Part shown: piece after piece, positions 1 to 64,000 of the stretch
Layout of the letters: each line of letters opens with the position of its first letter
Position numbering within the stretch: position 1 is the first letter of the stretch
Assembly: GCA_938003835.1 (NCBI GenBank)
Contig: CALKXJ010000027.1
Location: 62,001 to 126,000 of the forward strand
DNA: 64,000 nucleotides
DNA from: an uncultured Bryobacteraceae bacterium
Lineage (GTDB): Bacteria > Acidobacteriota > Terriglobia > Bryobacterales > Bryobacteraceae
Direction of reading: 5' to 3'
The notes under the pieces: model-generated
What the model saw: only the letters and a program-made list of their open reading frames with translations
What the model was told of the DNA's origin: nothing
Databases searched by the model: none
Position numbers and translations under genes: made by a program

Positions 1-597
1 CCCTGGTTGTGGATGCGGGACTCGCCGGTCGAGCCCGTACGGTTTCTTTGGGATCGGTTGCGCGCCACTGGGCGGGCCGACTGCTCCGACGCCGGCATGG
101 CCTACTTCCTCGTCACGGGCGATGAAAGTGCCGACATCGCCAAGTTGCGCGACATGCTGGAAAAAGGCGTCCGGCCCCGCGTGATCGACCCGCGCCCGAG
201 GGTGCGCCTGGAGGCGGAGAACGCTTTGACGCTGGAGCAGTTCGATCTGGAGGCGAACGACCGCGGCGCATCCCACCAGCTTCACGTGAAGCTCGTTGCC
301 GGAGCGAAGCGCGGGCGGCTGATCGTCCCCTTTGACCAACCCTACACCGCGCACCGCGGCCGCTACGAGATCCAGGTCCACTACCGGAGCGAGGGCGCCG
401 CCTCCTGTCACTATGAACTTTCGGTCGCCGGCCTTCGGCGAGGTGCACCGTGGGAGGCTCCTGCCGAGGTGGGGTGGCGCGTGCACGCGATCTCCGGGGT
501 GCCGGTCTCTGCCGGTGAGCAGCTGGCTGTTACGGCCGAGTGCGGTAGTGGGGGCACAGCGCACCTGGACTTCGTTGAGTTATGGCTGAACCGCTGA
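1..597 (+). CDS. C-terminal part of an exported, carbohydrate-binding-like protein (partial at left edge)
   Basis: The frame is open from base 1 to a TGA at 595-597, so the start lies left of the window and 198 residues are visible. After about 60 residues of unassigned sequence, the last 130 residues look like a beta-sandwich. They begin with an R-L-E-A-E motif, continue with alternating hydrophobic strands (for example YEIQVHYRSEG), and end in D-F-V-E-L-W-L. This resembles the galactose-binding or CBM6/CBM35-like modules that close many secreted polysaccharide-active enzymes. No catalytic motif is visible in this fragment. The carbohydrate-binding role is inferred from fold-like pattern only. 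What the missing N-terminal part does cannot be told from here. Confidence 0.55.
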   Translation, partial: PWLWMRDSPVEPVRFLWDRLRATGRADCSDAGMAYFLVTGDESADIAKLRDMLEKGVRPRVIDPRPRVRLEAENALTLEQFDLEANDRGASHQLHVKLVAGAKRGRLIVPFDQPYTAHRGRYEIQVHYRSEGAASCHYELSVAGLRRGAPWEAPAEVGWRVHAISGVPVSAGEQLAVTAECGSGGTAHLDFVELWLNR

Positions 598-691
598 GGC
601 GGCGGGTGATCGCGGCGCAGCCGCGCCGCCGGGGCAGCGAAACAGAGGCGGCTGGCGTCTTCCGCGCCGCGATGGCAGATGCTTTCTCCGC

Positions 692-1195
692 TCACCGGAG
701 TTCCGGCCCGAGCTGGCTTCGCAGGCGGAACATCTGGTAGAGATGGTGGGCTTCGTGATGCACCATGTACTCGACCAGGAAACGGACGTGGTAGTGCGGG
801 AACTCGGGGTGCTCGCCACGGCGGGACCACTCCTCGGGCCGCAGTGCCGCCAGCCGTCCCACCAAGACCGCGCGTTCGTTGAGGAATTCCGCCAGGATCC
901 GTGTTGCCGGGCGGGCCGCCAGGCGGGGAAACTCCTGGTCCTCCGCCGGATCATACGGTTCGATGGGCGGATTCTCCTCGAAAAGCATCTTCTCGGCCCG
1001 CGCGGCAAACAGCCGCTGGGTGATCCACAGATGAGCCAGCAGCTCCTTGAGGGACCACTTCTCCGGATCGGGGCGGCGGGCCAAGGCGTCTTCACTGAGC
1101 CCGCCAAGGAGACGCTCGACGTCATGAGCCTGGATCTCGAGCCGGCGCAGGAGCCGGCGGTGCGGATCGGGCCTCTCCGGAGCGGTACCCCCCAT
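692..1195 (-). CDS. DinB-like four-helix metal-binding protein
   Basis: The protein has 167 residues and the helical pattern of the DinB/YfiT superfamily. It contains a W-S-L-K-E-L-L-A-H-L-W motif near residue 50 and a C-terminal H-H-E-A-H-H cluster near residue 148. These histidines match the usual metal-binding triad of the family. Members are small cytoplasmic proteins. Some are thiol-S-transferases and many have no assigned reaction, so no substrate is proposed. The gene stands alone on the minus strand, between the end of a plus-strand gene at 597 and a divergent outer-membrane protein starting near 1345. The 94 bases between 598 and 691 hold nothing recognisable. Confidence 0.8.
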   Translation of the reverse strand: MGGTAPERPDPHRRLLRRLEIQAHDVERLLGGLSEDALARRPDPEKWSLKELLAHLWITQRLFAARAEKMLFEENPPIEPYDPAEDQEFPRLAARPATRILAEFLNERAVLVGRLAALRPEEWSRRGEHPEFPHYHVRFLVEYMVHHEAHHLYQMFRLRSQLGPELR

Positions 1196-1335
1196 GCGCC
1201 GATTGTGTCACAATCGGGCTCCTCTCTGGTCGGGACTCGGTCCAAAACTTGACAGCGGCGGGTGGAAGCGTCAGAGTGGAACTTCTGGGGGGATCCGCCC
1301 TCAGCCGGGCGCCCGGCGTCGGATCGCGCGGTTTC

Positions 1336-1340
1336 GGAGG
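1336..1340 (+). promoter_or_regulatory. Ribosome-binding site deciding a TTG start
   Basis: GGAGG lies four bases upstream of a TTG at 1345. Starting there places a clean signal peptide at the N-terminus, whereas the upstream ATG at 1249 would put an uncharged 32-residue extension in front of it. Confidence 0.5.
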
Positions 1341-1344
1341 CAGC

Positions 1345-2682
1345 TTGAAACTCAGACAGATCGTTCCTACCCTCCTTGTTTTGTCGACGTTGTCCGGGAT
1401 CTGCTGGGGGCAGAGGCCCGGCTTCGGCGGGCCTGCGGTGATGACCAGGCCCGGGGCGCCTCTGGGCCGCAGCGAGGGCGCCACGCTGGCGTTCCGGCCT
1501 TTTCTGGGTGTGACGGGTCGCTACGACGGCAACCTTTTTCCCGCGGAAGCCGGCGCAGCCTCCGCCCTGCTGCGCAGCCATTACGGCGTCGACGGCCACT
1601 GGGGGATCTACGGAGTGCGCCGGGGCGAACGCAGCCTGGTGGGGCTCAACTACGCCGGCAGCTACCGGCACTACTTCGGCGGCACCCGCTACAACGGCAC
1701 GAATCAGTTCCTCAGCCTCAATTACACGCACCAGGTGTCGCAGCGGACGGCGGTCTTCATCTCGCCGGGCTTCGGCATTTACAAGTATGGGCTGTACTCC
1801 ACGGTCGCGCCGCTGATAGCCGACCCGTTCGGCCTCACCCCGCCGGTGGACCCGAACGAGGAGGGCTTTGACGCGCGCACGTATGCCTATTCGGCCACAG
1901 TGGGCGTCGCCCATCAGCTCACCGCACGCTGGTCGGTCGCCGCCGGCGGAGGCGGCTTCTACATCAAGCGAAAGAACCTCTCCTTCATCAGCTCGCAGGG
2001 CGCCAATTCCACAGGGCGGCTCGCCTATCAGATCAATCCCACGCAGCAGATCGGCGTGAGCTACTCCTACAACTTTTTCTTTTTCCCGCGCGGCTTCGGG
2101 GAGTCCCACAACCAGGTGCTGCACCTGGAGTACGCGGTTCAGTTCTCGCCTCGCTGGCGTGCGGCGATCGGCGCCGGCGTGCTCCGCTCGGAGAACGACC
2201 GGCTGGCGCGGGTCACACTCGACCCGGAGATTGCCGCCATCACCGGTCAGCCAACGGCGCTCGAGGCGGTGCACCGCGTGACGAACCGCCCGGCGGCCCG
2301 CGCCACGCTCGGCCGGCAGATGGAGCGCGGGGCGCTGTCGATCTACTACCGCCGGGATGTGCATCCGGGCAACGGCTTCATCAGCAGCGCGGTGCGGGAC
2401 GAGGCGGGCGTCAGTTACTCCTACACCGCCACAGAGAGGTTGAACCTCGGCTTCCACGCCAACGGTTACTCTTACGAAAGCCTGATGCAGGAGTTGCGCC
2501 GCTATAACTCCTTCGGCGGGGGAATGGGGTTCAATTACGCCCTCACGCGGTCCCTTCACTTTACCGCCCGTTTGGACCTTCGCCGCTGGCGGGTGACCGA
2601 TTCGCGTTTCGACCGCGACCGGATCGGCGTCACGGTCGGCTTCATGTTCAGTCCGGGGGAGACGCCTCTGGCGCTGTGGTGA
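1345..2682 (+). CDS. Outer-membrane beta-barrel protein, function unknown
   Basis: From the TTG start the 445-residue protein opens with a typical signal peptide (KLRQIVPTLLVLSTLSGICW, then G-Q). The rest is built of alternating hydrophobic and polar residues rich in aromatic amino acids. Examples are FISPGFGIYKYGLY, YQINPTQQIGVSYSYNFFFF and the closing strand GVTVGFMF. This is the pattern of an outer-membrane barrel. Acidobacteria carry many such proteins of unknown role, and no enzymatic or TonB-box motif is seen. It is probably transcribed alone and converges with the minus-strand gene that ends at 2696. An upstream in-frame ATG at 1249 is the alternative start. Confidence 0.7.
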   Translation: MKLRQIVPTLLVLSTLSGICWGQRPGFGGPAVMTRPGAPLGRSEGATLAFRPFLGVTGRYDGNLFPAEAGAASALLRSHYGVDGHWGIYGVRRGERSLVGLNYAGSYRHYFGGTRYNGTNQFLSLNYTHQVSQRTAVFISPGFGIYKYGLYSTVAPLIADPFGLTPPVDPNEEGFDARTYAYSATVGVAHQLTARWSVAAGGGGFYIKRKNLSFISSQGANSTGRLAYQINPTQQIGVSYSYNFFFFPRGFGESHNQVLHLEYAVQFSPRWRAAIGAGVLRSENDRLARVTLDPEIAAITGQPTALEAVHRVTNRPAARATLGRQMERGALSIYYRRDVHPGNGFISSAVRDEAGVSYSYTATERLNLGFHANGYSYESLMQELRRYNSFGGGMGFNYALTRSLHFTARLDLRRWRVTDSRFDRDRIGVTVGFMFSPGETPLALW

Positions 2683-2695
2683 TCGCCGGCCGAGT

Positions 2696-3265
2696 CTAGT
2701 CCCGGTCTTGAGCCAGCGCCGCTTCCAGCCGCTCGGCGAAGTTCTCTCCTCCTTCCGACCACAGGGTCCGGCGCTCGACCGGCAGGGCGGCGTCCAGGTC
2801 CTCCACCAGATGCAGCAGCGCGCGGATGTTGTGGCGCACCGGGGCCAGCGAGGCCGAGCGGTCGGCCTGCGGCAGGAACTGGGACTCGAGGCCGAAATCG
2901 ATGCGGAGCTGTTCGCCTAGCTCGCTGGGAAACAGCGGCCCGTAGCAAGCGAGCGCGACCGGCGCGGGGCGCAGCTTCCACTCCTCTTCGAACCGCCACA
3001 GGTCCCAGGCCGTCTCCAGGACATAGGCGCAATCAGCGTGATGATACTCCCGGGCGAGCGAGATGACCTGATCCGGATTGAGCGGTACGGCAAGCTGCTG
3101 CTCGAGAGCCGGGGGCTCGGCCGCTTCGAGCGCATAGACGCGCAGCAGCGCCCGTGGCCGCAGCCGCGAGAAGGGGAATTTGCGGAGCACCGTCTCGAAG
3201 TGGCGTAACATGTTGTGCTCGGTGAAGCCGCGCAGCCAGTAGGAGAGATAGAGTTGGTCGGCCAT
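2696..3265 (-). CDS. Conserved hypothetical protein
   Basis: This 189-residue soluble protein was not recognised. It lacks a signal peptide and membrane segments. It has a Y-L-S-Y-W-L-R-G-F motif at the N-terminus and an acidic, tryptophan-rich middle (AWDLWRFEEEW near residue 90). The C-terminal part (HNIRALLHLVEDLDAALP) is helical. Coding character is good over the full length, and the minus-strand neighbour upstream ends 28 bases before its start. The two could be co-transcribed. Confidence 0.6.
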   Translation of the reverse strand: MADQLYLSYWLRGFTEHNMLRHFETVLRKFPFSRLRPRALLRVYALEAAEPPALEQQLAVPLNPDQVISLAREYHHADCAYVLETAWDLWRFEEEWKLRPAPVALACYGPLFPSELGEQLRIDFGLESQFLPQADRSASLAPVRHNIRALLHLVEDLDAALPVERRTLWSEGGENFAERLEAALAQDRD

Positions 3266-3293
3266 TGGGACGCCCGCGCCGGGCGGAGGCGAG

Positions 3294-4184
3294 TTACCGC
3301 TTCTCGACTATTGTAACCGCCCGGTTCAGGCGGAACGAGATGCGGGTCTCGGCGGCGAGCTCCGCCGGCCTGCCCCGCGTAGCCAGAACGGTGCCCGCAC
3401 CAGCCGCGCCGCCTGCGCCCGCACCGACGGCCGCTCCCTTGCCGCCTCCGGCGATGGCGCCGATGGCCGCCCCGAGCGCCGCTCCCACGCCTACCTTGGC
3501 GGCGTCGGCCGCGCGGCTGGGAGGCGCTTTGCGCTCGAACGGATCGGTGGAGATCTCGACCCGCTGGCCGTCGGAGGTCTGGAGGCTGACGAGCTCGAGC
3601 GCCAGCGAGGCGGTTCCTTTCACCCGGCCGGCTTCACGTACCGCCGTAACCCTGCCTTCCACGCGCGCACCCCGCTCGGCGATGACGAAGCCGTCGGCGA
3701 TGAGCGGCTCGTCCAGAGCGGCGCGGAAGGCATCCCCGGGGCCGTGGCGCTCGCTCGAAACCCGCTCGTTCAGGCGCACGGTGATCAGCGTTCCGGGCAG
3801 AAGCGTGACGCGATTCGGTTCCGGCGGAGGCGGTGGGGCGGGCTCGGCGAGGGCGGGCGGCGGCACAGCGGGCCCGGCGGGCTCCGGCGCCGGCGGCTCG
3901 GGCAGGGCGGCGGGCTGTTCGATGGAAGCCGGGGCGGGTGGCGGCGGCGTCCATGAGGCCGTCATCTTCGGTCGCGGCCGCGAAACAACAGGGGCAAGCG
4001 CCGGTTCCGGTGCGCTCGGCGGAGTCCCTTTGGAAACCTCGGGCGCGGCGGGCGGGGATAGCGGGACCGCGGCGGGCGGCGCGGGCGCCCAAAAAGTGTG
4101 GCGGTTCAGGCCCACATAGGTGGCTGCCGCCGCGACGGCCATCCCGGCCACGAACGCCGTCCAGGTTCGCATCGAAGTCCCCAT
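3294..4184 (-). CDS. Membrane-anchored proline-rich protein with glycine-zipper segment
   Basis: The 296-residue protein starts with one membrane segment (FVAGMAVAAAATYVGL, residues about 11-26). A long proline/alanine-rich linker follows (about 30-120). Next comes a compact beta-rich domain with the motif LLPGTLITVRLNERVSS near residue 128. The tail holds a glycine zipper (GVGAALGAAIGAIAGGGKGA near 232) followed by a final strand, ISFRLNRAVTIV. The beta domain is similar in style to the exported C-terminal domain of VirB10/TrbI-like proteins, but no other secretion gene is nearby. The protein probably faces the periplasm. M5 at 4172 is an alternative start. Its role is unknown. Confidence 0.65.
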   Translation of the reverse strand: MGTSMRTWTAFVAGMAVAAAATYVGLNRHTFWAPAPPAAVPLSPPAAPEVSKGTPPSAPEPALAPVVSRPRPKMTASWTPPPPAPASIEQPAALPEPPAPEPAGPAVPPPALAEPAPPPPPEPNRVTLLPGTLITVRLNERVSSERHGPGDAFRAALDEPLIADGFVIAERGARVEGRVTAVREAGRVKGTASLALELVSLQTSDGQRVEISTDPFERKAPPSRAADAAKVGVGAALGAAIGAIAGGGKGAAVGAGAGGAAGAGTVLATRGRPAELAAETRISFRLNRAVTIVEKR

Positions 4185-4241
4185 AGGCTTAAACGCAAGT
4201 CAGAGCGCGCGCGTTTCCCCCAGGGCGCATTTGCCGGCCGG

Positions 4242-4247
4242 TAGAAT
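4242..4247 (+). promoter_or_regulatory. -10 box (TAGAAT) upstream of dusB
   Basis: TAGAAT lies 10 bases before the chosen dusB start, following the string GCCGGCCGGTA. No matching -35 hexamer is visible. Transcripts would have a very short or no leader. Confidence 0.35.
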
Positions 4248-4257
4248 GAGGTTGAGG

Positions 4258-5280
4258 ATGAAAGAGTTTCCCGCGTGGCTCCAGATCGGAGGCGTCCGGA
4301 TCGCCCCGGCGACCGTGCTGGCGCCCATGGCAGGCGTTACCGATACGGTTTTCCGTTCGCTGATCCGGCACATGGGGGGGTGTGGTTTGGTGATGACCGA
4401 GTTCACCAGCTCGCACGGCGTCGTGTGCGCCGCCCACGCGCGACGGCCCAGCCGGACGATGCGGTACCTGGCTTTCGAGCCGGACGAGCACCCCATCTCC
4501 GCCCAACTCTTCGGTGCCGACCCCGCCGTGATGGCCGAGGCCGCGCGCGTCTGCCAGGATCTCGGCTTCGATATCGTCGACATTAACTTCGGCTGCCCGG
4601 TGAAGAAAGTGGTGCGGTGCAACGGCGGCTCGGGTCTGCTGCGGGACCTGCCCCTGATTGAGCGCCTGCTGCGGGCGGTGCGCCGGGCGATCTCGATCCC
4701 GCTCACGATCAAGTTTCGTGCGGGCTGGAACGATGCCGAACTGGTGCATGTGCCGGTGGCGCGGCTCGCCGAGGAGTGCGGCTGCTCGGCGGTGGCGCTC
4801 CATCCTCGCACGCGGGAGCAGGGCTACAGCGGCCGCGCCGACTGGAGCCGCATCGCGGAGGTGAAGGCTGCCGTCAAGATCCCGGTGATCGGCAACGGCG
4901 ACGTCTTCACGCCGGAGGACGCCGTGCGCATGGTGCGCCAGACGGGCTGCGACGCGGTGATGATCGGGCGTGCCGCGGCCTCCAACCCCTGGATCTTTCG
5001 CCAGATCGCAGAATACCTGGAGACGGGCTCTTACCGGCCGGCCACCGATCTCGACCGCTACCAGTTGATGCGCCACTACTACCGGCTGCTCGCCGAGCGG
5101 GATGAACCGGATACGGTGGGCAAGATGAAACAGTTTGCGAGCCTGTTCACGCACGGCGTCCGCAACGGCGCCCGCCTGCGTTCGCTGGTACACGGCGCGC
5201 GCGAGGTGGAGGAGATTCTCGCCCGCGTGGACGAATTCTTCGAGCGCGAACTCGAAACGGAGCCTGCCCCGCTCCAATGA
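4258..5280 (+). CDS. dusB: tRNA-dihydrouridine synthase (DusB type)
   Basis: The 340-residue protein is a flavin enzyme that reduces uridines in the D-loop of tRNA. Visible signatures are [13 protein letters not shown] (residues 21-33, FMN/barrel start), the catalytic-cysteine motif N-F-G-C-P-V-K-K-V (C113) and the phosphate-binding I-G-N-G-D-V. The segment V-M-I-G-R-A-A-x-x-N-P-W-I-F is typical of the family. Length fits. The ATG at 4258 has GAGG six bases upstream, and another ATG at 4246 would add four residues. The stop overlaps the start of rnhA by four bases (ATGA), so the two genes are translationally coupled. Confidence 0.93.
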
Positions 5281-5717
5281 AATCGGTCGAACTCGTCACC
5301 GACGGCGCCTGCCTGGGTAATCCCGGCCCGGGCGGCTGGGCGGCGATCCTGCGCTACGGCGACCACAAGAAGGAGCTCTTCGGCTCGGAGCCTTTCACGA
5401 CGAACAACCGGATGGAGCTGCGGGCCGCCGTCGAAGGCCTGCGCGCGCTGAAAGAGCCGTGCCGCGTGACCGTGACCACGGACTCCGAGTATCTGAAAAA
5501 GGGCATCACGAACTGGATCGAGCGCTGGAAGCAGAACGGCTGGCGGACGGCCGGCAAGAAACCGGTGGCCAACCAGGATCTCTGGCAGCAGCTCGATGAA
5601 CTGACCCGGCGCCATCAGGTCCGCTGGCAGTGGACCAGGGGCCACGCCTCGCACGCCGACAACAATCGCTGCGACGAGCTGGCGACGCTGGCGGCGCGCC
5701 AGGCCTCCGGCGCCTGA
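5277..5717 (+). CDS. rnhA: Ribonuclease HI
   Basis: This is a complete 146-residue RNase HI, which cuts the RNA strand of RNA-DNA hybrids. All four catalytic carboxylates are present: D9 (in L-V-T-D-G-A), E47 (in N-R-M-E-L-R-A), D69 (in T-T-D-S-E-Y) and D128 (in H-A-D-N-N-R). The conserved histidine H123 is also there. The basic handle region ([14 protein letters not shown]) of the Escherichia coli type is retained. Its ATG overlaps the dusB stop. Confidence 0.96.
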
Positions 5718-5725
5718 ACAGGCGC
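5710..5725 (+). terminator. Possible stem-loop at the end of rnhA
   Basis: GCGCCT and AGGCGC form a six-pair stem around the loop GAAC, with the rnhA stop codon inside it. No T-run follows. It may limit read-through into kdgK, whose own promoter lies immediately downstream. Confidence 0.25.
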
Positions 5726-5740
5726 TCTCAAAGAGGTCTC

Positions 5741-5749
5741 TGATACAAT
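5741..5749 (+). promoter_or_regulatory. Extended -10 promoter of kdgK
   Basis: TGATACAAT gives an extended -10 (TG, one base, TACAAT) 15 bases before the kdgK ATG. No -35 hexamer is seen, which is usual for extended -10 promoters. The leader would be short. Confidence 0.5.
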
Positions 5750-5764
5750 CGTGACCGAACTCTT

Positions 5765-6799
5765 ATGCCCAAGACGATCGTAACTTTCGGTGAAATCATG
5801 CTCCGGCTGGCCCCGCCCGAATTCGACCGATTCCTGCAACGTCCCGAGTTTCAGGCCACCTGGGGCGGAGGCGAAGCCAACGTCGCCGTTGCGCTCGGCA
5901 GTCTCGGCATGCCGGCGCGCTACGTCACCATTCTGCCGCCCAAAAACCCGCTGGTCGATGCCTTCATCGGCGAGCTGCGCCGCTTCAACGTGGATGCCTC
6001 GGCGATCGTGCGCGCGCCGGGCCGTCTGGGAATTTACTTTGTCGAGCGCGGCGCAAACCAGCGGCCGTCGCTGGTGGTCTATGACCGCGACTACTCGGCT
6101 ATCGCCATGGCCAAGCCCGGGGTGGTGGACTGGAACAAGGCCTTCGACGGGGCGGGCTGGTTCCACATCACCGGCATCACGCCTGCCTTGAGCCAGGGTG
6201 CGGCCGATCTGGCGCTCGAAAGCGTGCGGACCGCCAAGGAGAAGGGCCTGACGGTCTCCTGCGACTTGAACTACCGCAAGAAGCTGTGGAACTACGGCAA
6301 GTCGGCCAAGGAGGTGATGAGCGAGCTGGTGCGCTACGCCGACATCGTCATCGCCAACGAGGAGGACTGCCAGGCGGCGCTCGGCATCGAGGTCGAGGTC
6401 GACGTCGAGTCGGGCAAGCTCGAGACCGAGCAATACCGGCAGTTGACCGAGAAGGTGCTCTCGGCGTTCCCCAACGTGCAGATGATCGCCATCACGTTGC
6501 GCGAATCCTACAGCGCCTCCCACAACGGCTGGTCGGCCTGCCTCAATGACCGGCAGGAGTTTCTCGTCAGCCGCCGCTATGACATCACCGACATCGTCGA
6601 CCGGGTGGGCGGCGGCGACAGCTTTGCCGCGGGTCTCATCTACGGCCTGCTGAACTTGGGTTCGCACCGGGAGGCGCTCGAGTTCGCCGTCGCCGCGTCC
6701 TGCCTGAAGCACTCGGTCTCGGGCGACTTCTTCCGCTTCACCGTGGACGAGGTCAAGGCGCTCATGAAGGGCGGCGGCTCGGGCCGCGTGCAGCGCTGA
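5765..6799 (+). CDS. kdgK: 2-keto-3-deoxygluconate kinase (PfkB family)
   Basis: The 344-residue sugar kinase belongs to the PfkB/ribokinase family. It has the N-terminal T-F-G-E-I-M-L-R-L motif and the sugar-binding [11 protein letters not shown]. The C-terminal anion-hole and catalytic-base motif is [10 protein letters not shown]. The N-terminal wording ([10 protein letters not shown]) is characteristic of 2-keto-3-deoxygluconate kinases, which phosphorylate KDG to KDPG in uronate and pectin breakdown. The oligogalacturonate-lyase-like gene two positions downstream supports that substrate, although other keto-sugars cannot be excluded from sequence alone. Confidence 0.85.
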
Positions 6800-6835
6800 A
6801 ACATTCTTGACAGGCACGCTCCGGGTGGCGGGCTG

Positions 6836-7765
6836 GTGAACACTCCCTCCGGGCGCCGGCGGGCAGGGCTCCTTTATTCGCTGGGGGCGACGCTGCTCTG
6901 GGCGTCGCTTCCCATTGCCCTGAAAGCGCTGGTGGAGGCGATGGATGCTCAGACCATCGCCTGGTATCGCTTCCTGGGGGCCGCGCTCGTCCTGGGCGCG
7001 TATCTCTACCGGCGCCGGGCCTGGCCCTCGCCTGCGGCCTTTCGCGGCTCCGCACTGGTCGCCCTCCTGATCGCCATCATTGGCCTCACCGCCAACAACG
7101 TCGTCTTCGTCCTCGGGCTGGACTTCATCTCGCCCTCGGCAGCGCAGGTGGTGATCCAGCTTGCGCCGATCTTCCTGCTCGTCGGGGCGGTCCTGCTCTT
7201 CGGAGAACGCTTCGACCGCGCGCAGTGGGCCGGTTTCGTGATCCTCATTGCCGGTCTGGCCCTGTTTTTCAACCAGCGACTGGACGAGCTCAGCGTGCGC
7301 TGGACCGGCTACACCACGGGCATCCTGTTCGTGGTCCTCGCCGCGCTGCTCTGGGCGGCCTACGGGCTGGCGCAGAAACAGTTGCTCGGCGCCTTCCGGC
7401 CCGCACCGGTGCTCTGGCTGCTTTATCTGGCCGGCGCCCTGCTGCTGTTGCCTCTGGCCGATCCGGCTCAGGTAGGTTCGCTCGACGGAGTCCGGCTGGC
7501 GCTGCTTGTCTACTGTTCGCTCGCCACCGTGGGCGGCTACGGGAGCTTCGTCGAGGCGATGGTGCACTGGGAAGCCTCCCGGGTGAGCGCCGTCATCGCC
7601 ACCTGTCCCCTGCTCACGGTCGGACTCACCGCCGCTGCGGCGCGCGCCGCGCCCGAGTATGTCCAGCCGGAAAACCTGAACGCTTTGAGCGTTGCGGGCG
7701 CCGCTCTCGTGGTGGTGGGCTCGATCGTCGCGGCGCGCGCGCTGCCGATCCGGACCGGCGCGTGA
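6836..7765 (+). CDS. EamA/DMT-family transporter
   Basis: The 309-residue protein has about ten hydrophobic helices arranged as two EamA repeats (residues about 8-145 and 160-300), as in drug/metabolite transporters. It starts at a GTG at 6836. Its first repeat opens with GATLLWASLPIALKALVEAM. Substrate cannot be predicted. Placed between kdgK and an oligogalacturonate-lyase-like gene, it might move a sugar acid, but that is context only. A TTGACA at 6807-6812 has no convincing -10 partner. Confidence 0.85.
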   Translation: MNTPSGRRRAGLLYSLGATLLWASLPIALKALVEAMDAQTIAWYRFLGAALVLGAYLYRRRAWPSPAAFRGSALVALLIAIIGLTANNVVFVLGLDFISPSAAQVVIQLAPIFLLVGAVLLFGERFDRAQWAGFVILIAGLALFFNQRLDELSVRWTGYTTGILFVVLAALLWAAYGLAQKQLLGAFRPAPVLWLLYLAGALLLLPLADPAQVGSLDGVRLALLVYCSLATVGGYGSFVEAMVHWEASRVSAVIATCPLLTVGLTAAAARAAPEYVQPENLNALSVAGAALVVVGSIVAARALPIRTGA

Positions 7766-7773
7766 AGACGGAG

Positions 7774-7793
7774 CCGGCCGGTATACTGGCCGG
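7774..7793 (+). promoter_or_regulatory. -10 box inside a 20-base palindrome, upstream of the Ogl-like gene
   Basis: TATACT at 7782-7787 is a good -10 box, nine bases before the ATG at 7796. It lies in the centre of a 20-base inverted repeat (CCGGCCGGTA then TACTGGCCGG) in which nine of ten pairs match. A dimeric regulator could bind it and block the promoter. As RNA it could also form a hairpin ending the upstream transporter gene. Confidence 0.45.
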
Positions 7794-7795
7794 AG

Positions 7796-8935
7796 ATGGA
7801 CCAGCCGCAACCAGGAAAGGGACGAATCTATCCGCCCGAGCTCTCGCGTTACCGGGACGCCGCCACCGGGGCCTCGATCTGGCAGCTTACGAATCATCCG
7901 TCGATCAACCACCTCCCCTATTTCCTCTCGAGCGCCTTCACTCCGGACGGCGGAGCGCTGATCTTTACCTCCTACCGGACAGGCAGCGCGCAGCTCTTCG
8001 AGGTCCGGCTTCCGGACGGCGAGATCCGCCAGCTCACGGACGGCGAGCCGATCCACCCCTATTCGCCGGCCCTCGCTCCGAACGGGCAAAGCGTCTTCTT
8101 TGTGCGCGGCGGCTCCATTTGGCGACTGGACCGGAAGACGCTCGAGGAGCAGTGCATTTTCGAATGCGCGGGGGCCCAGCTCGGCGAGTGTACGCTCGAG
8201 ACGGCGGGCGAATGGATCACGGCGGCTTTCAAACGCGGCGCCGAGACGGGACTGGTGACGGGGCGGGCCGACGGTTCCGACTGGCGCCTGATTCCGTTTT
8301 CCCGCACCGTGATCCATCCACAATATCACCCGCTCGATGCCCGATGGCTCGAATTCGCCGCCGATCCCGCGCCGCGGATGTACCGCGTGCGGCGCGACGG
8401 CACCGGTCTCGAGTGCCTCTTCGAGCACGGCCCCGAGGACTGGATCACGCACGAGACCTTCCTCGGCACAACCGGCGATCTGGTGTTCGTGCGCTGGCCC
8501 CGCGCGCTCTACCGGATGGACTGGAGCAGCCGCGCCGTCCGTGCGGTCACCGACTACAAGGTCTGGCACGTGAGCCCCAATCGCGCGGGCACGAAAATCG
8601 TCTGCGACACCAACCACCCCGACGAGGGGCTCTTTGAGATCGATGTGGCCACGGGCGCGCGGCGCCGCATCTGTCTGGCCGAGTCGAGCAATCAGGGCAC
8701 GCAGTGGGCCAAGGACCGTCCGGCCACGGCCGAGGACTTTGCCGCCGCCTGGGGCGGCACACGAGCGGGCGTGCTGAGCTGGCTCGAGGTGCCCGTCGAC
8801 ACCGTGTACGGCCCGCAGTGGACGCATCCGCATCCCTGCTATTCCCCGGACGAGCGCCGCGTCTCCTTCACCAGCGACCGCACGGGCAGGCCGCAGGTCT
8901 ATGTCGCCGACCTTGGGGAGGACCTCTCACCGTGA
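7796..8935 (+). CDS. Oligogalacturonate lyase-like beta-propeller protein
   Basis: The 379-residue protein is built of TolB-like propeller blades (for example SAFTPDGGALIFTS, PALAPNGQSVFFV, CYSPDERRVSFTS). It opens with the G-R-I-Y-P-P-E motif typical of oligogalacturonate lyases. Crystallography of a Yersinia family member places the catalytic manganese on H287, Q350, H353 and H355. Here Q341, H344 and H346 sit in Q-W-T-H-P-H with identical spacing, and H274 is at a fitting distance. This supports a lyase cutting oligogalacturonides or a related oligouronide. No signal peptide is present, so it acts in the cytoplasm. KdgK upstream would act later in the same pathway. Confidence 0.8.
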   Translation: MDQPQPGKGRIYPPELSRYRDAATGASIWQLTNHPSINHLPYFLSSAFTPDGGALIFTSYRTGSAQLFEVRLPDGEIRQLTDGEPIHPYSPALAPNGQSVFFVRGGSIWRLDRKTLEEQCIFECAGAQLGECTLETAGEWITAAFKRGAETGLVTGRADGSDWRLIPFSRTVIHPQYHPLDARWLEFAADPAPRMYRVRRDGTGLECLFEHGPEDWITHETFLGTTGDLVFVRWPRALYRMDWSSRAVRAVTDYKVWHVSPNRAGTKIVCDTNHPDEGLFEIDVATGARRRICLAESSNQGTQWAKDRPATAEDFAAAWGGTRAGVLSWLEVPVDTVYGPQWTHPHPCYSPDERRVSFTSDRTGRPQVYVADLGEDLSP

Positions 8936-9144
8936 CCGGCCGCTCGAGCCCGGCCAAGCGACCGCCGCGACCCTGGATGGCGCTCTGGTACTTTTCGATC
9001 GCGCTCGGCTTCCTGCTGCTCGCCCTTCGCGCCTACCTGTTGGGGGTCCGCCTCTCGCTCGTGTTGCTCAGGTTCGTCATCGCCCTCGGCTTCGCCGCGC
9101 TCGGTTGGGTCGCCTGGCGCGCCTGGCGCGCGCGCCGCGGCTAA
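8932..9144 (+). CDS. Small two-helix membrane protein
   Basis: A GTG at 8932 overlaps the stop of the Ogl-like gene by four bases (GTGA), so the frame is probably translated by coupling. It encodes 70 residues. A basic N-terminus is followed by two hydrophobic stretches, LWYFSIALGFLLLALRAYLLG and LVLLRFVIALGFAALGWVAW, and the protein ends in a basic tail (RAWRARRG). No family was recognised. The nearly complete hydrophobicity, correct topology charges and stop-start overlap argue that it is real. Its function is unknown. Confidence 0.6.
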   Translation: MTGRSSPAKRPPRPWMALWYFSIALGFLLLALRAYLLGVRLSLVLLRFVIALGFAALGWVAWRAWRARRG

Positions 9145-9147
9145 GTC

Positions 9148-11391
9148 CTATTCGAGCACGATCACTTCGTGGTCGGCGACCGAGGCGATGCGGATTACGG
9201 CCCACTCGCCCTGCCGGAGGGCGGCGGTCTCGCCTCGCGAGACGAGAAAGCGGGCGCGGCGGCCGCGCACGCCGGCCGGCAGACGAAACCGGATCTGGAC
9301 CGGGCCAACCGGGATGAGCTCGTCGACGGGCGCACGCCAGGCGCCCGTGCTGGTGAGGTTGACGATGTGCAGGATGAGGCGGTCCTGCTGGCGATACAGA
9401 TGACAGTCCAGCAGGCCGGGGCCCCGGACTTCCACCGGCACTCGGCCCCTCACCGCCCAGCGGATCAGGTTGGCCAGCAGGTCGCCGTGGTCGGGCAGGT
9501 TGTCGCGGGCAAATCGCCGGTCGAGATCCGCGGCGAGATACGCCCGGCGCGTGGCCTCCTGAAGCACCAGCGCCGGGATTGCGGTGCGCGGCGTGCGCAT
9601 CCAGGAGAACTCGGGCGGGTAAGCGGGGAAGTGAGGAATCCAGGTGAGTGGGACGATCGTGCCCGGCGCCGCCTCCACTTCGACGAGCAGGCCGCCGAAG
9701 GCGATGACGTCGGTCTTCTCGAAGCCTTCCAGCACGGCGTGGCGCGGGCCGGGCGGGCCTGGTTGCGGCGCGCGCGGGCCATAAACCCCCGGCCCGGCGT
9801 CCGGATGAAGGCGCAGATAGGTGTGGTCCGTGCCCGTCCAGCTCTCGGCTTCGCCGAGCGAGCCGTGCCGCCGGCCCGTGAACCGGACGCCGAAAATCTC
9901 GCCGAGCGCGAAATCCGTGCGAGGCTCGCCCCACCGGTCGCAGAGGCTGGTCTCGCCGGTGGCGATGAGACCGCCGCCGCGGGCGGCATACCGCCGTACC
10001 GCCTCGAGCTGGGCGTCGGTCATCGCGGCGAGATTGGGCAACACCAGAGCGGCCAGCTCGCCTCCGTCACGCTCGATGTGGTCGGCATGCACCGGGAGAT
10101 AGGGGATCCGCGCGCGGACGAGCGCCTGGATGACGCCGTAGTAGGGCCGCGCCACGCGCTCTTCGGCCTCGTCGCGGCCATAGAAGTCGGCGTTGATGTC
10201 CGAGTAGACCACGCCGACGCTCGCCACCGGCCGGCGGTTGACCAGCCAGGCTTCGTTGGCGGCGTGCCATTCAAAGACCGGGCCGGCGGTCTCGAACTGC
10301 CGCCGGTCCGGCTGCCAGGCGCCGACGTGATGCCACCAGGGCTGGATGCCGCCAGCAAAACCGGCATACATCCACATGCGCGCCTCGGCCGGAGCGGCGG
10401 AAGCCTTCCGAAAAGTCGGCGCCCGTTGATAGGTGGCCATGCTTTCCGGCATCAACTTGTCCCAGCCGGCCAGCCCGTGCAGCCGCTTGCCGAGTTCGGC
10501 GTTGCGCTGGAAGCCGGTGGCTTCGTTGCGGCCCTGGTCGTCGAGCAGGATGAATTCCGAACGCTCCGAGATCGCTTTGATGTCGCGGAGACGCCGCCCC
10601 TGCCCGGTCAGGTCGCCGCTCAGCATGCCCACCCAGAGGCAGTCGGGCCCGCCGGCCTGGCGCGTGGTGCGGTTGTTGAGATCCCAGATCTCGAGCCGCC
10701 TCTTCCGGCTCCAGTCGAACCAGGCGCGCCAGATCGGATCGTCCCAGTCCTGGCGCCGGGGAAGCTCGTGACCGGTCGCCTGGCGGAAGCGCTCGCGGCT
10801 CGAAGAGCAGTAGCAGATCTGATCGCGCTCCAGGCCGCTCCAACTGTTGTCGGTGAATCCCTCGGGCCTCTCCCAGGCGATGATCTCGCGCAAAATCGCG
10901 GGTAGGTACTCTTCGTAGTAAGGTCCGTCGATACAGTCGATGTAATGCTCGCCGGCGCGATAGGGGCGGCCTTCGGCGTCGTGCGCAAACCAGTCCGGGT
11001 GGGCGCGGTAGAACTCTTCCGAGGCGCGGTTGGAATCCATTCGCGCCAGCACGGCGAGGCCGTCCTCGTGGGCCGCCCGGGTGAGCTCTCCATACAGGTC
11101 ACGATGCCGGAGGAAGCGGGCGCGGTAGTGGAGCGGATTCGGGCTGGGGTAGAAGGCGACGATTCCGCCGGCGTTGATGATTACACCCTGGACGCGCGTC
11201 CGCTTCCAGTGCGCCCGCCACCAGTCGATGTCGTAGCTGAGCGGGTCCTCCTCGCTGATGTTGGTCTGGCCCCAGCGCAGCGTGCGGCGCCACCAGGGCG
11301 CCTGGCCGCGGGCGTCCGCGGCAGCTAGGAAGCAGCCCGCGACACGCACCAGATCGCGGCGCGTCCAGTCTCCGGTTGGTCGGCGTCTCAT
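9148..11391 (-). CDS. Exported glycoside-hydrolase-like protein with beta-galactosidase trimerisation-like domain
   Basis: The 747-residue protein starts at an ATG whose last bases overlap the stop of the CHAT gene (ATGA). The N-terminus carries a twin-arginine motif (T-R-R-D-L-V-R-V-A-G) and a hydrophobic stretch ending A-R-G-Q-A. Export by Tat is therefore likely. Residues about 40-400 look like a TIM barrel of the hypothetical glycosyl hydrolase 6 kind (VQGVIINAGGIVAFYPSP, LAVLARMDSNRASEEFY, EGFTDNSWSGLERDQICYC). Residues about 410-600 resemble a beta-galactosidase trimerisation/amidotransferase-like domain (VASVGVVYSDINADFYG, GGGLIATGETSLCD). A beta-sandwich tail ends the protein. Substrate is unknown, and the catalytic acids were not assigned. 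Confidence 0.75.
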   Translation of the reverse strand: MRRRPTGDWTRRDLVRVAGCFLAAADARGQAPWWRRTLRWGQTNISEEDPLSYDIDWWRAHWKRTRVQGVIINAGGIVAFYPSPNPLHYRARFLRHRDLYGELTRAAHEDGLAVLARMDSNRASEEFYRAHPDWFAHDAEGRPYRAGEHYIDCIDGPYYEEYLPAILREIIAWERPEGFTDNSWSGLERDQICYCSSSRERFRQATGHELPRRQDWDDPIWRAWFDWSRKRRLEIWDLNNRTTRQAGGPDCLWVGMLSGDLTGQGRRLRDIKAISERSEFILLDDQGRNEATGFQRNAELGKRLHGLAGWDKLMPESMATYQRAPTFRKASAAPAEARMWMYAGFAGGIQPWWHHVGAWQPDRRQFETAGPVFEWHAANEAWLVNRRPVASVGVVYSDINADFYGRDEAEERVARPYYGVIQALVRARIPYLPVHADHIERDGGELAALVLPNLAAMTDAQLEAVRRYAARGGGLIATGETSLCDRWGEPRTDFALGEIFGVRFTGRRHGSLGEAESWTGTDHTYLRLHPDAGPGVYGPRAPQPGPPGPRHAVLEGFEKTDVIAFGGLLVEVEAAPGTIVPLTWIPHFPAYPPEFSWMRTPRTAIPALVLQEATRRAYLAADLDRRFARDNLPDHGDLLANLIRWAVRGRVPVEVRGPGLLDCHLYRQQDRLILHIVNLTSTGAWRAPVDELIPVGPVQIRFRLPAGVRGRRARFLVSRGETAALRQGEWAVIRIASVADHEVIVLE

Positions 11392-13301
11392 TGACTCGCG
11401 GCGGGATCGGGGGAAGTGGCTGCCGGTCGCAGCGCCTCGAGGGCGCGCTGCGCCAGCTCGCGCCACTCTTGACGATCCCACCAGTCAAGATACCGCCTGA
11501 ACTGCCGTTCGGTGGACTGCACGTGAAAAGAGTCCGGCCCCATCAGCCCGATGATCTGCTCGCAGTGGTGCGCGATGGCGGCCAGGGCCTTTTTCGGAGA
11601 GAACGGGCGCTGGTGGTAGCTGGCGAGCAGTTCGAGCTCGGCCAGCGAGCCATGCGCCCAGGCGCGCGTGGAGGCGTCGGCGCGCTTGAGATCGCTCGCC
11701 GCCCAGCCTCGCGTGGCTGCCCACAGATCCGGCTCGGGTCTGCCGCTGAGCACAGCGGTCAGCGACAGGTATTGCGTTGCCGTCCAGTGCGATTGTGTGC
11801 CCTGATCCATCGCCAGCGCGTAGGCGGCGCGGGCCTCGCGCAAGGCACGTTCGGCCTTCTCGCGCGCGCCTCTGCGGAAATAGAGCTCGGCCTTGCGCTT
11901 GTGACTGGCGCCGTGAAGCCCGTAGCATTCGGCCTTGAGTTCTCGCGACGGCAGGCTGTCATCCTCCGGCAATAACGCTTTCCAGCGCGCCAGGTGCCGG
12001 TCGGCTTCCGCAAGCGCCCGCTCCATCTGGTCGAGATCGGACTGCTCGGCCGCCCAGTCGAAAGCGACGTTGATGGCGCGGCGCATCTGCTCCTCGCGGA
12101 AGAGGCTCACCTGGCGGTCGAAGCCTTCGGGAAGCGAGGCGTAGGCCACGATGCTGGCCCAGTCGTGATAAACGCCGGCGGCGGTGAACAGGCGCTGGCG
12201 CAGGTCCTGGAGCACCAGGCGCGGGTCGTCGCCGAGCAGCAGGCGCTCGTAGAGCACCTCGACGGCGATGACCGAGCCGAGTTTGGTGAGCGGGAACTGC
12301 GAGGCGATCACCCACGGGATACCGGCCGCGTGGAGGTCGTGCGCGATGCTTGCCCCGGGCACCAGCACCGAGCCCACGGCGCCCGAATCGCAAGTGGCCA
12401 GAGTCACCACCGAGGGCTGCGACTGCCCCCGTCCGTCGGCCCGCACGGCGCGCAAGGCCTGCGCCAGGCGCTTGCCCTCGACAATCTCGGCCCGGCTCCG
12501 GTCACGCGGGCCGGCCAGGGCCAGGCCGAAGCGCTGCTCGCCCGCCTGCTCGTAGGCGACTCCATGGGCCAGGATGTGCACGTGCGTGTAGTCGGATGCG
12601 GCGCAAGCACGCCGGATGTCCTCGAGCGTCGCTTCGGGGAGGACCGTGAGGTGGTCCTTGATGAGCGGCAGGCGCTGCTCGGGCGTGGCGGCCCGGCGAA
12701 TCCACGGCTCGAGCGCCATGCGCAGGGCGTGCGTGTGCTCGCGATACGGCACCGCCGTCCCGCCGGGCGCGGCGAAGGCGAACAGCAGCCGCGGCGTCCG
12801 GTTCCATTCAACCGGCAGCGGCCGGCCGCGGCGAATCTCCCGCGTGAGCGTGATCGGCGCGCTGGCCTGCAACTGAAGCTCGAGCCGCTCGCCGGGAAAG
12901 CCCTGCGGAGCGTTGGCCAGCTCGAACGGGATCAGGGCCAGCTCGGAGCCCGAAAGCGCCAGCCGGAGATGGATCAGCCGGGGTCGGCTGCCGCTCGCCT
13001 CGGAAATCTCGGCCGTCAGCGTCGGGATCTCCGCGAGAATGCGCGCCACTTCGGCGCCGAGCTCCTGGAGTTCGGCCACGCGCATGCGCTCGGGGATCAC
13101 CGCCCGGCCGCCTTCCGTGACGTAGCGCAACCGCTCGAGGCGATTGAGCAACTGGTGGTGCTCGAACTGGATGCGGAAGGTTACCGGGCTGCCCTCCCCG
13201 CAAAGAGCCAGGTACGGCGTCAGGGGCGAAAGCAACTGGTTATGGGGCGGGCCGGTCCGAAGGATTTCGAGCACCACGGTGTGTATGGCGGTCACGCTCA
13301 C
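11388..13301 (-). CDS. CHAT-domain (caspase-like) protease with helical repeat C-terminus
   Basis: The 637-residue protein holds a CHAT caspase-fold domain at residues about 170-400. The catalytic histidine is H246 in H-I-L-A-H-G and the cysteine is C304 in T-L-A-T-C-D-S-G, at a typical separation. Residues 1-160 are a poorly conserved N-terminal domain (LALIPFELANAPQGFPG marks its end). Residues about 400-637 are TPR-like helices that may bind a partner or sense a signal. CHAT proteases act in programmed proteolysis, for example in gasdermin-linked and CRISPR-linked defence. It starts with a GTG overlapping the stop of the upstream metallophosphoesterase and overlaps the downstream gene likewise. 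Substrate is unknown. Confidence 0.88.
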   Translation of the reverse strand: MSVTAIHTVVLEILRTGPPHNQLLSPLTPYLALCGEGSPVTFRIQFEHHQLLNRLERLRYVTEGGRAVIPERMRVAELQELGAEVARILAEIPTLTAEISEASGSRPRLIHLRLALSGSELALIPFELANAPQGFPGERLELQLQASAPITLTREIRRGRPLPVEWNRTPRLLFAFAAPGGTAVPYREHTHALRMALEPWIRRAATPEQRLPLIKDHLTVLPEATLEDIRRACAASDYTHVHILAHGVAYEQAGEQRFGLALAGPRDRSRAEIVEGKRLAQALRAVRADGRGQSQPSVVTLATCDSGAVGSVLVPGASIAHDLHAAGIPWVIASQFPLTKLGSVIAVEVLYERLLLGDDPRLVLQDLRQRLFTAAGVYHDWASIVAYASLPEGFDRQVSLFREEQMRRAINVAFDWAAEQSDLDQMERALAEADRHLARWKALLPEDDSLPSRELKAECYGLHGASHKRKAELYFRRGAREKAERALREARAAYALAMDQGTQSHWTATQYLSLTAVLSGRPEPDLWAATRGWAASDLKRADASTRAWAHGSLAELELLASYHQRPFSPKKALAAIAHHCEQIIGLMGPDSFHVQSTERQFRRYLDWWDRQEWRELAQRALEALRPAATSPDPAASQ

Positions 13302-14833
13302 CTCCGGCGGAATTCCGAGCCGGGCACGGGCTCGAGTTCAACCTCACCCGAGGCGTTGTCCACGGCGTGGTAGAGGCGGCCAATGACGCCGTCGGATTCA
13401 GCGGAGATTCCCACTACCGTCGTGCGGTCGAGCAGCAGGGGGCGGGTGCCGCCGGCGGGCGCCGGAACCACAGCCGCGTCGAGCGCCGCCATCGAGCGGG
13501 CCTGGAGGGCCTCGTAGACCCGAGCGAAAACACCCGGATCGGAGACGAGATCCTCGGAGAGCTGCAAGATGCGCACCCAGGTGCCGCTGTTGTAGTAGTA
13601 GCGCCCGCCGCCGGGCTCGACCTCGATGGCGCGCTCCATGTGGGTGTGTCCGGTGATGACAAAGTCGACGCCCGGGCCGACGCGCTCCATGACGCTGCGG
13701 AACGTGTGATCGCGCGTCGTGATGTCGAAGCTGCGGTCGTCCTTGATCCAGTCCAGGATTGCGCGGCGCAGGGCCTCCTCCTTGGGGACGCCTTGCAGGC
13801 GGTCGATGATCATGTCCCACCAGCCGAGCTGGCCTTCGACGGCTTCGCGGCTGGCGGCCTCGGAGGCGCTCCGGCCACGGCGCACGTCCTCTTCGATTTC
13901 AAGCAGCAGGGCGTCAGCGTCCGGGCCGGGAGCCGGAGCGCCGATCGCTTCGCGCAGGCTGGCGCCGAGTAGTTCCTCCATGGCCGCGGCGGCCGCGGCT
14001 TCCGGCGGGGCAGCTTCGAGGTCGCGGGCATCGGCTGCGAGCAGCCCGCGTTTGATCAGCTCGCCGCGGAGGCGGTCGGTGACGACCGGCAGCCCGTCGC
14101 GGACGGCCTTCACTGCCGCCGGATCGATGGTCAACAGGACCGCGAAGACGCTGTTCGCCTCGGGCTTGAGCAGGTCAATGAACGGATTGCGCCGCTTGAC
14201 CGGGTTCATGACGTCGATGACGAAGCGAGTGCCGGCGTTGGGCGTCCAGGAGGCACGGTCAAAGGCCAGCCCGGCGTTCAGGCGCGCGGCCAGTCGCCGC
14301 AGCGCTTCGTGATCGACGACGTTCCAGCCGTCCACCTCATTGCCATGGGTGCAGAAGACGCGTGCCGGGCCGACCTGGCAGGCGAAGCCCGCGCCCCGGG
14401 TGGCGAACAGCAGCCGTCCTTCGGCCGCCGGGTCCCCGCCGGCCAGGCGCCGCCGCACGGAGAGCTCGACATGGGGCAGGGCCAGCTCGATGTCGTGGTT
14501 TCCCAACCCGATCACCAGATACCGGCGCGGCCTACGCACAAACTCGGCCAGCCCGTCCCAGACGGGCCGAAAGGCCGGGTCGGCATAGATGCGCTCCATC
14601 ATCGTCTCGGCGCGGTCGACGGCGAGATAGCCGTCGATCTCCTCGGCGAGCGAATCGATCACGTCGCCGTTGAGGACGAGAGCGACCTCGCGGTCCGGCT
14701 CTTCGCGCGCCAGCCGCCCGAGCAGGCTTGCCAGGCGCCGGCCCTGTTTGAAGATCTGGAAACCCGGGGGCCCGCCCAGATGCAGGTCGGAGATGACATA
14801 GAGCGCGTCAAAGCGCACCAGCGGCAAATTCAC
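13298..14833 (-). CDS. Metallophosphoesterase (calcineurin-like), first gene of the CHAT operon
   Basis: The 511-residue protein has the complete two-metal signature: D16 and H18 in I-S-D-L-H-L-G, D57 in N-G-D-V-I-D, N112-H113-D114 in G-N-H-D, H163 in C-T-H-G-N-E-V-D, and H396/H398 in G-H-T-H. About 230 residues separate H163 from G-H-T-H, much more than in minimal family members. That insertion is helical and alanine/glutamate rich. A C-terminal extension of about 100 residues follows. The reaction is phosphoester hydrolysis, but the substrate (nucleic acid, nucleotide, lipid or protein) cannot be read from sequence. Its stop overlaps the GTG start of the CHAT gene. Confidence 0.87.
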   Translation of the reverse strand: MNLPLVRFDALYVISDLHLGGPPGFQIFKQGRRLASLLGRLAREEPDREVALVLNGDVIDSLAEEIDGYLAVDRAETMMERIYADPAFRPVWDGLAEFVRRPRRYLVIGLGNHDIELALPHVELSVRRRLAGGDPAAEGRLLFATRGAGFACQVGPARVFCTHGNEVDGWNVVDHEALRRLAARLNAGLAFDRASWTPNAGTRFVIDVMNPVKRRNPFIDLLKPEANSVFAVLLTIDPAAVKAVRDGLPVVTDRLRGELIKRGLLAADARDLEAAPPEAAAAAAMEELLGASLREAIGAPAPGPDADALLLEIEEDVRRGRSASEAASREAVEGQLGWWDMIIDRLQGVPKEEALRRAILDWIKDDRSFDITTRDHTFRSVMERVGPGVDFVITGHTHMERAIEVEPGGGRYYYNSGTWVRILQLSEDLVSDPGVFARVYEALQARSMAALDAAVVPAPAGGTRPLLLDRTTVVGISAESDGVIGRLYHAVDNASGEVELEPVPGSEFRRR

Positions 14834-14892
14834 GGGTTCCCTCCCCGGACTGTCAGGCTAACACAGTCCTGCGCCGGTCCATGAAAAATGTC

Positions 14893-14921
14893 TTGCATTT
14901 TCCTGAGATTTCTGTTAACTT
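14893..14921 (+). promoter_or_regulatory. Possible promoter of the DksA-like gene
   Basis: TTGCAT and TAACTT are 17 bases apart in an AT-rich patch that stands out from the GC-rich surroundings. The -10 is poor. The promoter of the divergent metallophosphoesterase operon must lie in the same 187-base interval. Confidence 0.3.
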
Positions 14922-15020
14922 GCGGCAACGTTCTTGGCTGTGAACGCCCATTTTGCGCCGGAGGCGGCGCGAGCGGGTTCGCCTCGACCGAGCTCGGTTC
15001 GAGGGAAAGGAAGGGAGGCT

Positions 15021-15407
15021 ATGGGAAAACCCGGCGGGAGAACAAGGCAGATCGATGCCTACCGGCGCCTGCTCCTCAACGCCAGGCGGGAGCTTGTTGC
15101 GGGCCGGTTGCGGCGGGAACACATCGCCACGGTGGAGCCGGTTCCGGAAGACGATCTCGCGCCGATCTCTCACGACGAGTTCGTCGCCCTGGAGATGAAC
15201 GGGCTCGATTACGAGAAGCTGCGAATGGTGGAAGAGGCGCTGGACCGCATCGCCGCGGGCGACTACGGCCTCTGCCTGGGCTGCGACCGCCCGATCCCGG
15301 ACAAACGGCTGCGCGCGGTTCCGTGGGCCCGCTACTGCGTGGAATGCCAGGAGCGTCTGGGGGTGGCGCGCGAGGAGCCCCGGCGCCTTATGCCAGAGAC
15401 TTTCTGA
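15021..15407 (+). CDS. DksA/TraR-family C4 zinc-finger protein
   Basis: The 128-residue protein ends in a four-cysteine zinc finger (C-L-G-C-D-R-P-I-P then Y-C-V-E-C-Q-E-R-L) after a long helical region, the layout of DksA/TraR proteins. These bind RNA polymerase through the secondary channel and modulate transcription. The helical tip carries D-D-L-A-P-I-S-H-D-E. The ATG at 15021 follows a strong AGGGAGG site. In-frame ATGs further upstream have none. The last 20 bases overlap the end of the convergent etfA gene. Confidence 0.85.
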   Translation: MGKPGGRTRQIDAYRRLLLNARRELVAGRLRREHIATVEPVPEDDLAPISHDEFVALEMNGLDYEKLRMVEEALDRIAAGDYGLCLGCDRPIPDKRLRAVPWARYCVECQERLGVAREEPRRLMPETF

Positions 15408-16365
15408 GTTCGGCGGTCAGTGCGGGGACCACCTCGAACAGATCGCCGACAATGCCATAGTCGGCCGCTTCGAAGATGGGGGCTTCCGGGTCCCGGTTGA
15501 TCGCGACGACGGTTCGGGACCCCTTCATGCCCACCAGGTGCTGGATGGCGCCGGAGATGCCGACGGCCACATAGAGCTTCGGCGCCACCGTCTGACCTGA
15601 GCTGCCCACCTGGCGGTCCATGGGCAGCCAGCCGTTGTCGCACACCGGCCGGCTGGCGGCCAGCTCGGCGCCGAGCACAGCGGCAAGCTCCTCCACCATC
15701 GCGAGGTTTTGCTTCTCCTTGATGCCGCGGCCGACGGCGACGATCCGATCGGCCTTGCCTAGGTCCACACCGCGTCGGGATTGCTCGAAGGGCTCCTCCG
15801 GGCGGGCGCGGATCGCCGCCGGATCGATGTCGACCGGGAAGGGCTCGATTGGGGCAGCGCCCTCCTGGAGCGGCGCCGCAGCGAAGGCGCCGGCCTGGAT
15901 GGAGAGGAAGACCGGACCTTCACCGCAGGGCCGCAGATCGGCGCTCATGCGGCCCTGAAAGATCGGGCGCGTGAAGATGGGGGTCCCGTTGTCGAGGCGC
16001 CAGCCGGTAACGTCGCTCACGAGCGACCGGCCGAAGCGCGCCGCCAGGCGCGGGGCGAAATCGCGGACCTGGTAGGTGTGAGGGAACAGGACATAGAGGG
16101 CGCCCCGGGCGCGGATGAGCTGCTCGAGGGCCAGCGTGTAGCCGTCCGCGGTGTAGGCGGCGAGCAGCGCGTGTTCGACAGCGAAGACCCGGTCGAGCCG
16201 CTTGGCGGCCAGCTCCGCCGCCGGCCCTGCCAGCTCGCGCCCCAGCAAGGCCGCCTGGACCGGCCGGCCGAGCGCCTCGCCGAACTGCTGGGCGGCAGCC
16301 AGCGCCTCCCAGCTCTGGCGATGCCAGGCGCCGGCAGAGCGTTCGGCGACCACGAGAATGCTCAT
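15388..16365 (-). CDS. etfA: Electron transfer flavoprotein, alpha subunit
   Basis: The 325-residue subunit binds FAD and passes electrons from acyl-CoA dehydrogenases to the quinone pool together with EtfB. The C-terminal FAD-binding signature is clear: G-S-S-G-Q-T-V-A-P, then [14 protein letters not shown] and [12 protein letters not shown]. The [15 protein letters not shown] segment closes the protein. Its ATG overlaps the etfB stop by four bases. Confidence 0.95.
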
Positions 16366-17132
16366 AGCACGTGCGCCTCGCCGCGCAGCCGGGCCACGAG
16401 CTTCGCCGCCACTTCCTGCGGCGAACCCTCCAGGAACTTGGTGCGCTTGCGCCGCTCGGGCAGGTAAACGCGCTCGAGCGCAAAGCCCGGCTGGGGCGGC
16501 GGGCCCCAGGCCGAGGCCTCCAGGCGCGCCACCGGCTTCGTCTTGGCCCGCTTGATGCCCATCAGCGTGGCGTACCGGAGCTTGCTGATGCCGGACTGCA
16601 CGGCAATGACGGCCGGAAGCGGCAGCTCCAGGTACTGGAAGCGGCCGCCCTCGAGCTCGCGCCGCAGGCGGAGCCCCGCGGCGGTCCTTTCGATCTCCAC
16701 AATCAGAGTGGCGTGCGGCAGCCCGAGCAATTCGGCCATGAGCACCCCGGTCTGCCCGTGACCGGCGTCATCGGACTGAAGTCCGGTGAGGATGAGATCG
16801 GGGCTCTCCCGGGCGGCGGCCTGGGCCAGCCACCAGGCCGTCCGCAGCGGATCACCACCCTGCGGGTTGTCCGCTTCGATATGAATGCCCCGGTCGGCGC
16901 CCTTGGCCAGCGCCTCGCGGATCGCCCGGCCCACGCGCTCCGGCCCGACCGAGACTGCGACCACTTCGCCGCCGTAGCGCTCCTTGAGCCCGAGCGCCGC
17001 CTCGAGCGCGTAGGCGTCCGGCTCGTTGGTCTCGTATTCCAGATCGCCCTCGTCGATCCAGGTGCCTTGGGCGTTCACGCGGAGGCGAGCCTCGCGGGCC
17101 GGCACCTGCTTGACGGCGACGAGGATCTTCAT
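16362..17132 (-). CDS. etfB: Electron transfer flavoprotein, beta subunit
   Basis: The 256-residue protein starts with the standard beta-subunit motif MKILVAVKQVPA. It contains G-L-Q-S-D-D-A-G-H-G-Q-T-G, the AMP-binding region, and the L-P-A-V-I-A-V-Q-S-G-I-S-K-L-R-Y segment typical of EtfB. Order and overlap with etfA are canonical. fabF ends six bases upstream, so acpP, fabF, etfB and etfA form one likely transcript linking fatty-acid synthesis and electron transfer. Confidence 0.95.
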   Translation of the reverse strand: MKILVAVKQVPAREARLRVNAQGTWIDEGDLEYETNEPDAYALEAALGLKERYGGEVVAVSVGPERVGRAIREALAKGADRGIHIEADNPQGGDPLRTAWWLAQAAARESPDLILTGLQSDDAGHGQTGVLMAELLGLPHATLIVEIERTAAGLRLRRELEGGRFQYLELPLPAVIAVQSGISKLRYATLMGIKRAKTKPVARLEASAWGPPPQPGFALERVYLPERRKRTKFLEGSPQEVAAKLVARLRGEAHVL

Positions 17133-17138
17133 GCCGGT

Positions 17139-18380
17139 TCAATCCCCCATGCGTTTGAAGATGAGGCAGCCATTCGTTCCCCCGAAACCGAACGAATTGG
17201 TGAGCGCATACTCGATCGGCATGGGCCGCTTCTGATTCGGAACGAAATCGAGGTCGCACTCGGGATCCGGGAACTCGTAGTTGATGGTGGGAGGCGCCAC
17301 CTGGTCCCGGATGGCGAGCACAGTGATACCAGCTTCGAGGCCCCCGGCTCCGCCCAGCAGATGCCCGGTCATGGATTTCGTCGAGCTGACGGCCAGTTTG
17401 TAGGCGTGCTCGCCGAAACAGCGCTTGAGCGCCAGAGCTTCGATCCGGTCACCCACCGGCGTCGAGGTGCCATGGGCGTTGACGTAGTCGATCTGCTCCG
17501 GGCGCAAGCCGGCGTCGGCGATGGCGTTCTGCATGACGCGGACGGCGCCGTCACCGTCCTCGCAGGGCGCGGTCACATGATAGGCATCGCCGCTCATGCC
17601 GTAGCCGACAATCTCGGCCAGAATCGGCGCCTCGCGGCGCAGCGCCCGCTCGAGCTCCTCGAGAATCAGGATGCCGGCGCCCTCGCCCACCACGAAGCCG
17701 TCGCGCTCGCGATCCCAGGGACGCGAGGCGCGCTGCGGTTCGTCGTTGCGCTGCGAGAGCGCCCGCATGGCGGCGAATCCGCCCACCCCCATCGGAGTGA
17801 TGCAGGCCTCGGCGCCGCCGCAGATCATCACATCGGCGTCGCCGCGCTGGATGAGCCGGAACGAGTCGCCGATGGCGTGGGCGCTGGTGGTGCAGGCCGT
17901 CGCCGTCGCCGAATTGGGCCCCTTGGCGCCGGTGCGGATCGAGACGTAGCCCGAAGCCAGGTTGATGATCGTCGCCGGGATGAAGTGCGGCGAGATGCGG
18001 TTCGGGCCCTTCTCGAGCAGCACCTTGTGTTCGCGCTCGATCACCTCGAAGCCGCCGATGCCGCTGCCGATATAGACGCCCACGCGGTGGGCTTCCGACG
18101 GGGCGAACTCGAGGCGCGCCGCCTTAATGGCGATCTCCGAGGCCGCGATGGCGAACTGAATGAAGCGGCCCATCTTGCGGGCCTCTTTCTTGTCCACCCA
18201 GTTGAGCGGATCGAAGCCCTCCACCTGCCCGGCGATGCGGCAATTGAACTCCGAGGCGTCGAAGGCCGTGATGGGGCCGATGCCGCTCCGTCCTTCGAGC
18301 AACGCCGCCCACGTCTCTTCGGTTCCGATCCCCAGCGGGGAGATCAGGCCGATACCGGTCACTACCACTCTGCGAGGCAA
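17139..18380 (-). CDS. fabF: Beta-ketoacyl-ACP synthase II
   Basis: The 413-residue condensing enzyme elongates acyl-ACP with malonyl-ACP. With the TTG start at 18380, the catalytic residues fall at C163 (T-A-C-T-T-S-A-H), H303 (N-A-H-G-T-S-T-P) and H340 (S-M-T-G-H-L-L-G), the same numbers as in Escherichia coli FabF. This supports the start choice over an ATG at 18404. AAGGAG lies seven bases before the TTG. acpP is 45 bases upstream. Confidence 0.95.
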   Translation of the reverse strand: MPRRVVVTGIGLISPLGIGTEETWAALLEGRSGIGPITAFDASEFNCRIAGQVEGFDPLNWVDKKEARKMGRFIQFAIAASEIAIKAARLEFAPSEAHRVGVYIGSGIGGFEVIEREHKVLLEKGPNRISPHFIPATIINLASGYVSIRTGAKGPNSATATACTTSAHAIGDSFRLIQRGDADVMICGGAEACITPMGVGGFAAMRALSQRNDEPQRASRPWDRERDGFVVGEGAGILILEELERALRREAPILAEIVGYGMSGDAYHVTAPCEDGDGAVRVMQNAIADAGLRPEQIDYVNAHGTSTPVGDRIEALALKRCFGEHAYKLAVSSTKSMTGHLLGGAGGLEAGITVLAIRDQVAPPTINYEFPDPECDLDFVPNQKRPMPIEYALTNSFGFGGTNGCLIFKRMGD

Positions 18381-18387
18381 CGGTTCA

Positions 18388-18393
18388 CTCCTT
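18388..18393 (-). promoter_or_regulatory. Ribosome-binding site deciding the fabF TTG start
   Basis: On the minus strand this reads AAGGAG, seven bases before TTG at 18380. It fixes a TTG start that agrees with the catalytic-residue numbering of FabF. Confidence 0.7.
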
Positions 18394-18425
18394 GGTGAAA
18401 GCAATCCGCGCCGGGCGCGGCTGGC

Positions 18426-18668
18426 TTACTTGGCTTCTTTCTTGCGCTCGATGTACTCGATGGCGTCCTTCACGGTGGTGATCTTCTCGGCGTCTTCGTC
18501 CGGGATGTCCAGATCGAAGGCCTCCTCGAAGGCCATGACCAGCTCGACGATGTCCAGCGAGTCGGCGCCTAGATCGTCCACAAAGGAAGCCGAATCATCC
18601 ACCTGGCTTTCCTCGACGCTGAGCTGCTCGACGATGATCTCCTTAACCTTGTCTCGAATCGATGACAT
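18426..18668 (-). CDS. acpP: Acyl carrier protein
   Basis: This is an 80-residue acidic helical protein. The phosphopantetheine attachment serine is S37 in the G-A-D-S-L-D motif. It carries growing acyl chains for FabF, encoded directly downstream. A GGAGG ribosome site sits six bases before the ATG. Confidence 0.97.
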
Positions 18669-18895
18669 GGAACCTCCAGATAGGACTGTAAAGTCTTTGA
18701 TTCTAGCCAGCCGCCGCAGCCGGCCGCAACTTGAGCGCGGGGGCCGATGCGGGCCCGTCCGGCGCGCAACCTATCCGACACTAGCACACCCCGGAAGGCG
18801 CGGTGAGAGCTTCGCCGCTTGCTGGCACGCGCTGTCAGCAAGCTGTCATCTCCGCGAAATGCCAGTTTCACGGGCCGCCCCTATCCTTCTCTGTT

Positions 18896-21800
18896 ATGCG
18901 ATCTCTCTGGGCAACCGGCGTTCTGCTCTGCTTCTCTTTGAATCTCTGGGGCCAAGGGGCAACCGGCTCCGTCACCGGCCTGGTGCTTGACCCGTCAGGC
19001 GCCGCCGTGCCCGGCGCGGCGGTGATGCTGCGCAACCAGGCCACCTCGGTCGAGCAGCGCACGGAGACCACCGACTCCGGCGTCTACACCTTCGCCAGTG
19101 TTCCGATTGGCCGCTACGAGTTGACGGTCGAGGCTCCGGGCTTCAGCCGCTATGTGGCCGCCGACGTGCGCGTCGAGGCGGCCTCGGCCACCCGCGTGGA
19201 TGCCCGGTTGGGCCTGGCCACGGAGGTCGAGCTCGTGCGCGTCACCGCCGAGCTGCCGCTGCTACAAAGCGAGACCTCCTCGCAGGCGACCGTCGTCAAT
19301 CGCAACCTGCTCGATCGCATTCCGTTTCAGTTGACCGGCACCAATCGCGACGTCACCAGCTTCATCCGCCTGGTGCCGGGCGTCGACGGCGCGAGCGGGA
19401 ACTTCCGGCTGGTGATCGCCGGCGGCCGCCAGCACACCAACGAGGTGCTTGTCGACGGCGTCACCAACACCTACCGCGCCTCGGTCAATACGCCCTTTTC
19501 GGTGCGCCCGTCGATGACCAGCGTCAGCGAGTTTCGCGTCGAGGTGGCGGTGCCGCCCGCCGAGTTCGGCCGCACCAGCTCGGGCGTCATTCTGATGACG
19601 ACGAAATCAGGCACCAACGAACTGCACGGCAACGTCGACTTCCTGATCCGCAACAGCGCCCTGGACGCCCGCAAATACAACCAGGCGAAGGCCGATGTGA
19701 CGCGCCAGGGCGAGGGCACGGCCAACCTGGGCGGCCCGCTCTACCTGCCGCGCCTCTATGACGGGCGCAACCGGACCTTCTTTTTCACCGATCTCATGAT
19801 CTTCCGCCGGATCAACCAGCCGCTCGACACCGTCGACACCTACCCCACCGAGGCGATGCGCCGCGGCGATTTCTCGGCCACGGGCCGGCCCCTCTACGAC
19901 CCGCTGACCGGCGCCGCCGGCCGCAACCGGACGCCGTTCCCGAACGGCGTCATCCCGGCCGAGCGGATCTCCGGCTTCGCCCGGGCGCTGCTGGCGGTGA
20001 TTCCGGCGCCCAACCTGCCCGGCCTGGAGCGCAACTTCCGCGGCAGCCAAACGGCCCGGGAAAATCAGCTCGCCTGGATGCTCAAGATCGACCACCGCAT
20101 CAACGATCGGCACGGACTCAGCTCGGTGTTCCGCTACAACTGGATGGAACGCTACGAGGACCGCTCCGCCTCGCAGACCAAAATCGCCTCGAACTTCTAC
20201 AACGACTTTCCGACGGCCTTCCATGGCGTCCTGCACTACGACTGGATCCTGCGGCCCAACTTGCTCAACAAGTTCAGCTTCGCCGGCACGGACTGGTTCA
20301 GCGATTTCCGGCAGACGCCGCACATCGCCTACCAGGTGCCGAATGCCTTCGGACCGGGCTTTCCGGCGCTGCGATTTACTGCACACAACCTGACCGCCAT
20401 CGGCGCCAACGTCGACCGCACCGTGCATTCGCGCATCTATCACATCCAGGACGCTCTGAGCTGGACCGCCGGGCGGCACAACTTCAAGTTCGGCTTCCGC
20501 TATGACCACCAGCAGGACAACACGCAGACGCTTGGCAACCGCAACGGTACGTACACCTTCGCGCCGTTTGCGACGGGCTTGAGCGGGGCGGCCAACTCGG
20601 GCCACGCCTTCGCCAGCTTTCTGCTCGGCGCGCCCCAGACGGCCGCCATGCAGTTCGGCCTACCCTACCTGGCGCGTTCGCCGGCGCTCGGCCTCTACGG
20701 ACAGGACGACTGGAAGCTGTCGCCGCGGCTGACGCTTAACTACGGCCTGCGCTTTGAGATGCAGACGCCCTGGCACGACCGCGACGGCAACAACTCCACG
20801 TTCGATCCGCGGGTGCCGAATCCGGGCGCCGAGGGCCGGCCGGGCGCGATGGTCTTTGCCGGCGCAGGCGCCGGCCGGCTCGGCCGCAACCGGATCATCG
20901 AGAACTTCTGGGGCGGTTGGGGCCCGCGCCTCGGTCTGGCCTACCGGCTGACGAACTCGACCGTCCTGCGCGCCGGCGCCGGCATCTTCTATGCGCCGCG
21001 CCGCTACGCGCCCCAGTACACGCAGGGCTTCTCCTCCAACGTCAGCCTGGCCAGTCTCGACGGCGGCTTCACGCCGCCCTTCTATCTGGACGCCGGCTGG
21101 CCGGCCGGCGTGGCCGTCCTGCCGCCGTTCATCTCGCCGACTCTCGGCAACAACCAGGCAGTGCGCTACGTCAACCCGGACGGTGTGCGCGGCAGCGGAA
21201 GGCTGGGCACGACCTATCAGACGCAGGTGAATCTCCAGCAGCAGTTGGGCAGCCTGCTGGTCGAGCTCGGCTGGATCTCGACCCAGGGGCGCTTCATCCC
21301 GAACTCGACGCTCGAAAACCCCAATCAGGTGGACCCGCGCTGGCTGGCTTTGGGCGATCTGCTGCGGCAGCGGGTCCCCAGCGCCGCCCTCGCCGCCCAG
21401 GGCTTTGCGCCGCCGTATGCCGGCTTTAGCGGAACTCTGGCGCAGGCCCTGCGGCCCTATCCGCAAGTCCAGCAGATCATCTACGAGGATGCTCCGAGCG
21501 GCAACTCGAGCTACCACGCGCTCGCGGCGAAGCTCGAACGCCGCTTTGCCGCGGGCCTGACCCTTCTCGGCGCCTATACGTTCTCCAAGCTGATCTCCGA
21601 CGTCGAGATGGTGCAGGGTGGCACCTCGCTGCTTCAGAACCACTTTGATCGCCGTGCCGAGCGTGCCGTGGCGAATATCGATACGCCGCATCGGCTGGTG
21701 GCCAGCTTCGCTTACGATCTGCCGCTCGGCCGCGGCAGGCGCTGGCTGGCGAAGGGCCCGGCGGCGGCCATGCTGGGCGGCTGGAGCCTGGCTGGCATTC

Positions 21801-22258
21801 TCACCTACGAGACGGCGAATCCGATCGCCGTACGCATTCCCAACAGCCTGCCGATCTTCAACGGCCAACTGCGGCCGGATCTGGTCGCCGGCGCCGATCC
21901 GTACGTCAAGCGCCCCGGCGGCGACTTCCGGCCGGGCAACTCGCTGACCGGCGAGACCGGCGATGTTCTGTTGAATCGGGCCGCTTTCGCCACGCCGGCG
22001 GCCTACCGCTTCGGGAACCTCTCGCCCTATGCGGGCTGGCTGCGCGCCTTCGGCTACGCCGGCGAGGACTTCTCCCTGCTCAAGCGCCACCCGCTCGGCG
22101 AGCGCGCCTTCTGGGAGATCCGCGCCGACTTCTTCAACGCCTTCAATCGCCGCAACCTCGTCGCTCCGGTCAACGATCTGACCAGCGCCAACTTCGGCCG
22201 GACCTTCGACAGCCGCCCGATGCGCAGCATCCAGCTCGGGGCGCGGCTGAGCTTCTGA
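18896..22258 (+). CDS. Oar-like TonB-dependent outer-membrane receptor
   Basis: The 1120-residue protein starts with a signal peptide (MRSLWATGVLLCFSLNLW). It continues with a carboxypeptidase-regulatory-like beta domain (residues about 22-105, G-S-V-T-G-L-V-L-D-P-S-G). A plug domain spans about 120-260 (NEVLVDGVTNTY, TTKSGTNELHGN). A large barrel follows and ends in the strand I-Q-L-G-A-R-L-S-F with a terminal phenylalanine. Such Oar-like proteins are abundant in Acidobacteria and probably take up large or rare substrates across the outer membrane, but the ligand is unknown. The ATG at 18896 sits directly before the signal peptide. The gene is divergent from acpP, with 227 bases between them that show no clear promoter. 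Confidence 0.9.
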   Translation: MRSLWATGVLLCFSLNLWGQGATGSVTGLVLDPSGAAVPGAAVMLRNQATSVEQRTETTDSGVYTFASVPIGRYELTVEAPGFSRYVAADVRVEAASATRVDARLGLATEVELVRVTAELPLLQSETSSQATVVNRNLLDRIPFQLTGTNRDVTSFIRLVPGVDGASGNFRLVIAGGRQHTNEVLVDGVTNTYRASVNTPFSVRPSMTSVSEFRVEVAVPPAEFGRTSSGVILMTTKSGTNELHGNVDFLIRNSALDARKYNQAKADVTRQGEGTANLGGPLYLPRLYDGRNRTFFFTDLMIFRRINQPLDTVDTYPTEAMRRGDFSATGRPLYDPLTGAAGRNRTPFPNGVIPAERISGFARALLAVIPAPNLPGLERNFRGSQTARENQLAWMLKIDHRINDRHGLSSVFRYNWMERYEDRSASQTKIASNFYNDFPTAFHGVLHYDWILRPNLLNKFSFAGTDWFSDFRQTPHIAYQVPNAFGPGFPALRFTAHNLTAIGANVDRTVHSRIYHIQDALSWTAGRHNFKFGFRYDHQQDNTQTLGNRNGTYTFAPFATGLSGAANSGHAFASFLLGAPQTAAMQFGLPYLARSPALGLYGQDDWKLSPRLTLNYGLRFEMQTPWHDRDGNNSTFDPRVPNPGAEGRPGAMVFAGAGAGRLGRNRIIENFWGGWGPRLGLAYRLTNSTVLRAGAGIFYAPRRYAPQYTQGFSSNVSLASLDGGFTPPFYLDAGWPAGVAVLPPFISPTLGNNQAVRYVNPDGVRGSGRLGTTYQTQVNLQQQLGSLLVELGWISTQGRFIPNSTLENPNQVDPRWLALGDLLRQRVPSAALAAQGFAPPYAGFSGTLAQALRPYPQVQQIIYEDAPSGNSSYHALAAKLERRFAAGLTLLGAYTFSKLISDVEMVQGGTSLLQNHFDRRAERAVANIDTPHRLVASFAYDLPLGRGRRWLAKGPAAAMLGGWSLAGILTYETANPIAVRIPNSLPIFNGQLRPDLVAGADPYVKRPGGDFRPGNSLTGETGDVLLNRAAFATPAAYRFGNLSPYAGWLRAFGYAGEDFSLLKRHPLGERAFWEIRADFFNAFNRRNLVAPVNDLTSANFGRTFDSRPMRSIQLGARLSF

Positions 22259-22280
22259 GCCTTTCGGCGGCCGCGTTGAG

Positions 22281-22298
22281 CGCGCTCGGAAAAGCGCG
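22281..22298 (+). terminator. Stem-loop after the Oar-like gene
   Basis: CGCGCT and AGCGCG form a six-pair stem around the loop CGGAAA, 22 bases after the stop codon. No T-tract follows. A second interrupted repeat (TGCGGAC and GTCCGCA) lies further downstream. The function is uncertain. Confidence 0.3.
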
Positions 22299-22389
22299 AG
22301 CCGGGGTGCGGACGGCTGACGTCCGGCTGAAAGCGCTTGGTCCGCAAGCCGACTCGGTGGTCTTTTCGCCAAATCTCGTGGTGGAACTC

Positions 22390-22416
22390 TAAAGCTTACC
22401 CTCCGGCATCCGATCT
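22390..22416 (+). promoter_or_regulatory. Sigma-28 (FliA)-like promoter upstream of cheA
   Basis: TAAAGCTT, an 11-base spacer and TCCGATCT match the flagellar sigma-28 consensus (TAAAGTTT, 11 bases, GCCGATAA) at seven of eight and five of eight positions with exact spacing. It lies 24 bases before the cheA start, followed by a GAGGAG ribosome site at 22425-22430. This fits expression of the chemosensory operon with motility genes. Confidence 0.55.
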
Positions 22417-22439
22417 AAGCGGTTGAGGAGCACGATCGG

Positions 22440-24950
22440 ATGCAGGATCCCGAGGTAGTACAGGAGTTCCTGGTAGAAAGCTACGAGAATCTCGGGCGGC
22501 TGGATCAGGAGCTGGTCGAGCTCGAGAAGCGGCCCCAGGACGCAGAGCTGCTAGCGAGCATCTTCCGCACCTTTCACACGATCAAAGGCACGTGCGGTTT
22601 CCTGGGTTTTTCGCGGCTCGAGGCGATCGCCCACCGGGCCGAGGATATCCTGAGCCAGTTGCGCGACGGCCGGCGAGCGCTGACGCCGGAGCTGGTTTCG
22701 CTGATTCTCGAGACCGTGGACGCGACGCGCCGGATCCTGGCCTCGATCGAGCGGACGGGCGAAGAGGGTCCGGAGCGCTTCGAGGCGCTGGTGGAGCGGC
22801 TGGGTCGCGCGGGGCGCGGCCCGGAAACAGAGGCGCCGCCAGCGCCGCCGGCCTCCGCCGAGGAGCCCGAGGAGCCGCTGGCGCGCTCCTCGGTCGCCGA
22901 TACGACGATCCGCGTGGGCGTGGGTCTGCTCGACAAGTTGATGGACCTGGTGGGCGAGCTCGTGCTGGCGCGCAACCAGATCCTGCAATACACCGCCGAG
23001 CGCGAGGATGCGGCGCTCAATGCCACCTCGCAGCGGCTGAATCTGATCACGACGGAGCTCCAGGAAGGCGTCATGAAGACGCGCATGCAGCCGATCGGCA
23101 CCGTCTGGAACAAGCTGCCGCGCGTGGTGCGGGACATGGCGGTGGCGCTCGGCAAGCAGATCGCCCTCGAGATGGACGGCGCCGAGACCGAGCTGGATCG
23201 CACCATCATCGAGGCGATCAAGGATCCGCTGGTCCATCTGGTGCGCAACGCCTGCGATCACGGCATCGAGCCGCCGGAGGCGCGCCTGAAGGCGAACAAG
23301 CCGGCCCAGGGCCGCCTCAGCCTGCGCGCCTATCATGAGGGCGGCCAGGTCAACATCGAGATCACTGACGACGGCGCCGGCATCGACCCGGCGCGCTTGC
23401 GCCGGGCGGCGGTCGAGCGAGGGCTGATGCGGCCGGATCAGGCCGAGAAGTTGAGCGACCGCGAGGCGCTGAATCTGATCTTCTCGCCGGGCTTCTCGAC
23501 GTCGCAACAGGTGACCAACGTCTCGGGCCGCGGCGTCGGCATGGACGTGGTGAAAAGCCACGTCGAGCGCATCGGCGGCACGGTGGATGTGCTCAGCCGG
23601 CCCGGCGAGGGCACTACCGTGCGGCTGAAGATCCCGCTCACGCTGGCGATCATTCCCGGGCTGGTGATTCACAGCGGCGGCGAGCGGTTCGTCATCCCGC
23701 AGGTGTCGCTGCTCGAGCTCATCCGGCTCGAGGAGGAGTCGGCACACGGCCAGATCGAGAAGGTGCACGGCACGCCGGTTTATCGCCGGCGCGGCTCCCT
23801 GCTGCCGATCGCCTACCTCAACGAGGTGCTCGGGCTCGAGGCCGAATCGGCTCGCGAGGCCGTCTACATCGTCGTGCTCCAGGCCGAGGACCGGCAGTTC
23901 GGCCTGGTGGTGGACGGCATCCACGACACGCAGGAGATCGTGGTGAAGCCGCTCGGCAAGCAGTTCAAGGGTTTGAACGTTTACGCCGGGGCCACCATCA
24001 TGGGCGACGGCCGGATTGCGCTGATTCTGGATGTGCTCGGCATCGGGCAACGCTCCGGCGTGGTGGCCGAGGCGCGCGAGCAGGCGCGGGCGGCGGCCGA
24101 AAAGAAGTCGCAGATGGGCGAAGAGAGTCAACGCCTGTTGCTGTTCCGCGCCGGCAGCTTCGAGCGGCTGGCGGTGCCGCTATCGCTGGTGGCGCGCCTT
24201 GAGGAGTTTCCGCGCGAGGCGATCGAGACGGCCGGCGGGCGCTGGGTGGTGCAGTATCGCGACCGGATCCTGCCGCTGGTGCCCCTCGCCGAGGCGCTCG
24301 AAGGCAGCCCGGCGGAGCTGCCCGAGCTCGCCTCCGTCATCGTCTTTCGCGACGGGGAGCGGAGCCTGGGCCTGGTGGTCGACCAGATTTTGGATATCGC
24401 CGAGGAGGCGATCACGGTGCGGCGCAAGACGGACCGGCGGGGCCTGCTCGGCTCGGCGGTGGTGGGCAAGCGGGTCACCGATTTCCTCGACCTGAACTAT
24501 CTGCTCGGCCTGCCCGAGGCGGGCTGGTTCGAAGCAACCCCGAGCGGCAAGGCCTGTCGGGTGCTGCTCGCCGAGCCGTCGGCCTTTGCGCGCGGACTGA
24601 TTCGGGCCGAGCTGGAGATGGCCGGCTACGACGTCGTCGAGGCGGCCTCGCGCGAGGAGGCGCTCGAGGCGCTGGAGCGCCTTGCCGTCGAGGTGGTGCT
24701 CGCCTCGCTCGAGCTGGAACCCGACGGCCTGACGGCACTGACGGCCGCGATGCGCCGGCGCCCGGAGTGGTCTGCCATCCCGGTGATCGCCCTGGCCGGT
24801 TCGGCCGAGCGTGCGGTGCGCCTGCCCGAGGGCGTCGCCGGGTGCCATTCAAAATTCGACCGGTCGGCGATGCTGGCTTCGATCGCGCGACTGGCAGCGG
24901 CGGTCAGACAGCCGGCCGGCGAACCCGCCGGCATTGCGATGGAGAGGTGA
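22440..24950 (+). CDS. cheA: Chemotaxis histidine kinase CheA with two CheW-like domains and a degenerate receiver
   Basis: The 836-residue kinase has an HPt domain (phosphorylated H46 in R-T-F-H-T-I-K-G), a linker, and a dimerisation helix pair (about 155-230). The ATPase domain carries N-box H-L-V-R-N-A-C-D-H-G, G1 D-D-G-A-G-I-D and G2 G-R-G-V-G-M-D-V-V. The first CheW-like domain is at about 400-530, a second at about 560-690, and a CheY-like domain closes the protein at about 700-820. That receiver lacks the phospho-acceptor: the aspartate site reads L-A-S-L-E and the usual acidic pair reads A-E, so it probably does not accept phosphate. CheA phosphorylates CheY and CheB in response to receptors. 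First gene of the operon. Confidence 0.95.
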   Translation: MQDPEVVQEFLVESYENLGRLDQELVELEKRPQDAELLASIFRTFHTIKGTCGFLGFSRLEAIAHRAEDILSQLRDGRRALTPELVSLILETVDATRRILASIERTGEEGPERFEALVERLGRAGRGPETEAPPAPPASAEEPEEPLARSSVADTTIRVGVGLLDKLMDLVGELVLARNQILQYTAEREDAALNATSQRLNLITTELQEGVMKTRMQPIGTVWNKLPRVVRDMAVALGKQIALEMDGAETELDRTIIEAIKDPLVHLVRNACDHGIEPPEARLKANKPAQGRLSLRAYHEGGQVNIEITDDGAGIDPARLRRAAVERGLMRPDQAEKLSDREALNLIFSPGFSTSQQVTNVSGRGVGMDVVKSHVERIGGTVDVLSRPGEGTTVRLKIPLTLAIIPGLVIHSGGERFVIPQVSLLELIRLEEESAHGQIEKVHGTPVYRRRGSLLPIAYLNEVLGLEAESAREAVYIVVLQAEDRQFGLVVDGIHDTQEIVVKPLGKQFKGLNVYAGATIMGDGRIALILDVLGIGQRSGVVAEAREQARAAAEKKSQMGEESQRLLLFRAGSFERLAVPLSLVARLEEFPREAIETAGGRWVVQYRDRILPLVPLAEALEGSPAELPELASVIVFRDGERSLGLVVDQILDIAEEAITVRRKTDRRGLLGSAVVGKRVTDFLDLNYLLGLPEAGWFEATPSGKACRVLLAEPSAFARGLIRAELEMAGYDVVEAASREEALEALERLAVEVVLASLELEPDGLTALTAAMRRRPEWSAIPVIALAGSAERAVRLPEGVAGCHSKFDRSAMLASIARLAAAVRQPAGEPAGIAMER

Positions 24951-24953
24951 GCG

Positions 24954-25436
24954 ATGGCCAGAGAAGCACTCAACCGCGCCGAGATGACGGCTGAAAGCGG
25001 ACAACTGGCGACCTTCTTTGTCGCCGATCGCTTTTTCGGTGTCGATGTGTTGCGCGTCCAGGAGGTCTTGCGCGCGCAGCAGATGACGCGGGTGCCTTTG
25101 GCGCCGGAGGTCATCGAGGGCCTGATCAACCTGCGCGGCCAGATCGTGCCGGCCATTGACATGCGCCGGCGCCTGGGGCTGGCGCCGCGGCCGGCGGGCC
25201 AGGAGCCGATGAACGTGGTTGTGCGGACCGACGACGGGGCGGTGAGCCTCCTGGTGGACGAAATCGGCGACGTGCTGGAGGTCGAAGCCGCGGCCTGGGA
25301 ACGGCCGCCGGAGAACCTGGCGGCCGAGGCGCGCGAGCTCGTTCGGGGCGTCTACAAGCTCAAGGAACGCCTGCTGCTGGTCGTCGACGTCGACCGCGCC
25401 GTCGAGCTGGCCGAGCGGGGCTGTGCTGCTTCGTGA
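24954..25436 (+). CDS. cheW: Chemotaxis coupling protein CheW
   Basis: The 160-residue CheW domain protein has the family motifs A-T-F-F-V-A-D-R-F-F-G-V-D, V-P-L-A-P-E-V-I-E-G-L-I-N-L-R-G and V-S-L-L-V-D-E-I-G-D-V. It bridges the receptor tip and CheA. It begins three bases after the cheA stop, preceded by GAGAGGTGAG. Confidence 0.95.
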   Translation: MAREALNRAEMTAESGQLATFFVADRFFGVDVLRVQEVLRAQQMTRVPLAPEVIEGLINLRGQIVPAIDMRRRLGLAPRPAGQEPMNVVVRTDDGAVSLLVDEIGDVLEVEAAAWERPPENLAAEARELVRGVYKLKERLLLVVDVDRAVELAERGCAAS

Positions 25437-25541
25437 AATCGCGGCGAGCATGCGAGGCCGGGCGCAGATGGGACTTTCCGAACGTGGCTCATGGGATGGC
25501 TGCCGAAACATGGACTTGAACTGAGCGAAAGGACGACAAGT

Positions 25542-28316
25542 ATGACAAACGGTAAGAACAAAAAGATTCCGCGGCAGGCGTCCGCGGAGACCAAGGCAGG
25601 GCTCGCGGCCGTCGCCGAATGGCCCGGGCAGGCAGCTTCGACAGAAGCGATGGAGGTGCTCGTCAACTGGCCCTCGACCGGCTCCGGCTCTCGGGTTCAG
25701 GCCTTCGGAATCGATGAGCGTGGCCTGGAGTTGCGCCGAAGATTCGTTCGCCTGACCGAGCAGGAACGGGCGCTGCTGGCCGAGCTGGCGCCTTGGGCGC
25801 AGCGCGTGGCGCCGGAGATGGTGCGGGAGTTCTACAACTGGCAATTCGAATTCCCGCCGACCCGGCAGTTTTTCGAACAGTACGCGCAGCAAAGAGGCAT
25901 CTCCTTGTCTGCTTTGCGACAGCGCCTCGAGGCATCGCAAGCCGGCTATTTCGTGGAGATCTTCGCGGGAGCCGCCAGGAACTGGGATCTTGCGTACCTC
26001 GAAAAGCGTCTCCATGTGGGCTTGGTGCATGACCGAATCGCGCTGCCCTTCAAGTGGTACGTCGGCGCGTATGCCGAGTACGAACGGCTCCTTGACAAGT
26101 ACCTGCGACGAGACCTGGACGATGAGCAGAAGATAGCGCGCATCAAGGCAGCCGTCGGAAAAGTGTTCAATCTCGATATGCAGGCGATCGGCGACGGCTA
26201 CCTCTTGACGATTCTGCATAGCCTCGCGGCGGCTGGGGGCATTTCCGTAGACGGGCTCTGCCAGGGTGATCAGTCCGATCAGGCTCAAAAGATCAAAGAG
26301 GCCGTACAGTCGCGGCTGGCGATGATGATCCGCGAGTACCAGGGGCAGATCGAGGCGATCAGCCGGTCGCAGGCGGTGGTCGAGTTTGGCATGGACGGAA
26401 CGATTCTGCGGGCGAACGAAAATTTCCTGAGGGTGTTCGGCTACAGCCTGGAGGAGATCCAGGGGCGCCATCACAGCATCTTCGTCGAGGAAACTTTCCG
26501 GCAAAGCGCGGAATATAAGGAGCTGTGGGCGAAACTCAACCGGGGTGAACCCCAAGCTGGCGAGTTCAAGCGGATCGGGAAAGGGGGAAAAGAGATCTGG
26601 CTCCAAGCCAGCTACAACCCGATCTTGGATCTGGACGGCAAGCCGTTCAAGGTGGTGCAATACGCCGCCGAAGTTACCGCGCAGAAGCAGGCCATCCGCG
26701 CCATGATGGCGGACCTGGCCATGCTGTCGCGGGCGGCAATCGAAGGCAGACTGGGTACCCGCGCCGACGTCTCCCGGCACCAGGGCGAGTATCGCGGCAT
26801 TGTCGACGGCATCAACCGCCTGCTTGATGCGCTGGTCGGCTTTCTCGACGTGATGCCGTCGCCGAGCTTCATTGTCGATCGGGAGTTCCGGATCCGCTAC
26901 ATCAACAAGGCGGCGGCGAGCTTGACCGGTCTCTCGCCGCAAGAGCTGATCGGCACCCGCTGTTACGAGCATTTCAAGACGCCGCACTGCCAGACTGGCA
27001 ACTGCGCCACCGGCCAATGCATGCAGCGCCGGCAGACAGTGAGTTCGGAGACCGAAGCTCATCCGCAGGGCAGGCGCCTGGAGATCGCCTATACGGGCGT
27101 GCCAGTCTACGATCCGGATACCAAGGAGGTGATCGGAGCCTTCGAGTTCATCACCGACCAGACCGCGATCAAGACGGCGATGCGCGTCTCCCAGAAACAG
27201 GCCGACTTCCAGGCGGCAGAGGTCAGCAAGATAGTCTCCAACCTGGACAATTTGGCGCAGGGGAATCTCGATGTCGACGCCTCGGTGGCGGCCGGCGACG
27301 AGGACACGCGCGCCGTTCGGGAGAATTTTGTCAAGATTGCGCGCTCTTTCGAGAATACGGTAGCCGCCATTGCGCGCATGGTCGCGGATGCTAACCTGCT
27401 GGCCCAGGCGGCGGCCGAAGGCCGAGTCGGCATCCGGGCCGATGTCAGCAAGCATCAGGGAGAGTACCGCCGGATTGTCGAGGGGATCAACCGGACGCTC
27501 GAGGCGGTGGCGGAACCGCTGAAGGTAACGGCGCAAAATGCGACGGCGCTGGCATCGAGTTCGGAGGAGCTGACGGCGGTGAGCCAGCAGATGGCCGGCA
27601 ATGCCGAGGAGGCGGCGACGCAGGCCAACGTGGTCTCGGCGGCCTCCGAGCAGGTGTCGAAGAATGTCACCTCGGTGGCGACGGCGGCCGAGGAGATGCA
27701 GGCCTCGATCCGCGAGATCGCCAAGAATGCCAACGAGGCGGCGCGGGTGGCCAAGACGGCGGTGAACGTGGCGCAGGCAACCAACGAGACGGTAAAGAAG
27801 CTGGGCGAGTCGAGCCAGGAGATCGGCAACGTGATCAAGGTGATCACCTCGATTGCGCAGCAGACGAACCTGCTCGCCCTGAATGCCACCATCGAGGCGG
27901 CGCGCGCCGGCGAGGCGGGCAAAGGCTTCGCGGTGGTGGCCAACGAGGTCAAGGAGCTGGCCAAGCAGACGGCCAAGGCGACCGAAGAGATCTCGCAGAA
28001 GATCGAGGCGATCCAGGCCGACACGAAGGGGGCGGTGGGGGCGATCGCCGAGATCAGCTCGATCATCAATCAGATCAACGACATCTCGAACTCGATCGCC
28101 TCGGCGGTGGAGGAGCAGACGGTGACGACGAACGAGATCGGCCGCAGCGTCACCGAGGCGTCGCAGGGGGTGAACGATATCGCCAAGAACATCGCCGGCG
28201 TGGCCCAGGCGGCGCGGAGCACCACGCAGGGAGCGCATGACACGCAGAAGGCGGCTGAGCAGTTGGCGCGGATGGCGGCCGAGCTGCAAACCCTGGTGGC
28301 GAAGTTCACCTTCTAG
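25542..28316 (+). CDS. Soluble globin-coupled chemoreceptor with two PAS domains
   Basis: The 924-residue receptor has no membrane segment. Residues about 45-210 are a protoglobin-type sensor. H163 in [12 protein letters not shown] is the expected proximal heme ligand, suggesting oxygen or redox gas sensing. A PAS domain follows (about 265-375). Then a HAMP-like module, a second PAS (about 430-545) with four cysteines (C474, C483, C488, C493), more HAMP-like helices, and the signalling domain with the conserved hairpin tip ([20 protein letters not shown]). It starts at the ATG at 25542 behind a GAAAGGA site. No C-terminal CheR/CheB docking pentapeptide is seen. It probably feeds the CheA encoded upstream. 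Confidence 0.9.
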
Positions 28317-28346
28317 CTCCGATTGCGAGCGTGGCGGCGGCGAAAC

Positions 28347-28376
28347 GGTCCGGGTGGGGCCTCTCCCGCCCGGACC
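28347..28376 (+). other. Strong stem-loop between the chemoreceptor and cheY
   Basis: GGTCCGGGTGGG pairs with CCCGCCCGGACC over twelve pairs (one G-U) around the six-base loop GCCTCT. A further three pairs are possible after a bulged C. There is no T-run, so it is not a textbook terminator. It may protect the upstream mRNA end, be a processing site, or partly terminate, giving different levels of receptor and response proteins. Confidence 0.55.
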
Positions 28377-28409
28377 CGTTGCTGCCGATATATGGGGAAG
28401 AGACCGAGC

Positions 28410-28784
28410 ATGGCCCAGGCATTAGTGGTGGACGATTCTCGGGCGGTGCGCATGATCCTGGCGCGCACGCTCGCCGAGCTTGGCTACGAGGTGCGCCAGG
28501 CGGCTAACGGGCGTGAGGCGCTCCAGTTGATCGATGCCGACCCCGGCGCCTACCGGCTGGTTCTGCTGGACTGGCATATGCCGGAGATGGATGGTCTAGA
28601 GCTGCTGCGCCGGGTGCGCTCGCGGCCCCAGTTGTCGGCGCTGGTGGTTGTGATGGTCACCACCGAGACCGATCTCGATCATGTGGCGGAGGCTTTGGCG
28701 GCCGGGGCGAACGAGTACATCATGAAGCCCTTCACGCGCGAGATTCTCGTCGAGAAGTTGCAACTGACGGGCGCGAGCGCCTGA
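28410..28784 (+). CDS. cheY: Single-domain response regulator, CheY type
   Basis: The 124-residue receiver has D54 (in L-L-D-W-H-M-P-E-M-D-G) as phospho-acceptor, an acidic pair in V-V-D-D-S-R, and the switch lysine in M-K-P-F. It ends at the receiver boundary with no output domain. The ATG at 28410 is preceded by GGGGAAG. A second in-frame ATG at 28392 would add six residues. Confidence 0.9.
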   Translation: MAQALVVDDSRAVRMILARTLAELGYEVRQAANGREALQLIDADPGAYRLVLLDWHMPEMDGLELLRRVRSRPQLSALVVVMVTTETDLDHVAEALAAGANEYIMKPFTREILVEKLQLTGASA

Positions 28785-28803
28785 GGCAGGTGCCGGAGGA
28801 ACC

Positions 28804-29895
28804 ATGGCGGCGCTACGACAGCGAGTGCTTCGTGCGGGCGAACGGATCCGGGTGCTGGTGGTCGACGATTCGGTGGTCATTCGCCGCCTGGTAACGCACG
28901 CCCTGGAAGCGGATCCGCTGATTGAGGTGGTCGGGGTCGCCGCCAACGGCGCCATCGCCCTTCAGCGGATCGAGCAGCTCAATCCGGACGTACTGACGCT
29001 CGACGTCGAGATGCCGGAGATGGACGGCTTGGAGCTGCTGCGGCGTCTCCGGGGGCGCTATCCCCAGTTGCGGATCATCATGTTCAGCACCCTCACCGAG
29101 CGGGGCGCCGCGGTCACCTACGAGGCGCTGGCGCTGGGTGCGGACGATTACGTTCCCAAGGCCTCTAACGCCGGTGCGCTCGATCGGTCGCTCGAGCGGC
29201 TCCGCCAGGAGCTGATTCCAAAAATCCGGCAGTTCTTCGTCGATGGCACGGCCCCGGCGATCCCGGCACCCGCACCGAGCGTGGCTCGACGGGTTGTGGC
29301 GCGGCAGCAGGAGACCTTCTCTCCCCGGGTGGTGGCCATTGGGGTCTCGACGGGCGGGCCGGTGGCGCTGGGCGAGTTGCTACCAAAGCTGCCGGCCGAC
29401 TTTCCGCTCCCTGTGCTCGTCGTGCAGCATATGCCGCCGCTGTTTACGCGGCTGTTGGCCGAACGGCTCGACGCCTGCTCGCCGCTCAAGGTCCGTGAAG
29501 CCTCGCAAGGCGAGCTGGTGGAAGCGGGCAAGGTTCTGATCGCGCCCGGCGATTATCACCTGAAGGTGGCTCGCGAGGGCGCCGCCGTGCGCGTGCAACT
29601 TGACCAGTCGCCTCCGCTCAACTCTTGCCGTCCGGCCGTCGATGCGCTCTTCAGCAGTCTGGCGGAGGTCTACGGCGGCGCGGTGCTGGCCGTGATCTTG
29701 ACCGGGATGGGTTACGACGGCCTGCGTGGCGCGGAGATGCTCAAAGCTGCCGGAGCTCGCCTGCTGGCTCAGGACCAGGCGACGAGCGTAGTCTGGGGCA
29801 TGCCGGGCGCCGTGGTTTCGGCCGGGCTGGCAGATCGGGTGGCGCCCCTCGATCAGATGGCCGCAGAGATCCTGCGATTCGCCGGGAGGGCCTAG
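28804..29895 (+). CDS. cheB: Protein-glutamate methylesterase CheB
   Basis: The 363-residue protein joins a receiver (D67 in L-T-L-D-V-E-M-P) to a methylesterase domain. The catalytic triad is S182 (G-V-S-T-G-G-P), H209 (V-Q-H-M-P-P) and D305 (G-M-G-Y-D-G). It removes receptor methyl groups when phosphorylated by CheA. It starts 19 bases after cheY and ends four bases before cheR. Confidence 0.96.
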   Translation: MAALRQRVLRAGERIRVLVVDDSVVIRRLVTHALEADPLIEVVGVAANGAIALQRIEQLNPDVLTLDVEMPEMDGLELLRRLRGRYPQLRIIMFSTLTERGAAVTYEALALGADDYVPKASNAGALDRSLERLRQELIPKIRQFFVDGTAPAIPAPAPSVARRVVARQQETFSPRVVAIGVSTGGPVALGELLPKLPADFPLPVLVVQHMPPLFTRLLAERLDACSPLKVREASQGELVEAGKVLIAPGDYHLKVAREGAAVRVQLDQSPPLNSCRPAVDALFSSLAEVYGGAVLAVILTGMGYDGLRGAEMLKAAGARLLAQDQATSVVWGMPGAVVSAGLADRVAPLDQMAAEILRFAGRA

Positions 29896-29899
29896 GCCG

Positions 29900-30769
29900 A
29901 TGGAAAAGAAGCTTTCGGTTGCAGCGGGTTCGGAGCCGCAGGAGGTGGCGCCCGAAAGCTATCGTTTTCTCCAGCAGTTACTTTATGCCCGCTCAGGCCT
30001 CGTGCTCGAGCCCGGCAAAGACTACCTGGTGTCGGCGCGACTGGGGCCCTTGGCGAGAGAGCTGGGGCTCGGTACGGTCAACGACCTGTGCGCGCTGCTC
30101 GAGGCGACGCGGAGGCCGGATCTGACGCGGCGGGTGGTGGAAGCCATGACCACCAACGAGACCTCCTTCTTCCGCGATCCGGCGCAATTCGAAGCGATCC
30201 GCAAGGAGCTGCTGCCGCGCCTGCGCGGTCGGCGCGCCGCCCTGCGCCGGCTGCGATTCTGGTCGGCCGCGGCCTCGACCGGGCAGGAGGCTTACAGCCT
30301 GGCGATGGTGCTTCTCGAGGAGGGACTCGCCGAGTGGGACGTCGAAATTTTGGCGACCGACATCAACCGGCAGGTACTCGAGCGAGCGCGGAGCGGTCGC
30401 TTTACCCAGCTCGAAGTGAACCGCGGTCTGCCGGCCCCCATGCTCGTGCGCTACTTCCGGCGCATCGGTCTGGACTGGCAGATCTCGGAGGAGGCGCGAC
30501 GCCTGGTGCGCTTCGAGGAGTTCGATTTGCGGAGCTCGATGCGCACTCTGGGACCGTTCGACGCCGTCTTTTGCCGCAACGTGCTCATCTATTTTGACGC
30601 CGATACCAAGCAACGCGTTCTTACCGAACTGCGCCGGACGCTTATGCCGGACGGTTGGCTGTTGCTTGGCGGCGCGGAGATGCTCTGGGGAAACGAGGCG
30701 CTCTTCGAACGCGTGAGGTCGAATGCGCCCGCCATCTATCGGCCGGCAGGCGAACAAGAGAACTGCTGA
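29900..30769 (+). CDS. cheR: Chemoreceptor methyltransferase CheR
   Basis: The 289-residue enzyme transfers methyl groups from SAM to receptor glutamates. The N-terminal helical domain (to about residue 90, ending M-T-T-N-E-T-S-F-F-R-D) precedes the SAM domain. That domain has F-W-S-A-A-A-S-T-G-Q-E-A-Y-S, I-L-A-T-D-I-N and F-C-R-N-V-L-I-Y-F. All are standard CheR motifs. It partners with CheB encoded upstream. Confidence 0.96.
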   Translation: MEKKLSVAAGSEPQEVAPESYRFLQQLLYARSGLVLEPGKDYLVSARLGPLARELGLGTVNDLCALLEATRRPDLTRRVVEAMTTNETSFFRDPAQFEAIRKELLPRLRGRRAALRRLRFWSAAASTGQEAYSLAMVLLEEGLAEWDVEILATDINRQVLERARSGRFTQLEVNRGLPAPMLVRYFRRIGLDWQISEEARRLVRFEEFDLRSSMRTLGPFDAVFCRNVLIYFDADTKQRVLTELRRTLMPDGWLLLGGAEMLWGNEALFERVRSNAPAIYRPAGEQENC

Positions 30770-30771
30770 AG

Positions 30772-31248
30772 ATGCAAACCAACCCACTGACCATTGCTAA
30801 CGAGCTGACGCGAATTGTTCGCGATGTCTTTGAGACGATGATGGGGCTGGAGGTCGCCGCCGGCGGCGCCCCCTGGTTCCCGGACTCGCACCGGCTGACG
30901 GCGGCCGTACAACTGAGCGGCCTGTGGTCCGGGGCGGTGCTGGTGGAGTGCGACCGGCGGCTGGCCTGCCGGCTTGCCGCCGCCTTCCTTTCGATGCCCG
31001 AGCCGGCCGAGGTGGACGACATGGTGCGCGATGTCGTCGGCGAGCTGGCCAACATGATCGGCGGGAATCTCAAGTGCGCGCTGAGCGACGGGATTCAGCT
31101 TTCGACCCCGGTGGTCGTCGACGGCTCCAGCCAGTTGCTGCGAGTCTGCGGCGCGGAGGTCTGCCAGCGGCTGACACTCGAGTGCGAGGGGCGCCTGCTT
31201 TGGGTGACGGTGGTCTCGATCGGCGCGGTGGAGTTACCGCACCGCTAG
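30772..31248 (+). CDS. cheX: CheX-like chemotaxis phosphatase
   Basis: The 158-residue protein has one copy of the CheC/CheX/FliY phosphatase motif (E91 and N94 in V-G-E-L-A-N-M-I-G-G-N). Members with this motif dephosphorylate CheY. The beta-strand-rich ends (LTAAVQLSGLWSGAVLVEC and LLWVTVVSIGAVELP) fit CheX. It starts two bases after cheR. This gives the operon a signal-termination enzyme, since no CheZ is present. Confidence 0.8.
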   Translation: MQTNPLTIANELTRIVRDVFETMMGLEVAAGGAPWFPDSHRLTAAVQLSGLWSGAVLVECDRRLACRLAAAFLSMPEPAEVDDMVRDVVGELANMIGGNLKCALSDGIQLSTPVVVDGSSQLLRVCGAEVCQRLTLECEGRLLWVTVVSIGAVELPHR

Positions 31249-31391
31249 TGCAGTCGGCGCCGGCCTTGACCGCGCCCGGCTCCACGCAGCCGAAACGGTC
31301 GTACAGGCGCTTTAGCCTTTAAGGATCAATTCGGCGAGGACTGGTCGATAAGTCTGAAAACGGAAGAACTCGCGAGTTGGAGGATGGTTCA

Positions 31392-31763
31392 ATGCCAGTC
31401 GACTTGTTGATTGTGGACGACTCGGTCGCGGTCCGAAAGGTCCTGCAACGTCTGTTGCGGCAGGCGGATCTGCCGGTGGGGGAGGTCATCGAGGCGGGTG
31501 ACGGCCAGCAGGCGCTGGCGGCCTTGGCGGACCGTACCGTGCATCTGGTCCTGACCGACATCAACATGCCGACCATGAACGGCCTGGAGTTGCTCCGGCG
31601 CTTGAAGGGCGACAGTAGGCTGTGCCAGATCCCGGTGATCGTCATCAGCACGGAAGGCGGCAAAGGCACGGTGATGGAAGCGGTGGAGTTGGGAGCGGCC
31701 GGCTTCATCCGCAAGCCTTTCACGCCCGAGCAGATTCGCGAAAAGCTGGCGCCGTTCTGCTGA
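31392..31763 (+). CDS. Second CheY-type response regulator
   Basis: The 123-residue receiver has D56 in L-T-D-I-N-M-P-T-M-N-G, the acidic pair in I-V-D-D-S and the switch lysine in R-K-P-F-T. The D-I-N-M-P-T-M-N-G wording is unlike the first CheY of the operon, so the two probably have different partners. GGAGG at 31379-31383 sets the ATG at 31392. A 143-base gap separates it from cheX, so it may also be expressed separately, although no convincing promoter was found there. Confidence 0.88.
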   Translation: MPVDLLIVDDSVAVRKVLQRLLRQADLPVGEVIEAGDGQQALAALADRTVHLVLTDINMPTMNGLELLRRLKGDSRLCQIPVIVISTEGGKGTVMEAVELGAAGFIRKPFTPEQIREKLAPFC

Positions 31764-31795
31764 GTCGGCGCCGGCCGCCGGGCCCCCGCCGCCCC

Positions 31796-31814
31796 GCAGG
31801 ATGCCGCATCCTGC
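31796..31814 (+). terminator. Stem-loop ending the chemosensory operon
   Basis: GCAGGAT and ATCCTGC form a perfect seven-pair stem around GCCGC, 33 bases after the last cheY. No T-run follows, and the tRNA promoter lies just downstream. It is a likely terminator or RNA end. Confidence 0.45.
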
Positions 31815-31831
31815 ACCCCGGCAGTTCGGGG

Positions 31832-31861
31832 TTGACTCCGCGGGATACGTGGCGTTAACAT
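31832..31861 (+). promoter_or_regulatory. Promoter of the initiator tRNA gene
   Basis: TTGACT (31832-31837) and TAACAT (31856-31861) are separated by 18 bases. The tRNA begins six bases after the -10, as expected for a tRNA promoter. Confidence 0.5.
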
Positions 31862-31866
31862 AAAAG

Positions 31867-31943
<77 letters not shown>

Positions 31944-32043
31944 CCCCCGAACCGGCGGCCCTTCCTCGCGAGCTCCACGGTCCTGGAACCGCGATTGCAT
32001 CTCCCTGGTGTGGTTCAGGTCGTCGCTCATTGCGGATGCTGCC

Positions 32044-33612
32044 ATGCGGAACGCTGACCGTTCGGTTCCTTTCTCCTCGCTGAAGGTCTTGAGCCGCGCC
32101 CCCGCGCCCCGAATCACCGTGGGCGGGGTCGGCCGTCGTCACCCGCTCGAGACGATTCTCGCCAAGCCATTCACAAGAAAGGTGCTTGGCTACATCTCAC
32201 AACCTCGCCCGGATGGCCGGAGCCTTTTTGAGGTGCTTGCGGAGAATTACGACAACGACCGGTTGAGGGGCTGGGAGCGCTGGAAGTGGAAACTGCCGAG
32301 CCTGGTTATCGATCTGGCGCTGGCGCACTACCGGCTCGACAAAGAGCTGATGAAGCGCAAGCTTTTCCACCACCCGCCCACCGTACGGGCGCTAGCGCTA
32401 ACTGCCCGGAGCATCGCCCGCTACGGGTTGAGCGCCCCGCAGCGCTTCGCCGCGCCGCTGTTTGTGGTGTGGAATATCACCCAACTGTGTAACCTCGCCT
32501 GCAAGCACTGCTACCAGAATGCCGGGCCGCGACCGGCGCCGGATGAGCTCACGCTCGAGGAGCGGCTGAAAGTGGTGGATGAGCTGGCGGAGAACGGCGT
32601 GCCGTTCCTTGCTATCGCCGGCGGCGAGCCGCTCGCGCTCAAGGATCTCTGGGCGGTCCTCGAATACGCCAACCGCCGCGGGATTCACCTTACGCTGGCC
32701 ACCAACGGAACTCTGCTCACGCCGGAGACGGCGGCGCGCCTCAAGGAGTGTGGCGTCAAGTATGTCGAGATCAGCGTCGACGGCCTCGATCCGGACGAGC
32801 ACGACGGCTTCCGGGGACGCCGGGGCGCCTGGGCGCGGGCCGTCCAGGGGATTCGCAACTCGGTCGCCGCGGGCATCCGCACGGGACTGGCGACCTGCTT
32901 CACGCGCCGCAATGTGCACCGCGCTGCCGAGGTGATCGAATTCGCCATCGGGCTCGGCTGCCAGACCTTCTCCCACTTCAACTTCATTCCCGTGGGGCGG
33001 GGCAGGGAGATCGTCGAGGAGGACTTGACGCCGGCCCAGCGCGAGCTGCTGCTCGCCACGCTCCAGCGCTATCTGGCCGAAGGCCGGATCAACGTCATCT
33101 CCACGGCGCCGCAGTTTGCACGCGCCTGCGTCGTTTACGGCCCGGCGGAGGGCGTCTTCGCCACCGGACACGCCGGCCGCGGTATGGGGTCGAAGACCAT
33201 GGTGCTTTCGCGCTACATCGGTGGTTGCGGGGCCGGGCGCTGCTACTGCTCCATCCAGCCGAACGGCACGCTTACCCCGTGCGTCTACATCTCCTCGATC
33301 AAAGTGGGCGATCTGCGCCGCCAGAGCCTGGCCGAGATCTGGGAGTCGGACCTGTTCACCCTGCTCAGCGACCGCAGCCGGCGCGGCGACCACTGCGCGG
33401 TTTGCGGCTATCAAGCCTACTGCGGCGGCTGCCGGGCGCGCGCCTTCGCCTACACGGGCGATATCACGGCGGGCGATCCGGGCTGCGTCTACAACATGCC
33501 GTTGTGGAGGGAACTGGTGGCGAAGGCCTCCAGTGAACTCCCGGTGTTCCAGCCGTTAGCCGCCACGGCGAGCCGGATGGAGAGGCTGAGCCTCGGCGGA
33601 GGGCCGGACTGA
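32044..33612 (+). CDS. Radical SAM/SPASM protein
   Basis: The protein has about 522 residues. The radical SAM cluster is C-N-L-A-C-K-H-C, preceded by F-V-V-W-N-I-T-Q-L, near residue 149. The A-G-G-E-P segment for SAM binding follows. The C-terminal SPASM-like region holds many cysteines (GGCGAGRCYCSIQPNGT, then HCAVCGYQAYCGGCRARA) for further iron-sulfur clusters. This layout resembles peptide-maturation and heme-modification enzymes of the PqqE/AhbD type. No precursor peptide was seen nearby. The start is uncertain: GTG 32008, ATG 32044 and GTG 32119 are possible and none has a good ribosome site. Its stop overlaps the start of the next gene by one base. Confidence 0.82.
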   Translation: MRNADRSVPFSSLKVLSRAPAPRITVGGVGRRHPLETILAKPFTRKVLGYISQPRPDGRSLFEVLAENYDNDRLRGWERWKWKLPSLVIDLALAHYRLDKELMKRKLFHHPPTVRALALTARSIARYGLSAPQRFAAPLFVVWNITQLCNLACKHCYQNAGPRPAPDELTLEERLKVVDELAENGVPFLAIAGGEPLALKDLWAVLEYANRRGIHLTLATNGTLLTPETAARLKECGVKYVEISVDGLDPDEHDGFRGRRGAWARAVQGIRNSVAAGIRTGLATCFTRRNVHRAAEVIEFAIGLGCQTFSHFNFIPVGRGREIVEEDLTPAQRELLLATLQRYLAEGRINVISTAPQFARACVVYGPAEGVFATGHAGRGMGSKTMVLSRYIGGCGAGRCYCSIQPNGTLTPCVYISSIKVGDLRRQSLAEIWESDLFTLLSDRSRRGDHCAVCGYQAYCGGCRARAFAYTGDITAGDPGCVYNMPLWRELVAKASSELPVFQPLAATASRMERLSLGGGPD

Positions 33613-33953
33613 TGCCCTGGTGGGTGGCTGGCGGGCTTCTGGCGGCTTGTGCCGTCTTGCTGGTGGCGCTGTGGCTAGCCCTCAGGCGTAGCCGGGCTCA
33701 GGCCAGGCGACTCCAGCGCGCCATCGAGTCGGCCGGCTATGAACTGGTGCATGGCGCCAATGCCGCTCGCGCCCACCTGATCGCGCTCGAACAGGAGACC
33801 TCCTCCCCCTTGTCGAGCTCGCACCTTGGCGAGATCCGGCGGGCGCTCGAACGCCTGGAGCGAGCCGCCGGCACGCTGGCCGGGGCGCTCAGGCCAGAAT
33901 CCGCCGAAGCCCCTGGTAGTAGCTCCGCTCCAGCTCCTCCAAATCCCGCTTGA
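33612..33953 (+). CDS. Small membrane protein coupled to the radical SAM gene
   Basis: The 113-residue protein has one N-terminal membrane helix (GGLLAACAVLLVALWLAL), a basic patch, a helical stretch (residues about 35-95) and a proline/serine-rich tail. The ATG shares its first base with the stop of the radical SAM gene (TGATG). The last 65 bases overlap the convergent gene ending at 33889, so the tail may be poorly conserved. No family was recognised. It could anchor or assist the radical SAM enzyme, which is an inference from coupling only. Confidence 0.55.
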   Translation: MPWWVAGGLLAACAVLLVALWLALRRSRAQARRLQRAIESAGYELVHGANAARAHLIALEQETSSPLSSSHLGEIRRALERLERAAGTLAGALRPESAEAPGSSSAPAPPNPA

Positions 33954-34440
33954 CGAGGTTCAGCCCGAAGACGCAGAGCTCGAACGAGTTGGCGAGCTTG
34001 CGAAACAGCGGCGCCTCCTGCGCGTACTCGAACAGATCGAACGTCGAAACGATGTGATAGGACTCCTTGCCCGCCTTGACGTAATCGATGAAGGCATCGA
34101 GGCGCAGGCCGCGGCGCGGAAGGCTGGCGACATACTCGGGGAAGAGGCCGGCCAGAAACAGCGTGTAGTCGCCGATGTGCTTGCGCACCGCCCGCTCGTA
34201 GTCGAAGGAGCGCCCTTCGAAGAGCGGATTCGAGGCCACGAGCATCTCGCCCACGTCTTCCAGGCGTTTGCCACGCGCGTTGCGAATCTTGTAGAGGTTA
34301 CGCGTGTCGGTGAACTCCACCAGGAGGTTCGAGACGTAGTTGGCGACCTCCCGGTCTCGGAGCTGTGCGTCCCCGTAGAATCTTCGCTCGACCAGGCTCC
34401 GGAAGAGCTGCCGTAGCGGATGACTCTCGGAAATCACCAT
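33889..34440 (-). CDS. Conserved hypothetical protein
   Basis: This 183-residue soluble, helix-rich protein was not assigned to a family. Conserved-looking segments are HPLRQLFRSLVERRFYGD near the start, KRLEDVGEMLVASNPLF, and FLAGLFPEYVASLPRRG. It has no signal peptide or membrane segment. A minus-strand TAAAAT at 34480-34485 could be its -10 box. It converges with the small membrane protein gene, overlapping 65 bases. Confidence 0.65.
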   Translation of the reverse strand: MVISESHPLRQLFRSLVERRFYGDAQLRDREVANYVSNLLVEFTDTRNLYKIRNARGKRLEDVGEMLVASNPLFEGRSFDYERAVRKHIGDYTLFLAGLFPEYVASLPRRGLRLDAFIDYVKAGKESYHIVSTFDLFEYAQEAPLFRKLANSFELCVFGLNLVKRDLEELERSYYQGLRRILA

Positions 34441-34482
34441 CCCAGCGACGCGGGTTTCCTCTCATTCCCCCGCAATCCTATT

Positions 34483-35163
34483 TTAGAAATGCTCGCGGAG
34501 CTCGGCGAAGCGGCCTACCCGCACCAGGCGCGGGTGGTCGGGAATCTCCTGTCGCTCGAGATGCCAGGTGCGCGGGTGGGGAACGTAAACCGCGCCGAGG
34601 CCGGCCTCGAGCGCCGGCAGGATGTCGGACTTGGGGGAATTTCCCACCATCCACGTCCGCGCCGGGTCGAGACCCCGCTCGGCGGCGAGCTTGCGGTACG
34701 CCGCGGCGTCCTTCTCCTTGACGATCACCGTGTGGCCGAACCAGACGCCCAGGCCCGAGCGGTCGATCTTGAGCTTCTGCTCCTCCGGGTGGCCTTTGGT
34801 CACGAGCGTCAGGTCGTGGCGCTGGGCCAGGTAGGCCAGCGTCTCCTCGACGCCCTCGATCAACACCAGGGGCTGATCGAGGATGCGCCAGGCGATTGCC
34901 ATGACGCGGTCGAGATCCTCCTCCCGGATGTGGCGCTCCGCCAGCCGCAGATAGCACTCGGTCATGTTCCGCCCGAAGTTCTCCGTGCCGTAGCCGTGGA
35001 GGCGAATGTTGGCGAGCTCGATCTCGTCCAGGATGGCACGGATCTCCTGCGGCGTGAGCGTCGAATGATCGAGGAATTCGACGAACTCGGCAAAGGCCTG
35101 CTCGAAATAGACGTTGTTTTCCCAGAGCGTGTCGTCGGCGTCGATGAACAGGTGCTGGCGCAC
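34483..35163 (-). CDS. HAD-superfamily hydrolase
   Basis: The 226-residue protein has the four HAD motifs: F-I-D-A-D-D-T-L-W (nucleophile aspartate and acid), V-T-K-G-H (threonine), the lysine in Q-K-L-K-I-D, and V-G-N-S-P-K-S-D with the final aspartate. It resembles the phosphatase and dehalogenase branch with a helical cap. The substrate is unknown. It starts at a GTG nine bases after the stop of the LON-domain gene. A longer upstream frame on this strand is only the overlap with that gene. Confidence 0.85.
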   Translation of the reverse strand: MRQHLFIDADDTLWENNVYFEQAFAEFVEFLDHSTLTPQEIRAILDEIELANIRLHGYGTENFGRNMTECYLRLAERHIREEDLDRVMAIAWRILDQPLVLIEGVEETLAYLAQRHDLTLVTKGHPEEQKLKIDRSGLGVWFGHTVIVKEKDAAAYRKLAAERGLDPARTWMVGNSPKSDILPALEAGLGAVYVPHPRTWHLERQEIPDHPRLVRVGRFAELREHF

Positions 35164-35171
35164 GCGGGCGG

Positions 35172-35801
35172 TCAGCCTCGGGTGAGATTCGGGCCGCGGC
35201 CATTGAAGGGCGCCACGGCCTTGACGTGAGCCGTGTAGCGCTGCCGGGCCGCCTGAAGCGGAGCGAATTCGATGAGCTGGCGCAGCCGCTCCCGCTCGGA
35301 ACGCATCGTGAGCAGGAGCTGCCGGAATTCCGGATCCGGAATGGCTTGGGCAAGCTGAAAGCTGAGCTGCGGATCGTCGAGCTCGGGCGGCGGGGGCGGC
35401 TCCTCGCTCCCGGTTTCGGTCAGCAGGCGGTAAGCCTGGAGAGCCTTGGCCTTGAGCTCGGCGGGCACCGGCTCGCTCTCCTCGTCGTTGAAGAATCGCA
35501 CCGCGCCGCGCAGGTAGGCGCGCTCGGTGTCCAGGCTCTCGATCTCGAACCGGCGCACGCCGACCACGACGATGTCCATGCGGCCGTCGTCGTACTTCTG
35601 GGTGACCTTTTCCACCACCGCGGTGCAGCCCGTGGCGACAATGCCCTTCTCGGCGGCTAGCACGATGCCGAACTCGGAGCGGTTGCGGATGCACTCGCCG
35701 ATCATCTCCTTGTAGCGCTCTTCGAAGATGTGCAAAGGCAGGTGCGTTCGCGGCAGCAGCACCACTCCCAGCGGGAAGAGCGGCAGCAGCTCCGTCGGCA
35801 T
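35172..35801 (-). CDS. LON substrate-binding domain protein
   Basis: The 209-residue protein matches the N-terminal (LON) domain of Lon protease without ATPase or peptidase parts. It has the signature L-L-P-L-F-P-L-G-V-V-L-L-P, H-L-P-L-H-I-F-E-E-R-Y and C-I-R-N-R-S-E-F-G-I-V. Stand-alone LON proteins are common and their function is not well established. The ATG at 35801 precedes the motif directly. A GATAAT lies just upstream on this strand. It is divergent from the SDR gene, with 26 bases between starts. Confidence 0.88.
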   Translation of the reverse strand: MPTELLPLFPLGVVLLPRTHLPLHIFEERYKEMIGECIRNRSEFGIVLAAEKGIVATGCTAVVEKVTQKYDDGRMDIVVVGVRRFEIESLDTERAYLRGAVRFFNDEESEPVPAELKAKALQAYRLLTETGSEEPPPPPELDDPQLSFQLAQAIPDPEFRQLLLTMRSERERLRQLIEFAPLQAARQRYTAHVKAVAPFNGRGPNLTRG

Positions 35802-35827
35802 GCTACCATTATCCCCCAAGACCTCCC

Positions 35828-36616
35828 ATGGACCTGCGTGGCAAGACCGTCTTGATCACCGGTGCGAGCGAAGGAATCGGAGCGGCCAGCGCGGCAGCGT
35901 TCGCCCGGCGGGGCGCGCGCCTGGCGCTGGTGGCGCGCCGCGAGGAGAGGCTCCGCGCCGTGGGCGGGCCGGAGGCGCTCGTCATAGCCGGCGACCTGAC
36001 TGACCCGGAAGTGCAACGCCGCGCGGTCGAGGAGACACTAGAGCGTTACGGCTCGCTCGACGTGCTCGTGAACAACGCCGGCGTGGGGCTGTACTCGCCC
36101 ACGGTCTTGGCGCCGATGGAGGCGGTCCGCCGGCTGTTCGAGCTGAACCTGATGGCGCCGCTGGGACTGATCCGCTTCGCCGTGCCCCATATGGAACGCC
36201 AGGGCGGCGGCACGATCGTCAACGTCAGCTCGATCGTGGGCAAGGTGACGATGCCGTGGCTGACGCTGTACTCGGCTTCGAAGTTCGCGCTGAACTCTCT
36301 CACCGACGGGTTGCGCATGGAGCTGGGCGCCAGGGGCATTCGCTTCATCGCCGTCTGCCCGGGCCATGTCAAGACCGGTTTCGGAGCCAACGCGCTGTGG
36401 GGGCGTCCGCCGGCGGGGCTCGAGCGCGCCCGCGCCTTCTCGATCACCGCCGAGGAGTGCGCCTCCGCCATCGTGCGCGCCGTCGAGCGGGGCAAGCGAA
36501 CCGTGGTGGTGCCCGCCGCCGGCTGGATCCTAGTCGGCTTTGCCCGGTTGCTGCCCTGGCTTGTCGACTGGCAACTGGCGCGAATCTATCGTAGTGTGGA
36601 TAGGGAGCTTGGATGA
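35828..36616 (+). CDS. Short-chain dehydrogenase/reductase
   Basis: The 262-residue SDR has the nucleotide-binding motif T-G-A-S-E-G-I-G, N-N-A-G, and the catalytic S135, Y148 and K152 (Y-S-A-S-K). A hydrophobic C-terminal segment (GWILVGFARLLPWLVDWQL) may associate with the membrane. The substrate is unknown. Its stop overlaps the shikimate kinase ATG by four bases. Confidence 0.9.
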   Translation: MDLRGKTVLITGASEGIGAASAAAFARRGARLALVARREERLRAVGGPEALVIAGDLTDPEVQRRAVEETLERYGSLDVLVNNAGVGLYSPTVLAPMEAVRRLFELNLMAPLGLIRFAVPHMERQGGGTIVNVSSIVGKVTMPWLTLYSASKFALNSLTDGLRMELGARGIRFIAVCPGHVKTGFGANALWGRPPAGLERARAFSITAEECASAIVRAVERGKRTVVVPAAGWILVGFARLLPWLVDWQLARIYRSVDRELG

Positions 36617-37140
36617 TCCTCAAGCTGAAACGCACGCCGGGCATCTACCTGGTGGGCTTCATGGCTTGTGGCAAATCGACGATCGGACGCCTGCTGGCGG
36701 ACACGCTCGGCTGGTCGTTCGCCGATATCGACGAGGACATCGAGCGCGGGGCCCGGCGAACGATCAGCGAAATCTTTGAGGTCGAAGGGGAGGAGGTGTT
36801 CCGGCGCATGGAGCAGGAGGCGATCGCCGAGCGCGTCCGGCGCATCGAGAGCGGCCAGCCGACCGTCGTCGCCCTCGGCGGCGGGGCCTTCGCACGCCCG
36901 GAAAATTACGAGCTGGTTGCCGCCAACGGCGTCTCCATCTGGCTGGACTGCCCGCTCGAGATTCTCCTGGAACGCGTCGTCGGCGACACCGCCCGCCCGC
37001 TGGCCCGCGATGTGGAACGGTTCAGGCAGCTTTACGAGGCGCGCCTGCCAGCCTACCAGCGGGCCGACTTCCGCGTGGCGATCAAGGGCAAAGACCCGCT
37101 CACGGTGGTGAACGAGATCCTCAAGCTCCCCATCTTCTGA
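36613..37140 (+). CDS. aroK: Shikimate kinase
   Basis: The 175-residue kinase makes shikimate-3-phosphate in aromatic amino acid synthesis. It has the P-loop G-F-M-A-C-G-K-S-T-I-G, the shikimate/Mg motif F-A-D-I-D-E-D-I-E, the A-L-G-G-G-A-F loop and the lid region with T-A-R-P-L-A. It is coupled to the SDR gene upstream. No other aro gene is in the window. Confidence 0.92.
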   Translation: MILKLKRTPGIYLVGFMACGKSTIGRLLADTLGWSFADIDEDIERGARRTISEIFEVEGEEVFRRMEQEAIAERVRRIESGQPTVVALGGGAFARPENYELVAANGVSIWLDCPLEILLERVVGDTARPLARDVERFRQLYEARLPAYQRADFRVAIKGKDPLTVVNEILKLPIF

Positions 37141-37156
37141 CTCTGAGGGCCCGGCA

Positions 37157-38482
37157 ATGGAAACCACGTTGCGGAAACATGCCTTGCAAATCTTCCGGGC
37201 GGCGCTCGGCGCGGCCGACCCCATCGAAGCGATTCTCCGGCACGTGCGCCTGGACGGGGATTCTCTGGTTGCAGGCAAGCGGCGCTATCGTCTCGCCGAT
37301 TACGACCGGGTGCTGGTGGTGGGCGCCGGCAAAGCCGGCGCGGCGATGGGACGCGCGCTCGAGCGGCTGCTGGGCCGGAGGATCTCCGGAGGCTGGATCA
37401 ACGTCAAGTACGGGCACGTCGCCCCGCTGCGGCGGATCCAGTTGCACGAGTGCGGTCACCCGGTGCCGGATGCCGCCGGGGTGGAGGGCGCCCGGCGGAT
37501 CGCCACACTCGCCGCCGAGGCCGGCGAGCGCGACCTGCTTTTTTGCGTGATCTCCGGGGGCGCCTCGGCGCTCATGCCGTTGCCCGCGGAGCCGATCACG
37601 CTCGAGGAGAAGCAGGAGACCACCCGGTTGCTGCTGGCCTCCGGCGCCTCCATCCACGAGATGAACGCCGTGCGCAAGCACCTCTCCCGCATCAAGGGCG
37701 GGCAACTGGCGCGGCTGGCCTGGCCGGCCACCCTCGTCTCGCTGTTGCTGTCCGACGTCATCGGCGACGATCTCGACGTCATCGGCTCAGGGCCGACGGC
37801 CCCGGACAGCTCCACTTTCGCGCAGGCCAAAGCGCTGCTCGAGAAATATGCCATCTGGGATCGCGTGCCGGCTTCGGTGCGCGAACGGATCGAGCAGGGC
37901 GTGGCCGGCGCCATCGAGGAGACGCCCAAGCCGGGCGCGCCCGAGTTCTCGCGGACGCAGAACTTGGTGGTCGGCTCCAATCGCCTGGCCGTCGATGCGG
38001 CAGCGAAGAAGGCGCGTGAGCTGGGCTACCGCACGATGGTGCTGTCGACGTTTGTGGAGGGCGAAACCCGGGACGTGGCCCGCGTGCACGCCGCGATTCT
38101 GAAGGAGATCCGCGCCTCGGCACGGCCGCTGCGCCCGCCGGCCTGCGTCATCTCCGGCGGCGAGACCACGGTGACCCTGCGCGGCGAGGGGCTCGGCGGA
38201 CGCAATCAGGAGTTCGTGCTCGCGGCGGCCATCGACCTGGACGGCTACGAGAAGATTGTCGTGCTCAGCGGGGGCACCGACGGAACCGACGGGCCGACCG
38301 ACGCCGCGGGCGCCGTCGCCGACGGGGAGACCTTGGCTCGGGCGCGCCGGAAAGGATTGGACGCGGCCCGATCGCTGGCTGACAACGACTCCTACCACTT
38401 CTTCGAGGCCCTGGGCGACCTGCTGAAAACCGGGCCGACGCACACCAACGTGATGGACGTGCGCATTCTGTTGGCGGCCTAA
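37157..38482 (+). CDS. Glycerate 2-kinase (GckA/MOFRL type)
   Basis: The 441-residue protein belongs to the type II glycerate kinases. It has V-V-G-A-G-K-A-G-A-A-M-G, C-V-I-S-G-G-A-S-A-L, the L-L-L-S-D-V-I-G-D-D segment, and the MOFRL domain (V-I-S-G-G-E-T-T-V-T-L-R-G-E-G-L-G-G-R-N-Q-E-F). It phosphorylates D-glycerate to 2-phosphoglycerate. It starts 16 bases after aroK and is probably in the same transcript. Confidence 0.93.
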   Translation: METTLRKHALQIFRAALGAADPIEAILRHVRLDGDSLVAGKRRYRLADYDRVLVVGAGKAGAAMGRALERLLGRRISGGWINVKYGHVAPLRRIQLHECGHPVPDAAGVEGARRIATLAAEAGERDLLFCVISGGASALMPLPAEPITLEEKQETTRLLLASGASIHEMNAVRKHLSRIKGGQLARLAWPATLVSLLLSDVIGDDLDVIGSGPTAPDSSTFAQAKALLEKYAIWDRVPASVRERIEQGVAGAIEETPKPGAPEFSRTQNLVVGSNRLAVDAAAKKARELGYRTMVLSTFVEGETRDVARVHAAILKEIRASARPLRPPACVISGGETTVTLRGEGLGGRNQEFVLAAAIDLDGYEKIVVLSGGTDGTDGPTDAAGAVADGETLARARRKGLDAARSLADNDSYHFFEALGDLLKTGPTHTNVMDVRILLAA

Positions 38483-38542
38483 GCGAAAAGCACAACGGGC
38501 CTTCGCGGCCGGCTTCGAGTGCCGTGCTACCTTGGGAGAAAA

Positions 38543-39331
38543 GTGTCGTCACCGCTCAACGTTCGCCTGGAGCAGTACGAGGGGCCGCTCGATCTGCTGC
38601 TGGATCTGATCCACAAGCAGCAGATCAACATCTACGACATTCCCATCGCTAAGATTACCGCTCAGTACCTGGAATACATGGAACGCGCCGCGGAGCTCAA
38701 CATCGAGCTGGGGGCGGAGTTCGTCTACATGGCGGCGACCCTCATCCATATCAAATCCCGCATGTTGCTGCCGCGCGACCCCGCCCTGAGGGAGCTCGAA
38801 GGCGAAGAAGAGGATCCGCGCCAGGAGCTGGTCCGGCGCCTGGTAGAGTATGAGCGGTTCAAGAATGCCGCCGAGATGCTCCAGCAGAAGCGCTTGATCG
38901 AGGAGGCGGTTTGGTCGAACCCGCAGATTCACCAGTTCCTCTCCGAAGAGGAGGCGCCCGGCCTAGCGGTCACGCTATTCGATCTGGTCCGCACCTTCCA
39001 GATGGTGCTCGAGCGGGCCAGGAAGCGCCCCACGTTCGAGGTTGATCAAGAGGGCGTTAGCGTTTCCGAGATGATCCTTTACTTGAAGGCTTTGCTCCGC
39101 GACCGGCCCGCTTCCCACACCCTTTCGTTTACGCGCCTGCTCGAAGAGCAGCGTAGCCGCAAGGCCATGATCTGCCTGTTTCTGGCCATCCTGGAGCTGG
39201 TCCGACTGCAAGCCATCGTGATCGGCCAAAAGGACGCCTTCGCCGACATTACCATTCGCAAGGGCAAGGCCTTCGATGAGGTTCTGGCCTCGGAGGAGGC
39301 CATCGCCGCCACGGAGGAGGATTACAGCTAG
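38543..39331 (+). CDS. scpA: Segregation and condensation protein ScpA
   Basis: The 262-residue kleisin bridges SMC heads with ScpB. The N-terminal signature (EQYEGPLDLLLDLIHKQQIN) and central F-V-Y-M-A-A-T-L-I-H-I-K-S-R-M-L-L-P are typical. The GTG at 38543 follows GGGAG and gives the usual N-terminus. The GTG at 38519 would add eight residues. scpB begins six bases downstream. Confidence 0.93.
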   Translation: MSSPLNVRLEQYEGPLDLLLDLIHKQQINIYDIPIAKITAQYLEYMERAAELNIELGAEFVYMAATLIHIKSRMLLPRDPALRELEGEEEDPRQELVRRLVEYERFKNAAEMLQQKRLIEEAVWSNPQIHQFLSEEEAPGLAVTLFDLVRTFQMVLERARKRPTFEVDQEGVSVSEMILYLKALLRDRPASHTLSFTRLLEEQRSRKAMICLFLAILELVRLQAIVIGQKDAFADITIRKGKAFDEVLASEEAIAATEEDYS

Positions 39332-39337
39332 AGGAAG

Positions 39338-40108
39338 ATGCCCGAAGAGCAGACGCCCCAGCAAGCCGAACTGATTCTCGAGCCTGACCCTGCGGCGCAG
39401 CCTGCGCCGGTAGAGGAGCTTACTGCCGAGGAGCTGCTCGGGCCGGGGCAGCGCACCGAGGGGGACGAGACGGCGCGGGCCGGGCTGAAGGCGCTCGTCG
39501 AGGCGATCGTCTACGTCACGGATGAGCCGCTCACGGCGAAGCAGATTGCCGCAGGGCTTCGCAAACCGATCGCGGAGGTCGAGGCGATTCTCGATGAGCT
39601 GGTGGCCGACTACAGCCGCCCGGGGCGCGGCATCTCGATCCGGCAGGTGGCCGGGGGCTACAAGATGGGCACCAAGCCCGAGCACCACGAGGCGGTCCGC
39701 GCTTTCGCCAAGACGCTGACGCCCCCGTTGAAGCTCTCCATGGCTGCCCTGGAGACGCTGGCCGTCATCGCTTACAAACAGCCCATCACCGCGCCGGAGA
39801 TCATGGAGATTCGCGGCGTCCAGGGCGCCGGAGTATTGAAAACGCTGCTCGAGCACAAGCTGATCACCACCGCCGGGCGGAAGAACGTCGTCGGCCGTCC
39901 CATCCTCTACAAGACCACCAAAGAGTTCCTGATTCAGTTCGGGCTGAAGGACTTGAGCGAGCTGCCGTCGCTCAAGGAGTTCGAGGAACTGGCGCGCCTG
40001 GCCTTCGGCGGCGACAGTCCTCCGCAGCCCGCTCCGGCCGCTCCGGGCCACGCACCGCCGGCTGATGCAGTCGAGGAGCGAGAAGCCGAACAAGATCCGG
40101 GAAGCTGA
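39338..40108 (+). CDS. scpB: Segregation and condensation protein ScpB
   Basis: The 256-residue protein has two winged-helix domains, between about residues 45 and 210. Family motifs are A-I-V-Y-V-T-D-E-P-L-T, I-R-Q-V-A-G-G-Y-K and A-L-E-T-L-A-V-I-A-Y-K-Q-P-I-T. An acidic N-terminus and a proline-rich tail flank them. It forms the SMC complex with ScpA. Its stop shares a base with the next ATG. Confidence 0.94.
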   Translation: MPEEQTPQQAELILEPDPAAQPAPVEELTAEELLGPGQRTEGDETARAGLKALVEAIVYVTDEPLTAKQIAAGLRKPIAEVEAILDELVADYSRPGRGISIRQVAGGYKMGTKPEHHEAVRAFAKTLTPPLKLSMAALETLAVIAYKQPITAPEIMEIRGVQGAGVLKTLLEHKLITTAGRKNVVGRPILYKTTKEFLIQFGLKDLSELPSLKEFEELARLAFGGDSPPQPAPAAPGHAPPADAVEEREAEQDPGS

Positions 40109-40872
40109 TGCCCGCCGAGCGCCTCCAGAAGATCCTGGCCCGCGCCGGCATCGCCAGCCGGCGCAAGGCCGAGGAGTACATTTTGGCGGGCCGCGTCACG
40201 GTGAACGGCAAGACGGTCACTGAACTGGGGGCAAAAGCCGACCCAGAACGCGATCACATCAAGGTGGACGGCAAGCGCATCCGCTTGCCGCACCAGTACA
40301 TTTATCTCGCGCTGAATAAGCCCAAGGAGTGCGTGACGACGCTCTGGGACCCCAAGGGGCGGCGCACGGTTCGCGATCTGATCAAAGGCATTCCGGGACG
40401 CATCTACCCTGTGGGCCGGCTGGACTATCACAGCGAGGGTTTACTGCTGCTCACCAATGACGGCGATTTCGCCGCCCGGATCCTCTCCCCCGCCAGCAAG
40501 GTCCCCAAAACCTATCTGGTGAAGGTGAATGGGCCGCTCGAGCCCGAGCAGGAGGAGGAGTTTCGCCGGGGAATCCCGCTGCACGGCCGCCGGACCGCCC
40601 CGGCCGAGCTCCGACTTGTCCGCCGCGCCCGGAATCCCTGGTACTCGGTTACGCTGGTGGAAGGCCGGCAGAACCAGATTCGTATCATGTTCAAGCATTT
40701 CGGCAAGCTGGTGGAGAAGCTTAAGCGCGTGCGGATCGGCTTTCTCGAGTTAGGCTCGCTCCAGCCCGGCGCCTATCGCCTGCTGACGCCGGCCGAGGTG
40801 AAGCGCTTCCGCCAGCTTCTCGACCTCGACACCGTTTCCCCTGCCAGCCGCAAGCATCACCATGGCTCCTGA
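40108..40872 (+). CDS. rluB: Ribosomal large-subunit pseudouridine synthase (RluB/RsuA family)
   Basis: The 254-residue protein has an N-terminal S4 RNA-binding domain (LQKILARAGIASRRKAEE) and the catalytic aspartate in V-G-R-L-D-Y-H-S-E-G-L-L. The K-V-K or Q-N-Q-I-R segments of the family follow (EGRQNQIRIMFKHFG). Placement after scpB is the common arrangement for rluB. Which uridine it modifies is inferred from this context. Confidence 0.92.
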   Translation: MPAERLQKILARAGIASRRKAEEYILAGRVTVNGKTVTELGAKADPERDHIKVDGKRIRLPHQYIYLALNKPKECVTTLWDPKGRRTVRDLIKGIPGRIYPVGRLDYHSEGLLLLTNDGDFAARILSPASKVPKTYLVKVNGPLEPEQEEEFRRGIPLHGRRTAPAELRLVRRARNPWYSVTLVEGRQNQIRIMFKHFGKLVEKLKRVRIGFLELGSLQPGAYRLLTPAEVKRFRQLLDLDTVSPASRKHHHGS

Positions 40873-41266
40873 AATTCGCGATCTTCTCCGGACCAGCCGC
40901 GTGATTGCGGTGGTGGGCCTGTCTTCGAAACGCTGGCGGCCCAGCTACGGCGTGAGCGAGTACATGCAGCGCCACGGCTATCGCATCATCCCGGTGAACC
41001 CCGGCGAGTCGGAGGTTCTTGGCGAGAAGGCTTATCCGGATCTCGACTCCGTGCCGGAGCCCGTCGATATCGTCAACGTCTTCCGCCGGTCGGAGTTCGT
41101 GCCCGAGGTCGTGGAGGCGGCTATCCGAAAGGGCGCTCGCGCCATTTGGATGCAGGAAGGCGTCGTCCATGAGGAGGCCGCGCGCCGCGCGGCCGAGGCG
41201 GGTTTGGTGGTGGTGATGGACCGCTGCATCCTCAAGGAGCACCGGAAACTCTCTACTGCCGGCTGA
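40862..41266 (+). CDS. CoA-binding domain protein (YccU type)
   Basis: The 134-residue Rossmann-like protein has V-I-A-V-V-G-L-S-S-K, Y-R-I-I-P-V-N-P and I-W-M-Q-E-G-V, the motifs of stand-alone CoA-binding proteins. The cellular role is not known. It starts inside the last 11 bases of the rluB-like gene. Confidence 0.9.
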   Translation: MAPEIRDLLRTSRVIAVVGLSSKRWRPSYGVSEYMQRHGYRIIPVNPGESEVLGEKAYPDLDSVPEPVDIVNVFRRSEFVPEVVEAAIRKGARAIWMQEGVVHEEAARRAAEAGLVVVMDRCILKEHRKLSTAG

Positions 41267-41301
41267 GATCTTGCGGGCAAGAGAGCCTCGTGAGGGCCGT
41301 A

Positions 41302-41307
41302 TATAAT
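41302..41307 (+). promoter_or_regulatory. -10 box (TATAAT) of the nfeD-SPFH transcript
   Basis: A perfect TATAAT lies 31 bases before the NfeD-like ATG. No good -35 hexamer is at the normal distance. Confidence 0.5.
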
Positions 41308-41338
41308 AGGTGCGACCTGCCGGAGGCGAGGAGCGGAG

Positions 41339-41776
41339 ATGATCGTCACGTGGTGGATGTGGTTCGTCTTGGGAGTCCTGCTGCTGCTGGCCGAATTTAC
41401 GACGCCCGGCGCCTTTTATCTGTTTTTCTTCGGGCTGGGCGCCATCGCTGTCGGCCTGCTGGGCGGGCTGGGCATCCAGCCGCCGCTTGCCGTGCAGCTC
41501 TTGCTGTTTCTCGTCTTTTCCATCGGCCTGCTGGCGCTGTTGCGCAAACGTTTGCGCGTGCGCTTCGACAGCAAACTGCCGGACCGGGAAGTGGACAACG
41601 TCGTCGGCGAAATCGCCGTCGCGCTTGAGGAGATTCCCGTCGACGCCGTGGGCAAGGCCGAGCTGCGCGGTTCGGTCTGGAACGCGCGCAACGTCGGCGA
41701 TGCGCCGCTTGCCCGCAATCAGCGCTGCGCGGTGCTCCGGGTGGAAGGCCTCACGCTTTGGATCGCACCCAACTGA
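41339..41776 (+). CDS. NfeD-like membrane protein
   Basis: The 145-residue protein has two or three N-terminal membrane helices (WWMWFVLGVLLLLAEF, FYLFFFGLGAIAVGLLGGL) and a C-terminal OB-fold-like domain (about 75-145, VVGEIAVALEEIPVDAVGKA). This is the short NfeD form, which regularly partners with SPFH proteins, here encoded 22 bases downstream. Confidence 0.9.
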   Translation: MIVTWWMWFVLGVLLLLAEFTTPGAFYLFFFGLGAIAVGLLGGLGIQPPLAVQLLLFLVFSIGLLALLRKRLRVRFDSKLPDREVDNVVGEIAVALEEIPVDAVGKAELRGSVWNARNVGDAPLARNQRCAVLRVEGLTLWIAPN

Positions 41777-41798
41777 ATCCGTCTCAAGGGAGGTTCCT

Positions 41799-42731
41799 AT
41801 GGAAATCAGCGGCAGTCTGATCGCCCTGATCGTCTTCGTGCTCTTCGCCATGATCGTGCTCGCTAAAACGGCCGTCGTGGTGCCGCAGCAAAACGCCTTC
41901 ATCGTGGAGCGGCTCGGCAAGTACTCGGCGACGCTTCAAGCCGGCTTCCACATCCTGACGCCGTTCATCGACGTCGTCCGCTATAAGCTCTCACTCAAGG
42001 AACAGGCCATCGACATTCCCGAGCAGATCTGCATCACGCGCGACAACGTGCAGGTGGCCGTCGATGGAGTGCTCTACCTCAAGGTGATGAATCCGGAGCG
42101 CGCCGTCTACGGCATCTCCGACTACATCTTCGCCATCGCCCAGCTCGCCCAGACGACGCTGCGGAGCGAGATCGGCAAGATCGACCTGGATAAGACCTTC
42201 GAAGAGCGCACCAACATCAACACCGCCGTGGTGAGCGAGCTCGATAAAGCCTCTGAGCCCTGGGGCGTGAAGGTGCTCCGCTACGAGATCAAGAACATCA
42301 CGCCGCCCAAAGACGTGCTGAGCGCCATGGAAAAGCAGATGCGCGCCGAGCGCGAGAAGCGCGCCCTGATTCTCACCTCCGAGGGCCAGCGCGACTCGGC
42401 CATCAATACCGCCGAAGGCGAAAAGCAGCGCGTCATCAAGGCGTCCGAGGCGGCGCGCATGCGGCAGATCAACGAGGCCGAGGGCCAGGCGCAGGCCATC
42501 CTCACTGTGGCCAACGCCACCGCCGAGGGCATTCGCCGCATCGCCAGCGCCATCCAGGAGCCGGGCGGCATGGAGGCGGTCAACCTCCGCGTTGCCGAGC
42601 AGTACATCCAGCAGTTCGGCAACCTGGCCAAACAGACCAATACCCTGATCCTGCCGGCCAACCTCGCGGATCTGGGCGGGCTGATCGCCACGGCGATGAG
42701 CGCCGTCCGGCAGACGAGCCCGGCCAGTTGA
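41799..42731 (+). CDS. SPFH/Band 7 stomatin-like membrane protein (QmcA type)
   Basis: The 310-residue protein has one N-terminal membrane helix, then the Band 7 domain (V-P-Q-Q-N-A-F-I-V-E-R-L-G-K-Y, T-P-F-I-D-V-V-R-Y). A long coiled coil (about 165-265, AMEKQMRAEREKRALIL, AINTAEGEKQRVIKASEA) follows. It likely forms large ring assemblies in membrane microdomains with the NfeD partner. AAGGGAGG precedes the ATG at 41799. Confidence 0.92.
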   Translation: MEISGSLIALIVFVLFAMIVLAKTAVVVPQQNAFIVERLGKYSATLQAGFHILTPFIDVVRYKLSLKEQAIDIPEQICITRDNVQVAVDGVLYLKVMNPERAVYGISDYIFAIAQLAQTTLRSEIGKIDLDKTFEERTNINTAVVSELDKASEPWGVKVLRYEIKNITPPKDVLSAMEKQMRAEREKRALILTSEGQRDSAINTAEGEKQRVIKASEAARMRQINEAEGQAQAILTVANATAEGIRRIASAIQEPGGMEAVNLRVAEQYIQQFGNLAKQTNTLILPANLADLGGLIATAMSAVRQTSPAS

Positions 42732-42738
42732 ATCCGGC

Positions 42739-44337
42739 ATGTCCGCGGCTCGCTACGACGCCATCATCGTCGGCGGCGGTCATAACGGCCTGGTGGCCGC
42801 CGCCTATCTGGCCCGCGCCGGGCTCCGGGTGCTCGTGCTCGAGCGGCGCGAGGTCCTCGGTGGCTGCGCGGTGACCGAGGAGATCTGGCCCGGCTATCGG
42901 GTCTCGACGGCCGCGTATCTGGTGAGCCTGCTCCAGCCGCGCATTATCGAGGAGCTCGAACTCGAGCGCTTCGGCTATCGAGTGGACCCCAAAGATCCGT
43001 CCTTCTTTTCCGCCTACCCGGACGGCCGGTATCTGTTCTTCTGGCAGGACGAGCGCCGTACGCTCGAGGAGATCGCTAAGTTCTCGCGGCGCGATGCGGA
43101 GCGGTTCCCGGCCTACGAGGCGCACATCGAGCGGCTGGCGCGCCTGCTCGAGCCGCTCCTGTTGGTCACGCCGCCGGCCTTCCCCCCGTCGCGCGCCGGC
43201 GACTGGATCGAGTACCTGAAGCTCGTGGCGCGATTCCGCGGGGTGGACCGCCGGGATGTGGTCGCTCTGGTGAAGCTTTTCACACAGTCGGCCGCGGATT
43301 TTCTCGAGGAATGGTTCGAATCCGAGCAGCTCAAGGTGACGCTGGCCACCGACGCCGTCATCGGCGCCAACGGCGGGCCGCACTCGCCCGGGACCGCCTA
43401 CATTCTGCTGCATCACGTCATGGGCGGCGTGGGCGGCAAACGCGGCCTGTGGGGATTCGTTCGCGGCGGCATCGGCGCCATCGCTGAAGCGCTGGCCGCC
43501 TCGGCCCGCAGCCGGGGCGCCCAGATCCGCACCGCGAGTCCGGTCGAGAAGATCCTGGTCAAGGACGGGGCGGTTGAGGGGGTCGTTCTCGAGGGCGGCG
43601 AGGAGATCCGCGCCCGCATCGTGGCCAGCAGCCTGGATCCACACCAGACCTTCCTGCGGCGGATCGAGCCGGCGGCGCTTCCGGCGGAATTCGTCGAGGC
43701 AATCCGGCGCTTCCGCACCGAGGGCACTTCGGCGAAGATCAATCTCGCGCTGGCGGGTCTGCCGGAGTTCCGCGCCTTTCCCACCTGTCCCGGACCGCAC
43801 CACCGCGCCACGATGCACATCTGCCCGTCCATCGACTACGTCGAGCAGGCCTGGGACGATGCCAAGTACGGGCGGCCGTCGCGCCGGCCGATGCTTGAGC
43901 TGACCATTCCCACCATGTACGACTCGTCGCTGGCGCCGCCGGGCCGCCACATCATGGGAATCTTCCTTCAGTACGCTCCGTACACGCTGCGCGACGGCTC
44001 CTGGGACGAGCTGCGCGAGCCGTTCGCCGACCAGGTGCTAAGCTTGATGGAGGAGTACATCCCGAACATCCGCTCGATCGTGCTCGAGCGCCAGGTGCTG
44101 ACGCCGCTCGATCTCGAGCGGCGCTTCGGCATTACGGGAGGCAACATCTTTCACGGCGAGATGAGCTTGGACCAGATGTTCCTCCTGCGCCCGGTGGCCG
44201 GCTGGGCGAGCTACCGCACGCCGATCCGCGGCCTGTATCTGTGCGGCTCGGGCGCTCATCCGGGCGGGGGGATCATCGGAGCGCCCGGCTATAATGCGGC
44301 GCGGGAGATTCTCAAAGACCTCAAACGGCGTGTCTGA
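42739..44337 (+). CDS. FAD-dependent oxidoreductase (phytoene desaturase/PYROXD2-like)
   Basis: The 532-residue flavoprotein has the dinucleotide-binding motif I-I-V-G-G-G-H-N-G-L-V-A-A, then V-L-V-L-E-R-R-E-V-L-G-G-C-A. The C-terminal flavin-binding segment is L-Y-L-C-G-S-G-A-H-P-G-G-G-I-I-G-A-P-G. These are the marks of the carotenoid-desaturase/PYROXD2 group. No carotenoid gene is nearby, so the substrate is unknown. It starts seven bases after the SPFH gene. Confidence 0.88.
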   Translation: MSAARYDAIIVGGGHNGLVAAAYLARAGLRVLVLERREVLGGCAVTEEIWPGYRVSTAAYLVSLLQPRIIEELELERFGYRVDPKDPSFFSAYPDGRYLFFWQDERRTLEEIAKFSRRDAERFPAYEAHIERLARLLEPLLLVTPPAFPPSRAGDWIEYLKLVARFRGVDRRDVVALVKLFTQSAADFLEEWFESEQLKVTLATDAVIGANGGPHSPGTAYILLHHVMGGVGGKRGLWGFVRGGIGAIAEALAASARSRGAQIRTASPVEKILVKDGAVEGVVLEGGEEIRARIVASSLDPHQTFLRRIEPAALPAEFVEAIRRFRTEGTSAKINLALAGLPEFRAFPTCPGPHHRATMHICPSIDYVEQAWDDAKYGRPSRRPMLELTIPTMYDSSLAPPGRHIMGIFLQYAPYTLRDGSWDELREPFADQVLSLMEEYIPNIRSIVLERQVLTPLDLERRFGITGGNIFHGEMSLDQMFLLRPVAGWASYRTPIRGLYLCGSGAHPGGGIIGAPGYNAAREILKDLKRRV

Positions 44338-44833
44338 AATCGTGCTTCCCTGGTTCGCCATCCGCGTGAAGTCGAACTTCGAGCGGCGAACGAGCCGGCA
44401 TCTGGAGGGCCTGGGGCTGGAGGCCTTCAACCCGGTGTACCGCACCCGGCGGCGCTGGTCGGACCGCATCAAGGAGGTGGAACTCCCGCTGTTTCCCGGC
44501 TACGTTTTTTGCCGGTTCAATCCCAATGACCGGCTTCCTGTGCTCCAGGCGCCGGGAGTAGTTTCCGTGGTGGGCTTCGGGGGCCGGCCTACTCCGGTGG
44601 ACGAGGAGGAGATTGCGGCCATCCAGTCGATTGTCCGCTCCGGCGCGCCGGCTCTGCCCTGGCCCTACCTCCGCGTGGGTCAGCGGGTTCGTGTAGCGAG
44701 CGGCCCACTGCGCGGCCTGGAGGGGATTCTGCTGGAGATTCGCAACGGCTGCCGCATGGTGGTCTCCGTCACGCTGCTTCAGCGCTCCGTGGCCGTCGAG
44801 GTTCACCGAGCCGACATCGAGCCGGTGCTCTAG
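44330..44833 (+). CDS. NusG-like transcription antitermination factor (NGN-KOW)
   Basis: The 167-residue protein has an NGN domain (W-F-A-I-R-V-K-S-N-F-E-R-R, P-L-F-P-G-Y-V-F-C-R-F) and a C-terminal KOW-type domain (V-G-Q-R-V-R-V-A-S-G-P-L-R-G-L-E-G). It is a specialised paralogue of the RfaH/UpxY kind, since housekeeping nusG normally sits beside ribosomal genes. Such factors promote read-through of polysaccharide operons. The GTG at 44330 overlaps the end of the oxidoreductase gene. GTG 44342 and ATG 44294 are alternatives. Confidence 0.82.
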   Translation: MSEIVLPWFAIRVKSNFERRTSRHLEGLGLEAFNPVYRTRRRWSDRIKEVELPLFPGYVFCRFNPNDRLPVLQAPGVVSVVGFGGRPTPVDEEEIAAIQSIVRSGAPALPWPYLRVGQRVRVASGPLRGLEGILLEIRNGCRMVVSVTLLQRSVAVEVHRADIEPVL

Positions 44834-44856
44834 GCGGGCGGCCCCGAGCGCCGGGC

Positions 44857-44862
44857 TATAAT
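44857..44862 (+). promoter_or_regulatory. -10 box (TATAAT) of the nucleotidyltransferase-fusion operon
   Basis: A perfect TATAAT lies 13 bases before the ATG at 44876. No clear -35 is visible, and the leader would be very short. Confidence 0.5.
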
Positions 44863-44875
44863 CAACCAGTCGGCC

Positions 44876-45736
44876 ATGCGGATTTCCAAGGCGGTCATCA
44901 CGGCGGCGGGCCCCGGGCAACGCAACCTGCCGCTGCAGTCGCTGGTGGACCAGGACGGGGTCGAAAAATCTGTTTTGCGGATCCTGCTCGAGGAGGTCCT
45001 TCGAGGCGGCGTGGAAGAGATCGCCATCGTGGTAGCGCCAGGTGACGAGGCGGCTTATACTCGGGTGGCCGGCGATCACGCAGCCCGGATTCGGTTCCTG
45101 TTGCAGGAAGAGCCGCGAGGCTACGGTCATGCGGTCTGGTGCGCTCGCGATTTCGTGGGCGCCGACCCGTTCCTGCACCTGGTGAGCGACCATTTGGCGG
45201 TCAGCCGCGTCGCCAAGAGTTGCGCCGAGCAGCTCGTTGAGGTGGCCGCCTCCGAGGAATGCGCCGTCTCGGCCGTGCAGACAACGCGGGAGAGCCTGAT
45301 CGGCGCCTACGGGGTGGTCGGCGGCCGCCGCCTCCCCGGCCGCCAGGGGCTGTATCGCGTCGACAAGGTGATCGAAAAGCCCACCCCGACGGAGGCCGAA
45401 CAGCAGCTTCACGTTCCCGGATTGCGTACCGGGCACTACCTGGCGTTCTTCGGTATGCATGTGTTGACGCCGCTGGTGATGGAACAGCTCGGGCGCGCCG
45501 TGGAGACCGCCGACGGCAGTTCGGTCTCGCTCTCCGGCGCCCTCGACGAGCTGGCACGGCGCGAGCAGTACCTGGCGTTCGAGGTGGCCGGCTGGCGCTA
45601 CGACGTCGGCGCCCGCTACGGCCTGCTCACGGCGCAAATGGCTCTGGCGCTCGCCGGGCGGGATCGGGACGAAGTCCTGGCGCGATTGCTCGAGCTGCTC
45701 GCCTCGCGCGAATTGGGCCGGCAAGGCCACGTCTGA
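44876..45736 (+). CDS. Sugar-phosphate nucleotidyltransferase (GalU/RfbA-like)
   Basis: The 286-residue protein follows the nucleotidyltransferase fold: [15 protein letters not shown] at the N-terminus, [32 protein letters not shown] and [12 protein letters not shown]. In GalU the first motif usually reads G-T-R and is followed by K-E-M-L-P. Here it is G-Q-R and the K-E stretch is missing. The metal-binding aspartate pair reads S-D-H. It may activate an unusual sugar phosphate. The next gene starts six bases downstream. Confidence 0.82.
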
Positions 45737-45742
45737 GAGACG

Positions 45743-49069
<3,327 letters not shown>

Positions 49070-49256
49070 GACCCGCCGGGGCCCGGCCGCTGCGGCTTGC
49101 CCAGGCGCTCGCCTGAGGGTCTCCGGACTCTCGGCAACGACGGAGCGGCAAGCTTCTCAAGGGCGCCGTCTTCAGCTTCAGCAGACGAAAATTGTCGTCA
49201 TCAGATCTTCACCCAAGCTTCAACGCGATTTGATACCGGTTCGGCAGACTTCGGTC

Positions 49257-52200
49257 ATGACGAGGAAAACCGTGAGCCGTATGTTGTTGCTGGCCGCGCT
49301 GAGCTTCCACGCTACGGCCCAGTTTGAATTGGGAGAGATCCGCGGAACGGTCCGCGACTCCAGCGGCGCTGTGGTTCCCGGCGCCCGCATCGTGCTGACA
49401 CAGGCGGACACCGGCGTCGAGCGAACGGCGCGCACCGATGAGAGCGGCAACTACTCGTTTCCGGGCTTGCGTCTCGGCAGTTATACGCTGCGGGCGGAGA
49501 AGGAGGGCTTTCGGCCCGCTGCCGCCGCCGTATCGGCCTTGCGCGTGGCCGAGCGGCTCCGCGTGGACTTCGAGCTCGAACCGGGCGCCGTCGTCGAGGA
49601 GATCGTGGTGTCGGCAACGGTCGACTCGCTGCTTGAGACCGAAATGGCGAGCCGTAGCCAGTGGATTCAGGGAGAACAGATCCGTGAGCTGCCGCTCAAT
49701 AAGCGCGACTACACGCAACTGGTGTTGCTCGCGCCGGGGACGGTGTTCGATCCGGGCAAGCGGATCGGCGGCGCGATCAATATCAATGGGAACCGATCGT
49801 TGCAAAACAACTTTCTGCTCGACGGCGTCGACAATAACTCGAACGCGACCAGTTTCCGCGGCGAGCGGGTCGACGTCATCCGCCCGTCGGTGGATGCCGT
49901 AGCCGAGTTCCGCGTGCAGACCAACAGCTACTCGGCCGAGTATGGGCGCAGCGCGGGCGGCGTCGTCAACGTCACGCTAAAGAACGGCGGCAACGAGCTG
50001 CGGGGCACGCTGTGGGAGTTCTTTCGCAATGACCGGCTCGACGCGAAGGGCTGGACGCCGACCAATCCGCCCAACACGAAGCCCAAGTTGCGCTTCCATC
50101 AGTTCGGGGCGAACGCCGGCGGGCCGATCCGGCGCAACCGCGCGTTCTGGTTCCTCAACTACGAGGGCGAACGCGAGCGTTCCGGCGCCACCTACATCGG
50201 CACCGTGCCCACGCCGGAGCTGCAAGCCGGCAACTTTGCAAACGTGCCGATCAGCGGCGACCTGCGGATTCGGCCGATCGATCCCGCCAGTGGCCAGCCG
50301 TTTCCCAACGACCTGATTCCGCCAAGCCGCTGGGACCCCGTCGCTCGCAAAATCGTAAGCAGCTCCGATTTTCCAAAACCCTCCCAGATCGCCGCGCTGC
50401 CGATCCCAGGCCTGTACTTAAATACGGTCACCAACCGCCTGCGCACCGACAAGTTCGACATCCGGCTGGATGGGCACTTCCACGACCGGTTTCGGCTATT
50501 CGGCCGCTACAGCTTCAGCGATCTCGAACTGTTCCGGCCGTCGATGTTCGCCGGTTATGTCGAAGGTTCGTTTAACGACGGTTTCGGGACCACGGCGACG
50601 CGCGGCCAGCATGCCGTGCTCGGCCCCACCATCACGTTGAACCCGACCACGCTGGCCGAAATCCGACTGGGCTACACACGGCTGGGGGCCAACGTGTACC
50701 CGCCGAATTTCGGCTCGCCCGGACCGAGCGAGCTCCTCGGAATCCCGAACCTGCCCGACCACCCGCGCATCAACGGCGGCTGGCCGAAACTGACCTTCGA
50801 CGGCATGAATGCCCTGGGCCGCCACACATCGACGCCGCAGTTTCAGATCCCGAACGTCTACGTCGCCAGCAACACCTGGAGCCTGCAACGCGGCGGCCAT
50901 GGTCTCAAGCTCGGATACGAAGCTCAGCACATTCAGACAGCGATCCTGGACGTCTCCGCCCTAATCGGCCAGTTCGCCTTCCGCCGGAACACGTTTACGA
51001 ACAACCCATGGGCCGATTTTCTGCTCGGACTTCCCGCCTCGCACGCCCAAACCTCCTATTCGGTGATCTATAACCGCAAGACGATTCAAAGCGCTTTCCT
51101 TCAGGACGACTGGCGACTGGCGCCCTCGCTGACGCTCAATGTGGGGCTGCGCTACGAATACGGCCGGCCGATCCTCGAGAAATTCAACCGCCTGGCAAAC
51201 TTCAACCCTTCGACGGGCCAGGTGAGCTACGCGCGCGAGGCTGGCTTGTTCGAACGCGCCTTGGTGATGCCCGATCGGAACGACTTCGGCCCCCGGGTTG
51301 GTTTCGCCTGGACCGCGACGCCCCGCTTCGTGGTGCGGAGCGCCTACGGCATCTTTTACAACCACACCAACCGCCAGGGACGCGAGGGCCTGCTGGGAAT
51401 GAATCCCCCGTTCGTGCGAGACTTGGTTCGCGTGCAGGACCGGACCACGCCGAACCCGATTACGCTTTCGGGCGGGCCGCCGCGCAACCTCCTCGAAACC
51501 GCGCGTCCGGTCGATCAGATTCTGCGCGGTAACGACCCGCTGCTGCGCAACCCCTATATCATGCAGTGGCACTTCACGTTGCAGTACGAGTTCGCGCCGC
51601 AGTGGCTGCTCGAGGCCGGTTATGTCGCCAACCGCGGCTTGAAGCTCAGCCGGTTCTACAACGCCAACCAGGCGCTCACTACCGGCCCGGCGGCGACGCT
51701 CCAGCAGCGTCGGCCGTTCCCGACCTGGGCCGACATTCAATACATGGACTCGGGCGGCGTCTCCACCTATCACAGCCTGCAGACGCGGCTGGAGCGCCGC
51801 TGGGCTTCCGGCCTGGCCCTGAGCCACGCGTTCACTTACGGGCGCGTGCTCAGCAACTCTGGCAACTGGGGCGATGGCCAGCGGAACCCCCAGAACGCGT
51901 ATGACGCGCGCAGCGAATGGGGGCTGGACACGATGAGCATCAAATTCAATTCCGTGACGCATTGGATCTACCAATTGCCCTTCGGCCGCGGCAGGCGCTG
52001 GATGAAGGACGCCCCCGGCGCCCTCCAGGCGGCCTTCGGAGGCTGGCAAGTCAGCGGCATCTGGACCTGGCGCAGCGGCTTCCCGGTTACCATTTCGAGC
52101 AGCTCCTGCGGCACTTGCAACCTCGGCGGAGAGCGCTCGCAGCGGGCCGACGTCGTTGCCGGCCAGAGCTGGCGCCTGGACAAGCCGACCACGTTCCGCT

Positions 52201-52481
52201 GGTTCAACACGGCGGCGTTTCGGCCGGCGGCGGGTCCGTTTGGAACGGCCGGTCGGGGGCTGGTCTACGGCCCCGGGCTACAGAACTGGGACCTCACCTT
52301 TGCCAAAGAGTTTGCCTGGGGCGAACGGAGGTCGGTGCAGTTCCGCGGCGAGCTGTTCAACGCCTTCAACCAGGTCAACTTCAATTCTCCCGGTTCGAAT
52401 GCCTCCGGCGCCGGCTTCGGCGTAATCACCAGCGCCTTGCCAGGCCGTAGCATCCAGCTCGGACTAAAGCTGTACTATTGA
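49257..52481 (+). CDS. Oar-like TonB-dependent outer-membrane receptor
   Basis: The 1074-residue protein has a signal peptide (about 1-21, SRMLLLAALSFHATA) and a carboxypeptidase-regulatory-like domain (about 25-110, G-E-I-R-G-T-V-R-D-S-S-G). A plug domain (LNKRDYTQLVLLAPG, NNFLLDGVDNNSN) and a large barrel follow. The barrel ends in I-Q-L-G-L-K-L-Y-Y. The ligand is unknown. The ATG at 49257 lacks a ribosome site, and ATG at 49230 or 49281 is possible. The last seven bases overlap the convergent symporter gene. The 187 bases upstream hold small inverted repeats (CGTCT and AGACG near 49168) but no clear promoter. Confidence 0.9.
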   Translation: MTRKTVSRMLLLAALSFHATAQFELGEIRGTVRDSSGAVVPGARIVLTQADTGVERTARTDESGNYSFPGLRLGSYTLRAEKEGFRPAAAAVSALRVAERLRVDFELEPGAVVEEIVVSATVDSLLETEMASRSQWIQGEQIRELPLNKRDYTQLVLLAPGTVFDPGKRIGGAININGNRSLQNNFLLDGVDNNSNATSFRGERVDVIRPSVDAVAEFRVQTNSYSAEYGRSAGGVVNVTLKNGGNELRGTLWEFFRNDRLDAKGWTPTNPPNTKPKLRFHQFGANAGGPIRRNRAFWFLNYEGERERSGATYIGTVPTPELQAGNFANVPISGDLRIRPIDPASGQPFPNDLIPPSRWDPVARKIVSSSDFPKPSQIAALPIPGLYLNTVTNRLRTDKFDIRLDGHFHDRFRLFGRYSFSDLELFRPSMFAGYVEGSFNDGFGTTATRGQHAVLGPTITLNPTTLAEIRLGYTRLGANVYPPNFGSPGPSELLGIPNLPDHPRINGGWPKLTFDGMNALGRHTSTPQFQIPNVYVASNTWSLQRGGHGLKLGYEAQHIQTAILDVSALIGQFAFRRNTFTNNPWADFLLGLPASHAQTSYSVIYNRKTIQSAFLQDDWRLAPSLTLNVGLRYEYGRPILEKFNRLANFNPSTGQVSYAREAGLFERALVMPDRNDFGPRVGFAWTATPRFVVRSAYGIFYNHTNRQGREGLLGMNPPFVRDLVRVQDRTTPNPITLSGGPPRNLLETARPVDQILRGNDPLLRNPYIMQWHFTLQYEFAPQWLLEAGYVANRGLKLSRFYNANQALTTGPAATLQQRRPFPTWADIQYMDSGGVSTYHSLQTRLERRWASGLALSHAFTYGRVLSNSGNWGDGQRNPQNAYDARSEWGLDTMSIKFNSVTHWIYQLPFGRGRRWMKDAPGALQAAFGGWQVSGIWTWRSGFPVTISSSSCGTCNLGGERSQRADVVAGQSWRLDKPTTFRWFNTAAFRPAAGPFGTAGRGLVYGPGLQNWDLTFAKEFAWGERRSVQFRGELFNAFNQVNFNSPGSNASGAGFGVITSALPGRSIQLGLKLYY

Positions 52482-53839
52482 GGCTCGGCGCCTCGGAGCC
52501 TCCGCTCGGCGAAGAAGTCGGCAATCAGTTTCTGGAGCAGCCGCAGCGAGCCCAGAACGCCGATCAGGTTCGGAATGGCCATCAGCCCGTTGAGCGTGTC
52601 GGCGATCTCCCAGAGCAGGTGAAGGCTGCCGATGGCGCCCAGGTAGACGAATCCGGTCCACAGCAGGCGGTAGGGCAGCACGGCCTTGACGCCAAGCAGG
52701 TAGGCGATCGCCGTCTCGCCGTAGTAGGACCAGCCGATCAGCGTCGACAGGGCGAAGGTGATTAGCCCGATACTGACGACATAGTGGCCCCAGTCGCCCG
52801 GCAGGCCGATCGAGAAGGCACGCGCCGAAAGTTCAGCACCCGTCGCGCCCGACTGCCAGGCGCCCGTGGAGAGAACCACCAGCCCGGTCAGGGTGCAGAC
52901 GACGTTGGTCACCACGAAAACCTCGACGATGCCGTAACAGGCCTGTCGAATGGGGTGATCGGTGACCGCCGAGCTGTGCACCATGGGCGCGCTGCCGAGC
53001 CCCGCTTCGTTGGCGAACAGGCCGCGCTTGAGGCCGTAGCTGAGCGCGTCGCGCACGGTCGCTCCCGCAAATCCCCCGATCGCGGCCTGCCCCGTGAAGA
53101 CCGAGCGCATCATCAGTTCGATGGCGGCGGGAATTTCGGCGGCAAAACGCACCAGCACGAAGGCGCCGCCGACCAGATAGAAGATGCACATGAAGGGGAC
53201 GAGGAACTGCGTCACCTCGGCGATGCGCCGCAGCCCGCCGAGAATCACCGCCCCGGTCAGCACGGCCAGCACCACGCCCGTTAGCCGCGGTTCGACGCCG
53301 AAGCTGGTGCGAGCCGCCTCGGCCACGGAGTTCGCCTGCACCATGTTGCCGATGCCGAAAGCGGCGATGGCCGTCAGCAAAGCGAAGGTCGCACCGAGCC
53401 ACGGCAAGCCCAGACCCTTCGAGAGGACGTACATCGCGCCGCCCCGTACGGTGCCGGTCGCATCCGGCTGGCGATAGTAGAGTGCGACGGCGACCTCGGC
53501 GAACTTGGTCACCATGCCGAGCAGGCCGGAGACGATGAGCCAGAACAGGGCGCCGGGCCCGCCGAGATATATGGCCGTTGAAACGCCGGCGATGTTGCCG
53601 ACGCCGACGGTCGAGGCAAGCGCGGTGGCCAGGGCCTGAAAGGGGCGCACGGTGCCCTCCCCGGGGCCGCGGTGAAAGATCTTGCCGAACACCTCGCGAA
53701 AGGCAAAACCGAACTTGCGGAATTGGATGCCGCGGGTGAGGACGGTCAACAGCACGCCCGTGCCGATCAGCAGCACGAGCATCGGCGCGCCCCAGACCAC
53801 GGCATTGACGCGCTGATTGATCTCTGCGATGAACTCCAC
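52475..53839 (-). CDS. Amino acid:sodium symporter (AGCS family)
   Basis: The 454-residue membrane protein has about ten transmembrane helices and the AGCS signatures: F-Q-A-L-A-T-A-L-A-S-T-V-G-V-G-N-I-A-G-V, G-G-P-G-A-L-F-W-L-I-V and A-N-E-A-G-L-G-S-A-P-M-V-H. These importers take up alanine or glycine with sodium. A GTG at 53839 behind GGAGGA is chosen. An ATG at 53860 would add seven residues. Confidence 0.92.
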   Translation of the reverse strand: MEFIAEINQRVNAVVWGAPMLVLLIGTGVLLTVLTRGIQFRKFGFAFREVFGKIFHRGPGEGTVRPFQALATALASTVGVGNIAGVSTAIYLGGPGALFWLIVSGLLGMVTKFAEVAVALYYRQPDATGTVRGGAMYVLSKGLGLPWLGATFALLTAIAAFGIGNMVQANSVAEAARTSFGVEPRLTGVVLAVLTGAVILGGLRRIAEVTQFLVPFMCIFYLVGGAFVLVRFAAEIPAAIELMMRSVFTGQAAIGGFAGATVRDALSYGLKRGLFANEAGLGSAPMVHSSAVTDHPIRQACYGIVEVFVVTNVVCTLTGLVVLSTGAWQSGATGAELSARAFSIGLPGDWGHYVVSIGLITFALSTLIGWSYYGETAIAYLLGVKAVLPYRLLWTGFVYLGAIGSLHLLWEIADTLNGLMAIPNLIGVLGSLRLLQKLIADFFAERRLRGAEPQ

Positions 53840-53847
53840 GGGTCTGA

Positions 53848-53853
53848 TCCTCC
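53848..53853 (-). promoter_or_regulatory. Ribosome-binding site deciding the symporter GTG start
   Basis: On the minus strand this is GGAGGA, eight bases before GTG at 53839. The alternative ATG at 53860 lies upstream of it and has no site. Confidence 0.6.
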
Positions 53854-53907
53854 GCAGCATAACATTGAAGCGGGCTGGCACAATGGAGCCAGGGAGCCAG
53901 TGGCGCC

Positions 53908-54729
53908 ATGGAGTCGCGATTGCACCGGCACATTCTGCGGCTAGCCGCGATCTCCACCCTGGTGGCGGCCGTGTTGGCGCCTGTTCTGTGGTTCGGCGCC
54001 AAACGGCTGGAGCGCCTTGCGCATCAGCTCGAGGCCTCTGAGAAGAAGGCGGCGGCGCTCCAGGAACGCCTGCGCCACTACGGCGCCGAGCTCGATGCGG
54101 CGCTCGAAAGGGCGCGGGCGGCGCGCCAGGAAGCCGAGCTGGAGGCGCAAAGGGCGCAAGCGGCGGAAGAGGCGCGGCGCCAAGCTGAGCGCCTGCGCGA
54201 GGAAGCCGCTGAAGAAGCACTCCGCGCGCGTGCCGAGACCGAGGAGGCGCAACGCGAACTCGAGCTAATCCGGCTCCGGCGCGCCCGCGAGCTCGACCGC
54301 ATGCAGGAGGCGCTCGACCGCATCGCACCCACCCGCCGCACGCCGTCGGGCATGGTGATGACGCTCGCCGACAACGCCTTCCGGTTCGACTTCGATCAGG
54401 CGACCCTGCGGCCGGAGAACCGCGAGACGCTCAGCCGGATCGCCGGCGTGCTGTTGGCGTCCGAGGGCTACCGGCTGTTTATCGACGGCCACACCGACGA
54501 CATTGGCACCGAGGAGTACAATCTGGACCTCTCGCGCCGGCGCGCCCAGGCTGTGCGCGATTACCTCGTGAAGGCGGGCATTCCGGCGGAGCTGATTACG
54601 ATTCAGGGCTTTGGCAAGTCGCAGCCGCTGGTGAAGGCCGCCACGCGAGAGGCGCGAGCGCAGAACCGGCGCGTCGAGATCGGCATCGTCGACACCATCA
54701 TCCAGTACGACCAGGCGGTCAGGAATTGA
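53908..54729 (+). CDS. OmpA-family protein with membrane anchor and coiled coil
   Basis: The 273-residue protein has one N-terminal membrane segment (about 10-30, LAAISTLVAAVLAPVLWFG). A long charged coiled coil (about 33-135) and an OmpA peptidoglycan-binding domain (about 145-265) follow. The domain shows F-D-F-D-Q-A-T-L-R-P-E-N, I-D-G-H-T-D-D-I-G, L-S-R-R-R-A-Q-A-V and G-F-G-K-S-Q-P-L. It probably ties the inner membrane to the cell wall. It is divergent from the symporter gene. Confidence 0.9.
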   Translation: MESRLHRHILRLAAISTLVAAVLAPVLWFGAKRLERLAHQLEASEKKAAALQERLRHYGAELDAALERARAARQEAELEAQRAQAAEEARRQAERLREEAAEEALRARAETEEAQRELELIRLRRARELDRMQEALDRIAPTRRTPSGMVMTLADNAFRFDFDQATLRPENRETLSRIAGVLLASEGYRLFIDGHTDDIGTEEYNLDLSRRRAQAVRDYLVKAGIPAELITIQGFGKSQPLVKAATREARAQNRRVEIGIVDTIIQYDQAVRN

Positions 54730-54736
54730 AGCGGCT

Positions 54737-55195
54737 TTAGCGCAGCTCGACCCACCGCCCGCCGAGCATCAGGCCATCGAGTCTTTTCAGACTCCCCGGA
54801 TCTTCCAGCGGGTTGCCGGCGACAAGCATCAGATCGGCCGGCTGGCCGGGTGCGATCGGCGTGGCATGCGCGCGCGTGGCGGCCGCGATCGCCTCGAGCG
54901 GGGTGGCGTGGCCCTCGAGCGAGATTTCGAGCGGGCGGTTGGTGGCGCGATCCACAAGCGCGGGCAGCAGGCACTTGCCTTCGCCGCGGATCTTTTGCGA
55001 GCCGGCCGGAATGCGCGTGTGCATCTGGTCTCCGGCGGCGCGAATTCGCGCCCCATCCGTCACCACCACCGAGATGGGCACCGGCGGCGCCCCGGTCCCG
55101 TCGATCAGGAGCGCGCCGACGATGGCCTGGTAGCGGCCGGCGTCCGGCGGCGCGCAGGCCAGCATCAGCAACAGGCAAAACAGAAGGCGCTTCAT
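54737..55195 (-). pseudogene. Amidohydrolase remnant lacking its catalytic core
   Basis: This intact 152-residue frame has a signal peptide (MKRLLFCLLLMLACAPP) and the start of an amidohydrolase (ALLIDGTGAPPVPISVVV, G-E-G-K-C-L-L-P-A-L-V-D). It then jumps to the C-terminal part (TPLEAIAAATRAHATPIAPG, QPADLMLVAGNPLEDP). Normal members have about 300 residues between these parts, including the metal-binding H-x-H, which is absent here. It is most likely an in-frame deletion product. Its ATG overlaps the stop of the HAD gene, so it may still be translated. A short protein with a non-enzymatic role cannot be excluded. Confidence 0.65.
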
Positions 55196-55893
55196 GGGGC
55201 AACGAGCATTTCGAGTTCGAGCTGGCGAAGATCGTCGAGCAGCAGATCGGGCGAGGCGCCGGCGAGCTCTTCACGGCTCGAGAGACCGGTAGCGACGGCG
55301 ATCGCCCCAATGCGGTTGGCGCGGGCCGCTAAGACATCGTTCGGGTGATCGCCGATGAGCCAGAGCCGCGTGCCGCGTCCGATCCAGCCGGCCTTCCTCG
55401 CTTGGCGCAGCGCCAGGCGGGCGAGCGCCGCGCGGGTCGGCCCCTGCTCGGAGAAGGCGCCGAACTGAAAGTAGGGCCGCAGTCCGGCGCGTTCGATCTT
55501 GGTCCAGCCGATGCGGCTCAAATTCCCCGTGACAAGGCCTGCCGGAATGCCCGCACGGGCGAGGCGTCTCAAGAGCATGCGGACGCCGGGGCAGAGCTTG
55601 CGCTCGAGCGACGGGCACCGCTCGACGAACAGCTCCTGCGCCGCTTCGAGGATGGCGGGCATCCAGGTGCGGATCTGGGCCGGGCGCGCGCCCGCGGCCC
55701 GCATCATCCTGGAGAGGATGTCCGGGTCGAGCATCCCTTGCACCGGGATGCCGTCGGTTGTCGTCTCGAGCCCGCTGACGCGCCGCACGGCCTCCACAAG
55801 CACTTCGCGGTGATACGGTCCGATGCGCCGCATGAGGGTGCCGTCAATGTCAAAGAGCACGACGGCCGGGGCAGGGAAACGTTCCGGGTGCAT
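55192..55893 (-). CDS. HAD-superfamily phosphatase (phosphoglycolate phosphatase-like)
   Basis: The 233-residue protein has L-F-D-I-D-G-T-L (nucleophile), L-V-T-G-N-L (motif II), the K-I-E-R-A-G-L lysine region and I-G-D-H-P-N-D-V (metal-binding aspartates). A helical cap lies between. It is a phosphatase of the Gph-like group with unknown substrate. It is the upstream partner of the remnant amidohydrolase gene. Confidence 0.88.
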   Translation of the reverse strand: MHPERFPAPAVVLFDIDGTLMRRIGPYHREVLVEAVRRVSGLETTTDGIPVQGMLDPDILSRMMRAAGARPAQIRTWMPAILEAAQELFVERCPSLERKLCPGVRMLLRRLARAGIPAGLVTGNLSRIGWTKIERAGLRPYFQFGAFSEQGPTRAALARLALRQARKAGWIGRGTRLWLIGDHPNDVLAARANRIGAIAVATGLSSREELAGASPDLLLDDLRQLELEMLVAP

Positions 55894-55973
55894 TCAATCT
55901 CTCACTATACAAGGCGATCGAGAGACCAAAATGGCGGGCGGCCCGGGCGGATTCGCCGCCCCCGCCGGCGCGT

Positions 55974-55979
55974 CATAAT
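55974..55979 (+). promoter_or_regulatory. -10 box (CATAAT) of the macro-domain gene
   Basis: CATAAT lies seven bases before the ATG at 55987, so the transcript would be nearly leaderless. No -35 was seen. Confidence 0.35.
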
Positions 55980-55986
55980 ACTCGCT

Positions 55987-56544
55987 ATGGAACTCCGGCT
56001 GGCGAACGGCAAGACGCTTCGACTGGTTCAGGGCGACATTACGCGCGTTGCCGTCGACGCCATCGTCAACGCGGCCAACGCGGCACTGCGGGGCGGCGGC
56101 GGGGTCGACGGCGCCATTCATCGCGCGGGCGGGCCGGCCATCATGGCTGAGCTCGACAGGATCCGCGCGGCGCAGGGCGGATGCGCCACGGGCAGCGCCG
56201 TGGTGACGGCGGCGGGAAACCTCCCGGCCAAATACGTCTTTCACGCGGTGGGGCCGATCTGGCGCGGCGGCGCGCAGGGGGAGGCCGAGCAGCTCGCCTC
56301 CTGCTATCGCACGGCGATGCGGCTGGCCGCCGAACATGACGTCCGCAGCATCAGCTTCCCCTCTATCAGCACGGGCGTGTACGGCTATCCGGTCGAGCAG
56401 GCCGCACCCATCGCGCTGCGTGCCGTCGTCGAGGCGCTCAAGGGGGAAACCAGCGTCGAAACCGCGATATTCGTGCTCTTCGACCGTGCGACTTTTGACG
56501 CCTATGCGCAGGCGTTGGAGTCGATCCGGGCCTCGTTAGAATAG
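55987..56544 (+). CDS. Macro-domain protein (ADP-ribose-binding hydrolase)
   Basis: The 185-residue macro domain has V-Q-G-D-I-T, D-A-I-V-N-A-A-N, G-G-G-G-V-D-G-A-I-H-R-A-G and S-I-S-T-G-V-Y-G-Y-P, all family hallmarks of the MacroD/YmdB group. These cleave O-acetyl-ADP-ribose or remove ADP-ribose from proteins. The ATG at 55987 gives the standard N-terminus. Confidence 0.93.
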   Translation: MELRLANGKTLRLVQGDITRVAVDAIVNAANAALRGGGGVDGAIHRAGGPAIMAELDRIRAAQGGCATGSAVVTAAGNLPAKYVFHAVGPIWRGGAQGEAEQLASCYRTAMRLAAEHDVRSISFPSISTGVYGYPVEQAAPIALRAVVEALKGETSVETAIFVLFDRATFDAYAQALESIRASLE

Positions 56545-56552
56545 GAGGCAGG

Positions 56553-57056
56553 ATGCAGGTTCTCCAGGCGGGCTCGCATAAGTTTGTTCTGCTCGAACCC
56601 GATCTCGAGTTCCTCACGAGTGTCGTCCGCCAGGCGGGCTTCCAGGCCAAGTTGGAAGACCACTCGCGCACCATCACTCTCGATCTGGTGGCGGCGGACC
56701 GTGAAGCGCCGTTGCTGCTGTTTGACGCGGCCGATCCCGGCAATCTGGGCTGGTTCTCCCGGTGCCAGTTCTATGTCGACGGCCAGACCGGCAACGTGCT
56801 TCAGACACCGCTGGTGCTGGGCAACCGCCGCGACCCGAGCGGGCGCATCCTGCCGACGGCGGTACGCCTCCAGATCCGCAAAGAGCTTCCGGCCAGCTTC
56901 CGGCTCCCCGGTCGCCAGCCGGTCACCGAGCAGATGCTTTACGCGCTGCTCTACAACTTCCTGAGCGCGCTTCTGACCACCGGGGTGGGCGTCTGCGGTA
57001 AGGGCGTCGTCAAGCCTTTGGCCGGGCGGACGCAGACGGCCGGGCCGCGCAACTGA
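56553..57056 (+). CDS. Conserved hypothetical protein
   Basis: The 167-residue protein was not recognised. It has an alternating N-terminal half (HKFVLLEPDLEFLTSVV, LLLFDAADPGNLGWFS) and a C-terminal hydrophobic stretch (MLYALLYNFLSALLTTGVGV) that may be a membrane helix. A clear GGAGG precedes the ATG, eight bases after the macro-domain gene, so the two are probably co-transcribed. Confidence 0.65.
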   Translation: MQVLQAGSHKFVLLEPDLEFLTSVVRQAGFQAKLEDHSRTITLDLVAADREAPLLLFDAADPGNLGWFSRCQFYVDGQTGNVLQTPLVLGNRRDPSGRILPTAVRLQIRKELPASFRLPGRQPVTEQMLYALLYNFLSALLTTGVGVCGKGVVKPLAGRTQTAGPRN

Positions 57057-57069
57057 AGCCCGCGCCGAG

Positions 57070-57627
57070 TCACTGGGAGGCGGTTTTTTTCGGCACCACC
57101 CAGTAGTAGATGGTGCGCCCGTTGACCTCGGTTTGCTTGTCGGGCTTCCAGTCGCCCATGTCGAAGGTGTTGGAAACGATCCGCGTGCCCGGGCGGAGCT
57201 CGCTCAGCAGCTTGGGCCGCAGCTTCAGGTTGACGCTCGACAGCAGATAGAGCGTGACGACTGTGGCCTCGTGGATATCCGCCTTGAAGAGGTCACCCTG
57301 GATAAAGCGCACCCGGTCGGTGACGCCGGCCTGACGGGCGTTCTCCTCAGCCTCCTTGATGCGCTCGGGATTGATGTCCACGCCGACGCCGCGGGCGCCG
57401 TATTTCTTGGCGGCGGTGATGACGATCCGGCCGTCGCCGCAGCCGAGATCGTAGACCACGTCGGTCTTCTTCACCTGAGCCAACTCGAGCATGCCCTCCA
57501 CCACCTCCTGGGGTGTGGGCACGTACGGCACGTCGTACTCCCAGTCGTTCTCCGCCTTGAGCCTGGGCGCGGCCACGAGTAGAGCCGCAACAACCAATCC
57601 AACAGCAAAGATCTTCTTCTGTCGCAT
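57070..57627 (-). CDS. Exported class I methyltransferase-like protein
   Basis: The 185-residue protein begins with a signal peptide (KKIFAVGLVVAALLVAAPRL, then K-A-E). The mature part has a class I SAM fold: V-Y-D-L-G-C-G-D-G-R-I-V (glycine-rich loop), G-V-D-I-N-P-E-R-I and F-I-Q-G-D-L-F. The C-terminal strand is I-Y-Y-W-V-V-P. SAM is not known to be present outside the cytoplasm, so export is odd. Whether the peptide is a membrane anchor or the protein binds another ligand is unclear. The ATG at 57627 is the start just before the basic n-region. Confidence 0.8.
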   Translation of the reverse strand: MRQKKIFAVGLVVAALLVAAPRLKAENDWEYDVPYVPTPQEVVEGMLELAQVKKTDVVYDLGCGDGRIVITAAKKYGARGVGVDINPERIKEAEENARQAGVTDRVRFIQGDLFKADIHEATVVTLYLLSSVNLKLRPKLLSELRPGTRIVSNTFDMGDWKPDKQTEVNGRTIYYWVVPKKTASQ

Positions 57628-57763
57628 GGCAGCGACGGAACCTCCTTCCCAACTTTGCGTCCGGTGACGCCTGAAGCCGGCGGCGCTCATCTCAATCGCG
57701 CTCGCGACGACCCGGTTGTCAATCCAAGGTTAGCGTAACATACCGTCCGAGCGCGGCTCGACC

Positions 57764-59131
57764 TCAGGCTACGCCGGCGACTTGCTTGCGCGCCTCCTCG
57801 ACCGCCGCCTCGACCTCGGCGCGGTACTCATTGAGAAGCTGCTCGGAGACCGCCTCGAAACGCAGCACCAGCACGGGCTGGGTGTTGGAGGCGCGCACCA
57901 GTCCCCAACCTTGCGGGAACAGGACGCGCACCCCGTCGACGTCGACGACCTTGTGCGTGGCGCGGAAGCGTTCGGCCACGCGCGCCACCACGTCGAACTT
58001 CACCTCGTCCGGGCAGTCGACGCGGATCTCCGGCGTGGTCACCATCATGGGCAGCCCCTCGAGCTGCGCCGAGAGCGGCCGGCCCGAGTTGGCGACGATC
58101 TCCATGAGCCGGCAGGCCGCATAGAGAGCATCATCGAAGCCGTAATAACGATCGGCGAAGAACATGTGGCCGCTCATCTCGCCGGCAAGCTCCGCCTTCT
58201 CCTCCTTCATCTTCGCCTTGATGAGGGAGTGCCCCGTACGATACATGATTGGCCGGCCGCCCAACCGCTCGAGCTCGTCATAGAGCACCTGGGAGCATTT
58301 CACCTCCGCGATGAAGGTCGCCCCCGGCTTGCGCGTGAGAATCTCCCGCCCGAAGATCAGCATCAGGTAGTCACCCCAGACGATGCGCCCCTGCTCGTCG
58401 ACGGCCCCGATCCGGTCCGAGTCCCCATCGAAGGCGATGCCGAGCTCCGCGCCGTGCTCCTTGACGGCGGCGATCAGGGCCGAGAGATACTTCTCGACAG
58501 TCGGGTCCGGATGGTGATTTGGAAAATTCCCGTCCATTTCGAAGAAAAGCTCGACGGCCTCGACGTTGAGCCTCTCCAGAATTCGATGCATGGTCGGCCC
58601 GGCCGTGCCGTTGCCGGCATCGAGCACCACCTTGATACGCCGGCTCCAGCGGAACTGCGAAGCGACGTCTTCGACATAGGGCGTGATCGCGTCATAGGGC
58701 TCAGTGGCCCCCTCGCCCTGGACGAGATCGCCGCGCTCAAGCATCCGGCGCAGCTCCTGGATTTCCTCACCGTAAATCGTCGTTCCGCCGCATACCACCT
58801 TGAAGCCGTTGTATTCAGGCGGATTGTGACTACCGGTGATCATGACCGCGCCGTCGGCTTTCCGGTGGATCACTGAGTGGTAGAGCACCGGCGTGGGCAC
58901 GGTGCCGAGATCGGCGACCCGGCACCCGCTGGCCACCAGCCCGCGTGCGATGGCCGTCGCCAGCCGGGGCGAACTCAACCGGCAGTCGCGGCCCAGGTTG
59001 AGGTTCCGCCCCGTGCGGCGTTGAATGTAAGTGCCAATCGCTTGGCCAAGTCGCTCGATTCCCTCATCGGGCAGGTCGGTATCCGCAATCCCGCGGATGT
59101 CGTACTCGCGAAAGATCGTCGGTTTCAACAT
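57764..59131 (-). CDS. Phosphomannomutase/phosphoglucomutase
   Basis: The 455-residue enzyme has the F-R-E-Y-D-I-R-G-I start, the phosphoserine loop [13 protein letters not shown], the metal loop [11 protein letters not shown], and the sugar-binding G-E-M-S-G-H-M-F. The last motif matches the PMM/PGM group (AlgC-like) that interconverts hexose-1- and hexose-6-phosphates. It supplies sugar-1-phosphates for nucleotide-sugar synthesis. The ATG at 59131 matches the family N-terminus. Confidence 0.93.
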
Positions 59132-59161
59132 GGCCGTTGAAATCCAGGCTAACAAAATCGC

Positions 59162-59797
59162 TCACGGGCGGCTCACGAACCGGTTGCCTTCGATGAAGAA
59201 ACGCAGGGGCCAGTCGGCGCAGTGGCGGATGCCGATGCGCGGGCTGACGCCGACTCGAAACGGCGGCTCGTCGAAGAGCGCCCGGACGAGCAGCGGCCCG
59301 CGCGTGACGTCGGCGCCGTAATGGCGCCGGGTGATCGCCAGGGCCTGGGTCAGCCGGCCCGGCCCGCTCGTCAATTCTTCGAGCCTCCGCGCGCGCCGTC
59401 TGCGCCGCCGCATCTCGGCGATTCCGGCCAGCGGCTCGAGCGCCCGGATGAGCACGCAGCCGGGTGTTCCTTCGGGCTCGGCCACCAGGTTCAGGCACTC
59501 GTACATGCCGTAGATGAAAAAGACGTAGGCGTGGCCCGGCTCCCCAAACAGCACCTCGGTGCGCGCCGTCCGTCCCCGCGAGGCGTGCGCAGCCCGGTCC
59601 TCGCCGCCCAGGTAGGCCTCGGTCTCGACGATGCGGCCCGCGCTGTGGCCGTGCACCAGGATCTTGCCCAGCAGATCACGCGCCACCTCGACCGTCGGCC
59701 GGGCATAGAAGGAGCGCTCGAGAATGCGGCTGGTGCGAATCAGCTCGTCCAGGCTGATGCGATCGCTCCAGTCTGTTGAGGTCGCGCCGGCTTTCAT
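59162..59797 (-). CDS. mpg: 3-methyladenine DNA glycosylase (AAG/Mpg family)
   Basis: The 211-residue enzyme removes alkylated bases from DNA. It has the core L-L-G-K-I-L-V-H, the catalytic-glutamate motif [17 protein letters not shown], and [13 protein letters not shown]. The R-I-G-I near the C-terminus is also typical. It lies 30 bases upstream of the phosphomutase gene on the same strand. Confidence 0.92.
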
Positions 59798-59820
59798 CGA
59801 AAATTAGAGTACTCCCTGGC

Positions 59821-60369
59821 ATGCGGCTGTTTACGGCAATCGATCTGAGCGAAGAAGTCCGGCGAAACCTCGAAAGACTGCTCGAGCGGCTCCGCCCGGC
59901 AGCCCGCCTGCGCTGGAGCCGGCCGGAGAACCTGCACATCACCACCAAGTTCATCGGCGAATGGCCCGAAGGGCGGCTAGAGGAGCTCAAGCGGGCGCTG
60001 GCGGCGATCCCGCGTCCCGGGCCGGTGGCGGTGGCAGTCCGGGGCCTCGGGTGGTTTCCCAGCCAGCGCGCCCCACGGGTGTTTTGGGCCGGCATCGAGG
60101 CCGGGCCCGGGCTGGCGGAGCTGGCGCGGCAGACGGAGCTGTGCACGAGCCGGCTCGGCGTGCCCGAGGAGGGGCGGCCGTACTCGCCGCACCTGACGCT
60201 GGCGCGCGTGCCGCCCGGCACGCCGCTCGCGGCGCTCGAGAAAGCCATCGCCGGGCTGCCCCAGACCGACTTCGGCGCCTTCACCGCCGTGCGCTTTCAC
60301 CTCTACTTGAGCGAACTCAGTCCCGGCGGTTCGCGCTACACCAGGCTGGCCGACTTTCCGCTCGACTAG
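59821..60369 (+). CDS. thpR: RNA 2',3'-cyclic phosphodiesterase / 2'-5' RNA ligase family
   Basis: The 182-residue protein has the two H-x-T-x motifs of the 2H phosphoesterases, H-I-T-T-K-F near residue 39 and H-L-T-L-A-R near residue 124, and the usual N-terminus R-L-F-T-A-I-D-L. Members open 2',3'-cyclic phosphates on RNA. It is divergent from the glycosylase gene. Confidence 0.92.
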   Translation: MRLFTAIDLSEEVRRNLERLLERLRPAARLRWSRPENLHITTKFIGEWPEGRLEELKRALAAIPRPGPVAVAVRGLGWFPSQRAPRVFWAGIEAGPGLAELARQTELCTSRLGVPEEGRPYSPHLTLARVPPGTPLAALEKAIAGLPQTDFGAFTAVRFHLYLSELSPGGSRYTRLADFPLD

Positions 60370-60383
60370 CGGGCCCGATCGCG

Positions 60384-60389
60384 TAGAAT
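60384..60389 (+). promoter_or_regulatory. -10 box (TAGAAT) before the third TonB-type barrel
   Basis: TAGAAT lies six bases before the TTG start at 60395, in a local AT-rich patch. A nearly leaderless transcript is implied. No -35 seen. Confidence 0.35.
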
Positions 60390-60394
60390 TATAT

Positions 60395-63001
60395 TTGCGG
60401 TTGGTTTCTTTCATTCTGCTGGCATTTGTCGCCGTCCCACTGAGCGCCACCGAACCGGCCCGCGTTTCTGGTGAGGAACGCAAATCGGAAGCGGCCCGCA
60501 CCCAGGCGCCCGCGCCGCAGCGTGTCCGTACCCGCATGAGCGCCGCGGCGATGCGCAACGAGAACGTTCCCATCTACCAGATCGACAACAACGCCATCAA
60601 GGAGGCCAACATCCGCCTGGGCGGCTCCTTCACCCTCATCCCCGATCCCGCCGTCGAACGCAGCTACTTCGGCGGCGAGTTCGGCCAGTCACCTACCGCC
60701 CTGCTGCTCCCGCCGGCGGTGCAGCGCCGGCCCGGCTGGCACGGCGAGCTGTTTGAGTGGCATCAGAACAGCGTCTTCAATGCCCGAACGTTTTTTCAGG
60801 TGGGGGACGTCAAGCCGTCGCGGCGCAACCATTACGGGTTCCGGTTCAGCACGCCGCTCGGCGGCCGCACCTTCCTGAGCGCCGATGGCTCCCAGCGGAA
60901 AGTCCGAGGGATGGTCAACGGCAACGTTCTGGTGCCGCTGGCGAGCGAGCGCACGCCGCGAGCGACGGATCCCAAAGTGCGCGCCGAGATCGCCCGCTTT
61001 TTGCGCGCCTTCCCCGAGGAACTGCCCAACCGGCCGGACTTCGATCCGCGGGCGCTCAACACCAACGCACCGCAACGCGTCGACCAGGTGATCGGCACGC
61101 TTCGGCTGGATCGGGATCTTCTCGGAAGTGGCAAGCTGACGCTTTCCTATCACCAGAGCCGGATGAGCGAGGACGCCTTCCAGTTCGTCGCGGGGATGAA
61201 TCCCGACACTGACATTCATGCGCACCGCGCGCAAGCCGGTTACTCGTTCTCTCCCGGTGCGGCGACCGAGCTGAGGCTGGGCTTTACCTTCCAGCGCAGC
61301 CGGTCCGTGCTGGTAGCCGAGCCGAACGCCGTGGGACCGCGCGCCCGCTTTGGCTACCAGATCCAGGAACTCGGGCCCGATAGCGAGTTCCCCGTCGACC
61401 GGGCGCTGAACACCTTTCGCGGCGGCGCCTGGGCGACCCACAGGCTCAACGGGGGCCGGCACACCCTGAGCTTCGGCGCGGAGGCCACCCGCATCCAACT
61501 CAACAGCACCGAGGGGCGGGATCTGCGCGGCTACTATTATTTCGGCAACAACTTCGGCCGCACGGCGATTGAGAATTTCCTTTACGGCACGCCGTCGTTC
61601 TACGCGACGACGCTCGGCTTTCTGCCGCGCGGCTTTCGCAACACTTCGGCCGCCGCCTTTGTCGCCGACCGCTGGCAGGCGCACCCGCGGCTCCAGTTGT
61701 ATTTCGGCCTTCGGTATTCGTTGCTCAGTCGGCCGGTGGAAGTCAACGGGCTCGATAGGATCCCCTACCCGTGCGACTGCAACAACTTTGGCCCGCGCTT
61801 CGGCCTGGCCTGGCAGGCGGGCTGGGGCTGGCTGGTGCGAGCCTCCTACGCGGTCTCCTTCGGCGAGATCCCGCCGGTCACCTACCAGCAGATCCGCAAC
61901 AACCTGCCGCTCGTGCGCTACGTACAGGTGCAGAACCCTGACTTTCTCGACCCGCTTCACGGTGTCGATCTGGACGATCCGAAGGGCCGGGCGGTGCCGA
62001 CGTTTCTGGCGCCCGATCTCGTTTCGCCCTACGCCCACCAGTACAACCTGAGCCTGGAACGCAAGCTCGCCCGGGAGACGCAGTTGCGCCTGGCCTATTT
62101 CGGGAGCCGGAGCTTGAAGCTTCTGAACGCGTTTATCATGAACCGGGCCGATCCCGTGCCGGGCATTCCGCTCTCGCTGGATACTGTCGATGCCCGGCGG
62201 CCCGATCCGCGCTACTACGAGACGATCCATGTCGTCAACGGCGGGCTGGGTTACTTCAATGCCGGCCAATTGAGCCTCGAAACCAGCCCGATGGCCGGCC
62301 TGCGCACTTCGGTCTCCTACACCTTCAGCAAGGCCATCGATGACGGCTCCGACTACACCGGCACGGCCGCGAATCGAGACCTCATCCGCGGGCGCAGCCA
62401 GTGGCAGTGGGAGAACTTCGCCGACAAGCGCGGTTTGAGCAGCTTCGACTCCCCCCATGCGTTCCTTCTGAACTACAGCTACGACCTGCCGCGGGTGGCG
62501 CCGAACCGCATCGCCTCGCGCCTATTCAACGGCTGGCAACTGGCGGGCGCCGTCCTGCTCAAAAGCGGCACCCCGTTCACGCTGTATGTCGGCTCCGACG
62601 CCCCGGGCTACGGCAATGTCGACGGCGGACCCAGCGACCGGCCCAACATCGTGGATCCCTCCATCCTCGGCATGACAATTGGGCATCCGGACACCGCCCC
62701 GCTCATTCTCCGCCGGGACCGTTTTTCCTTCATTGTGCCGGGTTCCCCGCGCGGCAACGTCGGCCGAAACACGTTTCGCAAGGCGCCGATTCATAACTGG
62801 AACGCGTCAGTGAACAAAAGCTGGCAGGTTTCGGGCGCTCGCGAGTGGCTGTTGCTGGTGCGCGGCGAGGTCTACAACCTCACCAACACGCCCCAGTTCG
62901 ACGAGCCGCAGCGCAATCTAACCTCGCCCTCCTTCGGCCGGATCACCAACACCCTCAACGACGGCCGGATCTTGCAGATCGGCGTGCAGCTGATTTTGTG
63001 A
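60395..63001 (+). CDS. TonB-dependent receptor-like outer-membrane protein (no regulatory domain)
   Basis: The 868-residue protein starts at TTG with a signal peptide (LVSFILLAFVAVPLSATEPA). Its barrel resembles the two Oar-like proteins of this window, with segments such as GWLVRASYAVSFGEIPPVTY, YGSRSLKLLN-like repeats and the closing I-Q-L-I-L type strand. It lacks the carboxypeptidase-regulatory-like domain and most of a normal plug. A proline/arginine-rich stretch replaces them (residues about 22-50). Its ligand is unknown. It converges with cmr6, 15 bases apart. Confidence 0.82.
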   Translation: MRLVSFILLAFVAVPLSATEPARVSGEERKSEAARTQAPAPQRVRTRMSAAAMRNENVPIYQIDNNAIKEANIRLGGSFTLIPDPAVERSYFGGEFGQSPTALLLPPAVQRRPGWHGELFEWHQNSVFNARTFFQVGDVKPSRRNHYGFRFSTPLGGRTFLSADGSQRKVRGMVNGNVLVPLASERTPRATDPKVRAEIARFLRAFPEELPNRPDFDPRALNTNAPQRVDQVIGTLRLDRDLLGSGKLTLSYHQSRMSEDAFQFVAGMNPDTDIHAHRAQAGYSFSPGAATELRLGFTFQRSRSVLVAEPNAVGPRARFGYQIQELGPDSEFPVDRALNTFRGGAWATHRLNGGRHTLSFGAEATRIQLNSTEGRDLRGYYYFGNNFGRTAIENFLYGTPSFYATTLGFLPRGFRNTSAAAFVADRWQAHPRLQLYFGLRYSLLSRPVEVNGLDRIPYPCDCNNFGPRFGLAWQAGWGWLVRASYAVSFGEIPPVTYQQIRNNLPLVRYVQVQNPDFLDPLHGVDLDDPKGRAVPTFLAPDLVSPYAHQYNLSLERKLARETQLRLAYFGSRSLKLLNAFIMNRADPVPGIPLSLDTVDARRPDPRYYETIHVVNGGLGYFNAGQLSLETSPMAGLRTSVSYTFSKAIDDGSDYTGTAANRDLIRGRSQWQWENFADKRGLSSFDSPHAFLLNYSYDLPRVAPNRIASRLFNGWQLAGAVLLKSGTPFTLYVGSDAPGYGNVDGGPSDRPNIVDPSILGMTIGHPDTAPLILRRDRFSFIVPGSPRGNVGRNTFRKAPIHNWNASVNKSWQVSGAREWLLLVRGEVYNLTNTPQFDEPQRNLTSPSFGRITNTLNDGRILQIGVQLIL

Positions 63002-63016
63002 GTCCGATCTTGGGTG

Positions 63017-64000
63017 TCATCCCTCGAGAAGATCGACAATCCGGAACAGGTTCCCTTCCTGGGTGACCCGGAGCGCCACGCCGGCGAGGCTTCGGGTCTT
63101 CTTCAACTGCTCCGCTTTCTGAGTGCCGAGTCGATTCAAGAGATTGGTCATCGCCTCGCCCCGAAGCGGAGCCGTCTTCTTGTTTTGGAAGATGCCGGTA
63201 ATGGCTTGCTGCCCCGGATCCCATTTGAGTTGCGCGCCACGCCACTCGATGGCGCCTGAAGGCTGAGCAGGCGCCGCGGGCTTCCCGGACCCGGCGCCGG
63301 CCGGCGTCGCTGGCGTCGCCGGCGTCGTGGTCTTCTTTGGCGCCATCATCGCCCCGTAGCCCACCGCTGTCTTTGCGCCGAATCCCACCCATTGGAATGC
63401 GTGATTGAAAGCGCTCTCCAGCAGCTTTTTCCACTCTCCGTTCTCGGCGAGGTCTGGCGCCAGCCGCCGGAGCCGGGGAAGATCGCATACGACGCAAAAG
63501 TGAAACTTTGCGCCTGGGGGAACGGTGAGGAAGCAAATCGGATTCGGCTGGCCGGAGTCGTGCGGTGAGGTGCTGCCTCCATCGGGTTTGTCCGGCTGTT
63601 GGTAGTAATGCGAGTGGTGTGGAGTCATGATCTCCACCATTAGCTGGTCGCCCGGGATCTCCGGCACGACGTCCCAAAACGTCAGCACGCCGCGAAAGTG
63701 ACCGGTGCTGTGCTCTTCCGTCTCGCGGCCGAAAAGCACGTCCAGTCGACTCAGAGAGACTCGGCGCCGCACGGTTTTGCCGGTCTCTGCGTCGAAGACC
63801 TCCTCCTCGAAGGGGGGCTTGAATTCCGGTGCGCTGCTCCATTTTGAATCATCAGGTTCCCCTGAGGCGAGCTCCTCAGCGGCGCGCCGCAGCACCCCTT
63901 TGACGCCGCTGCCGGCCAGATAAGGAATGCCATACGGATTCAGGAAGGCAAAGCCGTTCTCGAGCGGATGCTCATTGCCAAGCCCGGTGGTGAAGGGCGC
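63017..64000 (-). CDS. cmr6: CRISPR-associated RAMP protein Cmr6 (partial at right edge)
   Basis: The frame runs from beyond the right edge to a TGA at 63017-63019, with 327 residues visible. It shows the Cmr6 hallmarks: T-G-L-G-N-E-H-P, Y-L-A-G-S-G-V-K-G-V-L-R, the I-M-T-P-H-H-S-H-Y-Y segment, P-N-P-I-C-F-L-T-V, and the RAMP glycine loop G-F-G-A-K-T-A-V-G-Y-G. Cmr6 is a backbone subunit of the type III-B effector that binds crRNA and targets RNA. A proline/threonine linker and an extra domain of about 75 residues follow the RAMP core. The start codon and other cmr genes lie outside the window. Confidence 0.93.
   Translation of the reverse strand, partial: APFTTGLGNEHPLENGFAFLNPYGIPYLAGSGVKGVLRRAAEELASGEPDDSKWSSAPEFKPPFEEEVFDAETGKTVRRRVSLSRLDVLFGRETEEHSTGHFRGVLTFWDVVPEIPGDQLMVEIMTPHHSHYYQQPDKPDGGSTSPHDSGQPNPICFLTVPPGAKFHFCVVCDLPRLRRLAPDLAENGEWKKLLESAFNHAFQWVGFGAKTAVGYGAMMAPKKTTTPATPATPAGAGSGKPAAPAQPSGAIEWRGAQLKWDPGQQAITGIFQNKKTAPLRGEAMTNLLNRLGTQKAEQLKKTRSLAGVALRVTQEGNLFRIVDLLEG

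Follow-up and report, generated by a model that had tools for sequence, protein, structure and literature searches.

A two-gene core, in which a metallophosphoesterase (MPE) gene is paired with a protease gene, is real and widespread in bacteria. The window, a 64,000-nucleotide stretch of Bryobacteraceae DNA, carries a version of this core on the minus strand, consisting of a 511-residue MPE with a calcineurin-like fold and intact metal-site motifs (13298..14833; reading frame, Pfam, alignment and model) and a CHAT caspase-like protease with a C-terminal TPR-S half (11388..13295; 637 residues if counted from the GTG at 13301). The original prediction had described three minus-strand reading frames here, all of which are present at these coordinates, the third being a glycosidase-like gene, GHL6 (9148..11391, minus strand). 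Chances are about even that the pair constitutes an abortive-infection-type module whose protease would activate the MPE by cutting its variable insert, with both the cleavage and the role in phage defense putative.

Gene order, phyletic spread and co-inheritance

Our survey of MPE homologs covered 80 public loci, 75 of which had downstream DNA. Directly 3' of MPE, we recovered a CHAT gene in 40 of these 75 loci and a gene for a trypsin-like protease in 26, so that a protease gene immediately follows MPE in 66 of the 75 loci with room; a trypsin-like gene lies 2.3 kb away in one more, and neither protease occurs in eight. The two protease classes segregate on the MPE tree, CHAT in one clade and trypsin-like partners in the other. 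The CHAT clade comprises 42 rows: in 41 the next gene 3' is CHAT, and in the remaining one the contig ends. Outside it, 35 loci have room, and in 26 of them a trypsin-like gene immediately follows MPE. While the window partner is CHAT, 27 related MPE loci in all have a trypsin-like partner, including fusions to TIR, TPR-S, EAD1, nSTAND1 or NACHT.

The association also held in the reciprocal direction. Among 235 Myxococcota genomes, four of the five CHAT hits at 1e-30 adjoin MPE and the fifth lies 411 bases from a contig start; all four MPE hits below 1e-100 there have CHAT, a count that leaves out weaker MPE hits. Across 297 genomes of the window's own phylum, both full-length CHAT hits adjoin MPE, with weaker MPE hits again outside the count. 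MPE and CHAT are co-inherited: across 35 pairs the Mantel r was 0.91, and the highest value among 2000 permutations was 0.38. Far from being confined to close relatives or a single genus, MPE–CHAT pairs span six phyla, in records titled Pseudomonadota, Planctomycetota, Myxococcota, Thermodesulfobacteriota, Bacteroidota and Acidobacteriota. The MPE tree contains 25 phylum changes, and the pair is patchily distributed and has apparently moved between phyla. Foreign base composition was dropped as a sign of transfer, since the GC content of MPE (0.69) and CHAT (0.70) is similar to that of their neighbors, and transfer is therefore argued from the tree only. A long reading frame spanning both genes at one locus (L138) was rejected as an MPE–CHAT fusion and read as a shadow ORF because the MPE and CHAT matches sit in different frames.

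The four-base overlap that had been proposed at each junction stands at the second, where ATGA occupies 11391-11388, and probably reflects a miscalled start at the first. The letters GTGA are literally present at the MPE/CHAT junction (13301-13298). The last bases of the MPE gene include a Shine-Dalgarno-like GGAGG (13301..13305, minus strand). This motif lies directly against the GTG at 13301 and five bases upstream of an in-frame GTG at 13295, and the consensus of aligned CHAT homologs starts within a few residues of the latter. Given this spacing and the homolog consensus, the CHAT start is likely 13295 rather than 13301, which would leave a two-base gap between MPE and CHAT and no overlap. 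Four-base gene overlaps are common among bacterial genes and by themselves say little; the informative fact is instead that the MPE–CHAT order is kept across phyla.

The third gene belongs to the GHL6 family (PF14871, E 5.7e-13), and its product, putatively Tat-exported, reads TRRDLV near the N-terminus. Its four-base overlap with the CHAT stop makes co-transcription plausible in this strain. However, phmmer detected no ORF match to GHL6 in the DNA around MPE loci, GHL6 homologs occur in 52 of 101 relatives, and the flanks of nine close GHL6 homologs contain neither MPE nor CHAT. A three-gene operon in which MPE and CHAT cooperate with an exported glycosidase is thus scarcely credible, and we rejected GHL6 as a module member; it is judged an incidental neighbor outside the two-gene core and would play no role in the mechanism proposed below. 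Clustering of ORFs of at least 90 residues within 4 kb of the CHAT pairs yielded no widely shared third gene, the largest directly adjacent same-strand cluster being common to Paraburkholderia records.

Catalytic domains and genomic neighborhoods

The MPE matches PF00149 (E 1.7e-7; 32.3 bits against a cut-off of 21.5), and its residues D16, H18, D57, N112, H113, H163, H396 and H398 are invariant in 36 of 36 aligned MPEs. The protease matches PF12770 (E 2e-23; 83.7 bits against a cut-off of 24), with its catalytic His246 (12564..12566) and Cys304 (12390..12392; both on the minus strand and numbered from the GTG at 13301) invariant in 38 of 38 aligned CHATs; the catalytic residues of both enzymes are therefore intact, as originally claimed. 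The TPR-S region (residues 425-514; 11760..12029, minus strand) is a marginal match in the window (PF20308, E 2.4e-6; 28.5 bits against a cut-off of 27.6). This domain probably goes back to a 2020 paper in J Bacteriol. In comparisons of predicted models with known structures, the MPE core fold matched LpxH (Z 17.4, 3.7 Å over 210 residues), and together with the PF00149 match this places it in the calcineurin-type, LpxH-like fold class and not among MBL nucleases. The CHAT model resembled Craspase TPR-CHAT (Z 23.8, 3.6 Å over 302 residues), as well as separase and SAVED-CHAT. Pfam gave only CHAT and TPR-S for this protein, with no SAVED domain, and its match to the PADLOC SAVED_CHAT profile covers only positions 35-268 of 498. 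Against solved structures by sequence, the best E-values were only 0.031 for MPE and 0.057 for CHAT. The MPE had no match in NCBIfam at E 0.1 (a library that may not include an LpxH model), in PADLOC 2.0.0 at E 1, or, with MPE as the only query, among phage records.

Within the window, the genes on either side of the pair are GHL6 and a DksA/TraR-type gene, and a Pfam scan of seven neighbors found housekeeping, sugar or unknown genes and no defense genes. Elsewhere, we observed a gasdermin at one locus (L051, bGSDM-MPE-CHAT) and an MBL nuclease at two (including L058, MBL nuclease-MPE-CHAT) as rare extras, and an RdrB gene likewise beside a single copy of the module. The bGSDM query matched only at L051 among the loci searched, with none beside the window pair. 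One MPE–CHAT copy resides on a plasmid of 37.6 kb, with genes for a CARF protein and a DNA methyltransferase next to it, and one trypsin-like partner (L015) shows PADLOC similarity to Avs1b, LmuA and RT-Protease. The Methylobacterium pair in NZ_CP099612.1 is plasmid-borne. Overall, enrichment of defense neighbors was modest (about 9 of 65 versus 2 of 65, p 0.03, with a control drawn from one phylum).

The original suggestion of a regulated-proteolysis or defense module thus gains from the trypsin, TIR, TPR-S and STAND partners and from the bGSDM, MBL-nuclease and RdrB neighbors, with defense itself still putative. A module without any anti-phage role, serving regulated proteolysis or developmental cell death in environmental bacteria, would suit the scanned window neighbors, which are not defense genes, and passages of PMC7159879 and PMC8195603 place caspase-like, trypsin, TIR, TPR and STAND parts in predicted conflict or cell-death systems of multicellular bacteria. 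We nevertheless regard it as improbable in view of the patchy, mobile distribution, including the plasmid copy, the defense genes beside other copies and the frequency of phylum changes on the MPE tree.

A variable insert with candidate cut sites

The MPE family carries an insert between metal motifs IV (H163) and V (G395-H398), at about residues 176-390 (13664..14308, minus strand; limits approximate), and the HGN-to-GHTH spacing is 210-253 residues in 41 CHAT-linked MPEs. Residues 201-240 form a conserved block, and the insert is therefore not just a gate. Model and alignment define a variable, low-confidence stretch at residues 262-340 (13814..14050, minus strand), with pLDDT below 50 at residues 265-272, 298-306 and 328-338. 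Within it lie two predicted protease cut sites. The first, Leu265 (14039..14041, minus strand), is an alignment column at which all 41 CHAT-linked MPEs have Leu and 22 of 27 trypsin-linked ones have Ile, the column being alignment-dependent in the trypsin-linked and no-protease groups. At the second, Leu336 (13826..13828, minus strand; model and alignment), 40 of the 41 CHAT-linked MPEs have Leu; it is the weaker candidate, because the predicted structure is helical at this position and the residue may have a structural role.

The trypsin-linked MPEs present a different pattern, with a GxDI-type motif in 13 of 27 loops and none in the other 14. The form G-x-[DE]-[IM] was seen 39 times in these 27 loops against 2.7 expected, a count inflated by related rows, with four occurrences elsewhere in the same proteins and one in the 41 CHAT-linked loops. 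Self-processing of the partner proteases through this motif was considered and dropped, as a narrower form of it is not enriched in 26 of them (3 seen, 3.7 expected). HamM, described in passages of PMC12799240, is activated by a trypsin-like protease whose cuts fall after conserved isoleucines within disordered insertions, and the Leu265 and GxDI pattern recalls these sites in the gated MBL nuclease.

By this analogy, the MPE may be made as a restrained pro-enzyme. Infection would be sensed, perhaps through the TPR-S half of the CHAT protein in the window version and, where the partner is trypsin-like, perhaps through its TIR, STAND or TPR-S parts. The protease would then sever the insert between motifs IV and V, cutting after Leu265 and perhaps also after Leu336. 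Such a cut would open the MPE active site, and the opened enzyme may destroy nucleic acid, a nucleotide or a related phosphoester, leading to cell arrest or death. Gasdermins or MBL nucleases would possibly be added as extra substrates in single loci. That the MPE is a protease-gated pro-phosphoesterase, forming another immune-effector class beside gasdermins and MBL nucleases, with CHAT cutting at Leu265 (perhaps Leu336) and trypsin-TIR/STAND/TPR-S proteins at the equivalent Ile, often in GxDI repeats, falls just short of even probability.

The same enzyme could instead act as a sensor or brake, keeping CHAT restrained through hydrolysis or binding of a nucleotide or nucleic-acid signal; CHAT would then target other cell proteins, or optional partners such as a gasdermin or MBL nuclease. 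The MPE is constant while those genes are rare extras, and its core fold matches small-phosphoester enzymes such as LpxH. Its catalytic residues are kept beside the gasdermin and MBL-nuclease extras (L050, L051 and L058 in the 36-MPE alignment); with an intact MPE adjoining another likely pro-effector at L051 and L058, its role may be that of a core regulator and not of an effector that can be swapped. We consider this reading fairly unlikely, however, as it leaves the invariant Leu265 and the repeated GxDI-type motifs in the variable insert unaccounted for and offers no account of a conserved residue that differs by protease class. A CHAT cut-site profile singled out no sites in bGSDM (shuffle fraction 0.17) or in the MBL proteins (0.07 and 0.64). 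Separately, the bGSDM at L051 carries VLSAAED close to its C-terminus, which is suggestive only.

Relation to known systems and implications

Gated MBL pro-nucleases paired with trypsin-like proteases occur in Hachiman, AVAST, Lamassu and DRT (passages of PMC12799240). The MPE pairs resemble these in having the MPE gene directly upstream of the protease gene, a trypsin-like protease N-terminal to TIR, STAND or TPR-S parts at related loci, and conserved hydrophobic residues in a variable insert. They differ in using a calcineurin-fold phosphoesterase, in the window protease being CHAT, and in that the MPE cut sites are candidates only. The words 'phosphoesterase', 'calcineurin' and 'CHAT' are all absent from the main text of that paper. 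The Canu caspase-nuclease system it describes likewise pairs a caspase-family protease with a hydrolase and includes TPRs. However, its MBL nuclease lies downstream of the caspase and it has CanB and Ig-like folds, whereas the window MPE is upstream and CHAT itself carries TPR-S.

Like bacterial gasdermin and CARD-NLR operons, the module sets a protease beside a presumed pro-effector, as in the bGSDM-MPE-CHAT arrangement. Phospholipases or endonucleases replace gasdermins in other CARD-NLR variants (passages of PMC13236601). In the MPE loci, by contrast, the MPE is the constant partner, and no gasdermin was found at the window pair or the searched loci besides L051. Predicted-structure matches indicate a CHAT fold shared with Craspase TPR-CHAT (Csx29) and SAVED-CHAT; unlike the latter, the window protein has no SAVED domain by Pfam, and unlike Csx29, which aligns from residue 397 on, it has TPR-S after CHAT, the gene partner differing from both in being MPE. 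In MoxR-vWA, GTPase-centered and TRADD-N conflict systems, a calcineurin-like fold also accompanies trypsin, caspase, TIR and EAD parts, but as a variable effector of larger systems rather than as a separate, constant gene upstream of a protease (passages of PMC7159879 and PMC8195603).

We found no mention of the MPE–protease pair in the open literature searched, and a prior mention is possible. Passages of PMC12799240 propose that further enzyme classes may be proteolytically activated in antiviral immunity and name protease co-evolution and active-site-blocking insertions as hallmarks. The MPE family shows both co-inheritance with a protease and an insertion separating its metal motifs. It does so in another enzyme fold, spans many phyla and is paired with two protease classes unrelated to each other, and it supplies exact residues for mutation. 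If the proposed gating is true, bacterial programmed cell death would gain a new executioner enzyme, and the predicted cut-site residue, which changes with the class of protease, would serve as a natural experiment.

Gene order of the metallophosphoesterase and its proteases

Three minus-strand ORFs lie where the original prediction placed them: a metallophosphoesterase (MPE; Pfam PF00149; 13298-14833, 511 aa), a protease with a CHAT domain (PF12770) followed by TPR-S (PF20308; 11388-13295 from the start preferred here), and a glycosidase-like protein, GHL6 (PF14871; 9148-11391). Four-base overlaps had been proposed at both junctions. The ATGA overlap between CHAT and GHL6 was confirmed, but that between MPE and CHAT is probably not real, because GGAGG lies 5 bases upstream of GTG 13295 and directly abuts GTG 13301, a spacing that favors GTG 13295 as the CHAT start. 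A scan for in-frame CHAT starts (range about -13 to +160) placed the first one -14 to +52 bases from the MPE stop in 38 of 40 relatives; the two for which it returned no start are both among the loci with broken CHAT frames.

A single contig scan with four MPEs yielded 87 relatives, from which 80 loci were retained. The predicted MPE-CHAT order is conserved beyond the window, the directly 3' gene being a homolog of the window CHAT in 40 of the 80 loci (with broken CHAT frames in L041, L045, and L053). Five of the 40 non-CHAT loci stop within the MPE or just past it; among the 35 with downstream DNA, a trypsin-like protease directly follows the MPE in 26 and lies 2.3 kb away in one (L085), and none was found in the other eight. 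Three related myxococcal MPEs (L086, L087, and L091) are followed by an ORF of ~510 aa with no Pfam match, possibly another partner type. Pfam Trypsin_2 was detected in 13 of 20 scanned downstream proteins, including L061 and L081, where it fell under the cut-off; for L057 and L063, Pfam matches are from the best 25 families listed, and the remaining assignments were made by phmmer match to the N-termini of Trypsin_2-bearing proteins. A GxSG-like serine motif occurs in 25 of 27 trypsin-like partners. Fusions observed among the partners are to TIR and TPR-S, TPR-S alone, EAD1, nSTAND1 (with WD40 in some), or NACHT with HEAT and TPR. Trypsin queries matched nothing in any CHAT locus. On the MPE tree (77 rows), the CHAT clade comprises 42 rows, 41 with CHAT plus L042, whose contig ends, and a single change suffices to explain the CHAT versus trypsin labels. 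That the MPE and its protease form a conserved functional pair is, in our judgment, close to certain.

GHL6, predicted as a third module member, does not belong to this pair: it matches no ORF of any MPE locus except its own in the window. GHL6 homologs, including paralogs, occur in 52 of 101 relatives, and 15 genomes besides the window's carry a near full-length copy (55-64% identity); both MPE and CHAT are absent from the flanks of the nine such copies examined, one of which has a flank ending near the gene. Plus-strand genes at 5765-8935, encoding a PfkB kinase, an EamA transporter, and oligogalacturonate-lyase-like proteins, lie tail to tail with GHL6 and fit a carbohydrate role for it.

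Phyletic distribution

MPE was recovered in 4 of 101 relatives, namely the genome of the window and those of three further genera in its family; two of these carry CHAT and one a trypsin-TIR-TPR-S protein. Across 297 Acidobacteriota genomes, a full-length CHAT match occurs in two, both with an adjoining MPE; five others have only partial, weaker CHAT matches, and four contain a weaker MPE without window-type CHAT (scored for CHAT only). In the phylum of L051, a locus titled Myxococcales, CHAT is present in 5 of 235 genomes and adjacent to MPE in four; the fifth copy begins 411 bases into its contig. Of these 235 genomes, 41 have MPE matches at 1e-15; all four below 1e-100 have CHAT, and the neighbor check covered a minority of the weaker ones.

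MPE and CHAT distances are strongly correlated (35 pairs, r 0.91; best of 2000 permutations, 0.38). The phyla require 25 changes on the MPE tree, where the window MPE groups with rows from Thermodesulfobacteriota and Pseudomonadota and apart from those of Bryobacterales. Plasmids carry MPE-CHAT pairs as well, among them a 37.6-kb one from Methylobacterium and megaplasmids of Paraburkholderia; an MPE search of phage records gave no match. Near-identical MPEs occur in MAGs titled Elusimicrobia and Rokubacteria (L063 and L082), reflecting either recent transfer or binning contamination. The title Acidimicrobiia of L043 (VFZE01000006.1) is probably wrong, as its contig probably belongs to a genome placed in the window's own family.

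Protein models and candidate cleavage sites

The CHAT model (pLDDT 91.7) resembles Craspase TPR-CHAT over residues 5-391 (Z 23.8, 3.6 Å, 302 residues), separase (Z 21.8, 4.0 Å, 308 residues), and, over residues 165-402, SAVED-CHAT (Z 21.3, 2.7 Å, 196 residues); it also matches the ASK1 central regulatory region (Z 12.8, 3.9 Å, 198 residues), a level that helical repeats may reach by chance. The MPE model (pLDDT 84.9) predicts an LpxH-like core (Z 17.4, 3.7 Å, 210 residues) with a long insert separating motifs IV and V. The HGN-to-GHTH distance is 210-253 residues in 41 CHAT-linked MPEs and 201-266 in 26 trypsin-linked ones. The checked metal ligands are kept across 41 CHAT-linked and 27 trypsin-linked rows, the exceptions being a few CHAT-linked rows with gaps and, at H396 and H398, a single trypsin-linked row.

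Segments 265-272, 298-306, and 328-338 of the MPE have pLDDT <50. At alignment column 265, on the margin of the variable stretch, all 41 CHAT-linked MPEs have Leu and 22 of the 27 trypsin-linked MPEs have Ile; residues are mixed in nine MPEs without an assigned protease, among which the truncated L042 has Leu. In 31 of 41 leave-one-out scans, the segment around L265 ranked top within its own protein. Of the 41 CHAT-linked MPEs, 40 retain Leu336, but this residue lies within a predicted helix. In the loops (residues 255-345) of the 27 trypsin-linked MPEs, G-x-[DE]-[IM] occurs 39 times versus 2.7 in shuffles, spread over 13 rows, some closely related; it occurs four times elsewhere in the same proteins and once in the 41 CHAT-linked loops. 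A narrower form showed no enrichment in 26 partner proteases (3 observed, 3.7 expected). HamM, an MBL pro-nuclease, is activated when the trypsin-like protease HamA cleaves it behind two conserved isoleucines located in disordered insertions (PMC12799240). On the model of HamA-HamM, the MPE would be cleaved by its partner protease; we give protease activation of the MPE an even chance.

Genomic neighbors and possible defense context

Among the 65 nearest ORFs of CHAT pairs (≥200 aa, chosen by length, some possibly spurious), about nine match PADLOC models at 1e-12, a tally of distinct members from per-family counts: subtilase (3), MBL nuclease (2), bGSDM, RdrB, JetD, and ThsB. Near GHL6 genes, 2 of 65 ORFs do so (Fisher p 0.027). 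This enrichment lends weak support to a defense context, since a single phylum supplied the control and subtilases are a generic family. In the Myxococcales MAG locus L051 (6059-10593), bGSDM (PADLOC E 1.2e-72), MPE, and CHAT share a strand in operon-like order, about 21 bases separating bGSDM from the MPE ORF. L058 (5774-10475) also shows an operon-like order, in which an MBL nuclease of the LmuA/Avs1a/RTasMBL family precedes the MPE of an MPE-CHAT pair, 15 bases from its ORF; a relative lies ~60 bases after CHAT on the opposite strand in L050. CHAT proteases of the MPE-linked clade can thus adjoin effector families known to be protease-activated, but in L051 and L058 neither bGSDM nor the MBL nuclease simply takes the place of the MPE.

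Other neighbors include a partial RdrB-like (RADAR) adenosine deaminase ORF overlapping the MPE ORF start (L052:1-2960), a TIR-NACHT-TPR protein whose end is about 25 bases short of the MPE ORF in another MPE-CHAT locus (L017:3968-6976), and, on the Methylobacterium plasmid (L096:9186-14084), an opposite-strand cluster beside MPE-CHAT with a CARF-type gene, a Dam-type methyltransferase, and a second metallophosphoesterase.

Conflict systems are known to use the MPE fold superfamily and the protease families (PMC7159879, PMC8195603, and PMC10907252). PADLOC yielded no model for the MPE-protease pair, and the open literature searched yielded no description of an MPE encoded by its own gene ahead of CHAT or trypsin proteases, though prior mention is possible. 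We consider a conflict or defense role for the pair quite likely, with the MPE as a candidate new effector class among the known protease-effector pairs.
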